Positions 1 to 64,000 of a DNA stretch of 64,000 nt are shown in pieces (position 1 is the stretch's first letter; every line of letters begins with the position of its first letter). Origin of the DNA: Bdellovibrio bacteriovorus W. Lineage in GTDB: Bacteria > Bdellovibrionota > Bdellovibrionia > Bdellovibrionales > Bdellovibrionaceae. The notes below the pieces were generated by a model, which saw nothing but the letters and a program-made list of their open reading frames with translations, ran no database searches and was not told the origin of the DNA. The stretch covers positions 2,914,001 to 2,978,000 of the forward strand of contig CP002190.1 of the NCBI GenBank assembly GCA_000525675.1, in the 5' to 3' direction. Both the position numbers and the translations under genes were made by a program.

Positions 1-197
1 TTATCGCCTATTTTTAAAGGACCTAGGTCTTTCAGCTTCACTGAGTACAGAAGAGTTTCCGTAAATTCTTTTTCACCGATCTTCAGCGAAACTTTTCTTT
101 CGACAATAAGTTTAGCTTTAAGGCCAAGCTCAATATCTTTTTCAGAAGGATTTGTAATCGCACCTATATCTACAATGGTTCCAACTATGGCATCCAT
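1..197 (-). CDS. partial hypothetical protein, runs off left edge
   Basis: An open frame starts at an ATG ending at 197 and stays open for 65 codons to the window edge, so the C-terminus is missing. A good ribosome site (ACGAGGT) lies 5 bases before the ATG, which supports the start. The visible part is rich in alternating beta-type residues and lysines (IVDIGAIT near the start, then KAKLIVERKVSLKIG), with no signal peptide. I recognise no family. It belongs to the AT-rich island beside tRNA-Phe. Its upstream region carries a 12-base motif that recurs upstream of the integrase remnant. Confidence 0.6.
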   Translation of the reverse strand, partial: MDAIVGTIVDIGAITNPSEKDIELGLKAKLIVERKVSLKIGEKEFTETLLYSVKLKDLGPLKIGD

Positions 198-452
198 TTT
201 TACCTCGTAAGCTGCACATTAATCGCTGATGGAGCAGCTACCTATTCAGCTACAAAGGTAAATAGGGGTTCGCGTTTTCAAATTTTGATTATTTTTTTGG
301 GACTATTTTGTAAGTTGGCCGCCGTATTACTATACGGCGGCCAAACAACAATTTTGGACTAGACTAAACAACTATTGTATTGAAATAAATAGACCTGTAT
401 TTATAGACTAAATTTAGAGTTTTATTACTGACGAAAAACCAAAGGTTAATTC

Positions 453-623
453 ATGCATTTAGCAACAATTGCAAATATTTGCACAATTCTTTCTCTAATT
501 TGTTCACTATTTATTGGCTATTCAGTTTTAAAATTAAGACAGTCTGTTTCTCAAAGCGGTGATGGAAATACAAATGGAATGCAAACCGCAAAGGGAAACA
601 ACAACCGCCAATCAATCAATTAA
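453..623 (+). CDS. small membrane protein upstream of ABC-3C genes
   Basis: This short frame encodes 56 residues. Residues about 4-26 are strongly hydrophobic (one membrane segment, N-terminus probably outside). A polar tail follows, with two Gly/Asn/Gln units (GDGNTNGMQ and GNNNRQ). The next protein begins with a similar IDGDNNTQ motif, so the pair may contact each other. A weak ribosome site (AAAGG, 441-445) precedes the ATG, and the stop is 6 bases before the next start, which suggests co-translation. No known family is recognised. Being a fourth component of the ABC-3C system is an inference from position and the shared motif. Confidence 0.6.
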   Translation: MHLATIANICTILSLICSLFIGYSVLKLRQSVSQSGDGNTNGMQTAKGNNNRQSIN

Positions 624-629
624 GCTCAC

Positions 630-1184
630 ATGGCGGAAAAAACACAAAACATAGACGGCGATAATAATACGCAAGTATACATTGAGAAGATGTTGGCTGG
701 ACTGGGAAATGTTTCATCTACACTTGCCACGCTTATGCCTAAAATTGCAGCTCTTAGTGATAATTCCGATATCACCGACGACGATACCGTACCTTACGAC
801 ATCGAAAAAAAAATCACTCATAATGATTTAAAGGGATGTGGTCCGCTCATCGTTGAATACCATTCTTATGGTACCCAAATTGATACTATTTACTCGGAGT
901 ACAATGAAGGAAAGCCGGGCTCAACAAAAAAACTCTTTAAATACTTCAAGGATAAGTATTTAAATCGACGAGCCGCTATAATTTCGAAGAATAAGGGACG
1001 CGACGAGATGGAAGTCATCAGAGAGAATTCTGACGATATTCTTCTTGGCATTATTGGGGAACTGGTGGCAGATTTAAGATCCTCCAATAATTTGAGCATT
1101 TCGGTTGAAGAAATTGGACCTTGCGCAAGCGCGGTGGTTTGCCACGCATTTATTCAGTGTAAGATTTTAGAGAAGCCAAAATGA
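630..1184 (+). CDS. ABC-3C system C-terminal-domain (CTD) component
   Basis: The protein has 184 residues. The C-terminal part fits the CTD partner of ABC-three-component systems: a block around residues 56-69 (YDIEKKITHNDLKG), an IRENSDDIL block at 130-138, and the ending CHAFIQCKILEKP at 171-183, which matches the family ending of the type DAFIxCKIxENP. The N-terminus carries IDGDNNTQ (8-15), a motif related to the tail of the upstream small membrane protein. ABC-3C systems were predicted from genome context to be conflict or defence systems; the biochemical role of this subunit is unknown. It overlaps the next gene by 4 bases (ATGA), so the operon is translationally coupled. No clear ribosome site precedes its ATG. 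Confidence 0.82.
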   Translation: MAEKTQNIDGDNNTQVYIEKMLAGLGNVSSTLATLMPKIAALSDNSDITDDDTVPYDIEKKITHNDLKGCGPLIVEYHSYGTQIDTIYSEYNEGKPGSTKKLFKYFKDKYLNRRAAIISKNKGRDEMEVIRENSDDILLGIIGELVADLRSSNNLSISVEEIGPCASAVVCHAFIQCKILEKPK

Positions 1185-1423
1185 TAGTAGATAGCGATTT
1201 ACATCCGGAGAAAAATATCTTTTTCATCTCTGCGATGATTTTGGATCAACTATCAAAAATGAAAACCCGAAATATTGAAATTTTTGAACTGTTCAATCTG
1301 TACAACAAAAATAATATCTCTAAAATTTCTTTTGATTACTTACTACTATCTCTAGACTGGCTTTTTTTGCTCGGCTTAATCAATTTAGACGCAAAGGGAA
1401 ACATAGTTTATGTATCTCCATAA
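1181..1423 (+). CDS. ABC-3C system middle component, MC6-like
   Basis: The product has 80 residues and resembles the short winged-helix-like middle components of ABC-3C systems: the N-terminal DLHPEKNIFFISAMIL stretch and the C-terminal LLLSLDWLFLLGLINL are typical of the MC6 group. Such components link the ATPase to the CTD protein in predicted conflict systems. The start overlaps the CTD gene stop (ATGA), and the end overlaps the ATPase start by 14 bases, so the three genes are one tightly coupled unit. The assignment to MC6 rather than a neighbouring MC subgroup rests on memory of the family pattern. Confidence 0.8.
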   Translation: MIVDSDLHPEKNIFFISAMILDQLSKMKTRNIEIFELFNLYNKNNISKISFDYLLLSLDWLFLLGLINLDAKGNIVYVSP

Positions 1424-3098
1424 GTTAGTAATAAATACCAATAAGGGCGTCTTGCGTGAAGTTCCATTTAAAAAGGGTCTTAACTTAATTGTAGATCGCA
1501 CAACTTCTACAAAAAGAAACGAATCTGGAAATAATGTCGGCAAAACTACTTTTTTGAGAATTATCGACTTCTGCCTCGGTGGAGATAAAGATCCAATTTA
1601 CACGGATCGGGAATTCAAAAAGAAGAATCAATCAATATATGATTTTCTTTTCAATAATGAAGTAAATTTTGACCTCTTCGTGGAAACAAAAAAAGGTACG
1701 ATCCATAGAATCAATAGACCTATAGACGGTAAAGCATCCATTGATGGTGTCCCAATGACGTCAGAGAAGAAATTTACTGAACAACTAATGCTTTTGATGT
1801 TCGGATGCAACGTCGGTAAACCAAGTTTCGGCCAATTGATGAATAAATTCATTAGAATCGAAAACGATCAGATTGAGAATGCTTTGTATTTTCTTTTTTC
1901 GATGTCTGATCGAAGTGACTATGAAGCACTATTCATGTTTTTATTTGGATTCAGAGACACAGGCTTGTTGGCGAAAAAACGTGTCCAGATCGATAAAATA
2001 AAAAAACTGCGAAAGAATCTAGAGTCATTTACTGTCTCCACGAATGATCTTGAGCAACAAATTCACTTGATAAATACTGATCTTCAAAAGTTGGAAGAAG
2101 AAAAAACCAATTTAAATATTTTTAAAAATGCCGAAGAGGATTTGTCTGAATTAAGAGTAGTTCAAAGTAATATCGTTGGTATTAAAACAGAGTTGTCGAA
2201 ATTGAACGTTCGCCTTGCTGTTGGCAAGGAAGCTCTTGCGCAACTCTACTCATCAAAGTCAAAAGTGAACACAGACACTATTAAGGCAATTTATGAGCAG
2301 GCGAAAACTAATGTTGCTGGGCTTTCCAAAAAATTTGAAGATGTAGTCAATTTTCACAATCAAATGGTCGACAGCAAAACAAAATTTATCGAAGGATCTT
2401 TGAAAACAACAGAGGATCTTCTTGCCGATCTAAGACATAAATTAAGCGGACTTGCCAACGCCGAAGCTGGTCTTCTAAAGCGAGTTGAAAATAAGGGGTT
2501 ACTTGGCGAGTACGACAATGTAAACGCAAAACTCCAAGAAAAGTCGCGAGAAAAGGGTCAGAAGGAAGGACTTTTGGAAAGTCTCACAGCTTTCAATACC
2601 AGCCTACAAACCGCCGCTGTAGAGCTTGCCAAAATTAACGACAGTCTCTTTGAGTTTGATAAAGCATTCAAAGATAACTTGAAAAAGTTTAATGAATACT
2701 TTTCCGATTTTTCTGAAAAGCTATATGGTGATCGATACTATGTCTCTGTCACGAGAGTTCCTAACGAGACAACGGAAAACTATCTGCTAGATATCGGCAA
2801 CTTGAAAGAAAATATGGGCACAGGTAAAAAGAAAGCTCAGATATCTGCTCTGGATCTTGCCTATTTAAAGTACTCTCAAGAATCTGAACTTAGACTACCT
2901 CTTTTTGTGGTGCATGATCAGCTTGAAACCGTATTTGAAACTCAGATTGGAACCCTGTTTGATCTAGCTAACTCAGTAAGTGGTCAGTTTATCGTAGCTG
3001 TCTTAAGCGACAAGTTGCATCTAATGGATCCTAAAGTTGTCGAAGCTAATACTATTTTGACTCTTTCACAAAACGATAAGTTATTCAAAATTCCGTAA
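1410..3098 (+). CDS. ABC-3C system ATPase (DUF2326-type SMC/Rad50-like)
   Basis: The protein has 562 residues. Walker A is GNNVGKTT at 40-47, followed by the characteristic FLRIIDFCLGG. A long coiled coil covers roughly residues 190-430. Near the end, GTGKK (470-474) precedes the Walker B-like segment LFVVHDQLE (498-506), with H502, D503 and E506 as in DUF2326 ATPases. These are the motor subunits of ABC-3C systems and are thought to act on nucleic acids or to sense invasion; the exact activity is unproven. It is the last gene of the four-gene unit and is followed by a terminator. Base composition is clearly AT-rich, consistent with horizontal origin. Confidence 0.88.
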   Translation: MYLHKLVINTNKGVLREVPFKKGLNLIVDRTTSTKRNESGNNVGKTTFLRIIDFCLGGDKDPIYTDREFKKKNQSIYDFLFNNEVNFDLFVETKKGTIHRINRPIDGKASIDGVPMTSEKKFTEQLMLLMFGCNVGKPSFGQLMNKFIRIENDQIENALYFLFSMSDRSDYEALFMFLFGFRDTGLLAKKRVQIDKIKKLRKNLESFTVSTNDLEQQIHLINTDLQKLEEEKTNLNIFKNAEEDLSELRVVQSNIVGIKTELSKLNVRLAVGKEALAQLYSSKSKVNTDTIKAIYEQAKTNVAGLSKKFEDVVNFHNQMVDSKTKFIEGSLKTTEDLLADLRHKLSGLANAEAGLLKRVENKGLLGEYDNVNAKLQEKSREKGQKEGLLESLTAFNTSLQTAAVELAKINDSLFEFDKAFKDNLKKFNEYFSDFSEKLYGDRYYVSVTRVPNETTENYLLDIGNLKENMGTGKKKAQISALDLAYLKYSQESELRLPLFVVHDQLETVFETQIGTLFDLANSVSGQFIVAVLSDKLHLMDPKVVEANTILTLSQNDKLFKIP

Positions 3099-3130
3099 AC
3101 AAGGATCCCGATAAGAGGGTCCTTTTGTTT
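3097..3130 (+). terminator. terminator after ABC-3C operon
   Basis: The stem AAGGAtCCC/GGGTCCTT (one bulge) is flanked by AAAC/GTTT and followed by a T-rich tract. It begins at the stop codon of the ABC ATPase and separates this operon from the next gene. Confidence 0.7.
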
Positions 3131-3194
3131 AAATTTGATACACCTTTTGCACTTCTCGTACCCCATATTAAATGGCGATGGCCGAGGAGTTCAA

Positions 3195-3599
3195 ATGATC
3201 AAACAAGCGCAAATAGTTACAGACGAGTTAATTCAAGTGATGAACGTTGGAAAAAAGGCGGGAATCTCAAAGCGTTCCCTATGCTTCATTATAATGAGTA
3301 ATGCTGCCCTCTACCTAATCGACGTCGATAGAGATTCGTTCTTGAATGCGGTAGCCGGAACAAGACAAGCGGTAAAAAGAATGGGGATGGCGGGTCCAAA
3401 GGACTTTAAGGGACCTATTGCCTACTCTGACCAACAATATATCGCTGTGGCGGTTGCCATTAGAAATGCAGTAAATATGTCTATTTCGAAGGGAGCATCT
3501 CGCCAGTTATTTTTCGACCTAACATTTAGGGTCTTCGCACCAGATTTTTTGTATGACAGCCCGAAATGGTTCAATCAGTACATAAAGAGACTACTCTAA
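3195..3599 (+). CDS. hypothetical protein, 134 aa
   Basis: The frame is open from 3135, but the ATG at 3195 is preceded by a strong ribosome site (GAGGAG, 8 bases upstream), so I take that start. The protein is soluble-looking and mostly helical, with a basic middle (TRQAVKRMGM) and an aromatic C-terminus (FLYDSPKWFNQYIKRLL). I recognise no family. It stands between two terminators, so it is a single-gene transcription unit in the island. It could be a regulator or accessory of the defence genes, but nothing in the sequence shows this. Confidence 0.65.
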   Translation: MIKQAQIVTDELIQVMNVGKKAGISKRSLCFIIMSNAALYLIDVDRDSFLNAVAGTRQAVKRMGMAGPKDFKGPIAYSDQQYIAVAVAIRNAVNMSISKGASRQLFFDLTFRVFAPDFLYDSPKWFNQYIKRLL

Positions 3600-3614
3600 A
3601 AAATATTTGGCATC

Positions 3615-3641
3615 TCGGGGGAGTTCTCTCCCCCTTTTTTT
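3615..3641 (+). terminator. strong terminator after the 134-aa gene
   Basis: A perfect 7-bp stem GGGGGAG/CTCCCCC (3617-3623 with 3628-3634) with a TTCT loop is followed by a run of T residues. Confidence 0.85.
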
Positions 3642-3684
3642 CCAGCCTACTTCGATAGTCACATCGTATGACGACGGCTGGAAC

Positions 3685-3708
3685 AAAATGGATGTCCTTA
3701 TCCATTTT
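3685..3708. repeat. perfect 9-bp inverted repeat
   Basis: AAAATGGAT and ATCCATTTT flank a 6-base spacer (GTCCTT). It lies in the gap between the island genes and the integrase remnant, with no T tract. It could be an operator, a recombinase site or a small hairpin. Confidence 0.5.
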
Positions 3709-3753
3709 GAGCAAAATAAATTTCGGTGTAACAAATGGTCTTAAGAATACATT

Positions 3754-3780
3754 GGTGTGGTAGCTCAGTTGGTATAACCA
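3754..3780 (+). other. tRNA 5'-half fragment
   Basis: Positions 3758-3774 match 17 bases of the tRNA-Phe acceptor/D-arm region (TGGTAGCTCAGTTGGTA), but in the opposite orientation to the intact tRNA-Phe at 4663-4738. The fragment is followed by unrelated sequence, with no anticodon or T-arm, so it is not a functional tRNA. It abuts the 3' end of the broken integrase gene and is likely a scar of element integration or rearrangement. Confidence 0.55.
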
Positions 3781-3789
3781 AGTGCCAAG

Positions 3790-4502
3790 TCATTCTTCGG
3801 ACAGTTTTCGCAGGTATTTTTCGAAGCGGCGCTGTTTGTATTTCTCAAAGCTTGTAGAAAGTCGCTTATGGCCCATTTGAATACTTGCCTGAGTAAATGT
3901 GCCACCATTATCTTCGATCCAATCAATAAATGATTTCCGACCAGACATCAATCCAATGCCTTTACCTATTTTTTTCAAATCATTGTAAGTTGGTTTAACT
4001 AAGTCTTTGGATTTAATAACCTCGAGTGCGTGAATTTGCTCGGGATACTCAGCGACAATGAATTTGAATCTATCAATATGGCTTGCTTAGAGTTGTCCGA
4101 GTATTTTTCCGGAAAGATTTTAAGCTTTGCAACCATCTTCAGAACAAATTCGATATGACAAATAACTTTGCAAAAATATTTTTCAGTTCCAAAAAATTCT
4201 GCCTTTACCCGTTGGTGAAAATCTCGAACATCATCTTCGGGAGTGTATTGACCATTAGCAGTTATTTCGCGGTTGGCTCTCTCGGCAGCCCTTAATCTGG
4301 AGTCAATTTCTTTGGTTTCACGATTTTTTTCGTTCAAATCTTGAACCAAGCGCAAATTGCCTTCAGTACTGCCGGTATTTTTAAAACCAATTAGGTGCCA
4401 ATCAGACGCTTTTATATAAACGTCTTTCTTTTTGCCGTTTTTATAGTCCTGTCTGTACAAATAGACCTTATTGCCTCGAGTTCTACAAAAGTAGCTCGCC
4501 AT
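3790..4502 (-). pseudogene. tyrosine recombinase/integrase remnant (frameshifted, shortened)
   Basis: Two frames together make an integrase. The 5' part (3999-4502, 167 codons) encodes an N-terminal region (MASYFCRTRGNKVYLYRQ) and the arm-binding helices. The 3' part is open in another frame from about 4085 to the stop at 3790. It encodes GRKSFIDWIEDNG and then QMGHKRLSTSFEKY, the C-terminal Arg, LGH-type His and catalytic Tyr box. The frame changes near 4070-4095. The stretch that should carry the first catalytic Arg is missing or too short, so the enzyme is almost certainly dead. It reads away from tRNA-Phe, the usual layout of a tRNA-targeting element. Confidence 0.75.
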
Positions 4503-4543
4503 AGATTTCTCCTTGAGACGAGGTGGTACAAATTCTTCGAGGT

Positions 4544-4555
4544 TAAATAGGGGTT
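4544..4555 (-). promoter_or_regulatory. 12-base motif shared with position 259-270
   Basis: The sense-strand sequence AACCCCTATTTA lies about 42 bases before the integrase start. The same 12 bases occur at 259-270, about 62 bases before the start of the partial gene at the left edge. Both copies are upstream of minus-strand island genes, so it may be a promoter element or an operator of a common island regulator. Confidence 0.4.
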
Positions 4556-4572
4556 TGAAGAATTAAAAAAAT

Positions 4573-4603
4573 ACCGACAACACCGACACAAGGATCACCG
4601 ACA
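4573..4603. repeat. three ACCGACA direct repeats between integrase and tRNA-Phe
   Basis: ACCGACA occurs at 4573-4579, 4582-4588 and 4597-4603. The middle copy is part of a 13-base sequence (4583-4595) repeated exactly in the tRNA-Phe anticodon-arm region (4689-4701). Position and form fit integrase arm/core binding sites or a repressor operator. Confidence 0.45.
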
Positions 4604-4612
4604 TATTTTAGA

Positions 4613-4643
4613 CAAAAAAAATCCCGCTGAGAGGCGGGATTTA
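4613..4643 (-). terminator. terminator of tRNA-Phe
   Basis: On the minus strand, AAATCCCGC-CTCTCA-GCGGGATTT is followed by a T run, starting about 20 bases after the tRNA-Phe CCA end. Confidence 0.85.
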
Positions 4644-4662
4644 AGATTCAAGCTAAGAAAAA

Positions 4663-4738
<76 letters not shown>

Positions 4739-4762
4739 ACTGGAATGTTCAAAGAGACCAAG

Positions 4763-4792
4763 AACTTATCTTTTGGTCCCTTTGATGTCAAC
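4763..4792 (-). promoter_or_regulatory. candidate promoter of tRNA-Phe
   Basis: The minus strand has TTGACA (4792-4787) and, 17-18 bases on, ATAAGT/TAAGTT as a weak -10 box. The predicted start would give a leader of roughly 15-20 bases before the tRNA. Confidence 0.4.
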
Positions 4793-4794
4793 AA

Positions 4795-5958
4795 TTAGGC
4801 TTTATCAAATGCATTTTTTAGATCTTCAATAAGATCCTCTAAGTCCTCAACCCCTACTGAAAGGCGAATAAGAGAGTCATCAATCCCCAGCTGCTTTCTC
4901 ATCTCTGGAGCTACGGAAGCGTGCGTCATAATGGCCGGGTGCTCAATCAAGCTCTCAACTCCCCCAAGGCTCTCCGCTAAAGAAAAAACATTCATGTTTT
5001 CTAGAAGCTTTCGCGCAGATTCCAAGCCACCTTTGATATAGAAAGTGATCATGCCGCCAAAACCACTCATTTGCTCTTTCGCTAATGAATGTTGTGGGTG
5101 AGATTCCAATCCAGGGTATAGAACTTTCTCCACTTTAGGATGAGATTCTAAGAACTTCGCAACGGCCATCGCATTTTCTTGGTGAGCTTTCATACGAAGA
5201 GGAAGAGTCTTTAAACTTCTTAAGCACATAAAAGCCTCGAAAGGACTTTGCGTAGCTCCGATTCCGTTACTTAAGAATGCCATGCGCTCAGCGATGTCTT
5301 CGCGAGATGTAACTGCGATTCCACCCACTACGTCACTATGACCTCCGATATATTTAGTCGCCGAATGAACAACAATGTCAGCACCTAAATCCAATGGCTT
5401 CTGGAAATAAGGACTCATGAAAGTGTTATCAACTGCCACAATGATTCCTTTTGCTTTAGCAATCGCAGAGATCTTTTTTATATCTACTAGCTTCAGAGTG
5501 GGATTTGTTGGTGTTTCAAGCCATACCATTTTTGTGTTTGGCTGAATGGCTTTTTCAAAGTTTTCAGGATGAGTCAGATCAATAAACGAAAACTCAATAC
5601 CATTATGCTTAATGATACGGTTGAACATACGATTTGTACCACCGTACATATCGTCCATTGCAATCACGTGATCGCCTGCTTTAAACATATGAAGAATTGT
5701 CGCCGTTGCTGCACTTCCAGAAGAAAATGCAAAACCAAACTTACCGTTTTCAAGACTTGCTAGGCAATCTTCGTAAGCTTTGCGCGTAGGATTGTGGGTA
5801 CGAGAATACTCCCATCCTTTATGCACGCCAGGAGACTCCTGTACGAATGTCGATGTCATATAAATCGGAGTCATGATCGCACCCGTTGTCGGATCAGGCG
5901 ACTGTCCCGCATGAATTGCACGTGTAGCAAAACCCATTTTATCGTTCATCTTTTTCAT
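4795..5958 (-). CDS. cystathionine gamma-lyase / gamma-synthase (PLP enzyme)
   Basis: The protein has 387 residues, the usual length for the Cys/Met-metabolism PLP family. The PLP lysine is K202 in HSATKYIGGHSD; SSGSAA (79-84) and YGGTNR are phosphate- and substrate-loop motifs. It lies 14 bases after a cystathionine beta-synthase-like gene. The pair therefore fits reverse transsulfuration (homocysteine to cystathionine to cysteine), which favours gamma-lyase over gamma-synthase; sequence alone cannot exclude the synthase activity. I chose the first ATG because AAAGGG lies a suitable distance upstream; an in-frame ATG at 5949 is the alternative. Confidence 0.88.
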   Translation of the reverse strand: MKKMNDKMGFATRAIHAGQSPDPTTGAIMTPIYMTSTFVQESPGVHKGWEYSRTHNPTRKAYEDCLASLENGKFGFAFSSGSAATATILHMFKAGDHVIAMDDMYGGTNRMFNRIIKHNGIEFSFIDLTHPENFEKAIQPNTKMVWLETPTNPTLKLVDIKKISAIAKAKGIIVAVDNTFMSPYFQKPLDLGADIVVHSATKYIGGHSDVVGGIAVTSREDIAERMAFLSNGIGATQSPFEAFMCLRSLKTLPLRMKAHQENAMAVAKFLESHPKVEKVLYPGLESHPQHSLAKEQMSGFGGMITFYIKGGLESARKLLENMNVFSLAESLGGVESLIEHPAIMTHASVAPEMRKQLGIDDSLIRLSVGVEDLEDLIEDLKNAFDKA

Positions 5959-5972
5959 CTTAAATAACCCTT

Positions 5973-7013
5973 TTATTTTAATTTCTTAAGAGCTTCTTCA
6001 GCAGAAATCACAACGTTAAATGCATCTTTAATCTCTGACTCAGCGAGAAGTTCATTTTCTACCATCCACTGATCGTTAAATGCTTTGCTCAAGTATTGGC
6101 GTCCACTGTCTGGGAAGATCACTACAATATTCTGTGGCGTCTCAATATCCTTCGCCCATTGCATCGCACCGATTAAAGCTGCAGCACTAGATGGACCTAC
6201 TAATAGTCCTTCTTCAGCAACTAGTCGACGGGTCATTGAAAAAATATCTTTATCAGCCACACGCACAAAGCCATCGTAACGGTCTAAATGCACGTTTCCT
6301 GGGAGCATATCTTCACCAATGCCCTCCACCTTGTACGATCCAGGTGGGTCCACTATCTTTTTGTGGTAATAAAGATCGTATAAAATTGATCCAATTGGAT
6401 CAGCACAAACTACTTTGACGTCCTTATTCTGCTCTTTAAGATACTTTGCACATCCAGAAAGAGTTCCGCCCGTTCCTGCGCCACCAACCAAGATATTCAC
6501 CTTACCATCTGTTTGATCCCAGATTTCTGGACCCGTGGTTTGGTAATGTCTTTCTGGATTGTCATTATTGAAAAACTGATTTGCCAAGAATCCACCCGGA
6601 ATTGATTCCGCAATTTTCTTAGACACTGAATAGTGACTCATTGGATCTTCTGGATCTACCATCGGAGTAATGACAACCTGAGCTCCATAAGCTCTTAAGA
6701 TCGCTCTTTTTTCATCACTCATCTTCTGAGGCATTACAAATATACATTTATAACCCTTCACCGCTGCAACAAGTGCAAGTCCAACCCCCGTATTACCAGA
6801 AGTCGCCTCAACAATCGTGCCGCCTGGCTTCAGATCTCCGCGCTTTTCAGCCTCTTCGATCATTGCCACAGCAACACGATCCTTAATACTTCCACCTGGG
6901 TTGAAGTATTCTACTTTTGCGAAATAGTTATGCTTCTGTTCAGCCGTAACGCGATTTAACTTAACAAGCGGCGTGTGCCCAACGGTTTCTAAAATCGTAT
7001 TCATCACTTTCAT
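5973..7013 (-). CDS. cystathionine beta-synthase (catalytic domain only)
   Basis: The PLP lysine is K44 in NPGGSIKDR; SGNTGV and GGAGTGGT form the substrate and phosphate loops. The downstream block PDSGRQYLSKAFNDQWM is typical of cystathionine beta-synthase rather than O-acetylserine sulfhydrylase. It makes cystathionine from serine and homocysteine. At 346 residues it lacks the C-terminal regulatory CBS-domain pair of the eukaryotic enzyme, as in most bacterial forms. It is cotranscribed with the downstream lyase and with the upstream 68-residue gene, whose stop is only 5 bases away. Confidence 0.88.
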   Translation of the reverse strand: MKVMNTILETVGHTPLVKLNRVTAEQKHNYFAKVEYFNPGGSIKDRVAVAMIEEAEKRGDLKPGGTIVEATSGNTGVGLALVAAVKGYKCIFVMPQKMSDEKRAILRAYGAQVVITPMVDPEDPMSHYSVSKKIAESIPGGFLANQFFNNDNPERHYQTTGPEIWDQTDGKVNILVGGAGTGGTLSGCAKYLKEQNKDVKVVCADPIGSILYDLYYHKKIVDPPGSYKVEGIGEDMLPGNVHLDRYDGFVRVADKDIFSMTRRLVAEEGLLVGPSSAAALIGAMQWAKDIETPQNIVVIFPDSGRQYLSKAFNDQWMVENELLAESEIKDAFNVVISAEEALKKLK

Positions 7014-7018
7014 TTTTC

Positions 7019-7225
7019 TTATCTCTCAATCTCAGGATGTGTTTCGTTGTTAAAACAAAGTTTGTTCATTGATTCTAAAACTGTATTCATTTGAGTCAGA
7101 TTATCCTCGGAATAGGCAATCCCTAAGCCTGCGGTCAATTTCATTACAAGCGCCTGATCTGGCTGATCTTTTAAAAGTTCGTCAACAAGATGACCTAAAC
7201 TTTCTTTTACCAATACGTCTGTCAC
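7019..7225 (-). CDS. small hypothetical protein, 68 aa
   Basis: A GTG start is preceded by a very strong ribosome site (AGGAGGAGCTT), which makes this a real gene rather than a shadow. The product is acidic and helical, with LVDELLKDQPDQALVMKLTAGLGIAYSE, and has no membrane segment or metal motif. It ends 5 bases before the cystathionine beta-synthase start and begins 30 bases after TadC. A role in either system is possible; none is shown by the sequence. Confidence 0.65.
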   Translation of the reverse strand: MTDVLVKESLGHLVDELLKDQPDQALVMKLTAGLGIAYSEDNLTQMNTVLESMNKLCFNNETHPEIER

Positions 7226-7255
7226 AAGCTCCTCCTCATCGCGGGCCTTACTGTA

Positions 7256-7693
7256 TCATCCGGACCCCAAAGAGTGAAAAAGATTGTTCATTAAGGGCCC
7301 AAAAAGGAGTGCCAAAAAGGCGGGAAATTGAAAGAGAAGCAAAGGAATCATCAAAATAAATGGCAGGCGAGCAAGCTTATCATTTATTTCTTCGCCACAA
7401 GCCTCCACAATCTCCTCCTCTAGCTGCATGAGCGTGTTATAAACACTCTCTCCCTGCAATCCCTTCTCTAGAACGGTCAGCAGAGCTCGTCGATAGGGGG
7501 ATTTAAAGGACTTCACCAACTCATCCGGGCTTCGTCCTTGCTCCAAAAACGCAAGCCACGTGAGCACTGAGGTCGAAAATTCCCCTTCATTATGTTTTAT
7601 ATACTCAACAATCCCCATTTTTATGGATCGCCCCTGTTCTATTCCCCGCTTCACGCCCATTAAAAGCTCTAAGGGCGGCGCTAAACCTTCCAC
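7256..7693 (-). CDS. TadC-like type II secretion F-domain protein
   Basis: The product has 145 residues from a GTG start that is preceded by AAGGAGG; the frame is open to an ATG at 7723, but that start has a weaker site. The conserved F-domain pattern is visible (LLMGVKRGIEQGRS, FLEQGRSPDELVKSF, EEIVEACGEE), and it ends in one or two membrane segments (LPFILMIPLLLFQFPAFLALLFGPLM). TadC pairs with TadB as the inner-membrane platform of Tad/Flp pili. It is short for a full TadC (about 300 residues) and corresponds to its C-terminal F domain. Its start overlaps the end of TadB. Confidence 0.75.
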   Translation of the reverse strand: MEGLAPPLELLMGVKRGIEQGRSIKMGIVEYIKHNEGEFSTSVLTWLAFLEQGRSPDELVKSFKSPYRRALLTVLEKGLQGESVYNTLMQLEEEIVEACGEEINDKLARLPFILMIPLLLFQFPAFLALLFGPLMNNLFHSLGSG

Positions 7694-8421
7694 TTCATCC
7701 TCCTTCCAATCATAAACATCCAAAACAAACCGATTTTAAAGACAATCACTGACAACAAAATCAATTTTCGATTTTCAAAGAAGCCAAACTGCAAAATTAT
7801 GAAAGAAAGAAGGGCCAAATAAAGTGTGGTGACAATTATCGCCTGTGCCTTCAGCTGTTGAGTCACTTGTCCGGACCTACGTCGAAAATCTTCCTGCATC
7901 TTTAACTCTCTTCGCAATGCCTTGAGTTGTTCAAAATATTTTGATTGTGAATGCGCGATACGATGAAGCTCAGTGCTGAAACGCTTGAGCAGTGCGCTTT
8001 TCGCGGGAGGTGATGAATCTTCCGCGAAGACATAAAGATGAACTTCTTTGAGTTGATTCTTTATCCAACCCTCTTGTATTTCCGTCGCTTCTCGCATAGA
8101 AACGTGCATCGATTTACCGCTTTGAATGTTCAGAATCACAAGATCGAGATACGGAATGAGGACTTTGCGAATCCTGTGATTTAAGAAAATACGCAAAATT
8201 ATTGGAAAAAACTTTAAAGAAGTTAAAAGAATGCCGATGAAAAGCCAGAGCGTGAGAGATGAACTCTTTGTTGAGCCCATCAGAACGACGATAACCACCA
8301 TGACAACCGCCGAAACTAACTGCTGACGTCTAAATGGAATCGAAAACTCTGTGGCAACTTGGGAAATTGTACGGATGGCGATCCAATATCCGAACAGCGA
8401 TACCAAAAAAGAAAACAACAA
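7681..8421 (-). CDS. TadB-like inner-membrane platform protein
   Basis: The frame is open to 8586, but the upstream part would run through the ribosome site of the divergent small gene at 8568. A TTG at 8421 follows GGAGG with 6 bases spacing and gives 246 residues that begin directly with a membrane segment, so I take it. Hydrophobic segments flank a cytoplasmic region (LDLVILNIQSGKSMHVSMREA), then two more segments lie near the end, the TadB layout. No tad ATPase or secretin genes are in the window. The pair may serve the prepilin-like protein at 28654-29559 or a cluster elsewhere. Confidence 0.72.
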   Translation of the reverse strand: MLFSFLVSLFGYWIAIRTISQVATEFSIPFRRQQLVSAVVMVVIVVLMGSTKSSSLTLWLFIGILLTSLKFFPIILRIFLNHRIRKVLIPYLDLVILNIQSGKSMHVSMREATEIQEGWIKNQLKEVHLYVFAEDSSPPAKSALLKRFSTELHRIAHSQSKYFEQLKALRRELKMQEDFRRRSGQVTQQLKAQAIIVTTLYLALLSFIILQFGFFENRKLILLSVIVFKIGLFWMFMIGRRMKWKV

Positions 8422-8567
8422 AGCACACCTCCACCACCAGTGACGATCGCAAAAAATATGCAAGGTAAATTTTTTGTTGACGTAAGTCGTCGAATTGGGA
8501 AAACTAAAGTTAAGTAATTTTTTTTCAGTTAGAAACAACAACAACGTTTGCATCCTAGGAGGAGCAC

Positions 8568-8654
8568 ATGGCAAAGAAAACAGCAAAAAAAGTAGCTAAG
8601 AAAGCTACAAAAAAAGTAGCTAAAAAAGCTACTAAAAAAGCTGCTAAGAAGTAA
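8568..8654 (+). CDS. 28-residue histone-H1-like Lys/Ala peptide
   Basis: An excellent ribosome site (AGGAGGA) and ATG are followed by 28 codons composed only of Met, Ala, Lys, Thr and Val in a repeating pattern (AKKTAKKVAKKATKK...), then TAA and, 29 bases later, a strong terminator. Ribosome site, stop and terminator together indicate a genuine micro-gene. The composition matches the AAKK tails of histone-H1-like nucleoid proteins and the tail of L21 in this window (36443-36994). DNA or RNA binding is likely on charge alone; function is unknown. Confidence 0.75.
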   Translation: MAKKTAKKVAKKATKKVAKKATKKAAKK

Positions 8655-8680
8655 TTAGCGACTTTTAAGTTGAAAACAAA

Positions 8681-8711
8681 AAACCCCAGAGTTCGCTCTG
8701 GGGTTTTTTTA
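8681..8711 (+). terminator. terminator with UUCG tetraloop
   Basis: The perfect stem CCCCAGAG/CTCTGGGG (8684-8691 with 8696-8703) is closed by TTCG and followed by eight T residues. It ends the 28-residue gene. Confidence 0.92.
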
Positions 8712-8747
8712 TTTTCACTCTCAAACTTGTACTTTTAATCTATTAAT

Positions 8748-9587
8748 CTAGAAGAAATACAAGGCTCCGATTCCACCGTTTGGAATCAGCATATCGCGAT
8801 TGATTTCATACATCGCCGTTAGCTCCGCAAACACTGAAAGTCCCGCAAGATCACCACGCAATTGATTGTACTGAAGTCCCGCTGAAACGTTCGCAAAGTC
8901 TGTGGCAAACTTTCCTTCGCTCTTTTCTTTATCGGTTAGTACCATATCCAAAATGGATGAATGTTTGAACTCAGAGCTCACGCCGCGAGAATTATACCAG
9001 CGTGAATACGTTACGGACGTGTATGGATTTAGGAACTTGCCCTCAAAAGAATGCTTCCAACCTAGACCTATCGTGTTGTAACCAGGTCCAGCACCAAACC
9101 CTGCGATCACCCCGTCGGCATCTTCAAAGTTAAATTCCATATTGAAAGCCGCAACTCCTAACTGACCGCCAGCAGAAATGCCCGCACCTACTTTTTTCTC
9201 ATCTCGTAACTTCAAATTTGAAGTGTATGACGGACCTTCCATCTCACTCCAATAGCTGTTTTGAGCACCTGGAATTTCGCGAAGCTCACCTGAAGCTGCT
9301 GGTGCAACAACCATTGGTTGTGAAAAGGACTCCTCTGATTCCACAACATTACTGACTTCACGCTGAACCGGGGCTTCATCAATGGTCAAAGCACCCATAT
9401 GAGGCATATTATCCGGGTCTACTCTTTGCTGTTGGCGTTTTCTCATAGATTGGCTGTATTCAGCTTCAATAGCTTGAGACTTTGTTTTGATACGGCTAGA
9501 TGACGATCCCAAATTCAGTGGTTCTGCCTTTGCCGCAACACCCATCACTACACATAGTCCTAATGTTATTAGGGATGTTTTTTTCAT
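8748..9587 (-). CDS. exported protein of the MCE operon, outer-membrane-like C-terminus
   Basis: The ATG at 9587 is preceded by GGAGAACCT and begins a signal peptide (MKKTSLITLGLCVVMGVAAKAEP), so the upstream in-frame ATG at 9608 is unlikely. The 279-residue product has a low-complexity N-terminal third, then alternating Gly/aromatic segments (GAGISAGGQLGVAAFNMEF, GFGAGPGYNTIGLGW) that suggest an outer-membrane beta barrel. It ends in Phe-Phe (GIGALYFF), a barrel-type terminus. It is the last gene of the MCE transporter operon and could be an outer-membrane partner. No known family is recognised. Confidence 0.75.
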   Translation of the reverse strand: MKKTSLITLGLCVVMGVAAKAEPLNLGSSSSRIKTKSQAIEAEYSQSMRKRQQQRVDPDNMPHMGALTIDEAPVQREVSNVVESEESFSQPMVVAPAASGELREIPGAQNSYWSEMEGPSYTSNLKLRDEKKVGAGISAGGQLGVAAFNMEFNFEDADGVIAGFGAGPGYNTIGLGWKHSFEGKFLNPYTSVTYSRWYNSRGVSSEFKHSSILDMVLTDKEKSEGKFATDFANVSAGLQYNQLRGDLAGLSVFAELTAMYEINRDMLIPNGGIGALYFF

Positions 9588-9609
9588 AGGTTCTCCTCTC
9601 CCATGCATT

Positions 9610-10392
9610 CTAGAATATTCTAGCTTTTACGCCTTCTTGTTGGAAAAACTTTTTAATAGCTGGTCCATCCAAAGGCTCTAAGCGGAAAAGTAACTTATGA
9701 ACCAAGTCATAAGTGTCCTCAGCCTTCTTAGATCTTAAATTATTTGTCATATATGCGACATCGTCACTAATTTTGACCGCGTTATCCAATAATCTTGCGA
9801 CTTCACGATTCTTGGTCGTCTTATCCAAGAGCACCAGAGTTTTATTAAAGTTCGTCACCAGCTTATCTAGTTGTTGGATTGTATTGGTGATAGAACCCTC
9901 GTTTTTTTCAACCATTTCGATGATTTTACCAGCAAGACTGTAGCTTTGAGAGATAAGCTGATCGATTCGCGGAGGATCTTCCCCCCGCACGAAGTCTCCT
10001 GATTGATGGACGCCAGACTCGCTAGTTCCGGTAGAAACCTCTAAAAACTTTTCGCCGATCACACCTGCCAGGTTAATATAAAACTTTGAGTCCTGACGAA
10101 TACTCGTCCAAGCCTTGGGCTCAATCGAAACCGTCAAACGAAGCTTCACTTCTTCTCCATTAGCCATTTTAAAATCAGGATCAAAGGTGATGGACTTAAC
10201 CTTCCCCACCTTAATTCCCATCACACGCACAGGAGATCCCTCTTCGATACCGCCAGCGTAGTTGTACATTATATGAAGCTCTTTAGAAGACGAAAACGGA
10301 TTTGAATACCCCATAAGATAGGCAAACACCGCCACCAATACCAAAGATGCAATTGCTAATAGTCCTACACGAGCTTCGATCTTCATGATCAC
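9610..10392 (-). CDS. mlaD: MlaD/MCE-family substrate-binding protein
   Basis: An N-terminal membrane anchor (residues about 8-27) is followed by one MCE domain (YAGGIEEGSPVRVMGIKVGKV, then GVIGEKFLEVSTG), and after it a long helical C-terminus (residues about 150-230) with MlaD-type periodicity. MCE proteins form hexameric rings in the periplasm that bind lipids and guide them between the membranes. The gene sits between a permease gene and the exported protein gene in one operon. The 260-residue length exceeds E. coli MlaD (183) because of the helical extension, which may form a tube or needle. Confidence 0.88.
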   Translation of the reverse strand: MIMKIEARVGLLAIASLVLVAVFAYLMGYSNPFSSSKELHIMYNYAGGIEEGSPVRVMGIKVGKVKSITFDPDFKMANGEEVKLRLTVSIEPKAWTSIRQDSKFYINLAGVIGEKFLEVSTGTSESGVHQSGDFVRGEDPPRIDQLISQSYSLAGKIIEMVEKNEGSITNTIQQLDKLVTNFNKTLVLLDKTTKNREVARLLDNAVKISDDVAYMTNNLRSKKAEDTYDLVHKLLFRLEPLDGPAIKKFFQQEGVKARIF

Positions 10393-10394
10393 TC

Positions 10395-11114
10395 CTAATA
10401 AAAGAAACTAAATAAATAAGATAAAATAAAATCAGTACCAATAATCAGAATAGAAGAGGCCACAACAGCTTTGGTTGTAGCCCTTCCCACGCCTTCAGCG
10501 CCCTGTTCGCATTTGAAGCCATAATAACAAGAAACCATCGGGATGATCGCCCCAAAGCACGCGCCTTTTACCATCGCAAAATAGAAGTCTTGAAATTGAA
10601 CGAATCGACGCATGGATGACAAAAATAGACTGGTAGGAAAACCCAAATAGGATTCACTCACCAACATAGCCGCAAACAAACAGGTTAAGTTGGCAAATAC
10701 AATTAAGATGACACCAGCTACAATACAGGCCAATAAACGAGGTACCACAATGAACTGTAAGGGATTAATTCCCAGCATTCGCAGAGCATCTACTTGTTCA
10801 GTAATCTGCATGGTTCCTACTTCGCTAGCATAACCAGCTCCAACTCTAGAGGTCAGCAATAACGCCGTCACCACGGCCCCGAGTTCTCTCAAGATGAGCA
10901 TCGCAGCAAAGCCAGGAACTAATGAATCATTTTGGATGACCATCTTCATATGAAAAGAGGATTCTAAAATTGTCACGACAGCCGCGAAAGTTACGCAGAA
11001 AAGTATAATCGGAAGGCTTTGATTACCTACAAAATACAACTGCTGGGCAAATTCTCTAATACGAAATGGTCGCTCAAAAAGAGCTGAAAAAATCTGAGTA
11101 AGGTATCTGGTCAT
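10395..11114 (-). CDS. MlaE-family permease, second copy
   Basis: The 239-residue product has the MlaE signature (GFAAMLILRELGAVVTALLLTSRVGAGYASEVGTMQITEQVDALRMLG, given here only by its key blocks RELG, SRVGAGYASE, TEQVDALR) and five to six membrane segments. It overlaps the preceding permease gene by 4 bases and precedes mlaD by 2 bases. Most Mla systems use a homodimer of one MlaE. The presence of two different ones here points to a heterodimeric permease. Confidence 0.87.
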   Translation of the reverse strand: MTRYLTQIFSALFERPFRIREFAQQLYFVGNQSLPIILFCVTFAAVVTILESSFHMKMVIQNDSLVPGFAAMLILRELGAVVTALLLTSRVGAGYASEVGTMQITEQVDALRMLGINPLQFIVVPRLLACIVAGVILIVFANLTCLFAAMLVSESYLGFPTSLFLSSMRRFVQFQDFYFAMVKGACFGAIIPMVSCYYGFKCEQGAEGVGRATTKAVVASSILIIGTDFILSYLFSFFY

Positions 11115-11881
11115 GCGCCCTCTCCAATTACTAAGCGCACAAGGACATCACCAACAAAACTAGTAAACCAGTCCGCGACAACAATACAAATCATGGTAGA
11201 AACAGCGGTTTGCACCACCGCTCGCCCAACTCCTTTTGCGCCGCCGGTAGCGAAGAATCCTTTATAGGTACAGATAGTTGCTAGTATTAAAGCAAAAGAT
11301 CCGCACTTAATGAGACCTAATACAATAGACGCTGGCTGCACTATTCGGGGAATGTGTCGCAGATATTCTTCCACATGAACGCCCACAAATAGGGAGGCTA
11401 AAAAAGCTCCCCCTAAGACGGACATCAAAAGTCCCAATCCCAATAAAAAGAAACTCGAAATAATTATTCCAAGAAAGCGTGGCACAATAAGTTCTTGCAG
11501 TGGATCTGCTCCCAAGCAGCGAATGGCATCAATCTGCTCAGTGACTCTCATTGTTCCAAGTTCTGCAGATGTAAATGCTCCAACCTTCCCACTCAGCATG
11601 AAGGCAATCAAAAGAGGACCGATCTCACGAAAAGTTCCACTTGTGGCTAAGCCCCCGAGATACCCTAAGGCACCAAACTCTTTCATTTGCAAAGCAAACT
11701 GCACGCTCATAATAGCGCCTACGAAAAAACCCGCCATGGCTGTAGTCGGAAGACTATTCCAAGCAACAGACCAAATCTGTTCCAATACAAGCTTAACTGA
11801 AATTTTTTTCTTAAATAGTGTCTTAAGTATTTCAGAGAGAAAAATCAGTGGAGCGCCAACTTCAGAAAGCAGCTTCATCAT
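11111..11881 (-). CDS. mlaE: MlaE-family permease, first copy
   Basis: The frame is open to 12016, but the upstream part is antisense-type overlap with the ATPase gene. The ATG at 11881 follows GGGGAGATCT and overlaps the ATPase stop (ATGA), so it is the start, giving 256 residues. The MlaE core is present (REIGPLLIAFMLSGKVGAF, LGTMRVTEQIDAIRCLG), with five to six membrane segments. It would form the transmembrane part of the lipid ABC transporter, together with the second permease encoded downstream. Confidence 0.88.
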   Translation of the reverse strand: MMKLLSEVGAPLIFLSEILKTLFKKKISVKLVLEQIWSVAWNSLPTTAMAGFFVGAIMSVQFALQMKEFGALGYLGGLATSGTFREIGPLLIAFMLSGKVGAFTSAELGTMRVTEQIDAIRCLGADPLQELIVPRFLGIIISSFFLLGLGLLMSVLGGAFLASLFVGVHVEEYLRHIPRIVQPASIVLGLIKCGSFALILATICTYKGFFATGGAKGVGRAVVQTAVSTMICIVVADWFTSFVGDVLVRLVIGEGA

Positions 11882-12612
11882 AGATCTCCCCTCACTTCTG
11901 CTAAGAAATCTCTTACGAGGGGGACCGAGCTTTTTAAAAGTTCTTTTGGCGTTCCTGAATCTAAAATTTGCCCTTGATCTAAAACGATGATTCGATCGGC
12001 AATCTTTAAAGCACACTCCATGTCATGACTAACAACAATAGAGGTCGTTTGAAGTTCGCGTGAAAGTTTGAAAATAAGTTCGTTGATCAAAGTGGTCGTT
12101 ACCGGATCTAAACCCGTCGTCGGCTCATCAAACAGAAGAATCTCGGGCTGAATAGCCAGAGTGCGTGCCAGACTGACTCTTTTCTGCATCCCATAAGAGA
12201 TTTGCGGAGGATACTTTGCCGATATGTCAGGTAGATTCACCCACTCAAGAGCTTGCAACACCTTCTTGTGAATCTCATCCTCTGATAAGGAAAAGTGACG
12301 GCGCAAACCGTAAGCAATATTTTCAAACACAGTTAAAGAGTCAAAAAGGGCTGGATGTTGAAAGACCATTCCGCATTTTTTTCGTATTGAAAAAAACTGA
12401 TCTTCAGATAATTCTTTTAATGAAATTCCATCGATGAAAATCTCACCTTCATCGGGCCGCATGAGTCCGACAATATTCTTCAGCAAAACAGATTTACCCG
12501 TGCCAGAAGTGCCTAGAATAAATACGATCTCTCCTTTTTGAATTTGAAAATTCAAACCATTTAAGATCGTCCGAGGCCCAAATTTTTTAACGAGATTTTT
12601 AAATTCAATCAC
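11878..12612 (-). CDS. mlaF: MlaF-like ATPase with intact Walker motifs, altered signature
   Basis: The protein has 244 residues. Walker A is GTSGTGKS (34-41), Walker B LLFDEP (159-164) has the catalytic Glu, and the H-loop is SHDM (195-198). The ABC signature reads ISYGMQKR (138-145), with Tyr140 where family members have Gly. In a nucleotide-binding dimer the signature works on the other subunit's ATP. This subunit therefore has a good catalytic site of its own but a poor signature for the partner. It powers MCE lipid transport together with the next ATPase. Confidence 0.9.
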   Translation of the reverse strand: MIEFKNLVKKFGPRTILNGLNFQIQKGEIVFILGTSGTGKSVLLKNIVGLMRPDEGEIFIDGISLKELSEDQFFSIRKKCGMVFQHPALFDSLTVFENIAYGLRRHFSLSEDEIHKKVLQALEWVNLPDISAKYPPQISYGMQKRVSLARTLAIQPEILLFDEPTTGLDPVTTTLINELIFKLSRELQTTSIVVSHDMECALKIADRIIVLDQGQILDSGTPKELLKSSVPLVRDFLAEVRGDL

Positions 12613-12644
12613 TGCTTAATGGTATTCATTCGTCATTCTCTCGG

Positions 12645-13406
12645 TCAACACTGCAATTCTTTAGAAGTTAGTGGTCCCATCGACAAACCCTGAATGAATT
12701 GATGGACGCGGGGGTCTTTACTTCTTTTGGTTTCTTCTACCGTTCCCGTATCAAGCAACTTACCGTCGCAAATAAACAATATTCTGTCTGCTATTTGATA
12801 GGCCCGATTCATATCGTTCGTCACGGCAACAATTGTCGAGCCCTGTTCTTTTTTCAGTCGTAAAATAAGTTCGATAATCTTTCTTGAGGTGATGGGATCA
12901 AGCCCCGCCGTCGGATCATCATAGAAAATAATTTGAGGCTTCAAAGCCAGAGCGCGGGCAATGCCGAGGCGTTTTTGCATGCCACCGCTGATTTCATCAG
13001 GAAATAAGTCTTTGGCGTGAGCGAGCCCCACCTCCTCCAAGAAGAACATCGCCTGCTCTGTTCGCTCTTTCTCAGAAAGAAGGGTTCTTTCCCTCAAAGG
13101 GAAGACTATATTTTCTAAGCAGGTCAAAGAATCAAAAAGCGCGTTCTTCTGAAAAAGAATTCCCAAACTGGAGATGATTTCGCTTTGCGCAAAAAAGTTC
13201 GAATCAATGGGGGTTTGTTTTATAAATGCCGAGCCATTACTAGGGGTTATGAGACCACACATCGTCTTTAGTAGAGTTGTTTTTCCCTCTCCACTTGGCC
13301 CCACGACAACAATCGCCTCTCCTTCGGCGATGTTAATCGTCACTTCTTTAAGCACTTCGTGATTTTGAAAGCTCACGCTGACATTTTCCAAGCGAATGAT
13401 ACTCAT
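12645..13406 (-). CDS. MlaF-like ATPase with degenerate catalytic residues
   Basis: The protein has 253 residues. Walker A GPSGEGKTT (36-44) and the signature SGGMQKR (140-146) are intact. The catalytic Glu after Walker B is Asp (FYDDP, D164), and the H-loop His is Asn (VTNDM, N197). Hydrolysis at its own site should be weak, while its signature can complete the partner's site. Together with the neighbouring ATPase this gives one consensus and one degenerate site. It is the first gene of the six-gene MCE operon, 32 bases before mlaF. Confidence 0.88.
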   Translation of the reverse strand: MSIIRLENVSVSFQNHEVLKEVTINIAEGEAIVVVGPSGEGKTTLLKTMCGLITPSNGSAFIKQTPIDSNFFAQSEIISSLGILFQKNALFDSLTCLENIVFPLRERTLLSEKERTEQAMFFLEEVGLAHAKDLFPDEISGGMQKRLGIARALALKPQIIFYDDPTAGLDPITSRKIIELILRLKKEQGSTIVAVTNDMNRAYQIADRILFICDGKLLDTGTVEETKRSKDPRVHQFIQGLSMGPLTSKELQC

Positions 13407-13547
13407 GAATCCGTCCAGTTCTTGCCCAACTTTGGCTCTGCGCCTAGCAGTAAATGTTGTCTCTAATAACGATTTGATATTGAATGTCTCATCGAACGCA
13501 AGTTTTAAATTTTTCCATTCATTTTGAAGCCTTAAGGAGATTTAGTC

Positions 13548-14489
13548 ATGGCTCACAAAAGAAATAAAATCGCAGTCATCGGTGCTGGTTTTGTTGGTTC
13601 TACAACTGCACATTGGGCAGCCCAAAAAGAATTAGGCGACGTTGTTATTCTAGACATCAACGAAGGCACAGCAATTGGTAAAGCACTTGATCTTGCTCAA
13701 GCAGGTCCAATTGAAATGTTTGACACTAAAGTTAAAGGTACTAGCAACTATGCTGATATCGCTGACTCTGATGTTGTCATCATCACTGCAGGCATGCCAC
13801 GTAAACCAGGAATGAGCCGCGATGAACTTGTTGGTATCAACGCGAAAATCGTAAAAGAAGTTTGTGAAGGCGTTAAAAAATACGCTCCAAACTCTTTTGT
13901 TATCGTAGTTTGTAACCCAATGGACGTTATGGCAGTTTACGCAAAACAAATTCTTGGCTTCCCAAGAGAGCGCGTAATCGGTATGGGCGGTTGCCTTGAC
14001 TCTGCTCGCTTCAGAACTTTCATCGCTGAAGAGCTCGACGTTTCTGTTAAAGACGTCACTGGAATTGTTATCGGTAACCACGGTGACGCAATGATGCCTC
14101 TAGTTCGCCAAGCTTCTGTTTCTGGCATTCCTTTAACAGAACTTCTTTCTGCAGATCGTATCGCAGCAATCGTTGCGCGCACAAAACAAGCTGGTGCTGA
14201 AATCGGTGGCCACTTAAAAACTGGCTCTGCATTCTTTGCCCCTTCTCGTGGTGCAGTTGAAATGGCGGAAGCCATTCTAAAAGATCAGAAACGTGTTCTT
14301 CCAGTAGCTGTTGAGCTCACTGGTGAATTTGGCGTTAACGAAGGTCTTATGGTTGGAGTTCTTGCAACTCTTGGCGGAAAAGGTATTGAAAAAGTTCACA
14401 CTTTTGAAATGAACGCACAAGAAAAAGAAGAGTTCACAAAATCAGTAGATGCAGTTCGCACTCTTGTTTCTGCACTTAAAAATATCTAA
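13548..14489 (+). CDS. mdh: malate dehydrogenase (LDH-like type)
   Basis: The protein has 313 residues. The dinucleotide motif is GAGFVG (12-17) with D36 as NAD ribose ligand. The substrate loop MPRKPGMSR gives R85 and R91, D151/R154 lie in GCLDSARF, and H178 is the catalytic His in NHGD. Arg at the selectivity position indicates malate over lactate. It interconverts malate and oxaloacetate in the TCA cycle. The ribosome site is AAGGAGA, and it heads an operon with sucC and sucD; a hairpin lies in the mdh-sucC gap. Confidence 0.95.
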   Translation: MAHKRNKIAVIGAGFVGSTTAHWAAQKELGDVVILDINEGTAIGKALDLAQAGPIEMFDTKVKGTSNYADIADSDVVIITAGMPRKPGMSRDELVGINAKIVKEVCEGVKKYAPNSFVIVVCNPMDVMAVYAKQILGFPRERVIGMGGCLDSARFRTFIAEELDVSVKDVTGIVIGNHGDAMMPLVRQASVSGIPLTELLSADRIAAIVARTKQAGAEIGGHLKTGSAFFAPSRGAVEMAEAILKDQKRVLPVAVELTGEFGVNEGLMVGVLATLGGKGIEKVHTFEMNAQEKEEFTKSVDAVRTLVSALKNI

Positions 14490-14504
14490 TACTTTTTTAT
14501 AAAT

Positions 14505-14522
14505 GGGGTGATCAATCACCCC
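14505..14522 (+). other. hairpin in the mdh-sucC gap
   Basis: GGGGTGA-TCAA-TCACCCC is a perfect 7-bp stem without a T tract, 20 bases before the sucC start. It is more likely an mRNA stability or processing element, or an attenuator, than a terminator. Confidence 0.55.
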
Positions 14523-14542
14523 GTTAACCTTGGAGATCTAGA

Positions 14543-15706
14543 ATGAATATACATGAGTATCAGGCCAAAGATATTCTCAGAAAATTTGGAGTTGCAACTC
14601 TCAAAGGTAAAGTTGCTCACTCTCCTGAAGAAGCTGTAGCTGCTGCCAAAGAAATTGGTGGAAGCCTTTGGGTAGTAAAAGCGCAAATTCACGCTGGTGG
14701 CCGCGGTAAAGGCGGCGGTGTAAAGATCGCAAAGTCTCTTGACGAAGTTGGCGAACTTACAAAAAACATGATCGGCATGACTTTGGTAACTCACCAAACT
14801 GGCCCTGAAGGTAAAGTTGTTCAGAAAGTATTCATCGAACAAGGTTGTAATATTGCTAAAGAATACTACGTTGCCTGCCTAGTTGACCGTGAAACTGGTA
14901 GAGCTGCGATGATGGCCTCTTCTGAAGGTGGAATGGACATCGAAGAAGTTGCTGAGAAAAATCCAGAGGCTATCAAAAAGGTAGACATCGATCCAACAAT
15001 TGGACTTGCCCCGTTCCAAGCAAGACAACTTGCTTTTGAAATTGGACTTGCCCCTGAGTACGTTAATAAAGCTGTGAAGTTCTTCACAGGTCTTTACAAC
15101 GCATTCATCGCTACAGATTGCTCTATTGCTGAGATCAACCCTCTTGTTGTTACAAAAGAAGGCGATGTTCTTTGCTTGGATGCTAAAATGAATTTCGATT
15201 CTAATGCTCTTTACCGCCATCCAGAAGTTGTTGAGATGCGCGATCTTAACGAAGAAGAACCATCAGAAATTGAAGCTTCAAAGTTCGACTTAGCTTTCAT
15301 CAAACTTGATGGAAACATCGGTTGCTTAGTGAATGGTGCTGGTCTTGCGATGGCGACTCTAGACATCATTAAACTTCACGGTGCAAACCCAGCAAACTTC
15401 CTAGATGTTGGCGGTGGCGCGAATAAAGAAAAAGTGACTGAAGCCTTCAAGATCATTCTTAAAGATCCAAACGTTAAGGGTATTTTAGTAAATATCTTCG
15501 GCGGTATTATGAAGTGTGACATCATCGCTGATGGCGTGATCGCTGCTTCTAAAGAATTAGGCTTAAAAGTTCCGCTTGTTGTTCGACTTGAGGGAACAAA
15601 CGTAGAGCTTGGTAAGAAAATGTTGAGAGAAAGCGGATTGAACATCACTCCTGCTGATGATCTCACTGACGCAGCAAAAAAGATCGTTGCTGCAGTAAAG
15701 GGTTAA
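14543..15706 (+). CDS. sucC: succinyl-CoA synthetase beta subunit (ADP-forming)
   Basis: The protein has 387 residues, the standard length. It begins [17 protein letters not shown], with the ATP-grasp domain ([19 protein letters not shown] near residues 44-62) and the C-terminal CoA-ligase domain ([17 protein letters not shown]). It makes succinate and ATP from succinyl-CoA as the partner of SucD. The gene is preceded by TGGAGATC and followed by sucD after 4 bases. Confidence 0.96.
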
Positions 15707-15710
15707 TCAG

Positions 15711-16580
15711 ATGGCAATTTTAATTAACAAAGACACTAAAGTTATTTGCCAAGGCTTCACTGGAGCACAAGGCACTTTCCACTCTGAACAAGCTATTGCT
15801 TACGGCACTCAAATGGTTGGTGGCGTGACTCCGGGCAAAGGTGGCACAACACACATCGGTCTTCCAGTGTTCAACACTGTGAAAGAAGCAAAAGAAGCTA
15901 CTGGCTGTAATGCCTCTGTGATTTTCGTTCCACCTCCATTTGCGGCGGACTCTATCATGGAAGCAGTTGATGCTGATTTAGATCTAGTAATCTGCATCAC
16001 TGAAGGCATCCCTGTTTTAGACATGGTTAAAGTAAAGAAATACATGGAAGGTAAGCGCACTCGCTTGATCGGTCCTAACTGCCCAGGCGTTATCACTCCA
16101 GGTGCTTGTAAGATTGGTATTATGCCAGCTCACATCCACAAACCAGGTCGCATCGGCGTACTATCGCGCTCTGGGACTTTGACTTACGAAGCTGTTGGTC
16201 AATTAACTGCACTTGGCCTTGGTCAATCTACTTGCGTAGGTATCGGTGGAGACCCAGTGAACGGAACAAACTTCATCGACATTCTAAAAATGTTCAATGA
16301 AGATCCGGATACTGATGGAGTTATCATGATCGGTGAAATCGGTGGATCAGCGGAAGAAGAAGCTGCAGAGTACATCAAAGCTCACTTCAAAAAACCAGTA
16401 GCTGCGTTCATCGCAGGCGCTGCGGCTCCTCCAGGAAAACGCATGGGTCATGCTGGTGCTATTATCAGTGGTGGCAAAGGAACTGCAGAAGCAAAATTCG
16501 CGGCTCTTGAGGCTGCAGGTTGCAAAATTGCAAGAAGCCCAGCTGATATGGGAACGACTTTAAAGTCTATGCTGAAGTAA
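15711..16580 (+). CDS. sucD: succinyl-CoA synthetase alpha subunit
   Basis: The protein has 289 residues, with the CoA-binding Rossmann start ([19 protein letters not shown]), the phosphohistidine region ([17 protein letters not shown], His in MGHAGAI) and the [11 protein letters not shown] block. It works with SucC. The coding sequence follows 4 bases after sucC and is closed by a strong terminator, so mdh-sucC-sucD is one unit. Confidence 0.96.
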
Positions 16581-16601
16581 TTACATTCTCAGTGAGATTT
16601 C

Positions 16602-16636
16602 AAAAAGCCCACAGTCTCAACTGTGGGCTTTTTCTT
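16602..16636 (+). terminator. terminator after mdh-sucCD
   Basis: The 14-bp stem AAAAAGCCCACAGT/ACTGTGGGCTTTTT has a CTCA loop and a T-rich tail. Confidence 0.93.
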
Positions 16637-16692
16637 TTTAATATAAAGTTTCATAAATTTATATTGTCATTTCATCAGGGCTACGAAATAAA

Positions 16693-18366
16693 ATGCCCAT
16701 GCTTATTACAACTTTATTTACAATATTAATAGGTACCTCCTCCGCAGAATCTCCGCAGTGGCAAGAAGGTTACGAAGTACCAATTGGTGGGCGAGCAAAT
16801 ATCTTTCATTGGCCCAATGAAATCTTCCACGAGAAAAAACAACAAGGTAAATTGCACATGCAAGTTTACCCCATCACCGTTACGGGCGTCCTTCCTCCCT
16901 ACTATCCAGTGAAAAGACTGATTGAGGATAAATCCGTGAATCCATTTAAAAACTGGATTCAAAAAATTCTTCATGGAGTCAGTGGTTACAAAAGTTTCAA
17001 TGATGTTCTAAAAAACTTAGGTCTCCATGCATATCCAAAAACAACCGACAGTGGCGTCTATGCAGTTCCTTATCCCAATGATCTACGCCCTGATACACTA
17101 ATGGGTTTGGGACTTATCGAAAGAAACGGGGCTACAGGATTTACATTTAGCTGCGCGGCCTGCCACTCAAGCAATCTCTTTGGAAAAACAGTACTCGGCC
17201 TTACTAACCGCTTCCCCAAAGCGAATGACTTTTTTGTGCGCGCAAAACAACTCATGGCCGTAACAGATCCCCATCTCTTCCAAGCCTATACCAAAGCCAC
17301 TGACGCGGAAAAAGCTCTCCTAATTCAGGCTCAAGATCGTCTACGCTCTGTCGCAGTCAAGTCTCCTATTGCACTCGGTCTTGATACCTCTTTAGCTCAA
17401 GTGGCGCTTTCGCTAAATAAGAGATCTAAAGATCCTTACGCATCCTACAGCCATTGGTATGCAAACTTTCCACGAGAAGATCAGATTTTAGATTACCATC
17501 CAGCGGATTCTAAACCTGCAGTCTGGTGGAATTTGAAATATAAAAATCGTTGGCTCTCTGATGGCAGTGTTGTCAGTGGCAATCCCATTTATACAAATAT
17601 TCTTTGGAACGAAGTCGGTCGCGGTGCGGATCTTAAAGAGTTGGAAGAGTGGCTTGCGAAGAATTCCCACATTGTCGACGAACTCACAACGGCCGTCTTT
17701 TCGATGGAAGCGCCCGTGATTACAGATTTCTTTTCCGAAGAGAAGATTGATCTTTTGCGCGCACAGCGTGGTGAAAATCTTTTTAATAATAACTGCGCCA
17801 AATGCCATGGGCGATATGAAAAAGCATGGAGCTCAGCAAATGCAGAAGATCTTACCCACAAAGAAAAGCTAAAAACCGTTGCCGTTCATTATAAGAAAAC
17901 CACGCCCGTTATTGATGTAGGGACAGATCCTTATCGCTATCGTGGAATGAGGAGCCTAGAACAACTTAATGACTTAGCTATTTCTAAGAAAAATAATATC
18001 AAAATAGTTGCACAAAAAGGCTACGTTCCTCCACCACTCGTTGGGATATGGGCTCGTTGGCCCTATTTTCATAATAACTCTGTACCGAGCCTTTGCGCCC
18101 TTTTATCACCTAGCCAAGAGCGGCCCGTGACTTACTATTCCGGTCACCCGATCAACCCAGAAAGTGATTTTGATTTTGAGTGCAATGGGTATCCCGAAAC
18201 TCAAAAGACGCCCCAGGCTTGGAAAACACCTGAGCACCTATATAACACTCGTAAAAAAGGAATGAGTAACTCAGGTCATGACTTAAATATCTTTATCAAG
18301 GACGGAAAGAATATCTTTTCTAAAGAAGATAAGAAGGACCTGATTCAGTTCCTACAAACTCTATAG
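16693..18366 (+). CDS. exported dihaem cytochrome c, RoxA-like
   Basis: The protein has 557 residues with an N-terminal signal peptide. There are two haem c sites, CAACH (154-158) and CAKCH (368-372). The C-terminal block VPPPLVGIWARWPYFHNNSVPSL resembles the RoxA/rubber-oxygenase-like dihaem family, where one haem activates oxygen. The protein is shorter than RoxA proper and the substrate is unknown; polymer or lipid oxidation in the periplasm is only a possibility. ATG codons at 16693 and 16699 are both usable. It stands alone between a terminator and a weaker hairpin. Confidence 0.82.
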   Translation: MPMLITTLFTILIGTSSAESPQWQEGYEVPIGGRANIFHWPNEIFHEKKQQGKLHMQVYPITVTGVLPPYYPVKRLIEDKSVNPFKNWIQKILHGVSGYKSFNDVLKNLGLHAYPKTTDSGVYAVPYPNDLRPDTLMGLGLIERNGATGFTFSCAACHSSNLFGKTVLGLTNRFPKANDFFVRAKQLMAVTDPHLFQAYTKATDAEKALLIQAQDRLRSVAVKSPIALGLDTSLAQVALSLNKRSKDPYASYSHWYANFPREDQILDYHPADSKPAVWWNLKYKNRWLSDGSVVSGNPIYTNILWNEVGRGADLKELEEWLAKNSHIVDELTTAVFSMEAPVITDFFSEEKIDLLRAQRGENLFNNNCAKCHGRYEKAWSSANAEDLTHKEKLKTVAVHYKKTTPVIDVGTDPYRYRGMRSLEQLNDLAISKKNNIKIVAQKGYVPPPLVGIWARWPYFHNNSVPSLCALLSPSQERPVTYYSGHPINPESDFDFECNGYPETQKTPQAWKTPEHLYNTRKKGMSNSGHDLNIFIKDGKNIFSKEDKKDLIQFLQTL

Positions 18367-18372
18367 ATACTA

Positions 18373-18404
18373 GAAGGGCCTCAAGCTCCAAACTCGAGGC
18401 CTTC
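18373..18404. terminator. weak hairpin terminator candidate
   Basis: GAAGGgCCTC and GAGGCCTTC form a stem with one mismatch just after the cytochrome gene. The T tract is poor (CTTTTT further on). Confidence 0.4.
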
Positions 18405-18569
18405 ATCGCACTTTTTGACCCACGCTCCCCAATCACCTTGCGCAGCTTAAAGTACTAAAATCATTAGAAAAATATAAAACTTTGTTAAAATGTTTTACAG
18501 GCTTTTTGAAATTTTATAGGGATGCCATCTCTTTCAAAAAATGAAGGATTCTTGTGATAATTTAGGGCC

Positions 18570-19289
18570 ATGAAGTTCAAGGTTTTTGCCATTTCATTCT
18601 TAATAGCAGCTATCTCTTCAACAGCTCTCGCTAGCTCGCCCGAGTATTATCGAGGTACACTCTTTGCCATCGATACTCGCGAACATCGTGGCTGCGCTGA
18701 TATGCAGAAGCAACTTAGAAGTCTTTCGAAATCTAAAAACATCGAAACTCTCTGCCACGGTAACTCGCAAAAGCCCATGGCCCTTATTCTGGTCTACTCA
18801 AAAGTTGCCGAATTAGAGTTTATAGCTGAAGCCGGAGCGGCTGTAGATCGCTCACCAAATATCGTGTCGCCCATTCAAGCTAATAAGGAAACCGGACACA
18901 ACCTTCGCCTGCATGCTTATAACCAATCTAATCAAATTGAGATCAAGTTCACCGAAGCTAACTCTCTGATGAACTCCCGTAGCACGCCTGCTACATTTAA
19001 ATTACCGTTTGTTATGAAAACAGATGGTCGCCTCCGTCACAAAACGTCTCTTTTAGCAAAAATTTTAAGTTTTGAAATGGTCCATGCGAAGTCTCGATCA
19101 CAATCAAAAACTGAAGAAGACAAGTCCCTCTCTCTTTACGACGTCATCAATCGTGCCTTTCAAAAGGCCATTGAGAATGACCGTGCCTCTATTGATCTCT
19201 TCCAGCTTCCTGACCTGTGTGAATCGCGAGGTCTATGCTCAGATGACTCGGGTTTTGGCATCGGAATTTCAATCAATATCAAATTCTAA
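18570..19289 (+). CDS. exported hypothetical protein
   Basis: The 239-residue product has a clear signal peptide (MKFKVFAISFLIAAISSTALAS). The mature part holds four cysteines that could form disulfides (CADMQKQL, ETLCHG, LCESRGLC) and no recognisable enzyme motif. The C-terminus GFGIGISINIKF is strand-like and aromatic-ended, which hints at outer-membrane association. It stands alone, about 200 bases after the cytochrome and 165 before ndk. I recognise no family. Confidence 0.7.
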   Translation: MKFKVFAISFLIAAISSTALASSPEYYRGTLFAIDTREHRGCADMQKQLRSLSKSKNIETLCHGNSQKPMALILVYSKVAELEFIAEAGAAVDRSPNIVSPIQANKETGHNLRLHAYNQSNQIEIKFTEANSLMNSRSTPATFKLPFVMKTDGRLRHKTSLLAKILSFEMVHAKSRSQSKTEEDKSLSLYDVINRAFQKAIENDRASIDLFQLPDLCESRGLCSDDSGFGIGISINIKF

Positions 19290-19453
19290 CTATCTGAAAG
19301 TATTGGCGGATTGCAAAACCCGCCTTTTTACCAACCAAGCCCCAAGTAAAGTCTAAAATAAGCGGTTTTTCGCAAGCAGGGATAGACAGAGGGCTGCGGA
19401 TTCGCTAAAACGTGTTGGCATCTAATAGATCAAATTCATACAAGGAGATATCC

Positions 19454-19879
19454 ATGGCAATCGAACAAACATTTTCGATCATCAAACCAAATGCAATGAA
19501 GAAAAACGCAATCGGCGACATCATCAGCATGTTTGAAGCAAACGGTTTAAAAATCGCTGCAGCAAAAATCACTATCCTTTCAAAAGCAAAAGCTGAAGAG
19601 TTCTATGCTGAGCACAAAGAGCGTCCTTTCTTTGGTGAACTTGTTTCTTTCATGACTTCTGGTCCTGTTTGCTTGATGTGCTTACAAGGTGAAGGCGCTG
19701 TATTGAAAAACCGCGAAATCATGGGTGCAACGGACCCTAAAAAAGCAAACGCTGGAACAATCCGCGCTAAATTCGGTGACAACGTTGGTGAGAATGCTGT
19801 TCACGGTTCTGACTCTACAGAGTCTGCAGCAAGAGAACTTGCTTTGTTCTTTGAAAAACAAGAAATCTGCAACGTATAA
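19454..19879 (+). CDS. ndk: nucleoside diphosphate kinase
   Basis: The protein has 141 residues from the ATG preceded by AAGGAGA; the frame is open 42 bases further upstream, but without support. The active-site histidine is H117 in NAVHGSDS, and the KPNAMKKN and [10 protein letters not shown] blocks are standard. It balances nucleoside triphosphate pools using ATP. Confidence 0.96.
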
Positions 19880-19888
19880 TTTTATACA

Positions 19889-21076
19889 GTGGCAAAACGT
19901 TTTCAAAAAAAGGGAGCTCCGGCTCCCTTTTCTCATCCAACAATCGAAGTTCAGATTCAAAATCTTGCTGTAGGCGGAGCTGGTATTGCACGTCACGACG
20001 GCATGGTTATATTTGTACCTATGGCTGCTCCGGATGACCGGCTTTTAGTTCGTTTAACAAAAAAGAAGAAGAACTATGCCGAAGCTGAAATCGTTGAAAT
20101 TCTAAGCCCTGGCCCTTCACGCCGAGAACCGCCTTGCCCGGTAGCCAACACTTGTGGTGGATGCAACTGGCAACACATCTCCGAAGACGAACAGCGCCGA
20201 CAAAAGCAGGATATTGTCGAGCAAACGCTGCGAAAGTTTTTGCGCGGTCTCGACTTTCAAATGCTTCCAATCGTTTCTTCTCCCCAGTCTCTACGCTATA
20301 GAAATCGCATCCAACCTAAAGCGTATAAGGACTTTTTTGGATTCTTCGGTCGTCAATCACACCGTATTGTCGACATCAACGATTGCCTGATTACAGAAGA
20401 ATCCATCACAGAGAAGTTCTCTGAAATTCGAAAATGGGTATCCCCTTTGGCCCAAGACACGCTTCAAAAAATGGAAGTGTTTTTATCGGATGACCTTTCA
20501 AAGGTTCAATACAATCTGATCAACGATGAAGACGATACGATTGGCTTTTCTCAAGTTAACCGCTTCCAGAATAAAGATCTTATAGAAACTGCCCTAGACT
20601 GGAGTGGTGAGGATCACTACGACACGGTTTTTGACCTCTATTCCGGTGCCGGTAATTTCACGTTCCCGCTGGCTTCCCGCTTTCGCCTAGCTAAGAAAAT
20701 TCAAGCCGTTGAACTCAACCCTAAGCTTGTCTTAAAAGGCCTCAACTCCACTTCAGACAATCGCATTCACTTCCTTGAGTCCGACGTTGAAAAATATATT
20801 ACTAAAGCCCTGATCTCTTCAAATGATCTCGTTGTTTTAGATCCTCCTCGTGCTGGTGCCAGCCTTGAGGTGATGAAAAAACTTGCGGCCAGCGCTCCTA
20901 AAAAAATTATTTATATCTCTTGCCACCCAGTAAGTTTAGCAAGAGATCTACAATGGCTCTTAGAAGAATCAAATCGCTTGGGAACTGGCCTTAGGTTGGC
21001 CCGAGTTCAAACATTTGAGATGTTCCCACAGACAGACCACGTGGAAACAATCGCAGAGCTGAAGGTTGACTCTTAA
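19889..21076 (+). CDS. RNA uracil-5-methyltransferase (RlmD/TrmA/RumA family)
   Basis: A GTG start lies 9 bases after ndk. The 395-residue protein has an N-terminal TRAM domain (about 18-75). Iron-sulphur cysteines are C83, C89, C92 and C166, the SAM motif is DLYSGAGNFTFPL, and the catalytic Cys is C345 in ISCHPVS. The Fe-S cluster and TRAM domain place it with the RumA/RlmD-type 23S rRNA m5U enzymes, but the target (U1939, U747 or tRNA U54) cannot be fixed from sequence. No strong ribosome site is seen; coupling to ndk is likely. Confidence 0.88.
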   Translation: MAKRFQKKGAPAPFSHPTIEVQIQNLAVGGAGIARHDGMVIFVPMAAPDDRLLVRLTKKKKNYAEAEIVEILSPGPSRREPPCPVANTCGGCNWQHISEDEQRRQKQDIVEQTLRKFLRGLDFQMLPIVSSPQSLRYRNRIQPKAYKDFFGFFGRQSHRIVDINDCLITEESITEKFSEIRKWVSPLAQDTLQKMEVFLSDDLSKVQYNLINDEDDTIGFSQVNRFQNKDLIETALDWSGEDHYDTVFDLYSGAGNFTFPLASRFRLAKKIQAVELNPKLVLKGLNSTSDNRIHFLESDVEKYITKALISSNDLVVLDPPRAGASLEVMKKLAASAPKKIIYISCHPVSLARDLQWLLEESNRLGTGLRLARVQTFEMFPQTDHVETIAELKVDS

Positions 21077-21099
21077 GCTCTGAGTGATACCCTTTTTTC

Positions 21100-21855
21100 A
21101 TGTATAATTATATACTTGCCCTGTGTTTTCTATTTCTTGTGGGATGCATCTCTTGGGGCGATAAAAACAAACAAACTGCAGATCTTCACCTGCGCTTGGG
21201 CACTTCTCAAATTGAAAGTGGCAGCTACCCTGCGGCCTTGCAGGAGCTTCTTAAGGCAGAAGAACTTGATCCAAAAAATCCCGTTATTCAAAACAATTTG
21301 GGATTAGTTTATTTTTTTCGCGAACGCTATGATCTTTCCGAAAAACATCTACGAATTGCTTTAAAGCTAAATTCTAAATACTCAGAGGCGAGAAATAATC
21401 TCAGCCGAGTCTTAATTGAAAAAGGTCAGTTTAAAGAAGCTGAACAAGAAGCTAATAAAGTTATCAACGACTTAACTTATCCCAATCCCAACAAAGCTTA
21501 TATAAATTTGGGACTCGCACAGTTTCATCAAAAGAACTTTATGGGATCACGAATCTCGTTTGAGAAAGTTCTGGATTCAACGCCGGATGATTGTGTTGCG
21601 AGTACTTACTATGGGCGAACTTTTTTTGAAACCCGAGACTACTCTCGCGCCACTGAGACGCTGGATCAAGCCATTGGCTTCTGCCAAAGATTGATGTACG
21701 ACGAACCTCACTACTACAGCGCCTTGGCGTACTACCGAGAAGGGAATCGTTCAAGATCCCAAGCTCGCTTTGAAGAACTTGTTAAATTCTATCCTAATGG
21801 AAAATACCGCGAAAAAGCCAAGGGCATGCTTGGCTTGCTTCGGAAGGGTCACTGA
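21100..21855 (+). CDS. TPR-repeat lipoprotein, PilF/PilW-like
   Basis: The 251-residue product has a lipoprotein signal ending LFLVGC (lipidated Cys about residue 16) and then about five to six TPR units (LRLGTSQIESGSYPAALQ; NNLGLVYFFRERYDLSEKH; YINLGLAQFHQKNF and so on). This resembles PilF/PilW, the lipoproteins needed for secretin assembly in type IV pili, but the family is broad. It overlaps the RodZ-like gene by one base, and the four genes from 21100 to 25527 appear to be one operon. Confidence 0.82.
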   Translation: MYNYILALCFLFLVGCISWGDKNKQTADLHLRLGTSQIESGSYPAALQELLKAEELDPKNPVIQNNLGLVYFFRERYDLSEKHLRIALKLNSKYSEARNNLSRVLIEKGQFKEAEQEANKVINDLTYPNPNKAYINLGLAQFHQKNFMGSRISFEKVLDSTPDDCVASTYYGRTFFETRDYSRATETLDQAIGFCQRLMYDEPHYYSALAYYREGNRSRSQARFEELVKFYPNGKYREKAKGMLGLLRKGH

Positions 21856-23006
21856 TGAAGAAAACCGGCGCTATATTAAAAAAAGCACGTGAAGAAAAAG
21901 GTCTCTCACTTCATGAGATAGGTCTTTCTCTAAAAATTAATAGTAAAATTCTAAGAGCTATCGAAGAAGGAGATGAGAAGAATCTCCCTGCTAAAACATT
22001 CCTTCGTGGTTTCGTACAAAGCTATTCGAACTATTTACATATTGATACCCAAATGGTCTTGCATTCCTTCTATGAAGAAATGGGCTCCACAACTCCCCAA
22101 CCTTTCATCAGGGATACAGATAAGAAAGAGGACGACGCTGAATCGAGCGAGGTCACGACGCCTCCTTCGGTAGGAGCTCCGGTTGAAAATAAAAAAGAAG
22201 AAGAGCCCGTACCAGTTAAGGTCGAAAAACAAGAGGCCGAAGTTATTCCTATGAGACAGGAAAGTGCACCTTCTCAGAAAGTAGAAGCACTTCCTTCTAT
22301 GAATGATAATCGGCTCAAAAAATCATTAGGCTGGCTTTCGGTCGCCGTGATCCTAGTTGTTTCCATCGGCTTTACAAAAAAAATGATCGATAAGTATTCT
22401 AAAGAGGCTGAGGTCCCAAGTGCTGAAGTCGCTCAAACGATGGAAGGTGCAACACCGGTTATTTCTGAATCCGTGGATGCAGAAGATATTTTAGAAGAGG
22501 CTCTTGCTGAAGCGGAGACTAATTCTACAGAAACAGCAACTCCTCCAGCAAATACCGCTGATACTAAAATTGAAATTCCTCAGATCATCCCTCAACTTCC
22601 AACTGAACCCGTAAAAGAAACGGCTCCTGCAAAAAAAGAGGAACCTAAAAAAGAAGAGGTTAAAGTTGTTGAAGAAAAAGTAGAGAAGAAGGAAGAGAAA
22701 GAAGAAGATAAGAAAGATGTCGCAAAAGAGGAAGTAAAGCCAGCCCCTTCTGAAAAGAAAGAAGAAGCTATCCAGAAGCCAGTTGAGCTGATTGTTGAAG
22801 CTCTTGACGCTGTAGAAATTGAATACGCTTCTGTTTCAGGCAAACCTCAAAAAATTAAACTTTCTTCCGAACAAGTCCATACTTTTAAAAGCAAGAGTGG
22901 ATTGAAAATTAACTTCTCCAATGGCGGAGCTGTTAATTTAATTCTGAACGGGAAAGATATCGGAATTCCTGGCGATCTAGGTAAACCTATTAAATTGGCG
23001 TACTAG
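21855..23006 (+). CDS. RodZ-like cytoskeleton/morphogenesis protein
   Basis: The N-terminal helix-turn-helix is at residues 1-75 (GAILKKAREEKGLSLHEIGLSLKINS), one membrane segment lies at about 157-174, the periplasmic linker is Lys/Glu/Pro-rich, and a C-terminal DUF4115-type beta domain covers about residues 310-383. RodZ links MreB filaments to cell-wall synthesis and shapes the rod. The charged linker (EEPKKEEVKVVEEK...) is unusually long. The gene directly follows the TPR lipoprotein gene. Confidence 0.88.
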   Translation: MKKTGAILKKAREEKGLSLHEIGLSLKINSKILRAIEEGDEKNLPAKTFLRGFVQSYSNYLHIDTQMVLHSFYEEMGSTTPQPFIRDTDKKEDDAESSEVTTPPSVGAPVENKKEEEPVPVKVEKQEAEVIPMRQESAPSQKVEALPSMNDNRLKKSLGWLSVAVILVVSIGFTKKMIDKYSKEAEVPSAEVAQTMEGATPVISESVDAEDILEEALAEAETNSTETATPPANTADTKIEIPQIIPQLPTEPVKETAPAKKEEPKKEEVKVVEEKVEKKEEKEEDKKDVAKEEVKPAPSEKKEEAIQKPVELIVEALDAVEIEYASVSGKPQKIKLSSEQVHTFKSKSGLKINFSNGGAVNLILNGKDIGIPGDLGKPIKLAY

Positions 23007-23008
23007 TC

Positions 23009-24319
23009 TTGCAACAGCTTAAAAATATCTGGCTCATTAGTCTTGTTATAAAACTTGTTCTCTCGGCGCTTATTCCTTTAAGCGCCGATGAGGCCTACTA
23101 CTGGGTGTGGTCCCATCGCCTTCAATTAAGTTATTTTGATCACCCGCCCATGGTGTCCTGGCTTTTTCTTCTTGGACATCCCTTTGAATGGTTGGGACAC
23201 GCCGTGCGTTGGCCAGCCGTCGTTTTAGGACATGGCACTCTTTTAGTTTGGATATTAATTCTAGCTAAATTTTTTGATCTTCAAAAGATCAAAACATGGA
23301 TGCTCCTAGTTCTATTCTCGCCTCTTTTGGGCTTCGGATCGATCATCGTGACTCCAGACTTACCAGTGATATTTTTCTGGTCACTCTCGATACTCTTCTT
23401 TCTGCAAATTTTTCAGAACCAAAAACTTATCAACTATCTTGGCCTTGGAGTTGCTCTAGGTTTGGGCTTCACTGCTAAGTATCACATCGTTCTTTTTGTT
23501 CCTTGTTTGCTTTTATATATTCTCGCGGAAAAGAAATGGCGCGAAATCCGATGGGCTGGCGTGCTTATCACAATTCTTGCGGGCCTCATTGGATGTTTAC
23601 CTGTCCTTCTTTGGAATTACCAAAATGATTTTGCATCATTCAAATTTCAGATTGATCACGGACTCGGCGCTAATGCTTATAAATTTTCATGGACAACCAG
23701 CTACCTATTAGGACAAGTGCTGATTATCTTTCCGCCAATTTTATACTTCGCACTTAAGAAACATGTTCGCGAACTTCGCTGGGCACTTTACTTTGCATGG
23801 CTCCCGCTAGTCTTCTTCTTTCTGACGTCGTTTCGTTCTCTAGTAGAAGCAAACTGGCCGATCATTGCCTACCCTGCCGTTTTGGCCTTAGCTGCCTCTC
23901 ATGAAAAAATTAAAAGATCTTTGAAGGTTTATATTGGCTTTTGGGGAGCTATCTTCGCACTTGTCATTGCAACTCTCTTCATTCCTTCACTTCGCAGTTT
24001 GAATGAAAAAATTGATGAACCCTACCGACTTAAAGAGTTAAGTGCCATTGTGAATGAACATCAACCTCTCTATGCTAATAGTTACCAAGTGGCCTCTTCT
24101 CTTTGGTACTTTAGTAAAATTCCTGTCTTTAAAATTAAAGACATCAGTCGCTTTGATTTTTTTGATACTCTACAGGAAGCCACGCCACAGGGAACATTTT
24201 TCTATTTAATTAAACCAGAAAACGTTAAGACTCCGGCTTGGGTATTTGAGCAGGGTTTTGCAATAGTCAAAACTCAAAAGACCGAAGGTGGCTTTATCTT
24301 GGAGGAATACAAAAAGTGA
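23009..24319 (+). CDS. GT39/ArnT-like membrane glycosyltransferase
   Basis: A TTG start lies 3 bases after the RodZ-like gene. The 436-residue protein has about ten membrane segments. The first periplasmic loop has DEAYYWVWSHRLQLSYFDHPPM, with the Asp-Glu pair typical of dolichyl-/undecaprenyl-phosphate-dependent PMT_2 enzymes. These transfer a sugar from a polyprenyl carrier to a lipid or protein outside the inner membrane. Acceptor and sugar are unknown; position suggests an envelope component. It overlaps the next gene by 4 bases (GTGATG). Confidence 0.82.
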   Translation: MQQLKNIWLISLVIKLVLSALIPLSADEAYYWVWSHRLQLSYFDHPPMVSWLFLLGHPFEWLGHAVRWPAVVLGHGTLLVWILILAKFFDLQKIKTWMLLVLFSPLLGFGSIIVTPDLPVIFFWSLSILFFLQIFQNQKLINYLGLGVALGLGFTAKYHIVLFVPCLLLYILAEKKWREIRWAGVLITILAGLIGCLPVLLWNYQNDFASFKFQIDHGLGANAYKFSWTTSYLLGQVLIIFPPILYFALKKHVRELRWALYFAWLPLVFFFLTSFRSLVEANWPIIAYPAVLALAASHEKIKRSLKVYIGFWGAIFALVIATLFIPSLRSLNEKIDEPYRLKELSAIVNEHQPLYANSYQVASSLWYFSKIPVFKIKDISRFDFFDTLQEATPQGTFFYLIKPENVKTPAWVFEQGFAIVKTQKTEGGFILEEYKK

Positions 24320-25527
24320 TGCGCTTTGGAGTGATCTGTTCATTTCTATTGGTGTTTTATTTTTTGTATGGATTCTACGTCAATCAATACGATGTCTCTG
24401 TGGTAGTTCCACAAATATCTCGCGAACATTCAAGTATTCTTAATGACTATAAGGGTGTTTTGAATGTTCATACTGAACTCAGTAGTGGGTCAGCGCCGGC
24501 AAGCTCCGTTGTTGCTGCCGCTCGCCTGTCCAGTTTAGATTTCATCATGTTCACCGACTTGAACACGTTTAATATCTCTACGACGTCTGAGACTTATCAA
24601 GATGACTTGCTAGTTCTGGTAGCTGGTAAGTATAGCTATTTAGATTCAAGGCTTATTTACTACTCGAGTCTTGCGGAACCCATCGGTCATAACTTGGGTG
24701 AAGCCCAAGTGAAGCTCTCTGATTTGCTCTCTCAAAAGACGGGAGCTTCTAAAGATACCTTAACCATATTAACTCATCCCTATAAAGCGGGATACTCATG
24801 GCAGGGTGAAATACCTTCGGGCCTTGATGGCTTTGAACTTCTGAATTTAAAAAGTCTTTTAAATCGCGCTTGGGAGGAATCAAAACTCTCTACTTTTTGG
24901 AGTCTTGCAATCTATCCTTTCAATCCCAAAGTTTCTTTCTTACGCCTCTATACTGAGCCGCGGGATGAAATCGCTCTCTTGGATAAAGTCAGTCAAGAGA
25001 GGCGCATACTGGTCTATGGCGGAACTGAAGCAACAGCTCGAGCCATTCCCCTTTCAAACTATCTCATAAGGTTTCCGAGCTATCGCCGCACCTTTGAAAT
25101 CATGAGCAATCATATTCTGCTAAAGTCCGAGCTCACAGGTAATCTAGCGAGTGATAAACAAAAAATATTCAATGCCCTTAAGAACGGTAATTTCTATATC
25201 GCGCTTGATATGCTCGGTGATCCCAAAGGTTTTGTTGCCACTATCGAAGGGGACGGACCTTCTCAATTAATGGGGAATGACATTAAGTTTAAGAAAAATC
25301 TGACTCTAGAAATCGAACTACCTTCAAAGCCGCGTGATTTTTTTGAAATTCTTATTTTAAAAAATGGAAAAGTTGTTCATAGATCGAATGATCCTAAGGT
25401 GAGCTATCGTATTCCCGACCCTGGGGTTTACCGTGTGCAGGTAAGAGTTGCACCTATGCTCCCTCTACCTGATGCCAAAAAATGGTTCTCTTGGATTTAC
25501 ACAAACCCGTTTTACGTTAATCCGTAG
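24316..25527 (+). CDS. membrane-anchored PHP-like protein with degenerate metal site
   Basis: One N-terminal membrane segment (6-23) is followed by a PHP-like fold (residues about 45-290). The first motif reads LNVHTELSSGSA (N50, H52) instead of HxH, and the next reads FTDLN (D81, L82) where TDHN is expected; LTHPY near residue 155 is kept. With two metal ligands lost the protein is probably not a normal phosphoesterase. The C-terminal part (about 300-403) is beta-rich. It is the last gene of the operon with the GT39-like enzyme. Confidence 0.6.
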   Translation: MMRFGVICSFLLVFYFLYGFYVNQYDVSVVVPQISREHSSILNDYKGVLNVHTELSSGSAPASSVVAAARLSSLDFIMFTDLNTFNISTTSETYQDDLLVLVAGKYSYLDSRLIYYSSLAEPIGHNLGEAQVKLSDLLSQKTGASKDTLTILTHPYKAGYSWQGEIPSGLDGFELLNLKSLLNRAWEESKLSTFWSLAIYPFNPKVSFLRLYTEPRDEIALLDKVSQERRILVYGGTEATARAIPLSNYLIRFPSYRRTFEIMSNHILLKSELTGNLASDKQKIFNALKNGNFYIALDMLGDPKGFVATIEGDGPSQLMGNDIKFKKNLTLEIELPSKPRDFFEILILKNGKVVHRSNDPKVSYRIPDPGVYRVQVRVAPMLPLPDAKKWFSWIYTNPFYVNP

Positions 25528-25843
25528 TTAGCACTTCAACAATGAGACTCTTATCTGGTACCAACTGACAGGCTAAGCGCTCATTTGCAGCAAAGCCTCG
25601 ATCCTCTGCAAATTCAGATTCAATTTCATTTCTGTCTGGCAGTTCGGATAAGTCTGAATGAATACGGACGCGACAAGTCCCACAGGTCCCATTCCCCCCG
25701 CAGGTATTATAAATTGAAATTTTTACTCTCTCTGCAGCCTCTAAAACAGACTCTTCAGGATGACTCATGGGGACATCCCGATTGGAAGGTAAAAACTTAA
25801 TATAAATCTCAGACTTAGGGGTTTTAATGGAGAACTCCTTCAA
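25517..25843 (-). CDS. 2Fe-2S ferredoxin
   Basis: The protein has 108 residues. Cluster ligands are C48, C54 and C57 (CGGNGTCGTC) plus C92 (ACQL), the plant-type/adrenodoxin-like pattern CX5CX2C...C. It is an electron carrier with an unknown partner. It overlaps the 3' end of the convergent PHP-like gene by 11 bases. Confidence 0.9.
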   Translation of the reverse strand: MKEFSIKTPKSEIYIKFLPSNRDVPMSHPEESVLEAAERVKISIYNTCGGNGTCGTCRVRIHSDLSELPDRNEIESEFAEDRGFAANERLACQLVPDKSLIVEVLTTD

Positions 25844-25894
25844 ATTGGTAATCTTTAGTTGAAACCCGCACTACCATTTTGTATCAATAAATCC

Positions 25895-26515
25895 ATGAGA
25901 TTCATAGCTTTTGACTTAGAGACCACAGGTACAGTTCCTGGCGTTGATCAGATTGTTGAGATCGGTGCCGTTCGTTTTATTAATGGCCAACCAGAAGCCA
26001 TTTTTGCAACCCTTGTTGACCCTCAAAGACCCATTCCGCCGGGAGCTTCTGCGGTGAATGGTATTAAGGATGAAATGGTCCAAGGCAAACCTCTTATTGA
26101 AAGCCTACTGCCGTCATTTGCAGAGTTTTGTGGAGACGATATCATTGTTGCCCACAACGCCCCTTTCGATGCTCAGTTCTTAATTGCTGATATCAAAAAG
26201 TACGAAAGCGTTGCTCCCAAGGGAGTTGTTCTCGACACTCTTCCGATTGCTAGAAAAGTATTTCCAGGACTCCCAAACTACAAACTGGGAACACTGGTAC
26301 AACACCTCAAAATTCCAACGACGAATTTCCATAGAGCGGAAGAGGATGCCTCGTATTGCGGGCAACTTTTCTTCAATATGGTTAAGAGAATTTCAATTGG
26401 CGGAAATGCTCCTCAATTAGAAAACCTCATTGCATTAACAGGTAAGCCTGCACTGAAGTTTCCTCAAATTGAAAGACAACCTAAACAGATGGATCTTTTC
26501 GGTAACCTTATCTAA
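25895..26515 (+). CDS. DEDDh 3'-5' exonuclease, DnaQ/PolC-epsilon-like
   Basis: The frame is open from 25859 (TTG), but the ATG at 25895 starts exactly at the family N-terminus (MRFIAFDLETTGTVPG). Catalytic acids are Asp-Glu in FDLETTG, Asp in HNAPFDAQF, and the His/Asp pair in FHRAEEDA. It proofreads or degrades 3' ends of DNA or RNA. Without a polymerase fusion or epsilon-type clamp motif its partner is unclear. No clear ribosome site precedes either start. Confidence 0.85.
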   Translation: MRFIAFDLETTGTVPGVDQIVEIGAVRFINGQPEAIFATLVDPQRPIPPGASAVNGIKDEMVQGKPLIESLLPSFAEFCGDDIIVAHNAPFDAQFLIADIKKYESVAPKGVVLDTLPIARKVFPGLPNYKLGTLVQHLKIPTTNFHRAEEDASYCGQLFFNMVKRISIGGNAPQLENLIALTGKPALKFPQIERQPKQMDLFGNLI

Positions 26516-26517
26516 GG

Positions 26518-28137
26518 TTACTTTCTTGCGCGATGGGCGATGGGATACCGCCGCCCTCTCCCAAATGCATGACTTGAAACTTTCAAAATTGGCGCTGCCT
26601 GCCACCTCTTAAATTCCGACTTCATAATTGCCTGAAGTAGCCAAGTCTCCACTTCTGACTTTGCTGCCTTACATCTTTCAACGATATGAATAACAGCTGC
26701 ATCTAAAAGTTCATAGGGAGGCAATGAATCTGAATCCTTCTGGTCCGGTCGAAGTTCCGCAGAGGGGGGGCGTGTAATAATTTGTGAAGGGATCACTTCA
26801 CCTTCTTGATTATAATAGCGTGCAAGCTCATAGACTTGTTCTTTAGTGAGATCACCCAAAGGCGAAAGTCCACCACACATGTCTCCATAAAGCGTAGAAT
26901 AGCCTGAAGCAAATTCACTCTTATTACTCGTGTTTAAAAGCATCGAGTTCGTTTTGTTTGAATAAGCCATAAGGACCAAGCCTCGCAAACGAGCTTGAAT
27001 ATTTTCTTGGGTCAAACCGAATGTAGAAAAATCAAAAGGACCCTTTAAAGTCTGATCTACAGTTTTAAACATTTCCTGAATAGGTACTTTAATAAAAGTA
27101 TTTCCCAAATTGCGCGCAAGATTTTCGGCAAGCTTTTCACTCACTGGAGAACTATGGGGCCCTGGCATCGCAACTTGAGTTACCGCACTGGGACCCAAAG
27201 CATCGGTGGCAAGAGCTGCGACAACAGCTGAGTCAATTCCACCACTAGATCCTAAGTGCACGTGAGTCATTCCCGTTTTACTGCAAAAATCTTTAATTCC
27301 TAAAACAAGTGCCCGATGCAATTCTTCAATTTTTGATAACGACGCTACACTACTCCAAGGCTCAAGAGTTTCTGTGTCAATGACATTGATATCTTCTTGA
27401 AAAGAGAGGCAGCTTAATTTTTTCTTACCTTGCGAATCGATGACAAAACTACCACCATCAAAAATAATTTCATCCTGAGCCCCCACTGCGTTTACATAAA
27501 TCAGCGGACATTTAAAATAGCGACTGGTTTCTGAAGCGAAATATTTGCGAACAGATTCTTTACCCAAATAAAAAGGGGAAGCACTCATGTTGATCACGAA
27601 ATCTGGGCGCTCACCCTTAAGCTTCACTAAGGGGTTTTCCTTATGCAAAGAGCGTCCGTTTTTATCTCCCCAAGCCCAAATATCTTCACAGATAGTTAGT
27701 AGGAATTTTTTATTTTTATATTTGAAAGTGTTCTTTTTAAGATCGCCAGACTCTAAGAATCGTCCCTCATCAAAGACATCGCCTACAGCCAAAAGTTCTT
27801 TACGAAATACCTTAATAGGTTTTCCTTTTTCTACGAGAGCTGCCGAATTATAATACGGGCGTCCACGCTTTGCGGAGTTTGGTTCATAGAACCCAACAAG
27901 GGCCGCGATCCCCTTAGGCAACTCTTTATGAAGCTTCTTTAATTCGCTGATTTGTTCCTTCACCAAGGCAGATCTCTCTAAAAGATCCAAAGAAGGATAA
28001 CCAAACAAAGAAGCTTCGGGAAAAATAACAAGATCGCATTTTCGTCCTGAAGCTTGATGAACAAACTCTAAAATTTTAGAGCGATTATAAGAAAAATCTG
28101 CAAGGCGTGAATTGATTTGAGCTAAGGCAATTCTCAT
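26518..28137 (-). CDS. nadE: glutamine-dependent NAD+ synthetase
   Basis: The 539-residue two-domain enzyme has an N-terminal carbon-nitrogen hydrolase (Glu in FPEASLFGYPS, Lys in RKELLA, Cys in TICEDIWAW) that frees ammonia from glutamine. The C-terminal ATP-pyrophosphatase (SSGGIDSAVVAALA) forms NAD from deamido-NAD. The long bifunctional form is typical of organisms using glutamine. It overlaps the DUF2203 gene by 4 bases. Confidence 0.95.
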   Translation of the reverse strand: MRIALAQINSRLADFSYNRSKILEFVHQASGRKCDLVIFPEASLFGYPSLDLLERSALVKEQISELKKLHKELPKGIAALVGFYEPNSAKRGRPYYNSAALVEKGKPIKVFRKELLAVGDVFDEGRFLESGDLKKNTFKYKNKKFLLTICEDIWAWGDKNGRSLHKENPLVKLKGERPDFVINMSASPFYLGKESVRKYFASETSRYFKCPLIYVNAVGAQDEIIFDGGSFVIDSQGKKKLSCLSFQEDINVIDTETLEPWSSVASLSKIEELHRALVLGIKDFCSKTGMTHVHLGSSGGIDSAVVAALATDALGPSAVTQVAMPGPHSSPVSEKLAENLARNLGNTFIKVPIQEMFKTVDQTLKGPFDFSTFGLTQENIQARLRGLVLMAYSNKTNSMLLNTSNKSEFASGYSTLYGDMCGGLSPLGDLTKEQVYELARYYNQEGEVIPSQIITRPPSAELRPDQKDSDSLPPYELLDAAVIHIVERCKAAKSEVETWLLQAIMKSEFKRWQAAPILKVSSHAFGRGRRYPIAHRARK

Positions 28138-28496
28138 TCAATGACTATACGCCCAGAAAAGCCATCCTGGTAGCCATGCCAGTGATTTATTTCAATCTCT
28201 GGGAACTTCCAGCAATAGTATCCCTCTCCGTTGTCAAAATCGGCCATCCAAAGCCCTTTAGGAGCTCCGCCAAGTTTTTCAATTTTAGCCTGCCAAAGAT
28301 CAATGATTTGATTTATTTCAGTTTCAATTCCCGCTACCGACGGATGATTCTTATCAGAATATGCGTCAATGCGGTTCACACGGGTGCGAACGTCCTTACT
28401 TGCTTCTTCCGTCAATCGGTAAACTAATGGCAATAACTGGCGCGCTTGCTCCAGCGTAAAGAACTTACGTCTGTTAATTTCAATGATGTTATCCAA
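28134..28496 (-). CDS. DUF2203 protein
   Basis: The core KFFTLEQARQLLPLVYRL and the ending MADFDNGEGYYCWKFPEIEINHWH are the DUF2203 pattern. The frame is open to 28547. I prefer a TTG at 28496 that follows GGGGG by 6 bases and puts the family N-terminus at residue 8-9; an ATG at 28535 is the alternative. Function is unknown. It overlaps nadE by 4 bases. Confidence 0.8.
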   Translation of the reverse strand: MDNIIEINRRKFFTLEQARQLLPLVYRLTEEASKDVRTRVNRIDAYSDKNHPSVAGIETEINQIIDLWQAKIEKLGGAPKGLWMADFDNGEGYYCWKFPEIEINHWHGYQDGFSGRIVIE

Positions 28497-28653
28497 TGGA
28501 TGCCCCCATCCCCTCTTACATAGAAGGGCTGTATCCATTAAAGCCAAAAGAGTATCAAGGTATTAACGACATGACAGATAAGTTAAGAAAATCTTTGAAG
28601 AAATTCTAAACGCAGAGCGATGTTTTCGTGCAATATTTGCAGGACTATGACGG

Positions 28654-29559
28654 TCAAAGCTCCTTGGACATTTGCATTGCCTGCCCCCCGATCAAGAGCA
28701 ATAAAGCAATCACGATAGCCGCGATAAAAAGATAGCGAACAAAGCCACCAATGGTAAAGCTCTCGTCCTCACTCTGAACCGCCGCCTTGGGCTCTGGAGG
28801 CTTCACAGTGGTCTTCTTCGGAGGTGGCTCCATCCCTTGCCCCACCGTCACCATACGGCTTGTTCCCTCTGCCTTTTTCTCAAGTTTTTTTCTTTCAGAT
28901 TCACTCAAGCCAGCGATACCCACATAGGTTTCTTTTCGAGCCCTGCGAACAGCAGCACTGTTATTGGAAGAGGAGCGAAAAAAGCCCCCGCCCCCGCCAT
29001 TATCGAGTGTGATTTCAACGACTTTCCCAGCTGCCATTTCATTTGATCCAGATTCAACACCCCGAGAAGGCCTTCGTCCCAGATTCATACGAGAGGAGCG
29101 TCCGCGCGAGGAAGAGCCGGCATAGCTACCGCCGCCAGACCCACCTGAGTCTCCACCAGAACCGGAAGACCCTCCACTTCCTTCAGCCCCCTCGCCACGC
29201 CCTGCGGGATCTCGATTTGAACTCGAACTCCCTCCAGAACCTTCTTTCTGAGGCCTTCCGTCCGCAATAGAGGCTGGCTTAAATTTTTTATCGCATTCAC
29301 TATCAGAGTCGACAATAGATTCGACGTCATGACCCAGAGTAGGAAGTTCGCCATAATCCAAGAGGCAAGCAACGTAGTCACCCATATATCGCTGGATGAA
29401 CTCGCCAAAGGGTTTAAACATATAGTTCATCAAAAGCATAACCAAAGAAACCGTCACAACCAGGATAAGCATATATTCAATAATGGCCTGACCCTTTTGA
29501 TGGGGGCGATTATCGGTAAGTCTAGATCTAAATTGAGATTTCTTCACTCGTGCGAGCAT
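28654..29559 (-). CDS. Flp/TadE-like prepilin-type protein with extra C-terminal membrane segment
   Basis: The N-terminus has a class IVb prepilin cleavage pattern, QKG followed by QAIIEYMLIL, with Glu at +5 and Tyr at +6, then a hydrophobic helix. Unlike Flp pilins (50-70 residues) this has 301 residues, a Gly/Ser-rich linker (about 100-180), a Pro/Lys-rich region and a second membrane segment (about 272-293). TadB/TadC-like genes are elsewhere in the window. It may be an anchored pseudopilin or a pilus-linked surface protein. Confidence 0.65.
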   Translation of the reverse strand: MLARVKKSQFRSRLTDNRPHQKGQAIIEYMLILVVTVSLVMLLMNYMFKPFGEFIQRYMGDYVACLLDYGELPTLGHDVESIVDSDSECDKKFKPASIADGRPQKEGSGGSSSSNRDPAGRGEGAEGSGGSSGSGGDSGGSGGGSYAGSSSRGRSSRMNLGRRPSRGVESGSNEMAAGKVVEITLDNGGGGGFFRSSSNNSAAVRRARKETYVGIAGLSESERKKLEKKAEGTSRMVTVGQGMEPPPKKTTVKPPEPKAAVQSEDESFTIGGFVRYLFIAAIVIALLLLIGGQAMQMSKEL

Positions 29560-29578
29560 TTAAGACATAATACAATAT

Positions 29579-30787
29579 ATGGAAAACACTCTGTATCCTA
29601 AATGCTTTAAGTATATTCTGATCTTGGCTTTCGTCTCATTGTGGGCCACAGCGCCGGCAATAGGTAAGACTAAAACAAAGACAAAGGACGAGCTTTCAGA
29701 ATTTGAAGACCTTGATATCGCAGACACTCCAAGCAAGGCCACTGAAGATACGACAGAAAAAGAACCCGAGATTGCAAAACTATCTCCCCATAAAAACTCT
29801 CAAAAACCCAATGAAACTCAAGAACAGTATATCGATCGCCTGAAGGCCGAAATACGTAAAACTCCGCGTAACATTCACTTACTTGGAGACCTTGCTGAGG
29901 AACTCTATAAAAAACAAGAATATGATAAGGTCGTTGCTGTCTTATGGAAACACGTTGAACGCATAGATCGTGACGCTTTGTTAGTTCTTGTACGGGCCCA
30001 CGAAAAACGTGGCGAGCACGCTGAGATGATTCGTTCGCTTAACGTCCTTGTGGGCAAAGATGAAAACGATGCTGAAGCCTATTACTGGCTCGGTCGCGCC
30101 TACTCAATGGCCCGAAAGAATAAAGAGACCATGGAAAGTTACCAACGCGCCGTCGAGCTTTCGCCAAAGCTTGAAGCTGCCTACGAAGGACTTATCGAAC
30201 TCTACACCAACCGTGAACCACCAAACCTTTATGAATTAAGAATTCTCTATCAAGACATGGTGAAACACATTGGACCGCGCCCAGAGTACTTGCGAAAAAT
30301 CTGTGACATCAACACTCAAGATGCGACCTATGAGCCGGCCTATATCTCTTGCCAAGAGGCTATTGCCAAAGATCCAAACACTGCTGATGCTTACGTAAAT
30401 CTTGCCCTAGCTCTAGAGGGTATGAAAAAGCACGACGAGGCCATGAGCACAATACGCAAAGCTGTTGCGCAGTTTCCTCAATCGGAGTTTGCTCACTACG
30501 TATATGGAAAGTTGCTTGAAGACCAAAAGAGCTTTGTAGAGGCTATGAATTCTTATAAGAAAGCCACTCAGTCGGACGCCAAATCTGCACGCTCTTGGTT
30601 AGGTTTAGCAACATCATCATTTGAAATTAGAAAGTTTGATATTTCTTTAGAGGCCTATAAAAAAGCCTGCCAACTCGATAAAAAAACCGCAGTGGCCTTT
30701 CGCAGAGCAACTACGGTTTTAAGAAATACAAAAAATATTCAATGGATTGGTAAGTTCGAGGAACCTTCAGAGACTTGCACCTTTTAG
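29579..30787 (+). CDS. exported TPR-repeat protein
   Basis: A signal-like hydrophobic N-terminus (about residues 11-29), a charged region, then at least eight TPR units (EAYYWLGRAYSMARKNKETM; DAYVNLALALEGMKKHDEAM; SAWLGLATSSFEIRKFDISL-type) fill 402 residues. It is a probable periplasmic scaffold. It is divergent from the prepilin-like gene (19 bases apart) and convergent with rimO (4-base overlap at 30784-30787). Confidence 0.8.
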   Translation: MENTLYPKCFKYILILAFVSLWATAPAIGKTKTKTKDELSEFEDLDIADTPSKATEDTTEKEPEIAKLSPHKNSQKPNETQEQYIDRLKAEIRKTPRNIHLLGDLAEELYKKQEYDKVVAVLWKHVERIDRDALLVLVRAHEKRGEHAEMIRSLNVLVGKDENDAEAYYWLGRAYSMARKNKETMESYQRAVELSPKLEAAYEGLIELYTNREPPNLYELRILYQDMVKHIGPRPEYLRKICDINTQDATYEPAYISCQEAIAKDPNTADAYVNLALALEGMKKHDEAMSTIRKAVAQFPQSEFAHYVYGKLLEDQKSFVEAMNSYKKATQSDAKSARSWLGLATSSFEIRKFDISLEAYKKACQLDKKTAVAFRRATTVLRNTKNIQWIGKFEEPSETCTF

Positions 30788-32172
30788 TGTGCAAGCTCTT
30801 CTTCTGATACAATCCCACCCAGAAGATCGTACTCAAGACTGTCGGTGATTTGCACCTTAACAATGTCACCGACTTTTGCTTCCCCATCATTGATCAGAAC
30901 AACTCCATCAATATCAGGTGCCTGTCCCCAGAAGCGACCTTGAAGTAATAAATCAGTTTCTTCGCTGAAACCTTCGACTAAAACTTCAATTGTTTTTCCA
31001 ACAAAATCTCTGTGTTTTTCGCGGGAGATATTCTGTTGAATTTCCATCAATGCATCATGACGATACTGTTTCACATCTTCATCAATTTGATTTTCCATGC
31101 GACCACCTGGAGTATTCTCCTCAGGTGAGTACTTGAAACAGCCTACGCGATCAAATTGTTGTTCAGAAACAAACTCTAGAAGTTCTTCGAAGCTCTCGTC
31201 TGTTTCACCTGGGAATCCCACGATGAACTGAGTTCTAATAACTGCATCCGGAATATTCGCGCGAATCGCATCCAAGGCCTCAACGATTTGGGCTCTAGTC
31301 ATCTTTCTGTTCATGCTCTTAAGAACGCCGTCATTAATATGCTGAAGTGGCATATCAAAGTACTTTACGATTTTTTTGCTATTCTTTAAAAGCTCAACCA
31401 TCTCAGGTGTGATTCCATCTGGATACAGATACATCAAACGAATCCAATGAAGGCCTTCAACTTGTTCTAGGGCTTTCAATAATTCAACAGGGCTCTCTTT
31501 ACGAGTTGGATCTTTCTTACGAATATCCCAGCCGTAATCCGTGAAATCGTGAGAGATAATAATAAGCTCTTTAACTCCGCCAGCGACTAAAAGTTTTGCT
31601 TCTGCAACGATAGCGTCAAGAGAGCGAGATTGTAAGTTCCCACGGATCAAAGGAATCGCACAGAATGCACAACGCTTCATACATCCTTCTGAAATTTTCA
31701 AGTAAGCACGATGACCTGGTTGAGAATTTACACGCGGAGTAGATTCTTGCTGCAAATACGTCGGAAGATTAAAGAAAGTTTTTTGCTTATTGCCAGCATC
31801 TGAATCTTTAAGAATTTTTGCGATGTTTTGGAACTCACCAGAACCAACGAATAGATCTGCCTCAGGAAGCCCTTCGACCAAATCATCCTTATATCTTTGA
31901 GTTAAACAACCAGCCACCACAACTTTGCGGATCTTTCCCTCTTGCTTAAGGTCACTCATATCCAAAATTCTTTGGATGGATTCTTTTTTTGAATCTTCAA
32001 TAAAACCACAAGTGTTTACGATAACGGTATCAGCCTCTTCAGCATCACCAACCACTTCGTAACCATCTTTCATCAAAGTTCCGGCCATGATTTCGCTGTC
32101 CACTAAGTTCTTAGGGCATCCTAGAGAAATGAAATGAACTTTTTTTACATTATTATTTGTTTCTTGTTTCAT
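30784..32172 (-). CDS. rimO: ribosomal protein S12 methylthiotransferase
   Basis: The protein has 462 residues. It has an N-terminal MTTase domain with cysteines in SLGCPKNLVDSE, NTCGF and AGCLTQR, the radical-SAM motif CMKRCAFCAIP, and a C-terminal TRAM domain. The combination SLGCPKN and the length point to RimO, which adds a methylthio group to S12 Asp88, rather than MiaB. It overlaps lolA by 4 bases. Confidence 0.94.
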   Translation of the reverse strand: MKQETNNNVKKVHFISLGCPKNLVDSEIMAGTLMKDGYEVVGDAEEADTVIVNTCGFIEDSKKESIQRILDMSDLKQEGKIRKVVVAGCLTQRYKDDLVEGLPEADLFVGSGEFQNIAKILKDSDAGNKQKTFFNLPTYLQQESTPRVNSQPGHRAYLKISEGCMKRCAFCAIPLIRGNLQSRSLDAIVAEAKLLVAGGVKELIIISHDFTDYGWDIRKKDPTRKESPVELLKALEQVEGLHWIRLMYLYPDGITPEMVELLKNSKKIVKYFDMPLQHINDGVLKSMNRKMTRAQIVEALDAIRANIPDAVIRTQFIVGFPGETDESFEELLEFVSEQQFDRVGCFKYSPEENTPGGRMENQIDEDVKQYRHDALMEIQQNISREKHRDFVGKTIEVLVEGFSEETDLLLQGRFWGQAPDIDGVVLINDGEAKVGDIVKVQITDSLEYDLLGGIVSEEELAH

Positions 32173-32819
32173 AGATCCGTCACCTGCGCTCCTTTTGGAG
32201 GCTGATATTGAAAGAGTTTTCTTTTTTCTTTGTTTAAAAATTGGATATTGCTGAGTTTAATTTTTGTTTCGTTACCAACTTCATCTTCGTAGCGAACTTC
32301 GCGAAGAGTCTTATCTTTAGTGTCAGCAACAACAGTCACGGACTTAATCGTCAGATCATCTGTCTTTGGCTTCATAACAAAGGTACTTTGATTGCCTTCG
32401 ATTTTCTCAGAGGTGATATCAAAGTTTCCTTGTAGATCAGCACCTAACAAAGAAGAAACTAGGATGTGGGATCTGTTTTTCTTATCCACTTTTCCGCGCG
32501 CCACCTGCACAGGGCCACCAAGCTCTACCGGCGGAGTTTGCTCACTCCAGATCGTGTTGCCATCAAACACCAAAAGGGATTTTTCAGGAGTTTCATTTTC
32601 CCAACGGAACTTACCATGGGATAAATAGATTTTACCTGAGTGCTTTGTCTCACGCCCAAGCAATGTGGAAGTTACAGTCTTTTCCACATCCATTTCCACA
32701 AGCTTCGCATTTTTATATTTTTGCGAAATACGCTGCAAATTCGTATTGTCCTTCACCGCTGCCGTCAGGGCAAAAACAGTGATCGCCAAAAATCCAATGA
32801 GTATATTCGATTTAAACAT
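32169..32819 (-). CDS. lolA: outer-membrane lipoprotein carrier protein LolA
   Basis: The ATG at 32819 opens a signal peptide (MFKSNILIGFLAITVFALTAAV), whereas the longer frame to 32888 has none, so I take 32819. The mature part has the LolA fold pattern (KFRWENETPEKSLLVFDGNTIW; IKLSNIQFLN...LFQYQPPKGAQV). It ferries lipoproteins across the periplasm to the outer membrane. It follows comF after 7 bases and overlaps rimO. Confidence 0.87.
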   Translation of the reverse strand: MFKSNILIGFLAITVFALTAAVKDNTNLQRISQKYKNAKLVEMDVEKTVTSTLLGRETKHSGKIYLSHGKFRWENETPEKSLLVFDGNTIWSEQTPPVELGGPVQVARGKVDKKNRSHILVSSLLGADLQGNFDITSEKIEGNQSTFVMKPKTDDLTIKSVTVVADTKDKTLREVRYEDEVGNETKIKLSNIQFLNKEKRKLFQYQPPKGAQVTDL

Positions 32820-32826
32820 TCGCGTT

Positions 32827-33501
32827 TTATAACAGAACCTTAGATGCTCCGCAAGAGAGGGACCTTTTAGAAAGGGCCCATACTTCAAAATTTACAGGGC
32901 TGCCTAAAGCTTCGTTGGCAGCTCTAGCTGTCGAGCCTGTTGTATAAATATCATCAGCAAAAATCCAGAGCGTTTTGAGATCTGAAATTGGGGGGATGGA
33001 AGATTTTTCACTCACCTCAAATCGAATCAGATCGCGCTCAAACCTCCCCTTGCTCCTTTGATGAGCTCCCTCATCGCCACTAGGGGACTTCCTTAAACAG
33101 GGGAGAAAATGGGCGCCTAGCCCCTGAGAGAGCGCCTGACCCCAATGGAATGCGTGATCACGCGCTTTGCCTTTTGCTGGAGCTGGCACAACGATGATCT
33201 TTTCAAATCTACGAGACTCTGAAAATAAATGAATTCTTAGGAATTTCTGCGCGTAATACTGCCAAGCCCTTGCTTGAAGAGAGCCCTTCAAATGAAGCAT
33301 CAGGTTTGAAAGAATATCACTTTGGGCAGGACGCCAGAGGTAAAGTGTCTTCACAAATGGAAGAGCCAGATCTTCGTATTCCAAAAAGGGCTCTATACTT
33401 TTTTCACAATGCTCACAAAGAAGCCCTGAGTTCGGAAACAAACTTCCGCAATGAAGACAACAACGGACATGACGATGAACGAAATCTAGGTAGGCTGACA
33501 T
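32827..33501 (-). CDS. ComF-family phosphoribosyltransferase-like protein
   Basis: The N-terminal zinc-ribbon cysteines are CCLHCGSLFPNSGLLCEHC, and the PRTase PRPP-loop motif is ADDIYTTGSTA near residue 178-188. It is 224 residues long. In naturally competent bacteria ComF is required for DNA uptake, acting in the cytoplasm. The window shows a pilT gene (38918) but no other com genes. Confidence 0.85.
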   Translation of the reverse strand: MSAYLDFVHRHVRCCLHCGSLFPNSGLLCEHCEKSIEPFLEYEDLALPFVKTLYLWRPAQSDILSNLMLHLKGSLQARAWQYYAQKFLRIHLFSESRRFEKIIVVPAPAKGKARDHAFHWGQALSQGLGAHFLPCLRKSPSGDEGAHQRSKGRFERDLIRFEVSEKSSIPPISDLKTLWIFADDIYTTGSTARAANEALGSPVNFEVWALSKRSLSCGASKVLL

Positions 33502-33530
33502 GCCCTAGAGAAATGCAAGATTCTAGCTAC

Positions 33531-34001
33531 TTAAATGTTATGGTAGGGAAGATTTTTGATGATTGTAAATCCCCGATAGATTTGCTCAAGACACATTGTC
33601 TGCGCTAAAAGATGGTTAAAGACCATCGGAGAAAAAGAAACTACCAGATCGGCTCTTTCTCGGACACTCTCGTCGACACCAAATGCACCCCCAATGATAA
33701 AGACAGCTCTTTTCTTGGAACTCATCAAAATAGCTTCTATCTTTTTGGAAAACTCGATGGAGTCAAATTTTTTTCCTCTCTCATCCATAAGTACCACGAA
33801 GTCGTCACTGCTTAAATTTTCTAAGATCAGGGCGGATTCTTCTGTTTTTTTATAGTGAGCTTCGGAGCGGGAAGATTTTTTTGGCTTTAAAGAGATAATA
33901 TCGAATGAGCAGAAGTGGGAGATTTTCTTTTTATAAAGATCTGCTGCTTGCTCAGCCCAAGGTTCTCGGGCTGAGGCCAGTGTCATCAAAACAAATTTCA
34001 T
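33531..34001 (-). CDS. rlmH: 23S rRNA pseudouridine1915 N3-methyltransferase
   Basis: The protein has 156 residues, the typical SPOUT family size. It has the glycine-rich SAM knot loop IIGGAFGVDESVRERAD and the C-terminal LEQIYRGFTIIKNLPYHN(Y/I) block. It methylates the conserved pseudouridine of helix 69. It is the last gene of obg-nadD/rsfS-rlmH with ATGA overlaps. The C-terminus ends HNI where Y is usual. Confidence 0.93.
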   Translation of the reverse strand: MKFVLMTLASAREPWAEQAADLYKKKISHFCSFDIISLKPKKSSRSEAHYKKTEESALILENLSSDDFVVLMDERGKKFDSIEFSKKIEAILMSSKKRAVFIIGGAFGVDESVRERADLVVSFSPMVFNHLLAQTMCLEQIYRGFTIIKNLPYHNI

Positions 34002-35026
34002 GAGTTAGATTTTGCACCATGCGGATCTTTAAGGCCCATATCCACGCCTTCTCTCCATAAGTTCTCAAGGCTGTATTCTTGGCGAACAAAATCGTAGAAA
34101 ACATGAATGATCAAAGAACCGTAATCGACTAGAACCCAACGTCCATCATCAACACCTTCAATACTTTGAGGGAATACATTGTATTCCTCTTTAACTGCTA
34201 GTGCTAAATTTTCAGCCATTGAAGAGGCATGACGAGTTGAAGTTCCTGAGGCAATCAACGTGTATTCACTTGGAGCTGCCATCTTTGTCAGGTCAAATGC
34301 CTTTACGTTAATACCTTTTTTTGCAAACAAGATGTTCGCACAAAATTCTGTGAAGGCTTTAAAATCGCCAATGCGATCGCCAAGGTTACGATAAAGTTTG
34401 GCTTCCTTGATATAAGACTCTACAGCTAGTGGTAGATATTTTTCTACCGGCTTCCCGGTACGTAGCCACTTTCTAACTTCAGTCGAAGAAATTTCGATAT
34501 CTCGTAGAGTAATAAACTCAATACTGCGACCGGATTTTAAATCAATGAAGTTAAAATCAAAATCCGACACTAGGGACTTTAAAAACTCAGGCATCTCTTC
34601 TAAAGATTCAGGAGTCTCATATCCTGGACGAGTTGTTACGACGATATTAGAAAGCTCTAGGATCTTTTTATAGTCTTTCCAATCAGCTAACTCTTCAAAC
34701 TTATCAGCACCGATCACCAAGAATAAATCATCCGTAGGATAAGTCTTCTTTAAGGTCTCAATAGTATCGATTGTGTAACTAACGCCACCGCGCTTGATCT
34801 CTTGATTGTCGACAAAGAAAAGATCGCCGTATTGAGAAAATGCTAACTCAGTTAACTTAAGTCTTTCTTCAGATGAAGGGCCTTCGATCGGAGTCTTTAA
34901 AGGACTTTGCGCCGCAGGAACCACATGCACTTTATCTAAGCCAAGTTTCTTAGCTACAGTTTGGATAGCATTTATGTGACCCATATGTGGAGGATTAAAA
35001 CTGCCACCAAAGATACCTATTTTCAT
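33998..35026 (-). CDS. NadD-RsfS fusion (nicotinate-nucleotide adenylyltransferase + ribosomal silencing factor)
   Basis: Residues 1-212 are NadD: GIFGGSFNPPHMGH (4-17), GADKF (106-110) and ISSTEVR (179-185). Residues about 222-333 are RsfS: DLTKMA (245-250), IASGTSTR (258-265), EGVDDGRWVLVDYG (290-303) and YSLENLW (318-324). NadD adenylates nicotinate mononucleotide for NAD synthesis; RsfS blocks 50S-30S joining through L14. The genes are usually adjacent but separate. Here one frame of 342 codons carries both with no stop between. Obg, which also acts on the 50S subunit, is upstream with ATGA overlap. Confidence 0.92.
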   Translation of the reverse strand: MKIGIFGGSFNPPHMGHINAIQTVAKKLGLDKVHVVPAAQSPLKTPIEGPSSEERLKLTELAFSQYGDLFFVDNQEIKRGGVSYTIDTIETLKKTYPTDDLFLVIGADKFEELADWKDYKKILELSNIVVTTRPGYETPESLEEMPEFLKSLVSDFDFNFIDLKSGRSIEFITLRDIEISSTEVRKWLRTGKPVEKYLPLAVESYIKEAKLYRNLGDRIGDFKAFTEFCANILFAKKGINVKAFDLTKMAAPSEYTLIASGTSTRHASSMAENLALAVKEEYNVFPQSIEGVDDGRWVLVDYGSLIIHVFYDFVRQEYSLENLWREGVDMGLKDPHGAKSNS

Positions 35027-36057
35027 ACTTCTTCTTCCTCATTAAGAATAATTTTACTCAAGGCTTGAACGAATTCTTTGACGTTCTTGCCAGTCACTGC
35101 AGAAAGTGCATAAGGCTCAGAACCAATTTCTTTTTTGAATGAATTCTTCCAGCGATCAACTTCGTCTTCGAACAATGTATCGATCTTATTTAAAACTACA
35201 AACTGCTGACGTGTAGAAAGAGGGAAGAAACCTTCTTTCTCTTTATTCATTTCGTCGTACATCTTTAGTTCATAGTTAATATCGCGATAGTCTTGAAGAG
35301 GATCTCTTCCGCTGTGACCTGAAATATCAATAACATGAATAAACAAACTAGTTCTCTCAACGTGCTTTAGGAACTGAATACCAAGACCGATGCCTTCATG
35401 GGCACCTTTAATAATTCCTGGGATATCAGCCATCACGAAAGAGGCATGGTCCCCCGCGCGCACAACCCCAAGGTTCGGCGTAAGTGTTGTAAACGGATAG
35501 TCTGCGATCTTGGGCCTTGCCGCTGATACATTTGAAATTAAAGTCGACTTACCAGCATTTGGGAATCCAATAATTCCAGCGTCGGCAATGAGCTTCAATT
35601 CTAAAACCACATCCATAGATTCGCCATCTTCACCCGGTTGAGCATATGTAGGCGCTTGGTTGACAGAGTTTTTAAAAAACTCATTACCCTTACCGCCACG
35701 GCCACCCTTTAAAAGAGTCACCTCATCAACGCCGGTCATGTCGATAACGATTTCACCATCAAGATTTCTAAAAATTGTTCCTTCAGGAACAACGAGAGTC
35801 AGATTTTCTCCATCTTGACCCGTACGCTGGCGACCACTGCCCATTTGCCCATTTCGAGCGGCGTAGGTCTTATTAGGACGGAAATCCATTAAAGAGTTCA
35901 TGTGAGGGGAAGTTTTAATAATGACGTCGCCGCCCTTACCACCATCACCACCATCTGGACCACCACGAGGTAACTTCGCCTCTCGACGGAAACTCACGCA
36001 GCCCTGCCCGCCTCTACCAGAGGCTATTGTAATCTTAACTTCATCTACGAACTTCAT
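35023..36057 (-). CDS. obg: Obg GTPase
   Basis: The glycine-rich N-terminal Obg fold (FVDEVKITIASGRGGQGCVSF...GGDGGKGGDVI) is followed by the G domain with GFPNAGKST (G1), TLTPNLG, DIPG and NKID motifs, 344 residues in all. It lacks the C-terminal OCT domain of some members. It acts in 50S assembly and stress signalling. It is overlapped by the NadD-RsfS gene and preceded by the L27 gene. Confidence 0.94.
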   Translation of the reverse strand: MKFVDEVKITIASGRGGQGCVSFRREAKLPRGGPDGGDGGKGGDVIIKTSPHMNSLMDFRPNKTYAARNGQMGSGRQRTGQDGENLTLVVPEGTIFRNLDGEIVIDMTGVDEVTLLKGGRGGKGNEFFKNSVNQAPTYAQPGEDGESMDVVLELKLIADAGIIGFPNAGKSTLISNVSAARPKIADYPFTTLTPNLGVVRAGDHASFVMADIPGIIKGAHEGIGLGIQFLKHVERTSLFIHVIDISGHSGRDPLQDYRDINYELKMYDEMNKEKEGFFPLSTRQQFVVLNKIDTLFEDEVDRWKNSFKKEIGSEPYALSAVTGKNVKEFVQALSKIILNEEEEV

Positions 36058-36072
36058 GGAGCACCATATACA

Positions 36073-36103
36073 ACAAAAAAGGAGCCTTTGGATGGCTCCT
36101 TCT
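36073..36103 (-). terminator. terminator after rpmA
   Basis: On the minus strand GGAGCC-ATCCAAA-GGCTCC is extended by AAG/CTT, with a following T run. It separates rpmA from obg. Confidence 0.8.
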
Positions 36104-36153
36104 TCAATTTGAAAAAATGTCTTGGTGCTTATCGAGCTGACGACCTAAATCGA

Positions 36154-36414
36154 CTAAACAGCTTTAGGATAAACACTGATTTTGAAACGTTCTTTAGAGA
36201 AACGCTCAAATTTTACAAGACCTTCAATAACAGAATAGATCGTGTAATCGCGACCCATCTTAACATTGTTGCCCATATGGAACTTAGTTCCACGTTGACG
36301 TACAATGATTGTTCCCGGAAGAACTTTTTCGCCACCAAATCTTTTTACACCAAGTCGCTTACTCTGGGAGTCGCGACCGTTCTTTGTACTACCACCGGCC
36401 TTCTTACTTGCCAT
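36154..36414 (-). CDS. rpmA: 50S ribosomal protein L27
   Basis: The 86-residue protein begins [22 protein letters not shown] and contains [26 protein letters not shown], the L27 consensus. The N-terminus reaches the peptidyl-transferase centre. It follows rplU by 28 bases. Confidence 0.97.
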
Positions 36415-36442
36415 GACGAACCTCTCTTAAACAGTTAAAAAA

Positions 36443-36994
36443 TTATGCTTTTTTAGTTGTTTTCTTCGCAGCTTTTTTCTTAGCGCCAGTTGATGTTGCT
36501 TTTTTAGCTACTTTTTTTGCAACTTTCTTCTTAGCAACTTTTTTTGCTGCAGGCTTAGCTTCCGCTTTACCTTTTGTAGAAACGCGCTCTTTACGAGCTG
36601 CTACGCGAGCTTGTGCTTTTTCTTCACGAACAGCTTTTACGTCTACAACGTTTGCTGATTCGTCAGTTTTAGCTACTTTTCCATCAGGAGAAGTGATCGC
36701 TTTAACAAAAAGCTCTGTGTACTCTTGTCTATGAGTCGCGAACTTTCTGTAACCCTTACGACGTTTCTTTTTGAAAACTTCTAGCTTTCTACCTTTTGCT
36801 TGCTTTGTAACTACTACTGTTACTTTTGCACCTTTAACCAAAGGTTGACCAACAACAGTGGACTCACCACCAACCATCAAGATTTCGTTGATATCAAACT
36901 CTGCTCCAAGTGCTTGCTCAAGCTTATCAACTTGAACTACGTCACCAGCTTGAACTTTATATTGCTTACCGCCTGTACGAATAATCGCGTACAT
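36443..36994 (-). CDS. rplU: 50S ribosomal protein L21 with long Lys/Ala tail
   Basis: Residues 1-103 are a normal L21 (MYAIIRTGGKQYKVQAGD; KRRKGYRKFATHRQEYTELFVKAI). From about residue 104 to 183 there is an extra tail, charged and then almost entirely Ala and Lys in AKK-type repeats (residues 145-183), like histone H1 C-termini. Normal L21 has about 103 residues. It is the first gene before rpmA and obg. Confidence 0.94.
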   Translation of the reverse strand: MYAIIRTGGKQYKVQAGDVVQVDKLEQALGAEFDINEILMVGGESTVVGQPLVKGAKVTVVVTKQAKGRKLEVFKKKRRKGYRKFATHRQEYTELFVKAITSPDGKVAKTDESANVVDVKAVREEKAQARVAARKERVSTKGKAEAKPAAKKVAKKKVAKKVAKKATSTGAKKKAAKKTTKKA

Positions 36995-37044
36995 GAGAAC
37001 CTCCAGCTACCCGAATTAAGACAATGGTAAATGCCACTTCGCAC

Positions 37045-37061
37045 TAGGTTTTGTCAACCTA
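37045..37061 (-). promoter_or_regulatory. candidate rplU promoter -35 region with inverted repeat
   Basis: On the minus strand TTGACA (37057-37052) sits in the loop and arms of the inverted repeat TAGGTT-GACAA-AACCTA about 60 bases before rplU. The -10 box is not convincing. Confidence 0.35.
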
Positions 37062-37273
37062 ATAGATGCTCTTTTTTTCAGCTTGTTCGGGAGTAAGAGA
37101 TGCTAATCGCAGATAGGCAATTTGGCAAACCTTTTTCGGGCATTGAAAAAAGGTCTAGGTTGCCATCTTCCGCAACAAATTCAAGTGCTTACAAATAAAG
37201 CAAAGAGCCCCCTCAAGAGAACCCTAAAATCTTCATGACACAGGGGTCCATACTCCCGATCGACCCCGTTTCG

Positions 37274-38803
37274 TTAAACGAAGAATATTTCGTATTGTTC
37301 AATATGATAATTAGGTTCGATCTTAAAAGCTACAGAACGCCCGAGCTTCGCTTCCAAAGCCTCTAGCGTCTCCCCCTCGGCCTCGTAAATCCAATCCACC
37401 ACGTCCCCATGACAGTGAACCACAATATTAGTCTTCTTATTAATAAGCATATCTGCATCGCGCTCTAGCTCTCTAAACATTTCGTTCGCAACGGTTGAGC
37501 GGCGCTTGATATATCCTTTACCGTCACAGTAATCGCAAGGCTCGCAGAGAGTCTTAATCAAGCTTGGGCGGATGCGCTTACGGGTCATCTCTACTAGTCC
37601 CAACTGGGACATAGAAACGATATTTGTGCGGGCTGTATCGCGCTGAAGCTCTTCAGCGAGAGTTTCTAATACCTTTTCGCGATGAGACTCTTTTTCCATA
37701 TCGATGAAGTCGATAATAATAATTCCACCACAGTTTCTAATTCTCAACTGATGAGCGGTCTCACGAACAGCTTCCAGATTGGTTTTTAAAATCGTGTCTT
37801 CTAAATCTTTTTTCCCAACAAACTTTCCTGTATTCACATCGATGACCACCAAAGCTTCAGCTTCGTCGATTACGATATATCCACCGGATTTTAACCAAAT
37901 CTTTCTCTCCATAGAACGAGAGATCTCAATATCAATATCATAGAGATCAAAAAGAGGTTTGCGCTCCTCATAATAGACAATGTTCTGCTTATACTTAGGC
38001 ATAAACTGAGAAACAAATTTCACAACTTTTTTATGAATCTCAACATCATCCACCCATACACTCGTAACATCTTCACTCATCAGATCACGAAGGGCGCGCA
38101 ACTCAACATCAAGCTCTGTATGGAGGTTGCCCGGTGTTTTTCTTTTTTCATAGGATTTAAAGATGTCCTTACTCATTCGATCTAGGTACTCAATATCGGC
38201 TTTTAGAAGCTCCTCAGAAGCACCTTCTCCGGCCGTGCGCACAATCACGCCGCCAGATGGATTTATTTTGTGAACAAGCTGACGCAGTCTTTCGCGCTCC
38301 GGTTCATCCTCGATGCGGCGAGAAATACCTAAGTGTCTAACGGTAGGTAAAAAAACGACGAAACGACCCGGTAAAGAAAGATGAGTTGTGAGCCTTGCTC
38401 CTTTTGTTCCCAAAGGGTCCTTTGCCACTTGAACTAAAATGGACTGCCCTTCTTTAAGGAGGTCTTGGATCGGAGTTTTATTTTGGCTGTGATGGTTTGA
38501 ATGAAGCTTCCCATCATCATGACTGTCGTTAAGTGGCTCATCAGTATCTACATCCGATAAGAAGTTATCATCCACGTCTTCACGAATATCGCCGACATAT
38601 AAAAACGCCGCCTTCTCCATACCAATATCAACGAAAGCAGCCTGCATTCCTGGCAAAACACGAATAACAGTTCCACGGTGAATGGAACCCACTAAGGTCG
38701 GGGAAGTTTTTCTTTCAATTTTAAGATCGGCTAGAATACCTTTGTCTACGTAAGCCACGCGAGTCTCTTGGGGTCTTACGTTAATTAGAATCTCTGCGGA
38801 CAC
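37274..38803 (-). CDS. rng: ribonuclease G/E family endoribonuclease
   Basis: A GTG start at 38803 follows AGGAGGACAT and fits the family N-terminus (SAEILINVRPQETRVAYVD); the longer frame to 38890 is not supported. The 509-residue protein has the S1 domain (GTVIRVLPGMQAAFVDIG), the catalytic acidic residues in LVVIDVNTG and IIIIDFIDM, and the zinc-link CEPCDYC. There is no degradosome-type C-terminal extension, so RNase G is the better name. It processes rRNA and mRNA. It is divergent from pilT. Confidence 0.93.
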   Translation of the reverse strand: MSAEILINVRPQETRVAYVDKGILADLKIERKTSPTLVGSIHRGTVIRVLPGMQAAFVDIGMEKAAFLYVGDIREDVDDNFLSDVDTDEPLNDSHDDGKLHSNHHSQNKTPIQDLLKEGQSILVQVAKDPLGTKGARLTTHLSLPGRFVVFLPTVRHLGISRRIEDEPERERLRQLVHKINPSGGVIVRTAGEGASEELLKADIEYLDRMSKDIFKSYEKRKTPGNLHTELDVELRALRDLMSEDVTSVWVDDVEIHKKVVKFVSQFMPKYKQNIVYYEERKPLFDLYDIDIEISRSMERKIWLKSGGYIVIDEAEALVVIDVNTGKFVGKKDLEDTILKTNLEAVRETAHQLRIRNCGGIIIIDFIDMEKESHREKVLETLAEELQRDTARTNIVSMSQLGLVEMTRKRIRPSLIKTLCEPCDYCDGKGYIKRRSTVANEMFRELERDADMLINKKTNIVVHCHGDVVDWIYEAEGETLEALEAKLGRSVAFKIEPNYHIEQYEIFFV

Positions 38804-38917
38804 ATGTCCTCCTGCATCTACATTGGTCCAGAAACCAGACCTGGGGCAAATAATATTTAATATTGAAACACAAGTGACCGAAAAGATCATGGAAATACGT
38901 CATTCACGGAGATAGAG

Positions 38918-40024
38918 ATGGCAACAATTGATGAACTATTTAAACTCATGGTCGAGCAAGGCGCTTCGGATTTACATATTACAAGTGGCGCCCCGCCCTA
39001 TCTGCGTCTGCATGGCAACATGCTTCCGCTCAATTACCGTGAGCTTTCAAATCAAGACGTTCAAGGTTTGCTATTTGAAATCCTTTCTGAAAAACAAAAG
39101 AAAGCTTTCGTGGAAAGATGGGAATTAGACTTCGCCTACACCCTCCCAGGTACGGGCCGCTTTCGTTGCAATATCTTTATGCAACGAAAAGGACTTGGCG
39201 CCGTCATGCGTGTTATTCCAGAAAAAATTAAAACCGCTCAAGAACTTGGCCTTCCGCCCTCTGTGACTGACATTATCGACTGCGATCGTGGCCTCATTCT
39301 TGTAACGGGCCCAACCGGCTCAGGTAAATCAACCACGCTGGCAGCCTTGATTCATCAAATAAATATGACTCGCGAAGCTCACATCATTACGGTCGAAGAC
39401 CCTATTGAGTTCGTACATCCAAATATCAAATGTCTTGTGAATCAACGTGAAGTTGGAAGTCATACAAAAAGTTTTGCCAACGCCCTAAAGGCGGCCTTGC
39501 GTGAAGATCCAGACATCCTTCTTGTGGGTGAGTTGCGTGACTTAGAAACCATTTCCCTAGCTCTTACCGCTGCGGAAACAGGTCATATCGTTTTCGGAAC
39601 ACTTCATACTAATAGCGCGTCTAAAACAGTGGATCGTATCATTGACGTATTCCCTGCGGGACAACAACAACAAATTCGCACAATGCTCGCTGAGAGCTTG
39701 CGCGGCGTTGTCGCTCAGTCGCTCTTTCCTCGCGCCGATGGACAAGGTCGAGTGGCTGCTTATGAAATCCTTCGCAACACCAAGGCTATTTCAAATCTAA
39801 TTCGCGAAGGCAAGGTTCACCAAATTGCGTCCGCGATGCAGACAGGATCATCACAAGGTATGATTCTATTTGAAAAGTATATTGAAGATCTTGTGCGCAA
39901 GGGAAAAGTGTCTAGTGCTGATGCCAAAACATTCTTAGGCCAATCATCTGAGAATACGGCCATTCAAGGCACCATGGCTGGAATGGCGGGAACAGCTGCT
40001 GGCCCCCGCACAAAAGTAGGATAG
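38918..40024 (+). CDS. pilT: type IV pilus retraction ATPase PilT
   Basis: The protein has 368 residues. Walker A is GPTGSGKST, the Asp box EDPIEFVH, Walker B VGELRDLETI, the His box TGHIVFGTLHTNSA, and the PilT-type AIRNLIREGK-like block near the C-terminus (SNLIREGKVHQI). It drives pilus retraction for twitching motility and attachment. Preceded by GGAGATAGAG. Confidence 0.93.
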   Translation: MATIDELFKLMVEQGASDLHITSGAPPYLRLHGNMLPLNYRELSNQDVQGLLFEILSEKQKKAFVERWELDFAYTLPGTGRFRCNIFMQRKGLGAVMRVIPEKIKTAQELGLPPSVTDIIDCDRGLILVTGPTGSGKSTTLAALIHQINMTREAHIITVEDPIEFVHPNIKCLVNQREVGSHTKSFANALKAALREDPDILLVGELRDLETISLALTAAETGHIVFGTLHTNSASKTVDRIIDVFPAGQQQQIRTMLAESLRGVVAQSLFPRADGQGRVAAYEILRNTKAISNLIREGKVHQIASAMQTGSSQGMILFEKYIEDLVRKGKVSSADAKTFLGQSSENTAIQGTMAGMAGTAAGPRTKVG

Positions 40025-40037
40025 TTTCTAGAAACTA
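40022..40037. repeat. 16-bp perfect palindrome at the pilT stop
   Basis: TAGTTTCTAGAAACTA is its own reverse complement and begins at the pilT stop codon. It lies just before the terminator stem at 40051. Confidence 0.45.
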
Positions 40038-40408
40038 TAGACAAAAAGAGAAGCGTTTAAATTTCTTTTCTGATGGGAATTTAAACGCTTATTTTTTTCA
40101 AGGTGCCACTCAATCTCAGAATAATCATAAACTGGAGCTTGGCGGAAACTCTGCGATGCTTCATATCCTAGATAGCCAACCCCCGCTAGGCCACCGATCA
40201 ATGCCCCCAAAGTTACATTGTCTATATGATCTTGCGGCTCTCCATAAAAAGGCAAAGTACTCAAGCCTAAGATGGCTCCCCCAAGAGTTGAAAACAACAC
40301 TGTAGCTACGGATCGCTTCACGGTTCTTTGCACTTGCGCTGATGAGGCCTGGCCACAAAAAAGACTGAAGGTTAGAATTATCAAACATAGATGCTTCTTA
40401 ATGGACAT
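40028..40408 (-). CDS. exported small glycine-zipper-like protein
   Basis: The protein has 126 residues with a signal peptide (MSIKKHLCLIILTFSLFCGQASSA). A hydrophobic pair of segments has small-residue spacing (TLGGAILGLSTLP and TLGALIGGLAGVGYLGYE), as in glycine-zipper membrane proteins. The C-terminus is basic. The 3' end is shared with the pilT terminator on the other strand. No named family is recognised. Confidence 0.6.
   Translation of the reverse strand: MSIKKHLCLIILTFSLFCGQASSAQVQRTVKRSVATVLFSTLGGAILGLSTLPFYGEPQDHIDNVTLGALIGGLAGVGYLGYEASQSFRQAPVYDYSEIEWHLEKNKRLNSHQKRNLNASLFVYSF
40051..40098 (+). terminator. pilT terminator embedded in the convergent gene
   Basis: A perfect 13-bp stem (AAGCGTTTAAATT/AATTTAAACGCTT, 40051-40063 with 40078-40090) has a 14-base loop and ATTTTTTT after it. 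Confidence 0.88.
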
Positions 40409-40467
40409 TATTTGCCTCCAACGCAGAACTAAGATAGTTTCCTATTTTAATCATTGCGAGGACAGCC

Positions 40468-41130
40468 ATGCAACTAAGTCGTTATATTGACCATACTTTT
40501 CTAAAGCCTGAAGCAACGCAGGTACAAATCGAAAAGCTTTGCCGCGAGGCTCTCGAACACCAGTTCTTCAGTGTTTGCGTGAATTCCTCCTATGTTAGTT
40601 TGTGCGCCGATCTATTAAAGAACTCTAACGTTGCCGTTTGCAGCGTTATTGGTTTTCCATTAGGCGCATGTGATACGGAAACCAAAGCCTTCGAAACAGC
40701 TCAAGCCATCAAAAATGGCGCCTCGGAAATCGATATGGTTATTCAAATCGGAAAGCTCAAAGATAAAAAGTACGCCGAGGTAGAAGCTGACATTCGCTCT
40801 GTCGTTGAAGCAGCCAGTGGGAAAAAAGTAAAAGTTATTATTGAAACTGCACTACTCACTGAAGAAGAAAAAATAGCTGCATGCAGAGCTTCATTGAATG
40901 CAAAGGCTCACTTCGTAAAAACCTGCACAGGGTTTTCAGGTGGTGGAGCTACGGTTGAAGATATTACTCTGATGAAGAGTGTGGTTGGCGATAAAATGGA
41001 AATCAAAGCATCAGGTGGAATCAAGGACACAGCAACAGCTCAGGCTCTTATTGAGGCAGGTGCTACACGCTTAGGCACAAGTTCTGGCGTTGCTCTTGTT
41101 CAAGGATTCGCATCTCAAGGAGGTTACTAA
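40468..41130 (+). CDS. deoC: deoxyribose-phosphate aldolase
   Basis: The protein has 220 residues. The Schiff-base lysine lies in FVKTCTGF (catalytic Lys at the second position after V), with the second-lysine block KASGGIK and the IDHTFLKP N-terminus. It splits deoxyribose-5-phosphate into glyceraldehyde-3-phosphate and acetaldehyde. It overlaps deoA by one base and forms a nucleoside-salvage operon with deoA and punA. Confidence 0.95.
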   Translation: MQLSRYIDHTFLKPEATQVQIEKLCREALEHQFFSVCVNSSYVSLCADLLKNSNVAVCSVIGFPLGACDTETKAFETAQAIKNGASEIDMVIQIGKLKDKKYAEVEADIRSVVEAASGKKVKVIIETALLTEEEKIAACRASLNAKAHFVKTCTGFSGGGATVEDITLMKSVVGDKMEIKASGGIKDTATAQALIEAGATRLGTSSGVALVQGFASQGGY

Positions 41131-42449
41131 TGGCTTTTCTACCTGCTGAAATCATTAAGGCAAAGAGAAATGGAAAAACACTGAACGAAAATGAAATCCA
41201 AGAGTTTATCTTAGGTTATGCCCGAGGTATTATTCCAGATTATCAAATGTCTGCCCTTTTAATGGCGATCTACTTTCAAGGGATGAATAAAGAGGAAACG
41301 CTAGCTCTCACAAAAGCCATGCTGCACTCAGGAGAGGTTGTTGATTTCTCTTCTGTTAAGGGTTTTAAAGTTGATAAACACTCCACAGGAGGCGTGGGCG
41401 ACAAGACAAGCCTTATCCTCGGTCCTATCGTTGCCGCTGCTGGCGCGCCCGTTCCGATGATCTCTGGACGCGGACTTGGTCACACTGGCGGAACCCTTGA
41501 TAAGCTTGAGTCTATCCCTGGATTCAATACTCAAATTGATTTGCCTGAATTTATCGAAATGGTTCATAAGCACGGGATTTCTTTTATCGGACAGACAAAA
41601 GAAATCTGCCCTGCAGATAAAAAAATCTACGCTCTTCGCGACGTCACAGCGACGGTTGAAAGCCTACCATTGATTTGCGCCTCTATCATGTCAAAGAAAC
41701 TTGCTGAGGGCATAGATGGCCTTGTCCTGGATGTGAAGTATGGATCTGGCGCCTTCATGAAAACCCCTGAGCGCGCTGAAGAGCTCGCAACGAACTTGAT
41801 GGATATTGCAAAAGGTTACGGCAAGAAAGTCACTGCGCTCTTATCCAACATGGATCAACCACTAGGACGCTTTGCAGGAAATTCCCTCGAAGTTGAAGAG
41901 TGCGTTGCCATTATGAAAAATGAAAAGTTTATTGGCCCTGCTGGTTACGATCTTTACGAAGACACTCGCGAACTTAGTTTGCAGCTTTCAGCGCACATGC
42001 TTTTGTTGGCTAACATCGGAAATAGCTTTGAAGAATCTTATGCAATCGCAAAAGACACTTTAGAATCTGGCAAGGCTTTGGCTAAATTTGAAGAGCTCTG
42101 CAAGTTACACAAAGGTGATCTGAGTAAACTTCCAATGCCAACAAAGAAAATTGAAATCAAAGCTGAAAAAGATGGCTATATTCACGGACTCCTTACCGAA
42201 AATATTGGCATCGCTGGAATCATTATCAAAGCTGGCAGAGCGCAAGCTAATGATATCATTGTTCCTACGGGCGGAGTTGAGTTTCACTATAAAGTCGGCG
42301 ATGAAGTTAAAAAGGGAGATACGATTTTCACTCTCCACGGAGATGATATGAGTCTGCTAGAATCAGCTGCTCCTCTCTTGAAAACGGCAGCAACTATTTC
42401 CTTGCCAAAAATATCAAAGCCTAGTTTGATACTTAAAACTTTGACTTAA
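41130..42449 (+). CDS. deoA: thymidine / pyrimidine-nucleoside phosphorylase
   Basis: The protein has 439 residues. The phosphate-binding stretch is DKHSTGGVGDKTSLILGP, followed by SGRGLGHTGGTLDKLESIPG, and a C-terminal PYNP domain. It releases ribose- or deoxyribose-1-phosphate from pyrimidine nucleosides, which with DeoC feeds glycolysis. Whether it prefers thymidine or accepts uridine too cannot be read from sequence. Confidence 0.93.
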   Translation: MAFLPAEIIKAKRNGKTLNENEIQEFILGYARGIIPDYQMSALLMAIYFQGMNKEETLALTKAMLHSGEVVDFSSVKGFKVDKHSTGGVGDKTSLILGPIVAAAGAPVPMISGRGLGHTGGTLDKLESIPGFNTQIDLPEFIEMVHKHGISFIGQTKEICPADKKIYALRDVTATVESLPLICASIMSKKLAEGIDGLVLDVKYGSGAFMKTPERAEELATNLMDIAKGYGKKVTALLSNMDQPLGRFAGNSLEVEECVAIMKNEKFIGPAGYDLYEDTRELSLQLSAHMLLLANIGNSFEESYAIAKDTLESGKALAKFEELCKLHKGDLSKLPMPTKKIEIKAEKDGYIHGLLTENIGIAGIIIKAGRAQANDIIVPTGGVEFHYKVGDEVKKGDTIFTLHGDDMSLLESAAPLLKTAATISLPKISKPSLILKTLT

Positions 42450-42463
42450 AAAAGGATTCAATT

Positions 42464-43279
42464 TTGGTTCTAACAAAGCTTCAAGAGACAATTAGTTACA
42501 TTCGCAATCAAACAGCGGCAAAGCCTCGTGTAGGTATTGTTCTTGGTTCGGGTCTTGGGGCTTTTGTTAAAGAAGTTGAAATTGAATGCACTCTTCCCTA
42601 CAAAGATATTCCTCATTTTAGCCCACCAACTGTGGAGGGCCACTCTGGGAATTTAATTTTTGGAAAAGTCGAAGGACAGTCCATCGCCATTCTTCAAGGT
42701 CGCAATCACTACTACGAAGGCCATAGCATGGAAAACGTCGTCTTCCCAACGCGCACTCTAGCGATGCTTGGAATTGAATCCCTAATGCTTACAAACTCTG
42801 CAGGCGGAATGGGCGACGATATGCAAGCTGGTGATTTTATGATCATCGACGATCACATCAATCTAATGGGCACAAACCCATTGATGGGGCCCAACATTAA
42901 AGAGCTTGGCCCTCGCTTTCCTGACATGACAGAGGCTTACGATAAAAAGCTCATCGCGCAGATGGAACAGGTCCTATTAAAACAAGGCACACGTTTCCAT
43001 AAAGGCGTTTACTGTGGCGTGAGTGGTCCAACATATGAAACACCTGCTGAGGTTCGCTATTTAAAACTTATTGGCGGAAAAGCAGTGGGTATGAGCACTG
43101 TGCCTGAGACAATTGCTGCCAACCATTTAGGTCTTCGTGTGGCTGCTCTGAGCTGCATTACAAACATGGCAGCTGGCATCTCAACTCAGAAGCTTTCTCA
43201 TGAAGAAGTCACGGAAACAGCTCAACGTGTGGAATCGCAATTCATTTCTTTCTTAAAAGAATTCGTCACATCTATTTAG
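42464..43279 (+). CDS. punA: purine nucleoside phosphorylase (trimeric type)
   Basis: A TTG start with AAAGGA at 7 bases gives 271 residues. The trimeric PNP signatures are GIVLGSGLGAF, QGRNHYYEGH, NSAGGMGDDM and GVYCGVSGPTYETPAE. It splits inosine and guanosine type nucleosides and complements DeoA. Together the operon supports breakdown of prey or environmental nucleosides. Confidence 0.93.
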   Translation: MVLTKLQETISYIRNQTAAKPRVGIVLGSGLGAFVKEVEIECTLPYKDIPHFSPPTVEGHSGNLIFGKVEGQSIAILQGRNHYYEGHSMENVVFPTRTLAMLGIESLMLTNSAGGMGDDMQAGDFMIIDDHINLMGTNPLMGPNIKELGPRFPDMTEAYDKKLIAQMEQVLLKQGTRFHKGVYCGVSGPTYETPAEVRYLKLIGGKAVGMSTVPETIAANHLGLRVAALSCITNMAAGISTQKLSHEEVTETAQRVESQFISFLKEFVTSI

Positions 43280-43410
43280 AGACTCTCTTTAATATCTAGC
43301 AGACCCCTCTTTAAAACTAGACCTAGAGATGGCATAGAACGCCTTCTCAGCGTCTAGTTTAATACTTTTAGACTCAAAATAAGACATATAATACCGAAGA
43401 GCTAACCGAT

Positions 43411-43454
43411 GGGCTCTTTGCGACCGTCCTAATGATGGGACGATAAGAGAGCCC
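43411..43454 (+). promoter_or_regulatory. two-part hairpin leader of the subtilase gene
   Basis: Outer stem GGGCTCT (43411-43417) pairs with AGAGCCC (43448-43454); inner stem CGTCC (43425-43429) pairs with GGACG (43438-43442). No T tract follows. The end is about 7 bases before the ribosome site (GGGAG) of the protease gene, so it could control translation or be a protective 5' structure. Confidence 0.5.
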
Positions 43455-43469
43455 GCATAGGGAGTGAAC

Positions 43470-44702
43470 ATGGATGTTCAAAGAATTCTCTCGGCGGTTG
43501 CATGCGTCTTTGTATTATCAGCTTGTGGCAACAAAAAGTCGATCAGTTCAGTTTTTCCAGAAAATGGATCCTTAGATTCGCGCGCCTGTATGGGGCAAGC
43601 CATCGAAGGAAAATACATCGTGCAATGGGAAGATGGATCCTTCACCACAGAATATGGCCGTGATGCCGACTCTTTTGCTAAAGAGTTTGTCGAGCCACGC
43701 CTCGAAGAGATTCGCCTTGTTGAAAAAGATCGCCAGATCAGTCTAGAAAATCCTCTCCAATCACGGGCCGTCGGCGCTACGGATAGTTGGGGCCTTGATC
43801 GCATCAATGCTCGCCAAGTATGGGCGCAAGGTTTTTACGGCCAAGGTGTAAAGATCGGTGTTATCGATTCTTACGTCGACACTTCTCACCCACAAATTCT
43901 TCCACGCATTGCCATTAACAAAGGTGAGATCCCCAATAATGGAATCGATGATGATCGCAACGGCATTGTCGATGATTACTATGGAGCCAACTTTGTTTCA
44001 GTACCTACAAACAATCCCAACTTAAGTGCCCATGGTACTCACGTTGCGGGTATTATCGCTGCGGATTCTCGCTATGGCAATGTTGAGGGAACGGCCCCTC
44101 GTGCAGAACTGATTCCTGCTCAATTCATCTCTAACGATGGTGGCGGGTCATTAGGTGATGCGATTTTAGCGATGCAGTATGCCGCTAATCGTGGAGCAAA
44201 AATTATCAATGCCAGCTGGGGTGGCGCACCTTGTGTTGCCTCTCTCAGAAATACTTTTTTAGATCTGCAAAACAAAGGGCTCTTACTCATTGTCGCAGCC
44301 GGAAATGACGGTAGAAACATTGACGTCTACCCCGAGTTTCCTGCCTCTTTTAATTTTTCTTCCCAGATCACCGTGGCCGCATCATCCGTTTACGACTTTA
44401 TGACTTCATGGTCGAACAGCGGGTTCAACTTGGTTCACGTGGCAGCACCCGGAGATCGTATTCTAAGCACCGTCCCTGGCGGAGGAACAGCCTATATGGA
44501 TGGCACCAGCATGGCCGCTCCCTATGTGTCTGGAGCCGCAGCCCTGCTCTGGAGTGCAAAACCAGAGGCTTCTGCTCATCAAATTAAAACGGCACTTTTG
44601 ACTTCTGTGGATGTCACTCCAGGACGCGAATTTAAAGTAAATACTCGAGGCCGCATCAATGTCGAAAAAGCACTTCAAGCGTTAAGACAACTCGTCCCAT
44701 AA
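43470..44702 (+). CDS. secreted subtilisin-like serine protease, lipoprotein
   Basis: The ATG at 43470 follows GGGAG by 5 bases (GTG at 43464 is the outer alternative). The lipobox is LSAC, so the protein is probably lipid-anchored. Catalytic triad: D133 (VIDSYVD), H188 (HGTHVAG), S347 (GTSMAAP). It is 410 residues long, with a propeptide-like region before D133. Secreted S8 proteases are common in predatory bacteria and act on prey or host protein; that role is inferred. A structured leader precedes it and a terminator follows. Confidence 0.92.
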   Translation: MDVQRILSAVACVFVLSACGNKKSISSVFPENGSLDSRACMGQAIEGKYIVQWEDGSFTTEYGRDADSFAKEFVEPRLEEIRLVEKDRQISLENPLQSRAVGATDSWGLDRINARQVWAQGFYGQGVKIGVIDSYVDTSHPQILPRIAINKGEIPNNGIDDDRNGIVDDYYGANFVSVPTNNPNLSAHGTHVAGIIAADSRYGNVEGTAPRAELIPAQFISNDGGGSLGDAILAMQYAANRGAKIINASWGGAPCVASLRNTFLDLQNKGLLLIVAAGNDGRNIDVYPEFPASFNFSSQITVAASSVYDFMTSWSNSGFNLVHVAAPGDRILSTVPGGGTAYMDGTSMAAPYVSGAAALLWSAKPEASAHQIKTALLTSVDVTPGREFKVNTRGRINVEKALQALRQLVP

Positions 44703-44735
44703 AGTCTTTAAGATTCAATAAGATAAGACAAATAT

Positions 44736-44772
44736 CGCAGAGCATAATATCTATGCTCTGCGTCTCTATTTT
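44736..44772 (+). terminator. terminator after the subtilase gene
   Basis: A perfect 11-bp stem (CGCAGAGCATA/TATGCTCTGCG, 44736-44746 with 44752-44762) has loop ATATC and a T-rich tail. Confidence 0.85.
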
Positions 44773-44851
44773 TAGGTGATTCCAAAAAACTGCGTGATAG
44801 ATTGTTCCCTTATTTTAAGAGTCCTTAAGCACTCATTAAAAAGGGAGATAT

Positions 44852-46420
44852 ATGGGCACCGAAATTTCACCTGGCATTCAAGCACGCCTGAATGATCTTG
44901 AAAAAAGAAACGAAGCCGCAATGGCTGGCGGCGGAGCTGCTAGAATCGCTAAACACAAACAAGGTGGTCGCCTCAGCGCTCGCGAACGTATCGACGTTCT
45001 TCTTGATCCAGGAAGCTTTGTGGAAATGGATCGTTTCGTAAGCCATCGCTGCACAAACTTTGGAATGGATAAAAACGTTGTACCTGGTGATGGAGTTATC
45101 ACAGGTTACGGTCGCGTGAATGGTAAACTTGTTTACGTATCTTCTCAAGACTTCACAGTTATTGGTGGCTCTATGTCTCGCACACAGGCCAATAAAATCT
45201 GTAAAGTGATGGACCTCGCTATTAAAAACGGAGCTCCATTTGTTTCTATTAATGATTCTGGTGGCGCGCGCATTCAAGAAGGCATTGAATCTCTTGGTGG
45301 TTACGCTGACATCTTCACACGCAATACCATGGCCTCTGGTGTGATCCCACAGATCACAGCGATCATGGGCCCATGCGCGGGAGGAGCTGTTTACTCACCC
45401 TCGATCACGGACTTTGTATTCATGGTTAAAAACACAAGCTACATGTTTGTGACTGGGCCAGATGTTATTAAGACTGTGACTCACGAAGAAGTAACTAAAG
45501 AAGAACTTGGTGGAGCAACAACTCACTCTGCGAAATCAGGTGTAGCGCACTTTGCGGCAGAAGATGATAAGCATTGCTTACTTCTTATTCGCGAGCTTAT
45601 GAATTTCTTACCGTCAAATAATTTAGATGATGCTCCAGCTCTTCCGACAAATGATCGCCCTGACAGAGCGACAGAAGCGCTTCTAACTTTGATTCCTGAA
45701 AATCCAAAAAAACCATATGACATGTTAAGTGTCATCACTGAGTGTGTGGACGAGGGATACTTCCTTGAAGTTCACAAGCACTATGCTCAGAATATTATTG
45801 TCGGCTACGCTCGCTTCAACGGTCGCCCTGTGGGTATTGTTGCGAATCAACCGAACATTCTTGCAGGTTGCTTAAATATCGAAGCCTCTCGCAAAGCGGC
45901 TCGCTTTATTCGCTTCTGTGACGCGTTTAACATTCCAGTGGTTTCCTTCGTTGACGTCCCTGGCTTCCTGCCTGGAAAAGATCAAGAATGGAACGGCATC
46001 ATCACTCATGGTGCAAAACTCCTTTACGCATATGCTGAAGCAACTGTCCCGAAAATTACAATCATCACACGTAAAGCTTACGGTGGTGCTTATATCGTTA
46101 TGGGATCTAAGCTTCTTAGATCTGACGTAAACCTTGCCTACCCTTCTGCAGAAATTGCAGTGATGGGTGCTGATGGTGCGGTGAACATCGTCTTCAGAGA
46201 AGAGATTGCAAAAGCTTCTGATCCAGTGGCAGAGCGTGCGCGCTTAACTTCTGAATATGAAACGAAGTTTAGCAATCCGTATGTGTCTGCAGAACTTGGA
46301 TACACAGATGAAGTTATTGAGCCGTCAATGACTCGTAAGCGCATCATCGACTCTTTAGAAATGTTGAAAAATAAACGTGATATTAATCCGGCTAAAAAGC
46401 ACGGAAATATTCCTCTTTAA
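44852..46420 (+). CDS. pccB: acyl-CoA (propionyl/acetyl) carboxylase carboxyltransferase, beta subunit
   Basis: The protein has 522 residues with the N- and C-terminal carboxyltransferase halves ([63 protein letters not shown]). It transfers CO2 from biotin to propionyl-CoA or acetyl-CoA. It is followed by biotin carboxylase and biotin carrier genes, so the three make a complete multisubunit carboxylase. The substrate is not fixed by sequence, but propionyl-CoA is most common for this type. Confidence 0.92.
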
Positions 46421-46438
46421 TCGAAGGACTTTCAAACA

Positions 46439-47941
46439 ATGGCATTGTTTAAAAAAATTCTTATCGCAAACAGAGGTGAAATTGCTATCCGTATTACTCG
46501 CGCTTGCCGCGAGTTAGGGATCGCTTCCGTTGCCGTGTTTTCAGATGCAGACCGCGACAGTCTTCATGTATTCTTGGCGGACGAGGCTTACCATATTGGC
46601 CCCTCTCCTTCCCAAGAAAGTTACTTAAACTATAAAAAAATCATCGAAGTCGCTAAGCAAGCTGGCGTGGACGCTGTTCACCCAGGTTACGGATTCTTGT
46701 CAGAGAACACGCACTTCGCAAAAGCCTTAGAAGATGCTGGTATTACTTTCATTGGCCCTTCTGCTAAAAACATCATCGATATGGGTGATAAGCTTTCGGC
46801 AAAAGCACTGATGAAAAAAGCTGGAGTTCCAACTGTTCCGGGTAGTGATGGCGGAGTTGAAAATTTAGACGATGCACGCAAAATTGCTGAGAAAATCGGA
46901 CTACCTGTGATCATCAAGGCTTCAGCTGGTGGCGGCGGAAAAGGAATGCGCGTTGTTCGTCAAATGGATGAGCTAGAAAGCGCCTTCCGTGCTTGTCGCT
47001 CTGAAGGTCAGAACTATTTCGCAGATCCAACTGTTTATATCGAAAAGTTCATCAACGATCCGAAGCATATTGAGATTCAAGTCTTTGGTGATAAACACGG
47101 AAACCACGTTCATCTCTTTGAACGCGAGTGCTCGGTACAACGTCGTCACCAAAAAATCATCGAAGAATCCCCGTCTCCTTCAGTGCCACAAGAAGTACGC
47201 CTAAAAATGGGTGAGGCTTCTGTGAAGGCTGCTCAACAGATTAATTATATCGGTGCAGGTACTATCGAATTTATCTTCGACAACGCAACGAAAGAGTTTT
47301 TCTTCATGGAGATGAATACACGTCTTCAAGTTGAGCACCCTATTACTGAAATTGTGACTGGATTTGACTTAGTTAAAGAGCAAATTTACGTAGCCGCTGG
47401 AAAACCTTTGAGCTTTAAACAAGCTGATATCAAACAAAAAGGTCATGCCATCGAAACTCGTATTTGTGCAGAAGACCCAATCACTTACAAACCTCACCCA
47501 GGAACCATTCGCGCCTGCAGACACCCACAGGGGCCGTTTATGCGCGTTGATAGTTATGCTTATCCTGGTTACGAAGTGCCTATTTACTACGATCCAATGA
47601 TCGCAAAAGTTATCACTTGGGGTGAAACTCGCGAAGAAGCTATTGATCGTATGCAAAGAGCATTAAGTGAGTTTGTACTTACGGGAATTAAGACAAATAT
47701 CGTGCTTCATAAAACAATTTTAGATCACGCGAAATTCAGAGATGGATCTTACACAACTCAGTTTATCGAACAAAACTTCGAGGTGATTGAGCCACAGCTT
47801 TTCAAAGAAGTTGAAGACCCTGTATTTTTAATTGCTGCTGCTATCACGGCTTACAATGATCGTAAATCTAAAGACGTGCGCCAATTAAACATTACTTCGA
47901 ATTGGAAGAATGTTGGTCGCAAACTTCAGTTAAGGACTTAA
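46439..47941 (+). CDS. biotin carboxylase subunit
   Basis: The protein has 500 residues. It begins LFKKILIANRGEIAIRITRACRELGI; the ATP-grasp glycine loop is KASAGGGGKGMR, and EMNTRLQVEHPITE is present. It carboxylates biotin with ATP and bicarbonate. It has no fused carrier domain; the separate carrier is encoded 1 base after it. Located 18 bases after pccB. Confidence 0.95.
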   Translation: MALFKKILIANRGEIAIRITRACRELGIASVAVFSDADRDSLHVFLADEAYHIGPSPSQESYLNYKKIIEVAKQAGVDAVHPGYGFLSENTHFAKALEDAGITFIGPSAKNIIDMGDKLSAKALMKKAGVPTVPGSDGGVENLDDARKIAEKIGLPVIIKASAGGGGKGMRVVRQMDELESAFRACRSEGQNYFADPTVYIEKFINDPKHIEIQVFGDKHGNHVHLFERECSVQRRHQKIIEESPSPSVPQEVRLKMGEASVKAAQQINYIGAGTIEFIFDNATKEFFFMEMNTRLQVEHPITEIVTGFDLVKEQIYVAAGKPLSFKQADIKQKGHAIETRICAEDPITYKPHPGTIRACRHPQGPFMRVDSYAYPGYEVPIYYDPMIAKVITWGETREEAIDRMQRALSEFVLTGIKTNIVLHKTILDHAKFRDGSYTTQFIEQNFEVIEPQLFKEVEDPVFLIAAAITAYNDRKSKDVRQLNITSNWKNVGRKLQLRT

Positions 47942-47942
47942 T

Positions 47943-48473
47943 ATGTATTTTGAAGCAGAACTCAAAGGCAAAAAATTTAAAGTCGACGTCACCGAACATC
48001 GTAGTTCTTGGAAAGTCTCTCTTCAAGAAGAGGGCAAAGAGTGGATTCACTACGACATTTCTAAGAATGATTACAAGCAAGCTGAGCAATACATCAGCTT
48101 TCTCTTTCAGGGAAAATCTTACCTGATAGACGTGATCGGACAAGACACAGAGTACACTGTATTCACGCGTAACTCTTTCCGCGCTATTAAAGTATTCAAT
48201 GATGAAATGCTTCTGCATGAATCTTTGAAAAAAGGTGGCGGATTCGGTGGAGATCAAGAATTGAAGTCAGGCATGCCTGGTAAGATCATTGAAATCTTCG
48301 CCAAAGAGGGCGACATCGTCAAAGCTAATAAGCCACTACTTATTATGGAAGCTATGAAAATGGAAAATGAAATGCGTGCTTCTCGCGATGTGAAGATCAA
48401 AGAGATCAAGGTTAAGCAAGGTGACTCAGTAGAGTCTGGTGCTGTCCTGATTAAATTTGAAGATCCGACATAA
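47943..48473 (+). CDS. biotin carboxyl carrier protein of the acyl-CoA carboxylase
   Basis: The protein has 176 residues. The biotin attachment motif is EAMKMEN with K139, and the C-terminal biotinyl domain (GMPGKIIEIFAKEGDIV) covers about residues 103-176. The N-terminal half has no named domain and may dock to the other two subunits. It completes the three-gene operon; a terminator follows. Confidence 0.93.
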   Translation: MYFEAELKGKKFKVDVTEHRSSWKVSLQEEGKEWIHYDISKNDYKQAEQYISFLFQGKSYLIDVIGQDTEYTVFTRNSFRAIKVFNDEMLLHESLKKGGGFGGDQELKSGMPGKIIEIFAKEGDIVKANKPLLIMEAMKMENEMRASRDVKIKEIKVKQGDSVESGAVLIKFEDPT

Positions 48474-48479
48474 ATAAAA

Positions 48480-48504
48480 AGGGAGCTTCGGCTCCCTTTT
48501 TTTT
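48480..48504 (+). terminator. terminator after carboxylase operon
   Basis: GGGAGC-TTCG-GCTCCC is closed by a UUCG-type tetraloop, with five A residues before it and eight T residues after. Confidence 0.93.
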
Positions 48505-48506
48505 AT

Positions 48507-49202
48507 CTAGAATGTTGCAAGACTTGGGCAACGTGTTTGTAAAAACTTTTTTAGCGACGGATCGTCGAATTTAAAAATAATATCACCACTGCTTGTATAT
48601 TTAAAAACTTCGCGATTTGTCACTTTACATGTCTTGCCATTTTTATCCGTAAATACAGAACTTCCCGAAGCTGAACTTGTCGGCGCACGGCCCATAGCAA
48701 ACCCACCATCTAAAAGTAATCCTTGGAAGTTATATATTTCAACCCCTCCACGATTTTTTGGCTCAACGTAATCCGCCACTACGACTCGGGCCCGTTCAAT
48801 ACTCTTTAGATGAGCTTTTTTTACTTCAAATATGAAACGATCTCCAGTCACACTGGTTACAATCAACTCGTCTTTTTCGCGGTCCCATCTATGAGTAAAG
48901 CCTTTTTCATAGTTGAGTCTTGGGAAAGTATAGAATTCGCGTGCTGCCGTTGTGCGTGACTCATCTCCCTCTCCGTACGAATTGAATACCATGAACAGTC
49001 CATCTGACGTCAGCATGTAGTCGCGGTAAATCAAATCAACATAGGCATCTCGTGGAGAAATAGAAAAGAAACACGAATTCGAACTCGCTGACCACAATTG
49101 CTGGATCTGAGTTCCGTCAACTCTTTCCACAAAGTATGGACAATCAATTTCAGCTGCATTGGAAATATTTAAGAACGCTAAAAGATTCAATAGTAAGTTC
49201 AT
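48507..49202 (-). CDS. exported hypothetical protein
   Basis: The ATG at 49202 opens a signal peptide (MNLLLNLLAFLNISNA) after GGGGGG; the ATG at 49217 adds five residues without a better site. The 231-residue product has several aromatic/Asp-rich turns and four cysteines (CPYF, SCFF, KTCKV, TRCPS) that could pair. No family recognised. It stands alone between convergent and Tat genes. Confidence 0.65.
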   Translation of the reverse strand: MNLLLNLLAFLNISNAAEIDCPYFVERVDGTQIQQLWSASSNSCFFSISPRDAYVDLIYRDYMLTSDGLFMVFNSYGEGDESRTTAAREFYTFPRLNYEKGFTHRWDREKDELIVTSVTGDRFIFEVKKAHLKSIERARVVVADYVEPKNRGGVEIYNFQGLLLDGGFAMGRAPTSSASGSSVFTDKNGKTCKVTNREVFKYTSSGDIIFKFDDPSLKKFLQTRCPSLATF

Positions 49203-49289
49203 AAAGTGGCCCCCCATTTAATAGCTCACCTTATTGAACCAGCCTTGTCTATATTGGCTTTTAGCAATTAGATCTTATCTAGACGTAAG

Positions 49290-50051
49290 TTATTCTCTTT
49301 CGTTGACGGTCATTGCGGCTTCTCTCTTCTTTTCGAAGAAGCCCACAACAAAAACCCCCGCCTCAAACAATAAAAGCATAGGGCCCAACATCATCACCAT
49401 ACTCAAAAGATCTGGTGGTGTGATAATAGCCGCAATCACGGCAATAGTCATAATAGCGTAACGACGGTTATCTTTAAGAAACTGCTGACTCACAATGCCC
49501 ATCATCCCAAGAATAATGATGATCAATGGCATTTCGAACGCTAAACCAAACATAAAACACATTTGCGTGAAGAAACCCATATACTGATCAATGGAGATCA
49601 TTGGCTTATCAACATCCCCACCAAAGGTCATAAGAAAACCGAAAGCCATCGGCATTGCAATGAAATATGCAAAACAAGAACCTAAAATAAACAATCCCGT
49701 GCCAGAAAAAATAAAAGCTGCTGAATACTTTTTCTCTTTATTATAAAGGCCTGGAGCTATAAAGAGCCATACTTGATAAAGCCAAAGAGGACAGGAAACT
49801 AAGACCCCTGCCAGCAAAGAAAGTTTTAAGTGCGCAATAAATTTATCCAGCGGCCCTGTATAAATTAAGCCGCCTTCTGGTAGGTAGGGTAGAATCGGCG
49901 CACGGACAAAATCAAAAATCTTTTCACTGAAGGCGTAACAAGCAATTGTTGCCATCAAAAGAATCAGTACGCAATTAATCAAACGCGTGCGCAACTCTGC
50001 TAAGTGATCGTATAAAGATTGCGACTTTGCGTCGAGGTCTTCTGATCTCAT
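49290..50051 (-). CDS. tatC: Sec-independent protein translocase TatC
   Basis: The protein has 253 residues with six membrane segments. It begins with LYDHLAELRTRL, the conserved TatC entry, and has APILPYLPEGGLIYTGPLDKF and the PPD (TPPDLLSMVMM) block near the fifth segment. It recognises twin-arginine signals. It overlaps the TatA/B-like gene by 4 bases. Confidence 0.95.
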   Translation of the reverse strand: MRSEDLDAKSQSLYDHLAELRTRLINCVLILLMATIACYAFSEKIFDFVRAPILPYLPEGGLIYTGPLDKFIAHLKLSLLAGVLVSCPLWLYQVWLFIAPGLYNKEKKYSAAFIFSGTGLFILGSCFAYFIAMPMAFGFLMTFGGDVDKPMISIDQYMGFFTQMCFMFGLAFEMPLIIIILGMMGIVSQQFLKDNRRYAIMTIAVIAAIITPPDLLSMVMMLGPMLLLFEAGVFVVGFFEKKREAAMTVNERE

Positions 50052-50365
50052 GATTTTTGTTTCTCATCTGCTGCGGAATTATCAGAACTTTCTTGAATGC
50101 CCAGATCTAATTGTTGAGGCTCGTTCTCCTCTGGCACTATGGGCTTAGCTTCTTGATGGGTATGTTTAGTGCGAGGCTTTGAGTTTAAATCAAAATCAAC
50201 TCGAGCTTGTTGCTTAAGTTCATCACCAAGTACGTTCGTAGATCTTTTTAATTCGTTAATAAAACGACCTAAGGTTCTTGCTAACTGTGGAAGTTCCTTG
50301 GGCCCAATCACAATGAGCGCAAGAACTCCTAAGAAAATAATTTCAGACATTCCAAGGCCAAACAT
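50048..50365 (-). CDS. TatA/TatB-family translocase subunit, TatB-like
   Basis: The 105-residue product begins with a membrane segment (MSEIIFLGVLALIVIGPKELP) and an amphipathic helix (QLARTLGRFINELKRSTNVL), then an acidic tail. The GPKELP and ARTLGRF blocks favour TatB over TatA, but a single TatA/B-type protein may do both jobs. Directly upstream of tatC with a 4-base overlap. Confidence 0.88.
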   Translation of the reverse strand: MFGLGMSEIIFLGVLALIVIGPKELPQLARTLGRFINELKRSTNVLGDELKQQARVDFDLNSKPRTKHTHQEAKPIVPEENEPQQLDLGIQESSDNSAADEKQKS

Positions 50366-50383
50366 GGCGCCAGAATATTAGAA

Positions 50384-51019
50384 TCACCCTTGCTTGCCAA
50401 GCTTTACTTGATCCTCAGGAAGCAATGTAACCCCCATCTCAACAAGTTTTTCTCGTGCTAGCTTTGAGCCGGTTTTCATATATTTCTCATAGAGCCTCAG
50501 AATGCTCTCGTCAGATTTAATAAATGAGTTTTGGCTGACATAACTCAACACATCGACAAACTCCAAGAATTGTCTTGAGAAGCTCTCATATACCCTAGCC
50601 ATCATAGCCTCTTTGGTGTATTGCGCTAAGCTCGCGTAGGCGGCCCCACCAATATCTGCGTAATAATCTATATCCACAATTTTGCGTGAAAGCGAGTCGC
50701 CGAAAAATCCACTGATATAGAGCGCCTTATCACCCAGTCGGCGCAACATACTGTATCTTTCTAATGTCGCGGTATTTTGTGCTAATAGGAAGGCTTCGGC
50801 TAAAGTGTCGGGCTCTTTTTGCCCAGATTCCATCACGTAGGCACTGTCGTGTAAGCGACGGGCATCTAGGTACTCTTCTAGCAGCGACACCAAGTAGCTC
50901 TCTGCCATTGGCAACGTCTGCACCCGACATTGATTCATGCCTTGGCGAACCATGTCTTGGAAGTACTCTCGGGGACTTAATAAAAGATCTAAACGTTTCG
51001 ACGAATTCTCAGCACCCAT
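50384..51019 (-). CDS. conserved hypothetical protein of the Tat locus
   Basis: The protein has 211 residues, soluble and largely helical, with LSPREYFQDMVRQGM at the start and the conserved-looking block GDKALYISGFFGDSLSRKIVDIDYYADIGGAAY in the middle. I remember similar proteins in other delta-type genomes but no name or function. It is 18 bases before the TatB-like gene, so probably part of that operon. Confidence 0.75.
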   Translation of the reverse strand: MGAENSSKRLDLLLSPREYFQDMVRQGMNQCRVQTLPMAESYLVSLLEEYLDARRLHDSAYVMESGQKEPDTLAEAFLLAQNTATLERYSMLRRLGDKALYISGFFGDSLSRKIVDIDYYADIGGAAYASLAQYTKEAMMARVYESFSRQFLEFVDVLSYVSQNSFIKSDESILRLYEKYMKTGSKLAREKLVEMGVTLLPEDQVKLGKQG

Positions 51020-51095
51020 AACACTATTTTAACAATGTTCAGATCGCTTCCGGTTAAAAAATTTTGAGAACTCGTCCTTTGTCTTAGAATGAGAC

Positions 51096-53696
51096 CTATT
51101 TAATATCCTGAGGCCCCACGATACTTAAAACACTCGGTCGAGCAAAAATCTTCTGCGCCAGTTTTAAAATATCTTCAGGGGTTACGGCAAAGTATAAGGG
51201 CGCTACGTCTAGACTCTTTCTATAGTCCAATCCATAGATGTCATCAAAGAGCATCGCATTGCCGACGGCCGACTTTCTCTGCAGATCAATATCGTGTCGA
51301 CCAATAAGATAGCGCTGCGCTCGCAACAATTCTTCAGGCGAAATTTTTTGACTTGCGAGCTTAGAAAACTCAGCCTTCATCATCTCAATCGCCTTCGGTG
51401 TCTTTTCTGGTGAACAGCCGATATATCCCCCGAAATATCCACATTCTAAGCCTTCCATGTGCATCGGAGAAACAGAGTAAGCCAGAGAATTTTTGTCCCT
51501 CAATTCAACAAAGAGCCTTCCACCTTGTCCACTTAGAATGCTCTGAATGATTTCAAGCGTATATCTTTCTGGGTCCGTCAATGTCAGACCTTGGTAACCT
51601 AAAATCAAATGCGTTTGCTCTTTGTTTAGATGAACAAATGACTTTTGATCCTTCGTGATTTGAGGAGCCTTGAAGTTTTGTGCAAGCTTTTCCCCTCGTG
51701 GCAAATGAGATGTTAGATCCTCAAGATACTGAACCCATTCCTTTGTGTTCACATCTCCAACCACGCTAAAAGTTAAGTTTTTAGCATGCGCAATTTTTTT
51801 ATAATAACTTTGAAGATCTGAAACATTGATTTTCTCTACAGTCTCTTCGTTACCTAAAAGATCTCTAGAGTAAGGATGATCTTTAAAAATCATCGACATA
51901 AATTTCATTACACAGATTTGAGCAGGATTATCGTTTCTTGCCTTGATCTGATTTTTCATAATCACCTTTTCACGATCTAGAACTTTTTCAGGAAAAGTTG
52001 GATTCAAAAAAGCATCCGTATAAATTTCTTGCATCTTTGCAGTGAAAGGCGAAAGAAAATCCATTCCTAAACCGGCTGAGTTTCGGCCCCCAAATGCACC
52101 AATTCCTGCTGCCATTTCTTCAACACGTAGATTAATTTCTTCCTCTGAGAACTTCTTCGTTCCCGACAACCAGTTGCGCGAAAACATCTCGGTAACCCCA
52201 GGTTGAGAGTCCGACTCAATACGGACGCCCCCCATAAACGCTGCTTTCATCGCAACGTAAGGAGTTTCCTTCTGTTCGCGAATTAACAACGTCGCACCCG
52301 TTTTTAATAGTATTTTTTGCGGCGGTGGAGTTTTGCCCGAAGCAGAAGCTTTTACATTAAACTTTTGCGGCTTAAATTTTATGAGGGACTTTTTAACTTT
52401 AGACTTCTTCAAAGAAGCGTTAAGTTCTTTTGCAAAGACCTTTAACTCTTTTTGAGCTTCTACACTTTCCATATCACTCATCATCGTCACCGAGAAAGTG
52501 TCGGGCTTAAAATACTTTTTTGCGACTTTTTGTAAATCTGCAGGCGTCAGCGAATAAACCATCTTCATGTACTTCTGATAATAGTTAGGATCGTCGTAGT
52601 AAAACTGATTACTTCCCGCCTTGCGAGCGATGTTGTCCACGGTCTCTAAAGAATAGACCTCATGGCTTGCAAAGTTCGTAATCGCTCTTTGCAGTTCCTC
52701 ATTAGAAACTGGCTCCTCAATCATACGGGCGATTTCTGGAATCATTCCATGCAGGGACTCTTTCAGATTTTCTTTTTCTACATTGACCGAAACTGCCAGC
52801 AAACCGTCGTCTTGCATAGAGTAGGCAAAAGCACCCACGGAATTTGTAAGAGGCTGATCGATTCTAAGTTTCTTTACCAGCCTTGAGCTATCGCCTTGCC
52901 CTAGGATAGAACACATCACCTCTAGTGCAGGAATATCTTTATGTTGAACGTCTGGAATTCTCCAATTCACATAGGCCACAGTCTGCTTAAATTCTGTTTT
53001 TTCATATTTAATACGAATGTTTTTTTGCGCGGGCTCTTTCTTACGTCTTACTTTTTTTAGTTTATACGGTTTAAAGTCCCCAAAGTACGACTGCACTTTT
53101 TTGCGCATCTCTTTACTTTCAAAATCACCAGCGATCACTAAGAACATATTTGAAGGAACATAGCGTGATTGATAGTATTCTGTGATCTTTTTAACCGACA
53201 CTTTACGAATAATTTTTTCATAGCCAATGACAGGAATTCCATAAGGGCTTTTCTTGAAAACATTTGAAAACAAAAGCTGACTTGCTCTGCGCCCAGGGCT
53301 GTCTTGCCCGCGCTTAATTTCTTCGATAACAACTTCTCTTTCGTTATCCACTTCTTGCGCATCAAAAGTTGGAAATCCCATCATCTCGCAGATGACATCA
53401 AGAGCCGTATCGCCGAACTGTTTTGAAATTGTGACATAAAAAACCGTCTGATCAAAAGAAGTATAGGCGTTGAGCTCCCCACCAGCTCCTTCTACCGCGG
53501 CAGCAATTTCTCCTACTTGATACTTTCTCGTGCCCTTAAAGACCAGATGCTCAATAAAATGAGATATTCCCTCTTGATTCTTTTCTTCATCCGCAGAGCC
53601 CGTTTTCACCCACATTTGCACAGAAACGACAGGAGATTTGTGACTTTCCAATAAAAGGACCTTAAGACCGTTTTTTAGTTGAAATATTTTTGACAT
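51096..53696 (-). CDS. tandem M16-family zinc protease (PqqL/pitrilysin-like)
   Basis: The protein has 866 residues made of two M16 modules. The first has HFIEH (46-50, zinc ligands H46, H50 with E49 as base), and the third ligand Glu is in NEREVVIEEI. The second module has GVTEMFSRNW where the HxxEH would be and is thus inactive. M16 proteins of this layout degrade peptides in cytoplasm or periplasm; no signal peptide is visible. It is divergent from hemW by 16 bases. Confidence 0.92.
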   Translation of the reverse strand: MSKIFQLKNGLKVLLLESHKSPVVSVQMWVKTGSADEEKNQEGISHFIEHLVFKGTRKYQVGEIAAAVEGAGGELNAYTSFDQTVFYVTISKQFGDTALDVICEMMGFPTFDAQEVDNEREVVIEEIKRGQDSPGRRASQLLFSNVFKKSPYGIPVIGYEKIIRKVSVKKITEYYQSRYVPSNMFLVIAGDFESKEMRKKVQSYFGDFKPYKLKKVRRKKEPAQKNIRIKYEKTEFKQTVAYVNWRIPDVQHKDIPALEVMCSILGQGDSSRLVKKLRIDQPLTNSVGAFAYSMQDDGLLAVSVNVEKENLKESLHGMIPEIARMIEEPVSNEELQRAITNFASHEVYSLETVDNIARKAGSNQFYYDDPNYYQKYMKMVYSLTPADLQKVAKKYFKPDTFSVTMMSDMESVEAQKELKVFAKELNASLKKSKVKKSLIKFKPQKFNVKASASGKTPPPQKILLKTGATLLIREQKETPYVAMKAAFMGGVRIESDSQPGVTEMFSRNWLSGTKKFSEEEINLRVEEMAAGIGAFGGRNSAGLGMDFLSPFTAKMQEIYTDAFLNPTFPEKVLDREKVIMKNQIKARNDNPAQICVMKFMSMIFKDHPYSRDLLGNEETVEKINVSDLQSYYKKIAHAKNLTFSVVGDVNTKEWVQYLEDLTSHLPRGEKLAQNFKAPQITKDQKSFVHLNKEQTHLILGYQGLTLTDPERYTLEIIQSILSGQGGRLFVELRDKNSLAYSVSPMHMEGLECGYFGGYIGCSPEKTPKAIEMMKAEFSKLASQKISPEELLRAQRYLIGRHDIDLQRKSAVGNAMLFDDIYGLDYRKSLDVAPLYFAVTPEDILKLAQKIFARPSVLSIVGPQDIK

Positions 53697-53712
53697 AATC
53701 TACATAACTCCT

Positions 53713-54879
53713 ATGGCACTTGGCATTTATATCCATATTCCCTATTGTATCCAGCGCTGCTCTTATTGCGATTTTGCGACCTATGAACAGTCCAAAATTA
53801 TGAAGCCCGAGCAGTACGTGAATTTGCTTTTTAAAGAGATTCACAGCCGACATCAATTCTTCAAGCCGCAAGCTTTGGATACGATCTACTTCGGAGGTGG
53901 CACACCGAGCCTGCTCCCTGCTGATTTAATTGTATCTATTATCAAAGAACTGGGTAGGTATGGATTTACAACTAGACCCGACACTGAGATCACTATCGAA
54001 ATCAATCCTGCCACGGTAGATCCTAAGAAACTCGATATTTATCAAGCCGCTGGCATTAATAGGTTTTCTGTCGGTGCGCAGACCTTTGATGACAAGCTTT
54101 TAAAAATGGTGCGTCGTGAACACAGCGCTCAGCAAACACTTGAAACTCTAGAGCTTCTTCGCTCGCGCAATCTCAATTTTAGTTTTGATATTCTTTTTGC
54201 TCTTCCAGGACAGACTCTTGAGGGTCTTAAGAAAGACGTCGCTATTGCGATTGAACAAGGTGCTAAACATATTAGTCCTTATTGTTTGACTGTGCCCGAT
54301 GGTCACCCTCTCTCTAAGGGGCGCGCTGTGGACGATGAACAAGTAGAAATGTTTGAAGTGATTGCTTCTGAATTGACAAACAAAGGCTTTCACCAATATG
54401 AAATTTCAAACTTTTCTCTTCCCGGTTACGAGTCTCGCCATAATTTGCTCTATTGGACAGACCGACCTTATTGGGGAATTGGCCTGAGTGCTCATTCCTA
54501 TTCTCCTGAATATAATTGGGGCGCTCGCTTTTGGAATATCAATTCGATTAACGAGTATGAAAAACAAGTTCTGGCACACGACGGACAGGTTCTTTCTTTA
54601 GAAAAACTCCCATCTGACCAAGTGGAGTTCTTAGAAAAACATCAAACCCTTACAGACTTTTGTCATACATCTTTGCGCCTTATGAAAGGGCTTTCCGTCC
54701 CCGACTTAAGACTGAAATTTGACAATGAAATTGTGGAAAAAATCGAAGCCCTTGCACGACCTCTAGAAGAAAAAGGTCTCCTAGAAAAAACTAACGAGCA
54801 TTGGCGCCTTACCGCGCAGGGCATTGTTTTAAGTAACAAGGTTTTCGAAGTCTTTACGTTCTTAGAAGAGGACCTTTAG
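53713..54879 (+). CDS. hemW: HemW-like radical SAM protein (coproporphyrinogen III oxidase family)
   Basis: The protein has 388 residues. Radical-SAM cysteines are C12, C16 and C19 (YCIQRCSYCDF), with YFGGGTPSLLP and the GLGLSAHSY-type HemW block (GIGLSAHSYS). HemW is a haem chaperone and not an oxidase; the C-terminal domain is present. The stop codon lies in the loop of a terminator hairpin. Confidence 0.9.
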   Translation: MALGIYIHIPYCIQRCSYCDFATYEQSKIMKPEQYVNLLFKEIHSRHQFFKPQALDTIYFGGGTPSLLPADLIVSIIKELGRYGFTTRPDTEITIEINPATVDPKKLDIYQAAGINRFSVGAQTFDDKLLKMVRREHSAQQTLETLELLRSRNLNFSFDILFALPGQTLEGLKKDVAIAIEQGAKHISPYCLTVPDGHPLSKGRAVDDEQVEMFEVIASELTNKGFHQYEISNFSLPGYESRHNLLYWTDRPYWGIGLSAHSYSPEYNWGARFWNINSINEYEKQVLAHDGQVLSLEKLPSDQVEFLEKHQTLTDFCHTSLRLMKGLSVPDLRLKFDNEIVEKIEALARPLEEKGLLEKTNEHWRLTAQGIVLSNKVFEVFTFLEEDL

Positions 54880-54889
54880 GTCCTTTTTT
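54868..54889 (+). terminator. terminator overlapping the hemW stop
   Basis: GGACC-TTTA-GGTCC is flanked by AAGA before and TTTTTT after; the hemW TAG begins in the loop (54877-54879). Confidence 0.75.
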
Positions 54890-54955
54890 AAGAGGGCTCT
54901 CACATTGACTTTAACTAATGAATACACAATCTTAAGTATTGTGAAAGGAAAAGTC

Positions 54956-55471
54956 ATGTCAGAAGAAAATTCATCCAATAATACAGCGCCAGAGTCAGAA
55001 AAAATTGAAACCACTTCTGAGGTTCAAGCTCTTCAAGAGCAGGCTGAAAAGTTTAAAAATGACTATCTCTATTTACGTGCAGAGTTTGAAAATTATAAAC
55101 GTAATGCCATCAAAGAACGCTCTGATTTAGTTAAGTACGGTGGCGAACGCATCGTTGTCGACTTGCTAGATGTAATTGACAATTTTGAGCGCGCCCTTGC
55201 AACTCAAGTAAATGCTGAAAATTTTCAGAACTTTAAGCAAGGCGTAGAAATGACTGCGATAAATTTAAAGTCAGTATTGGCGAAACATTCTATTAATGAA
55301 GTTCCTGCTGAGGGTGTTCCATTTGATCCAAACGTTCACGAAGCTCTTAGTAGTGAAGCAACTCATGATATGGAACCAGGTCACGTTTATCGCGTGTTTA
55401 AAAAACCTTATAAGTACCACGACAAACTTATTCGTCCAGGCCAAGTTGTTGTTGCTAAGAAACCAGAATAA
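54956..55471 (+). CDS. grpE: GrpE nucleotide-exchange factor
   Basis: The ATG at 54956 after AAAGGA gives 171 residues; the frame opens at 54905 but that part lacks support. It has a charged N-terminus, the long dimer coiled coil ([25 protein letters not shown]) and the beta domain ending in [26 protein letters not shown]. It exchanges ADP on DnaK. No dnaK or hrcA gene is in the window; DnaJ follows after 14 bases. Confidence 0.95.
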
Positions 55472-55485
55472 GGAAAGCTGCACGC

Positions 55486-56475
55486 GTGTCGAAAAAGGAC
55501 TTTTACACATTACTAGGTGTTTCAAGAACCGCTTCTGCCGAGGACATTAAAAAGTCTTATCGCAAGCTTGCGCTTAAATATCATCCTGACAAGAATCCCG
55601 GCGACAAAGCTGCTGAAGAAAAATTTAAAGAAATCAGTGAAGCTTACGATGTTTTAAGTGATTCAAAAAAACGTGAGATGTACGACACCTTTGGACACTC
55701 AGGTGCTCAACAAGGTTTCGGCGGCGGAGCCGGTGGTCCCTTTGGTGGCGGCGGTGGATTTCGCCGACAACAATCTTCCAGCGAAGGTGGGGACCCCTTT
55801 CAAGATATCTTTGGCGACATGTTTGGAGATATTTTTGGTCAGGCCCGCGGAGGCAGTGCCGGCGGAGCTCGTGCGCGCCGCCCCCAACGCGGAACAGATT
55901 TACGCTACACTTTGAATGTCAGCTTTGAAGAGGCTGCCACCGGTACAGAAAAAGTGATCTCTTTTGTTCGTCAAAAAAGTGGCAAAGAAGAATCTGCGAA
56001 GCTTTCTGTCAATGTACCTGCAGGAGTTAAAGAAGGCCAACGCCTAAAGCTTTCAGGCGAAGGCGACTCAGCCAGCGGTGGCCCTGCTGGAGACCTTTAC
56101 GTCATTATTAACGTCCAAGAACACGCACTTTTCAAACGTAGCGAAAGTGACGTTTTGCTTGATCTTCCCATTGCCTATACGGACGCTATTTTGGGAACGA
56201 ATATCGAGGTCCCAACACTCACTGGGAAAGCGATGATTCGCATCCCGCCTGGAACTCACTCAGGTCAAACATTCCGTCTTAAGGGAAAAGGATTTCCTAA
56301 GATAGGTGGGTTTGGATCCGGTGATATGCTTGTTAAAATTTTAGTTGATACACCTTCTTCTCTTTCTTCAAAACAAAAAGAGCTCATGGAAGAACTTGCT
56401 AAATCAGCAGAGCCAACTCCCCTTGTGAAGTCATTCCAAGAAAAAGTTGGTCAGATTATGAGGAATAGAAAATGA
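55486..56475 (+). CDS. DnaJ-type co-chaperone without zinc finger (CbpA-like)
   Basis: A GTG start gives 329 residues: J domain with HPD at 33-35, a Gly/Phe-rich region with long Gly runs (about 75-140) and two C-terminal beta domains. The zinc-finger CxxCxGxG repeats of DnaJ are absent, so it is a class B, CbpA-type protein. Being 14 bases after grpE it may be the main partner of DnaK here. It overlaps the next gene by 4 bases (ATGA). Confidence 0.9.
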
Positions 56476-58148
56476 CCTTAAGATTTGCGCTCTTATTCGG
56501 AGCTTGTTTTTTACTTTCATGCACGACTGTTGCTACTAAAAAACGTCCCCCCTACCGCCCGCCTTCTGTTTCAGCGGTTAAAAAAGCAAAGTCTGTCGGT
56601 GGACAGGCGCCAACAGAGTTGCAGAATGAATCGATTACATCTGAGGTATTAGCTCTACCAGCGATTCCGAAAGCTGATGATGCTTTAGAATACCTCAAAG
56701 GCTTGCTACAGCTTGCTAATGAATCTGCGGATCGCAAAGATCAAGAGTCTTACCGACAGCACGCTTTGGATATCGTAGAAAATAAATTAAACGAGGACCA
56801 ACTAGAAGGAGTTGCAAAAAGTGGCGACTTTCAATTCTTACGTGGATATGCGGTTTTTCGTTTAGGTGAAATTCATTTCGAGAATAAAGATTACAGTGGT
56901 TCACGCAAGTATTTTAATACTATCATTGAACAACTTCCTGGAACTGATTTAGCCTTTCGCTCTCAAGAGCTTTTGAATCACATCAATGCCGCTAGGAACG
57001 TTCAATCTAAAACTGTCGGTGTTGTTCTTCCTCTCAGTGGCAGAACGGCTCCAATCGCTCAACGTGCTCTTCGCGGTTTAGAGATGGGCCTTGGCCTGCA
57101 TTTACCAGGTTCAGGATTCAGACTGGCTGTAATGGATAGCGAAGGAAATCCTGATTCCGCACGACGCGGAGTTGAGCGCCTTGTTAAAGAAGACAACGTC
57201 ATCGCTGTCGTGGGTTCTCTCTTAAGCAAAACAGCACCTGCTGTGGCTGCAAAAGCGGATGAATTAGGTGTGCCGAGTATTGCCCTGTCACAGAGATCTA
57301 AAGTGACAGAAATTGGTCCCACTGTTTTTAGAAATGCTTTAACAAGTGAGATGCAAGTTCGCGCACTCGTCCGCACAGCTATGAATGATATGGGAATGAA
57401 GAAGTTCGCGATTCTTTATCCCAACGATCCCTACGGCGTAGAGTTTAGTAATATTTTTTGGGATGAAGTTCTTGCTCGCGGCGGTCAAATAACTGCAGTA
57501 CAAACTTACTCGCCAAAAGAAACTGACTTTAGGTTCGTGATTCAAAGACTTGTGGGCACTTACTTCGGTGAAGCGCGACAAGACGAGTTCAATGTGCGTC
57601 TTAAAGAGCTACAAAAATCTGATAAGCGCCGCTCTGTAAGAAGCAACAACCTCGAAACAGTGTTGCCAGCGATCACAGATTTCGATGCGATTTTCATTCC
57701 TGATAGCATTAAGTCATTAGGACAGATTTCTGCGATGCTCTCTTATAGTGATATTCGCAACGTAAAATTATTGGGCACAAATCTGTGGAATACGAAAGAC
57801 ACTGTTCGCAGAGCTGGTAACTTTGCCAATAATTTAATTTTTGTAGATAGCATTGATCTTGCTGCTGGCGATCGCAGCCGCTTTGCCGCCGAATATAAAG
57901 CCCTGTACAATGAAGAGCCTTCTCTTATTGAAGTTCAGGCCTACGATTCCGGTCTTATTCTGCGCCAGCTTATCGCTGGAGGCGCGGACTCAAGAGAGTC
58001 CCTAACACGAGCTTTAAGCCAATTAAAGCGCTTCCCAGGCTCTATTGGATACCTTTCAGTCAATGAAGACCGCGAAGTAGAACGTCCTTTAATACCCTTA
58101 ACTATTGAGAAAAATCAGATAGTTCCGCTGAAAGTTCAAAAAAGATAG
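56472..58148 (+). CDS. LpoA/LppC-like lipoprotein, periplasmic-binding-protein fold
   Basis: The lipobox is LLSC (lipidated Cys about residue 16) in a 558-residue protein. A TPR-like helical part (about 60-170) is followed by a type I periplasmic-binding domain ([49 protein letters not shown]). This layout is that of LpoA, which activates penicillin-binding protein 1A from the outer membrane. The link is by domain order; the peptidoglycan role is inferred. It overlaps the DnaJ-like gene by 4 bases. Confidence 0.85.
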
Positions 58149-58235
58149 AATTCTTTTAACCCAAACCTCGACCTCCTTCATCTAAGAACACGAGCGGGCA
58201 ATGAAGTCGCTCTAATCCTAAGAAGGGGGTCGCAA

Positions 58236-58607
58236 ATGAATTCACACATTAACGAACAACTATTAACTGAGTGTAAGAAAAAACTTTTAGTTGCAAAGCA
58301 AGATGTGTTGAACAGATACCGTGCGGCCCGCTCCGATCTCTCAATTGTAGAACGCGGTGGCGATGAAGCCGATCAATCCGTAGCCCACATTGCAGAGCAT
58401 AGTTTTTTAGTAGCGCAAGAGCGTATGCGCGATCAACTCCTTGAGATTGAGCAAGCACTAGCGCGTATCGAACAAGGAACCTTTGGTATCTGTGAAGAAA
58501 CGGAAGAGTTCATTGAGGAAAGCAGACTGCTTGCAATTCCTTGGACTCGCCTCAGCATCGAAGGCGCAGAGCTTCGTGAAGCTGTAAGTCGTCGCTTCGC
58601 AAGATAA
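58236..58607 (+). CDS. DksA/TraR-like protein lacking three zinc ligands
   Basis: The protein has 123 residues: helical coiled-coil part with an acidic tip (GGDEADQS, 41-48), then the zinc-finger-like region GTFGICEETEEFIEESRLLAIPWTRLSIEG. Only C86 of the four cysteines remains, so zinc cannot be bound in the normal way. DksA binds RNA polymerase in the secondary channel and acts with ppGpp. A strong ribosome site (AAGAAGGGGG) precedes it. It is followed about 120 bases on by an intact paralogue. Confidence 0.88.
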   Translation: MNSHINEQLLTECKKKLLVAKQDVLNRYRAARSDLSIVERGGDEADQSVAHIAEHSFLVAQERMRDQLLEIEQALARIEQGTFGICEETEEFIEESRLLAIPWTRLSIEGAELREAVSRRFAR

Positions 58608-58724
58608 TATTATGCGTCGACCTAAATGCTTAGTAATGCATCACGCAGTGCTTTTTTAGTGACAGTCTTCCATTCCCCCGAGATAAGAGGCACTTCGGCC
58701 ACAGTCATCATATCGGGGGGTGAG

Positions 58725-59096
58725 ATGAATACAACCGAACTATCTGAAGTAGAAGTTCAAAACTTGAAAGAATCTCTGCTCATGCAGAAGAGTCTTATTC
58801 TAAATAAAAGCCACGAGTTCAAAGAAGAACAATTAAAGATTTCTTCTGTCGCGGATGAAGCTGAAGTGGCTTCTTTAGATTTCTCAAATAATATTTCGAT
58901 TCATTTACTTGAGCGTGATCGCACAGCTTTATTTGCGATCGAAAGAGCTCTAGGTAAAATCAATGACAAGACCTATGGTCAGTGCGAGTCTTGCAGCGAA
59001 ATGATATCTGCACGCAGACTTCAAGCGCGTCCGTTCACAGCCCTATGTATTGATTGCATGGAAGAACAAGAGAACCATTCTAATCTCTTTCAATAA
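58725..59096 (+). CDS. DksA/TraR-like RNA polymerase-binding zinc-finger protein
   Basis: The ATG at 58725 follows GGGGGGTGAG, so the upstream frame from 58626 is not used. The 123-residue protein has all four cysteines: C87, C90 (CESC) and C108, C111 (CIDC). The tip of the coiled coil is VADEAEV (42-48). It should bind RNA polymerase and modulate rRNA and stress promoters. It is the intact neighbour of the zinc-less paralogue at 58236. Confidence 0.9.
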   Translation: MNTTELSEVEVQNLKESLLMQKSLILNKSHEFKEEQLKISSVADEAEVASLDFSNNISIHLLERDRTALFAIERALGKINDKTYGQCESCSEMISARRLQARPFTALCIDCMEEQENHSNLFQ

Positions 59097-59235
59097 ACTC
59101 GACTTTACTCAGTGGAAGAGATCTTTCTGACATGGATGTCAGTCCAATTTTTACTTAATCCATTCAAGCTCTGAATGTCTCATGCCGAGAAGACTCATAC
59201 GTAAATAATATTCCCGCATAGAGCGGAGGAGCGGT

Positions 59236-61641
59236 ATGAGTTTTGACGATAAATTAGTAGAAATTCCACAGACACTTCCAATGCTACCTGTGAGAGACAT
59301 CGTTGTTTTTCCATATATGATCATTCCTTTGTTCGTGGGTCGTGATGCTTCCATCCGCTCGGTCGAAGAGGCTTTATCGAAAAATAGAATGATTTTCTTA
59401 GCTTCTCAAAAAGATATCTCTGAAGAGAATCCTTCTCCAGACAATATCTACACTACTGGTACAGTAGCGATGATCATGAGAATGCGTAAGCTTTCTGATG
59501 GTAGAATTAAAATTCTTATTCAAGGTGTAGCAAAGGGTCGTGTAAAAAACTTCACGAAAACTTCACCATCATTTGAAGTTGCTGTTGAAAAAATTGAAGA
59601 CATTCCTTCAACAAAAACAGTTGCAGAAAATGACACACTTATCAGAACTGCTAAAGAGCATATCGAAAGAATCATCGCTCTTGGCCGCCCTCTTTCTCCA
59701 GACATTCTGTTGGTATTAGATGATGTCAATGACCCAGGCAGAATTGCTGACCTTATTGCATCTAACCTAGGTGTTAAAGTAGAAGACGCGCAAAAAGTTC
59801 TTGAGACTGAAAATCCAACTGAAAGACTTCAGCTCGTGAATGAGATTCTAGCGGCAGAACTAGAAATCATGCAGGCACAAAATAAAAATCGCGGTGGGCA
59901 AAAAGACGACATGTCTAAATCACAACGCGAATACTTCTTGCGCGAGCAAATGAAGGCTATAAAGAATGAGCTTGGCGAAGGCGATTCTAAATCTGAAGAG
60001 ATGGATGAATTACGCGAAAAGCTTATCAATGCAGGAATGCCAGCTACTGTCGAGACAGAAGCTCTTAAGCAATTAGCTCGTCTTGAAAGAATGCATCCAG
60101 ATGCTTCTGAAGCAACAATGGTAAGAACTTACCTTGATTGGATGGCAGATCTTCCATGGAGCAAAAAGTCTGATGACGTTATTGATCTAAAAAGAGCAAA
60201 AGAAATTCTTGATGAAGATCACTATGAGCTTGAAAAAGCTAAAGATCGCGTGATGGAATTCTTGGCGGTTCGTAAATTAAAACCAGACCTTAAGGGTCCA
60301 ATCCTTTGCCTTGGCGGCCCTCCAGGAGTTGGTAAAACTTCACTTGGTAAGTCTATCGCTCGAGCAATGGGTCGTGAGTACTTCCGTATCGCCCTAGGCG
60401 GCGTAAAGGATGAAGCTGAGATTCGTGGTCATAGAAGAACTTATGTTGGCGCAATGCCAGGAAAAATCATCCAAGCATTGAGACAAGCTAAGACCAACAA
60501 TCCAGTTATCGTACTGGATGAGATTGATAAGCTTGGTTCTGACTTTAGAGGTGACCCTTCTGCAGCAATGCTTGAAGTTCTAGATCCAGAACAAAACGCT
60601 ACTTTCCGTGATAACTACCTGAACGTAGATTTTGACTTGTCGAATGTTCTTTTCATCGCAACGGCGAACGTATTAGAGAATATTCCACCAGCTCTACGTG
60701 ATCGTATGGAAGTTCTGAATATTCCTGGTTACACAGAGAATGACAAACTTCTTATTACGAAGAAGCACTTAATCCGCCGTCAGATTGAGGCTAATGGTAT
60801 CACGGAGCAAAACATTGAGTTCACTGATGAGGGCATCAGATTCTTGATCGCTGGTTATACTCGCGAAGCGGGTCTAAGAAACCTTGAGCGCGAAGTAGGC
60901 TCAGTATGTCGTAAAGTTGCAAAAATGGTTGTGATGAATGAAACGGAATTCATGACGATTGATGCGACAACAGTGCCTGAACTTTTAGGTCCTCCACGTT
61001 TCCAACGTGATGACAAGTTCGCAGACTCTCAAGTTGGTGTCGTTCAAGGTCTTGCTTGGACTTCTGCTGGCGGTGAAGTGTTAACGATCGAAGCATTGAA
61101 AATGAAAGGCAAGGGTTCTTTAATCCTCACAGGGCAACTTGGTGATGTGATGAAAGAATCAGCTCAAGCGGCTATGTCCTACGCTAGAGCTCACCAAGCT
61201 GAACTTGGAATTCCAGAAGACTTCTTTGAGAAGTACGATGTGCATATCCATCTTCCAGCCGGTGCAATTCCGAAAGATGGTCCTTCTGCGGGTATTACCC
61301 TAACGACAGCACTTGTCAGCTTAATGACAGGTACTCCAGTTAGACATGACCTAGCTATGACTGGCGAGGTTACACTCCAAGGAAGAGTTCTTCCAGTGGG
61401 TGGAATCCGTGAAAAGTGTCTTGCGGCTTTAAACCTTGGAATCACTAACGTGATCATTCCACTGTCTTGCCAAAAAGACCTAGCTGATATTCCTAAGATC
61501 TTTAAGGATAAGTTGAACTTCATCCTTGCTGAAAACTTAGACGAAGTATTTGCGGTAGCGTTTGATAAGAGTGCAAAAGCACACGAAAAGCGCCCTTCTG
61601 CAAAGAAAGAAGCAAAGAAAACAAAATCCTTGGCAGCTTAG
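59236..61641 (+). CDS. lon: ATP-dependent protease Lon
   Basis: The protein has 801 residues: N-terminal LON substrate domain (LPMLPVRDIVVFPYMIIPLFVGRD), AAA+ module with GGPPGVGKTS and LVVLDEIDKLGSD-like block (VIVLDEIDKLG), and protease domain with catalytic S684 (KDGPSAGIT) and K727 (REKCLAA). The C-terminus has a short Lys-rich tail. It degrades misfolded proteins and regulators. A strong ribosome site (GGAGGAGCGG) sets the start. Confidence 0.97.
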   Translation: MSFDDKLVEIPQTLPMLPVRDIVVFPYMIIPLFVGRDASIRSVEEALSKNRMIFLASQKDISEENPSPDNIYTTGTVAMIMRMRKLSDGRIKILIQGVAKGRVKNFTKTSPSFEVAVEKIEDIPSTKTVAENDTLIRTAKEHIERIIALGRPLSPDILLVLDDVNDPGRIADLIASNLGVKVEDAQKVLETENPTERLQLVNEILAAELEIMQAQNKNRGGQKDDMSKSQREYFLREQMKAIKNELGEGDSKSEEMDELREKLINAGMPATVETEALKQLARLERMHPDASEATMVRTYLDWMADLPWSKKSDDVIDLKRAKEILDEDHYELEKAKDRVMEFLAVRKLKPDLKGPILCLGGPPGVGKTSLGKSIARAMGREYFRIALGGVKDEAEIRGHRRTYVGAMPGKIIQALRQAKTNNPVIVLDEIDKLGSDFRGDPSAAMLEVLDPEQNATFRDNYLNVDFDLSNVLFIATANVLENIPPALRDRMEVLNIPGYTENDKLLITKKHLIRRQIEANGITEQNIEFTDEGIRFLIAGYTREAGLRNLEREVGSVCRKVAKMVVMNETEFMTIDATTVPELLGPPRFQRDDKFADSQVGVVQGLAWTSAGGEVLTIEALKMKGKGSLILTGQLGDVMKESAQAAMSYARAHQAELGIPEDFFEKYDVHIHLPAGAIPKDGPSAGITLTTALVSLMTGTPVRHDLAMTGEVTLQGRVLPVGGIREKCLAALNLGITNVIIPLSCQKDLADIPKIFKDKLNFILAENLDEVFAVAFDKSAKAHEKRPSAKKEAKKTKSLAA

Positions 61642-61681
61642 TCTGCCAGGTACATCGCCCCTCCCAAAGATGATGTAAAAA

Positions 61682-61718
61682 AAGAAAAAGGCCAGGTATC
61701 CCCTGGCCTTTTTCTTTT
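61682..61718. terminator. bidirectional terminator after lon
   Basis: The stem GGCCAGG/CCTGGCC (61690-61696 with 61702-61708) has loop TATCC and A-run/T-run flanks. It serves lon (+) and the HTH/coiled-coil gene (-). Confidence 0.9.
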
Positions 61719-61735
61719 CAGTATTTATTTTTCAG

Positions 61736-62227
61736 CTATTGCTTGAATCCTCGAAGGCGGTCATTTTCAGACTCTAAAACTCGAACCAGAGTTTTTAAAT
61801 CCGTCACCTCTTCTCGTAAGTGAAAGATTTGCTCCTCTTTTTCTTGGAGAATCTGTGTATAAGCCTTTTTTAGCTCATTCAATAATTTATTTGCGGCAGT
61901 CAAAATAGGCTCATCCTTATTTGCTTTCATAGCTTTATCAAGGTCCTGAGCCTTATTTTCATCGCGTGAAGAAGCTTCTGACATAATGTCTTTACCTTTC
62001 ATCAATCCATGATGAGCACCCACCAAATCGATTTCGCGATTTTGGGAGGGGCGATGTACTCTTTGATGGGTACCCATCGGTTCGTCTATGATGAAGTACT
62101 TACCTTCTTCAAACCGGAACTGAATGTCTTCGGCTTTGATACGGCGGCGCAGAGTACTCACACTCACTTTATATTTCGTGGAGTAGTCCGTTAATGGCAA
62201 CCATGTATCGAAAGCTTCAGTATTCAT
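61736..62227 (-). CDS. helix-turn-helix DNA-binding protein with coiled-coil tail
   Basis: The 163-residue protein has an N-terminal excisionase/MerR-like fold (WLPLTDYSTKYKVSVSTLRRRIKAEDIQFRFEEGKYFIID, about 9-48) and a long C-terminal coiled coil (LLNELKKAYTQILQEKEEQIFHLREEVTDLKTLVRVLESENDRLR region). It looks like a dimeric regulator. An inverted repeat (ATCACT-N8-AGTGAT) lies 12 bases before the start and could be its own operator. No named family. Confidence 0.75.
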   Translation of the reverse strand: MNTEAFDTWLPLTDYSTKYKVSVSTLRRRIKAEDIQFRFEEGKYFIIDEPMGTHQRVHRPSQNREIDLVGAHHGLMKGKDIMSEASSRDENKAQDLDKAMKANKDEPILTAANKLLNELKKAYTQILQEKEEQIFHLREEVTDLKTLVRVLESENDRLRGFKQ

Positions 62228-62239
62228 TTAGTCCCTTAA

Positions 62240-62259
62240 AATCACTGTGTTACGAGTGA
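62240..62259 (-). promoter_or_regulatory. inverted repeat, candidate operator of the HTH gene
   Basis: ATCACT (62240-62245) and AGTGAT (62254-62259) are separated by 8 bases, just upstream of the HTH gene start and its AAGGG ribosome site. Confidence 0.45.
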
Positions 62260-62484
62260 TCATTTCAAACTGCGTAGGGAGAGGTGGTCACCCTGTTTAG
62301 CTTGCATATCCAACCTTATCACACGACTTCGGTCTGTCAAACGCTGTCTAGAGGTAATTTCATTTATCAGTGATTTCAGGACCTTGATCTGGATATTCAC
62401 GACCTTTAGATTGGTCAAACCTAGACTTAGGGCTGAGTAGTCACGCTTTTTTGCTAGAAGATTGAGCAGATAAAGAAGAAGGGT

Positions 62485-63726
62485 TTGCCATGGGATGGCA
62501 AGGAACTCGATAATATTGATATATCTATGCGCATAAAAGACAAAAAGAAAATAGCCTTAGTTCTTAGTGGTGGCGGTATTAAAGCTGCAGCCTTTCATAT
62601 TGGTGTCTGCCTCGCCCTTCAAGAAAAGGGCTTTAAATTTGCCGGTGGAACCAAAGAAATGGTTCGCCAAGCTGACCACAACAATGATCCTCTCACTATT
62701 AAACTCTATGTTGGTTCCAGCACAGGAGCCTTTGTGGCATCAATTTTAGCGGCGGGATACCCCGTTGAATCCCTGATCAATGCCTTTCAAATCGGCTCGG
62801 GCTCAAGCCCTGCTTATGAGAAAAACGATCTTCGCTATTTAAAACCCATTGGCTATCGTGATATTTTTCATTTGAATTCGAACGGTCTTTTAAAGTTTAT
62901 CCCCAAATCCATCCGCGATAAATCTTTGGTCACCGGCGGCATTGAGTCCCTGTTAAAAAACGGCCTCAAACTCAATGGTCTATTTTCAACCAAAGGCATT
63001 GAATCTTACCTACGAAAGAATGTTCTACTGGATAATGATTTTTCTCGCCTTGGCGTAGAACTTTTCATTATTGGTACTCAGTTGAACCATACCCGCAAAG
63101 CAATCTTTGGAAACTTTGATCACGCTTATAAGACCAGCAGTACTAAGTACATTAACTACGCCTCTATTAGTGATGCCGTTGCTTGTTCAACCTCTCTTCC
63201 TCCAGTCTTTGCTCCTTACGGAGTTAAAAGACCCGATGGAAAAGAGATTTTCTACTACGACGGAGAAATTCGCGACACACTTTCTACCCACGTGGCTGCT
63301 GACTACGGTGCTGACTTGGTTATTTCTTCTTTTTCTATTCAGCCCTATCACTTCACTAAAGAGATGGGATCTTTGCACGAATACGGAATTCCGCTTATTG
63401 CCAATCAAGCTCTCTATCAAGTGGTTCAACAAAAGATCGCCAAAAACATTCAATATAAAAACGATATTCGCAGCATCTATAATGCAGTGGATGGTTACTT
63501 TAAAAAACAAAACCTTCCTGAAGAACACAGAACTAAAATGCTTGAAATCATTAGGGATCGTGTAAACTACAGACCCGAGGTGGATTACATCTACATCTCC
63601 CCTCGCCCACAAAACTACGAAATGTTCTTCGTGGATCATTTCAGTCTAAATCCAGAGATCCTAGCTCGCATCGTAAGAATCGGCTTCCGTTCCGGAATCA
63701 ATTCTTTAAGACATTATGACATATAA
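62485..63726 (+). CDS. patatin-like phospholipase
   Basis: The protein has 413 residues from a TTG start; an ATG at 62527 is an alternative, and neither has an ideal ribosome site. Oxyanion loop GGGIKAAAFHIG, nucleophile serine S79 in GSSTG, and catalytic Asp D259 (YYDGEI) are present. It cleaves acyl chains of phospholipids; such enzymes often act on prey membranes, but there is no signal peptide here. It stands alone and ends in a bidirectional terminator. Confidence 0.9.
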   Translation: MPWDGKELDNIDISMRIKDKKKIALVLSGGGIKAAAFHIGVCLALQEKGFKFAGGTKEMVRQADHNNDPLTIKLYVGSSTGAFVASILAAGYPVESLINAFQIGSGSSPAYEKNDLRYLKPIGYRDIFHLNSNGLLKFIPKSIRDKSLVTGGIESLLKNGLKLNGLFSTKGIESYLRKNVLLDNDFSRLGVELFIIGTQLNHTRKAIFGNFDHAYKTSSTKYINYASISDAVACSTSLPPVFAPYGVKRPDGKEIFYYDGEIRDTLSTHVAADYGADLVISSFSIQPYHFTKEMGSLHEYGIPLIANQALYQVVQQKIAKNIQYKNDIRSIYNAVDGYFKKQNLPEEHRTKMLEIIRDRVNYRPEVDYIYISPRPQNYEMFFVDHFSLNPEILARIVRIGFRSGINSLRHYDI

Positions 63727-63755
63727 AAAAAGCCCGAGATAACTCGGGCTTTTTA
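63724..63755. terminator. bidirectional terminator, patatin and nuoN
   Basis: The perfect stem AGCCCGAG/CTCGGGCT (63731-63738 with 63743-63750) has loop ATAA, an A run before and a T run after. Confidence 0.92.
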
Positions 63756-63777
63756 ACAACTCTATATTTGAATTAAA

Positions 63778-64000
63778 TTAGAACAGGCTTTTTTCAACAG
63801 CGCTAAAGATAGGCCCTGATACGAAGCCCATAAGAACAATGGCTAAAGCCATCGCAACGACCGTCACTGTTGTTGCATTTAAAGAGTGGCCAGCAATTTC
63901 TGCTTCTCCATCTTTCATATACATAACAACAATTGGGCGAAGATAGTAATAAACACCGATCACAGAGCTTACTACACCCCAAATTGCGAGCCATAAAAGC
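63778..64000 (-). CDS. nuoN: NADH-quinone oxidoreductase subunit N, C-terminal part
   Basis: Only the last 73 codons are in the window; the frame is open to the edge. The sequence LLWLAIWGVVSSVIGVYYYLRPIVVMYM followed by another hydrophobic segment is the typical end of NuoN (proton-pumping subunit of complex I), given here in parts. The gene continues beyond the right edge, and the rest of the nuo operon is expected there. Confidence 0.85.
   Translation of the reverse strand, partial: LLWLAIWGVVSSVIGVYYYLRPIVVMYMKDGEAEIAGHSLNATTVTVVAMALAIVLMGFVSGPIFSAVEKSLF

Follow-up and report, generated by a model that had tools for sequence, protein, structure and literature searches.

Organisation of the locus

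The window analysed is a stretch of 64,000 nucleotides from Bdellovibrio bacteriovorus W (contig CP002190.1, positions 2,914,001 to 2,978,000). It carries an operon of six genes, all on the minus strand, that encodes an MCE-family (MlaE, type VIII) ABC transporter, with permease, MCE-domain and MlaF-type ATPase components all present. The genes are ATP2 (12645..13406), an MlaF-like ATPase and the putative degenerate-site subunit; ATP1 (11878..12612), an MlaF-like ATPase and the putative catalytic subunit; PERM2 (11111..11881), an MlaE-family permease; PERM1 (10395..11114), a second MlaE-family permease with 28% identity to PERM2; MlaD (9610..10392), with one MCE domain; and a sixth gene (8748..9608) for a secreted protein with a predicted 8-stranded outer-membrane beta-barrel.

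Checking of the open reading frames in the window placed the first five genes where the preliminary description had put them, and Pfam profiles agreed with the families it had named, with bit scores of 62 for MlaD (PF02470), 219 and 206 for MlaE (PF02405), and 127 and 107 for ABC_tran. The best full-length PDB relatives of the ATPases include MlaF proteins, in keeping with an MlaF-type identity. The operon as first described held for these five genes and was incomplete, the sixth member lying beyond the range then considered and having been overlooked. The most likely start of PERM2 is the ATG at 11881, giving a protein of 256 aa and a 4-bp overlap with the ATP1 stop, and not the GTG at 12016 given in the ORF listing. 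The operon thus encodes one MCE protein and two ATPases, and no MlaB (STAS) subunit was recognised among its six genes using Pfam profiles.

Sequence motifs of the two ATPases

From Walker A to the H-loop, the motifs of ATP1 read GTSGTGKS, FQHPAL, QISYGMQKR, ILLFDEPTTGLDP and VVSHDM, and those of ATP2 read GPSGEGKT, FQKNAL, EISGGMQKR, IIFYDDPTAGLDP and AVTNDM. ATP1 has an intact Walker A, Walker B Glu and H-loop His, and its signature is changed from SGGM to SYGM. ATP2 has an intact SGGM signature, with Asp for the Walker B Glu and Asn for the H-loop His. The Tyr of ATP1 and the Asp and Asn of ATP2, first noticed in this sequence alone, proved to be real, being aligned to the positions at which consensus MlaF proteins have Gly, Glu and His.

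By what is known of ABC proteins, a heterodimer of the two would have two composite sites. Site A would combine the Walker A/B, Q- and H-loops of ATP1 with the SGGM signature of ATP2 and would be of full consensus; site B would combine the nucleotide-binding motifs of ATP2, in which Asp and Asn stand in for Glu and His, and the SYGM signature of ATP1.

A GPL-type tail is present in 79/96 ATP2, 0/99 ATP1 and 6/29 single-ATPase MlaF proteins. The sole match of the tail regex among the 99 ATP1 sequences (L081) falls outside the tail. Retention by ATP2 of the C-terminal 'handshake' of MlaF is not claimed, because its tail is shorter than that of E. coli MlaF.

Conservation of the asymmetry across orthologues

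Motifs were counted after sequences more than 95% identical had been dropped, and false or unrelated ATP1 rows (L059, L084 and L098) were excluded from the ATP1 and ATP2 counts. None of the 99 non-redundant ATP1 orthologues has the signature Gly: 84 carry Tyr in its place, 13 Phe and 2 His; the catalytic Glu, the H-loop His and the Walker A KS are present in 99/99. All 96 non-redundant ATP2 orthologues have an SGG signature; their Glu/His pairs are Asp-Asn in 62, Glu-Asn in 19, Asp-Ser in 6, Glu-Ser in 5, Asp-His in 2, and Glu-Thr and Ser-His in one each. The same outcome was obtained with a subset picked without any ATP1 motif (52/52 and 54/54). In single-ATPase MCE systems, SGG, Glu and His are consensus in 29/29 and the asymmetry substitutions occur in 0/29, a contrast that goes beyond chance.

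The preliminary description had proposed to check in orthologues whether each substitution keeps to its subunit, and this was found in 99/99 ATP1 and 96/96 ATP2 sequences; the case that would have spoken against it, orthologues intact in both subunits, was absent, with no Glu-His pair among the 96 ATP2 orthologues and no signature Gly among the 99 ATP1. Its expectation of one consensus and one degenerate composite site also held, as lesions never fall on the other composite site. In each of 120 loci with both ATPases, site B carries 2 or 3 lesions, and the named residues of site A are consensus. Since the substitutions are fixed by subunit, a heterodimer would have all its lesions in a single composite site and the other at consensus, as in asymmetric ABC transporters with one degenerate site.

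The specific changes described for ATP2 are present in this genome, but the Glu-to-Asp change is not universal, as deep lineages retain the Glu and lack only the His. Because deep-lineage ATP2 proteins keep the catalytic Glu, site B could retain activity in some lineages. The same lineages, lacking the H-loop His and still holding the Glu, suggest an order of change in which the signature and His went first and the Glu later.

These observations bear on whether both sites might hydrolyse ATP, with the substitutions only tuning rate or affinity, so that the asymmetry would be one of sequence and not of mechanism. Glu-to-Asp is a conservative change, and some ABC sites tolerate an altered signature. 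The Glu of ATP2 is kept in 25/96 and Asp sometimes substitutes for Glu; ATP2 also has an intact Walker A, Q-loop and D-loop wherever its sequence is complete, with one Q-loop exception. However, the H-loop His is absent in 93/96, at least two lesions always occur together in one site, and the same set of changes marks the degenerate sites of the best studied ABC proteins (PMC7756269). We therefore consider two active sites improbable.

Phylogeny and co-retention

In the ATPase tree, ATP1 proteins form one clade (support 100) nested beside MlaF proteins, and ATP2 proteins form one group together with a few orphan copies (support 95). PERM1 (support 99) and PERM2 (support 100) are each one clade in the permease tree. 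The trees thus give a single origin for each of ATP1, ATP2, PERM1 and PERM2.

Within the class, 76 genomes carry both ATPases, 30 carry neither, one carries only ATP1 and one only an ATP2-like orphan (Fisher p 2e-24, with shared ancestry ignored). In the ATP1-only genome, the contig stops exactly at the expected place of ATP2. ATP2 is located on a separate contig in two genomes and has kept its lesions there (G041/L119, G036/L164). At another locus (L147) a lone in-frame TGA separates ATP2 from ATP1; with its ATP2-ATP1 read-through chain included, MAFFT put all ATP2 rows on the ATP1 half.

With two permeases and two ATPases the operon has enough parts for two homodimeric cores, one built from ATP1 and PERM2 and the other from ATP2 and PERM1, that would feed a common MlaD. 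A natural ATP1-PERM2 fusion in one genome (L072/L126), and the fact that ATP2 can be unlinked from the remaining operon, could be read in this way. In homodimers, however, the lesions of each subunit would fall in both sites, so that neither ATPase would have a consensus site: ATP1 would present Tyr, Phe or His in both signatures, and ATP2 would lack the Glu and/or the His at both sites, in all of the ~100 lineages. Moreover, the operon has only one MlaD, and ATP1 and ATP2 are retained or lost jointly. Two homodimeric transporters are accordingly judged very unlikely.

ATP2 diverges more quickly than ATP1 (50% versus 59% mean identity, the same loci being compared), which might be taken as a sign that it is a decaying paralogue heading for loss and that ATP1 functions as a homodimer. 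Yet ATP2 is kept phylum-wide with Walker A, signature and D-loop intact, even when unlinked, and the signature glycine of ATP1 is gone everywhere, which would be sensible only if a partner supplied a good one; decay is scarcely credible. The pattern is instead what would be expected if an obligate asymmetric heterodimer were under selection, the lineages being single and old and the ATPases being co-retained even on different contigs; selection over decay had already been argued from the single genome.

The orphan ATPases (L080, L084-L087 and L093) group with ATP2 and have Asp for Glu in 6/6, and no MCE permease was recognised adjoining them. Because these few ATP2-like genes lack an adjacent permease, ATP2-type proteins may have other partners, and ATP1 could in principle pair with either the operon ATP2 or an orphan, swapped according to condition. 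Orphans are, however, limited to some genomes, and the other two matches in the B. bacteriovorus W genome are apparently single-ATPase systems. Exchangeable partners thus appear to us a remote prospect, and we retain a heterodimer of ATP1 with the operon ATP2.

MlaD and the sixth gene

The single MCE domain of MlaD spans residues 37-122, between an N-terminal TM helix and a four-helix C-terminal region whose end is conserved; its predicted structure shows MCE-like strands.

The AlphaFold model of the sixth-gene product has 8 strands (block pLDDT 90-98), with the barrel at residues ~140-286. Foldseek gave OprF/OmpA matches, the best in the PDB being the OprF barrel domain 4rlc (TM 0.77 by target, 17% identity). 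The C-terminal Phe is invariant in 28 sequences, and an N-terminal export region was judged by eye. The even number of strands, the export region and the C-terminal aromatic end predict an outer-membrane beta-barrel. The product has no Pfam or NCBIfam match, and no OmpA-like periplasmic domain was detected in it. Homologues of the barrel gene are found in 61 loci, immediately after MlaD in 56, deep lineages included; it is not beside MlaD at every locus, and a different gene follows in Oligoflexia-like lineages. The transporter is probably linked to the dedicated outer-membrane barrel that this gene is predicted to encode.

Proposed mechanism and significance

We hold it highly probable that the operon encodes a variant MCE (type VIII ABC) lipid transporter with a fully heteromeric core and two unlike ATP sites, one that hydrolyses and one that is degenerate. 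The core would consist of a single copy each of PERM1, PERM2, ATP1 and ATP2, capped by a ring formed from the operon's only MlaD protein, a hexamer by analogy. Site A would hydrolyse ATP. Site B would bind and hold ATP with poor or zero hydrolysis, so that one hydrolysis would drive each cycle. The sequences themselves show the motif pattern with its conservation through the phylum, the single origins, the co-retention and the place of the barrel gene in the operon; the composite sites, the heterodimer and the hydrolysis behaviour are deduced from general knowledge of ABC proteins. As a guess, the substrate would be a phospholipid or other lipid; the direction of transport and a contact between MlaD and the barrel are likewise conjectural. 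More tentatively, the system might be a self-contained trans-envelope lipid machine of the Bdellovibrionota, in which the MlaD ring passes lipid to or from its own 8-stranded barrel, replacing MlaA and MlaC, and in which the pairing of a hydrolysing with an ATP-holding site sets the direction.

Unequal ATP sites of this kind are chiefly familiar from TAP, CFTR and similar transporters. Most work on degenerate ATP sites has concerned type IV exporters, and the reason for their upkeep is debated. Their independent appearance in a transporter class with an unrelated membrane part, phylum-wide and alongside symmetric paralogues encoded by the same genomes, would provide a natural experiment on the benefit of asymmetry. 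For the MCE field, the transporter halves would be separately taggable and mutable, which is impossible in homodimeric MlaFE. The barrel is a candidate outer-membrane partner in bacteria in which MlaA and MlaC are not detectable.

Comparison with known systems

No relevant report of heterodimeric ATPases in MCE systems, or of MCE in Bdellovibrio, was found in the openly accessible literature, and the main text of a transposon screen in Bdellovibrio (PMC6561027) makes no mention of this system by name. An asymmetric ATPase pair is apparently unreported among MCE transporters.

With MlaFEDB of E. coli, P. aeruginosa and A. baumannii the system shares the MlaE-fold permease, the MlaF-type ATPase (SGGM in ATP2) and the one-MCE-domain MlaD. 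MlaF2E2D6B2 has identical ATPases, identical permeases and the MlaB regulator (PMC7790496; PMC7367683), whereas here both ATPases and permeases are heteromeric, the operon lacks MlaB and a barrel gene is present. No Pfam profile match to MlaC (PF05494) or MlaA (PF04333) was obtained in the B. bacteriovorus W genome, the E. coli controls being detected; because neither is detectable, the system is not the Mla pathway proper. Like OmpA and OprF, the sixth-gene product is a predicted 8-stranded barrel; it differs by its fixed place beside the MCE operon.

The mycobacterial Mce1 transporter (YrbE1A/YrbE1B/MceG/Mce1A-F) has a heterodimer of two MlaE-type permeases, as proposed here for PERM1 and PERM2, together with a homodimer of the MceG ATPase and six different MCE proteins (PMC9882608). 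In the present operon the ATPases differ too and there is one MCE protein, so that of the features of actinobacterial Mce operons it has the two different permeases, but not the six MCE proteins or the one shared MceG.

TAP1/TAP2, CFTR, TM287/288, BmrCD and TmrAB have an unrelated fold, that of type IV (formerly type I) exporters, in place of the MlaE/MCE fold. They resemble the present system in their complementary lesions and degenerate nucleotide site, here read from sequence. In asymmetric ABC proteins one subunit has an altered signature and the other an altered Walker B Glu, joined in TAP and CFTR by the H-loop His (PMC7756269). The likeness to asymmetric ABC exporters pointed out in the preliminary description is therefore upheld; among human proteins TAP and CFTR come nearest, with changes in all three of the signature, the Walker B Glu and the H-loop (PMC7756269).

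Collection and comparison of orthologous loci

Whole genomes of the phylum, together with named genome records, were the source of orthologous loci, and all ATPases were aligned. The main motif counts were made after dropping sequences >95% identical. Named records were scanned with the peptide patterns LLFDEPTT and [ML]VFQ[HFQ]PAL[LF]. Presence of each ATPase was called from best matches and operon checks, using thresholds set by hand at the gap in E-values (ATP2 below about 1e-60, ATP1 below about 1e-79). The record titles of two loci fall outside Bdellovibrionota (L168, 'Lysobacteraceae'; L170, 'Proteobacteria') but may be wrong, and therefore no claim is made for the system outside the phylum.

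Operon organisation and ATPase motifs

The genome of strain W is a single contig of 3.0 Mb, of which the window is a part. The operon comprises six minus-strand genes, encoding two MlaF-like ATPases, ATP2 (12645-13406) and ATP1 (11878-12612), two MlaE-family permeases, PERM2 (11111-11881) and PERM1 (10395-11114), MlaD (9610-10392) and a sixth protein (8748-9608); a divergent malate dehydrogenase-like gene lies at 13548. ATP2 is upstream of ATP1 with a spacing of 32 bases, and ATP1 and the genes after it, up to the sixth, are joined to one another by 4-base overlaps or gaps of a few bases. MlaE-family permeases number five in the genome and MCE-domain proteins four; two further loci (L096, L097) have the ordinary triplet of permease, ATPase and MlaD, each with a single consensus ATPase.

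Alignment confirmed the substitutions of the preliminary description, which lie on complementary subunits. In ATP1 the signature is SYGM instead of SGGM, and Walker A, the Q-loop, the Walker B Glu, the D-loop and the H-loop His are all intact; ATP2 keeps the SGGM signature, with DE changed to DD and SHD/THD to TND. Each ATP site of an ABC protein combines the Walker A/B, Q-loop and H-loop of one subunit with the signature of its partner (PMC7756269). A consensus site would therefore arise only from an ATP1-ATP2 pair (site A, with the ATP2 signature), and all three changes would fall in the other site of that pair (site B).

Two genes lie downstream of the operon (7256-8586), one with a 155-aa product matching a type II secretion F domain weakly, below the cut-off. 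The neighbourhood looks conserved, because in several relatives the operon is followed by genes of similar appearance whose products end in K/R-W-K/S/N.

Conservation of the asymmetry

The signature Gly was replaced in all 99 ATP1 sequences (Tyr 84, Phe 13, His 2), and Glu and His were both intact in 99/99. All 96 ATP2 sequences had SGG and none had Glu and His together; the Glu/His pairs were Asp-Asn (62), Glu-Asn (19), Asp-Ser (6), Glu-Ser (5), Asp-His (2), Glu-Thr (1) and Ser-His (1). Single-ATPase MCE systems, drawn from within the phylum and beyond it, had SGG, Glu and His in 29/29. The patterns used for named records bias that scan to ATP1 with intact Glu; loci located via ATP2 alone gave the same result (ATP1 52/52, ATP2 54/54). 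Among 120 loci with both genes, a count that still includes some genomes reached by two routes (filtered from the main counts at 95%), site B carried three replaced residues in 87 and two in 33, and site A lacked none of the named consensus residues (Glu, His, Gly). Thus each subunit carries its own kind of alteration in every orthologue (99/99 ATP1, 96/96 ATP2), against 0/29 controls, and this conservation supports the earlier proposal of an asymmetric pair maintained by selection and not a product of decay.

Origin and co-retention

A tree of 154 ATPases placed ATP1 among MlaF-type proteins as a single clade (support 100) and united ATP2 in one group with six orphan ATPases found elsewhere (support 95); PERM1 (99) and PERM2 (100) were each one clade in the permease tree. 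Given these single clades, the simplest history is a single origin of the two halves and joint inheritance since then. Outside the class of Bdellovibrio, ATP2 often keeps Glu with His already gone, which suggests that Glu changed only after the signature and His; the root of the ATP2 tree is too weak to make this order certain. ATP2 is the faster evolving (mean identity 50% versus 59% for ATP1).

Within the class, 76 genomes had both ATPases, 30 neither, one ATP1 only and one an ATP2-like orphan only (Fisher p = 2e-24, shared ancestry ignored); in the ATP1-only genome the contig stops about where sister species have ATP2. ATP2 lies 0.5-4 kb from ATP1 in several Bdellovibrio species, and in two genomes it is on a separate contig from the rest, with the altered motifs still present (ATP2 of L059 and L076). 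One genome has a natural in-frame ATP1-PERM2 fusion of 570 aa (L072:2339-4051 / L126:6001-7713), a hint as to which permease carries ATP1, and suggesting PERM2.

By best-match searches, the sister genus g3 as a whole is without the heteromeric system (11 genomes: G025, G123, G137, G179, G210, G228, G242, G248, G251, G259, G293). G025 has only two MlaE permeases and may represent Bdellovibrio exovorus, an epibiotic predator, in which case the system could conceivably be tied to growth inside prey.

The sixth gene and MlaD

The product of the sixth gene, which lies directly 3' of MlaD, is a putatively secreted protein whose C-terminal Phe is invariant and which has no Pfam or NCBIfam match. Residues 140-286 are predicted by AlphaFold to form an 8-stranded barrel (pLDDT 90-98), for which Foldseek returned the OprF and OmpA barrels. 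Its profile matched in 61 loci, in 56 directly after MlaD and including deep lineages (L091, L094, L163, L165, L166, L170); the profile search found none beside the single-ATPase systems examined. As neither MlaC nor MlaA was detectable in the genome of strain W, the predicted barrel is a plausible outer-membrane end of the system. It is not universal beside the operon, since nine Oligoflexia-like loci (L089, L092, L115, L120, L133, L134, L137, L139, L148) have a different, conserved gene after MlaD, of about 240 aa (..RSSIIEPFRIPTRSM..) and signal peptidase I-like by eye.

The predicted structure of MlaD comprises a single TM helix, a single MCE domain and four low-confidence helices. Across the phylum it ends in E/Q-E-G-I/V-K/R-A..F (FLQEEGIKA..F in the window), the last residues being nearly invariant, as would be expected of a docking motif.

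Other ATPases

In a third kind of MCE operon of the same genome (G000:C1:1370585-1373080; L098, 3587-6083), genes for an MlaE permease and an MCE protein accompany one for an ABC ATPase in which hardly any motif survives (signature VPGRVRKL, LLDDPSVGLGQ, SYDD), with Walker A still GAGKS. A more decayed relative, lacking Walker A, occurs in another genome of the order (L196), where the gene order is the same, and the permeases of the two loci group as a single clade; judged by its motifs, this type is a conserved putative pseudo-ATPase of an MCE system. The six orphans (L080, L084, L085, L086, L087, L093), which cluster with ATP2, have Asp for the catalytic Glu in 6/6 and no recognised MCE permease beside them; ATP1 might use them as alternative partners.

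Comparison with known systems

All the evidence comes from sequence, and on it the core is most likely PERM1-PERM2-ATP1-ATP2. By analogy, one site would most likely hydrolyse ATP and the other hold it, and lipid would be the substrate on account of family membership. A literature search covering few subscription papers turned up no MCE system with a heterodimeric pair of ATPases, and the motif comparison supports regarding the Bdellovibrio system, with its ATP1/ATP2 asymmetry, as a variant of the MCE transporter for which we found no description. The MlaF homodimer has been described (PMC7367683), and in MlaFEDB (MlaF2E2D6B2) the two ATPases are identical (PMC7790496), whereas the genes of the Bdellovibrio system encode two different ones. 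Mycobacterial Mce1 pairs two permeases, as proposed here, but its MceG ATPase is a homodimer (PMC9882608). The closest human likeness in the ATPases is to TAP and CFTR, for which a scheme of one hydrolysing and one holding site has been proposed, and whose degenerate sites are altered in the same three kinds of motif as site B (PMC7756269).
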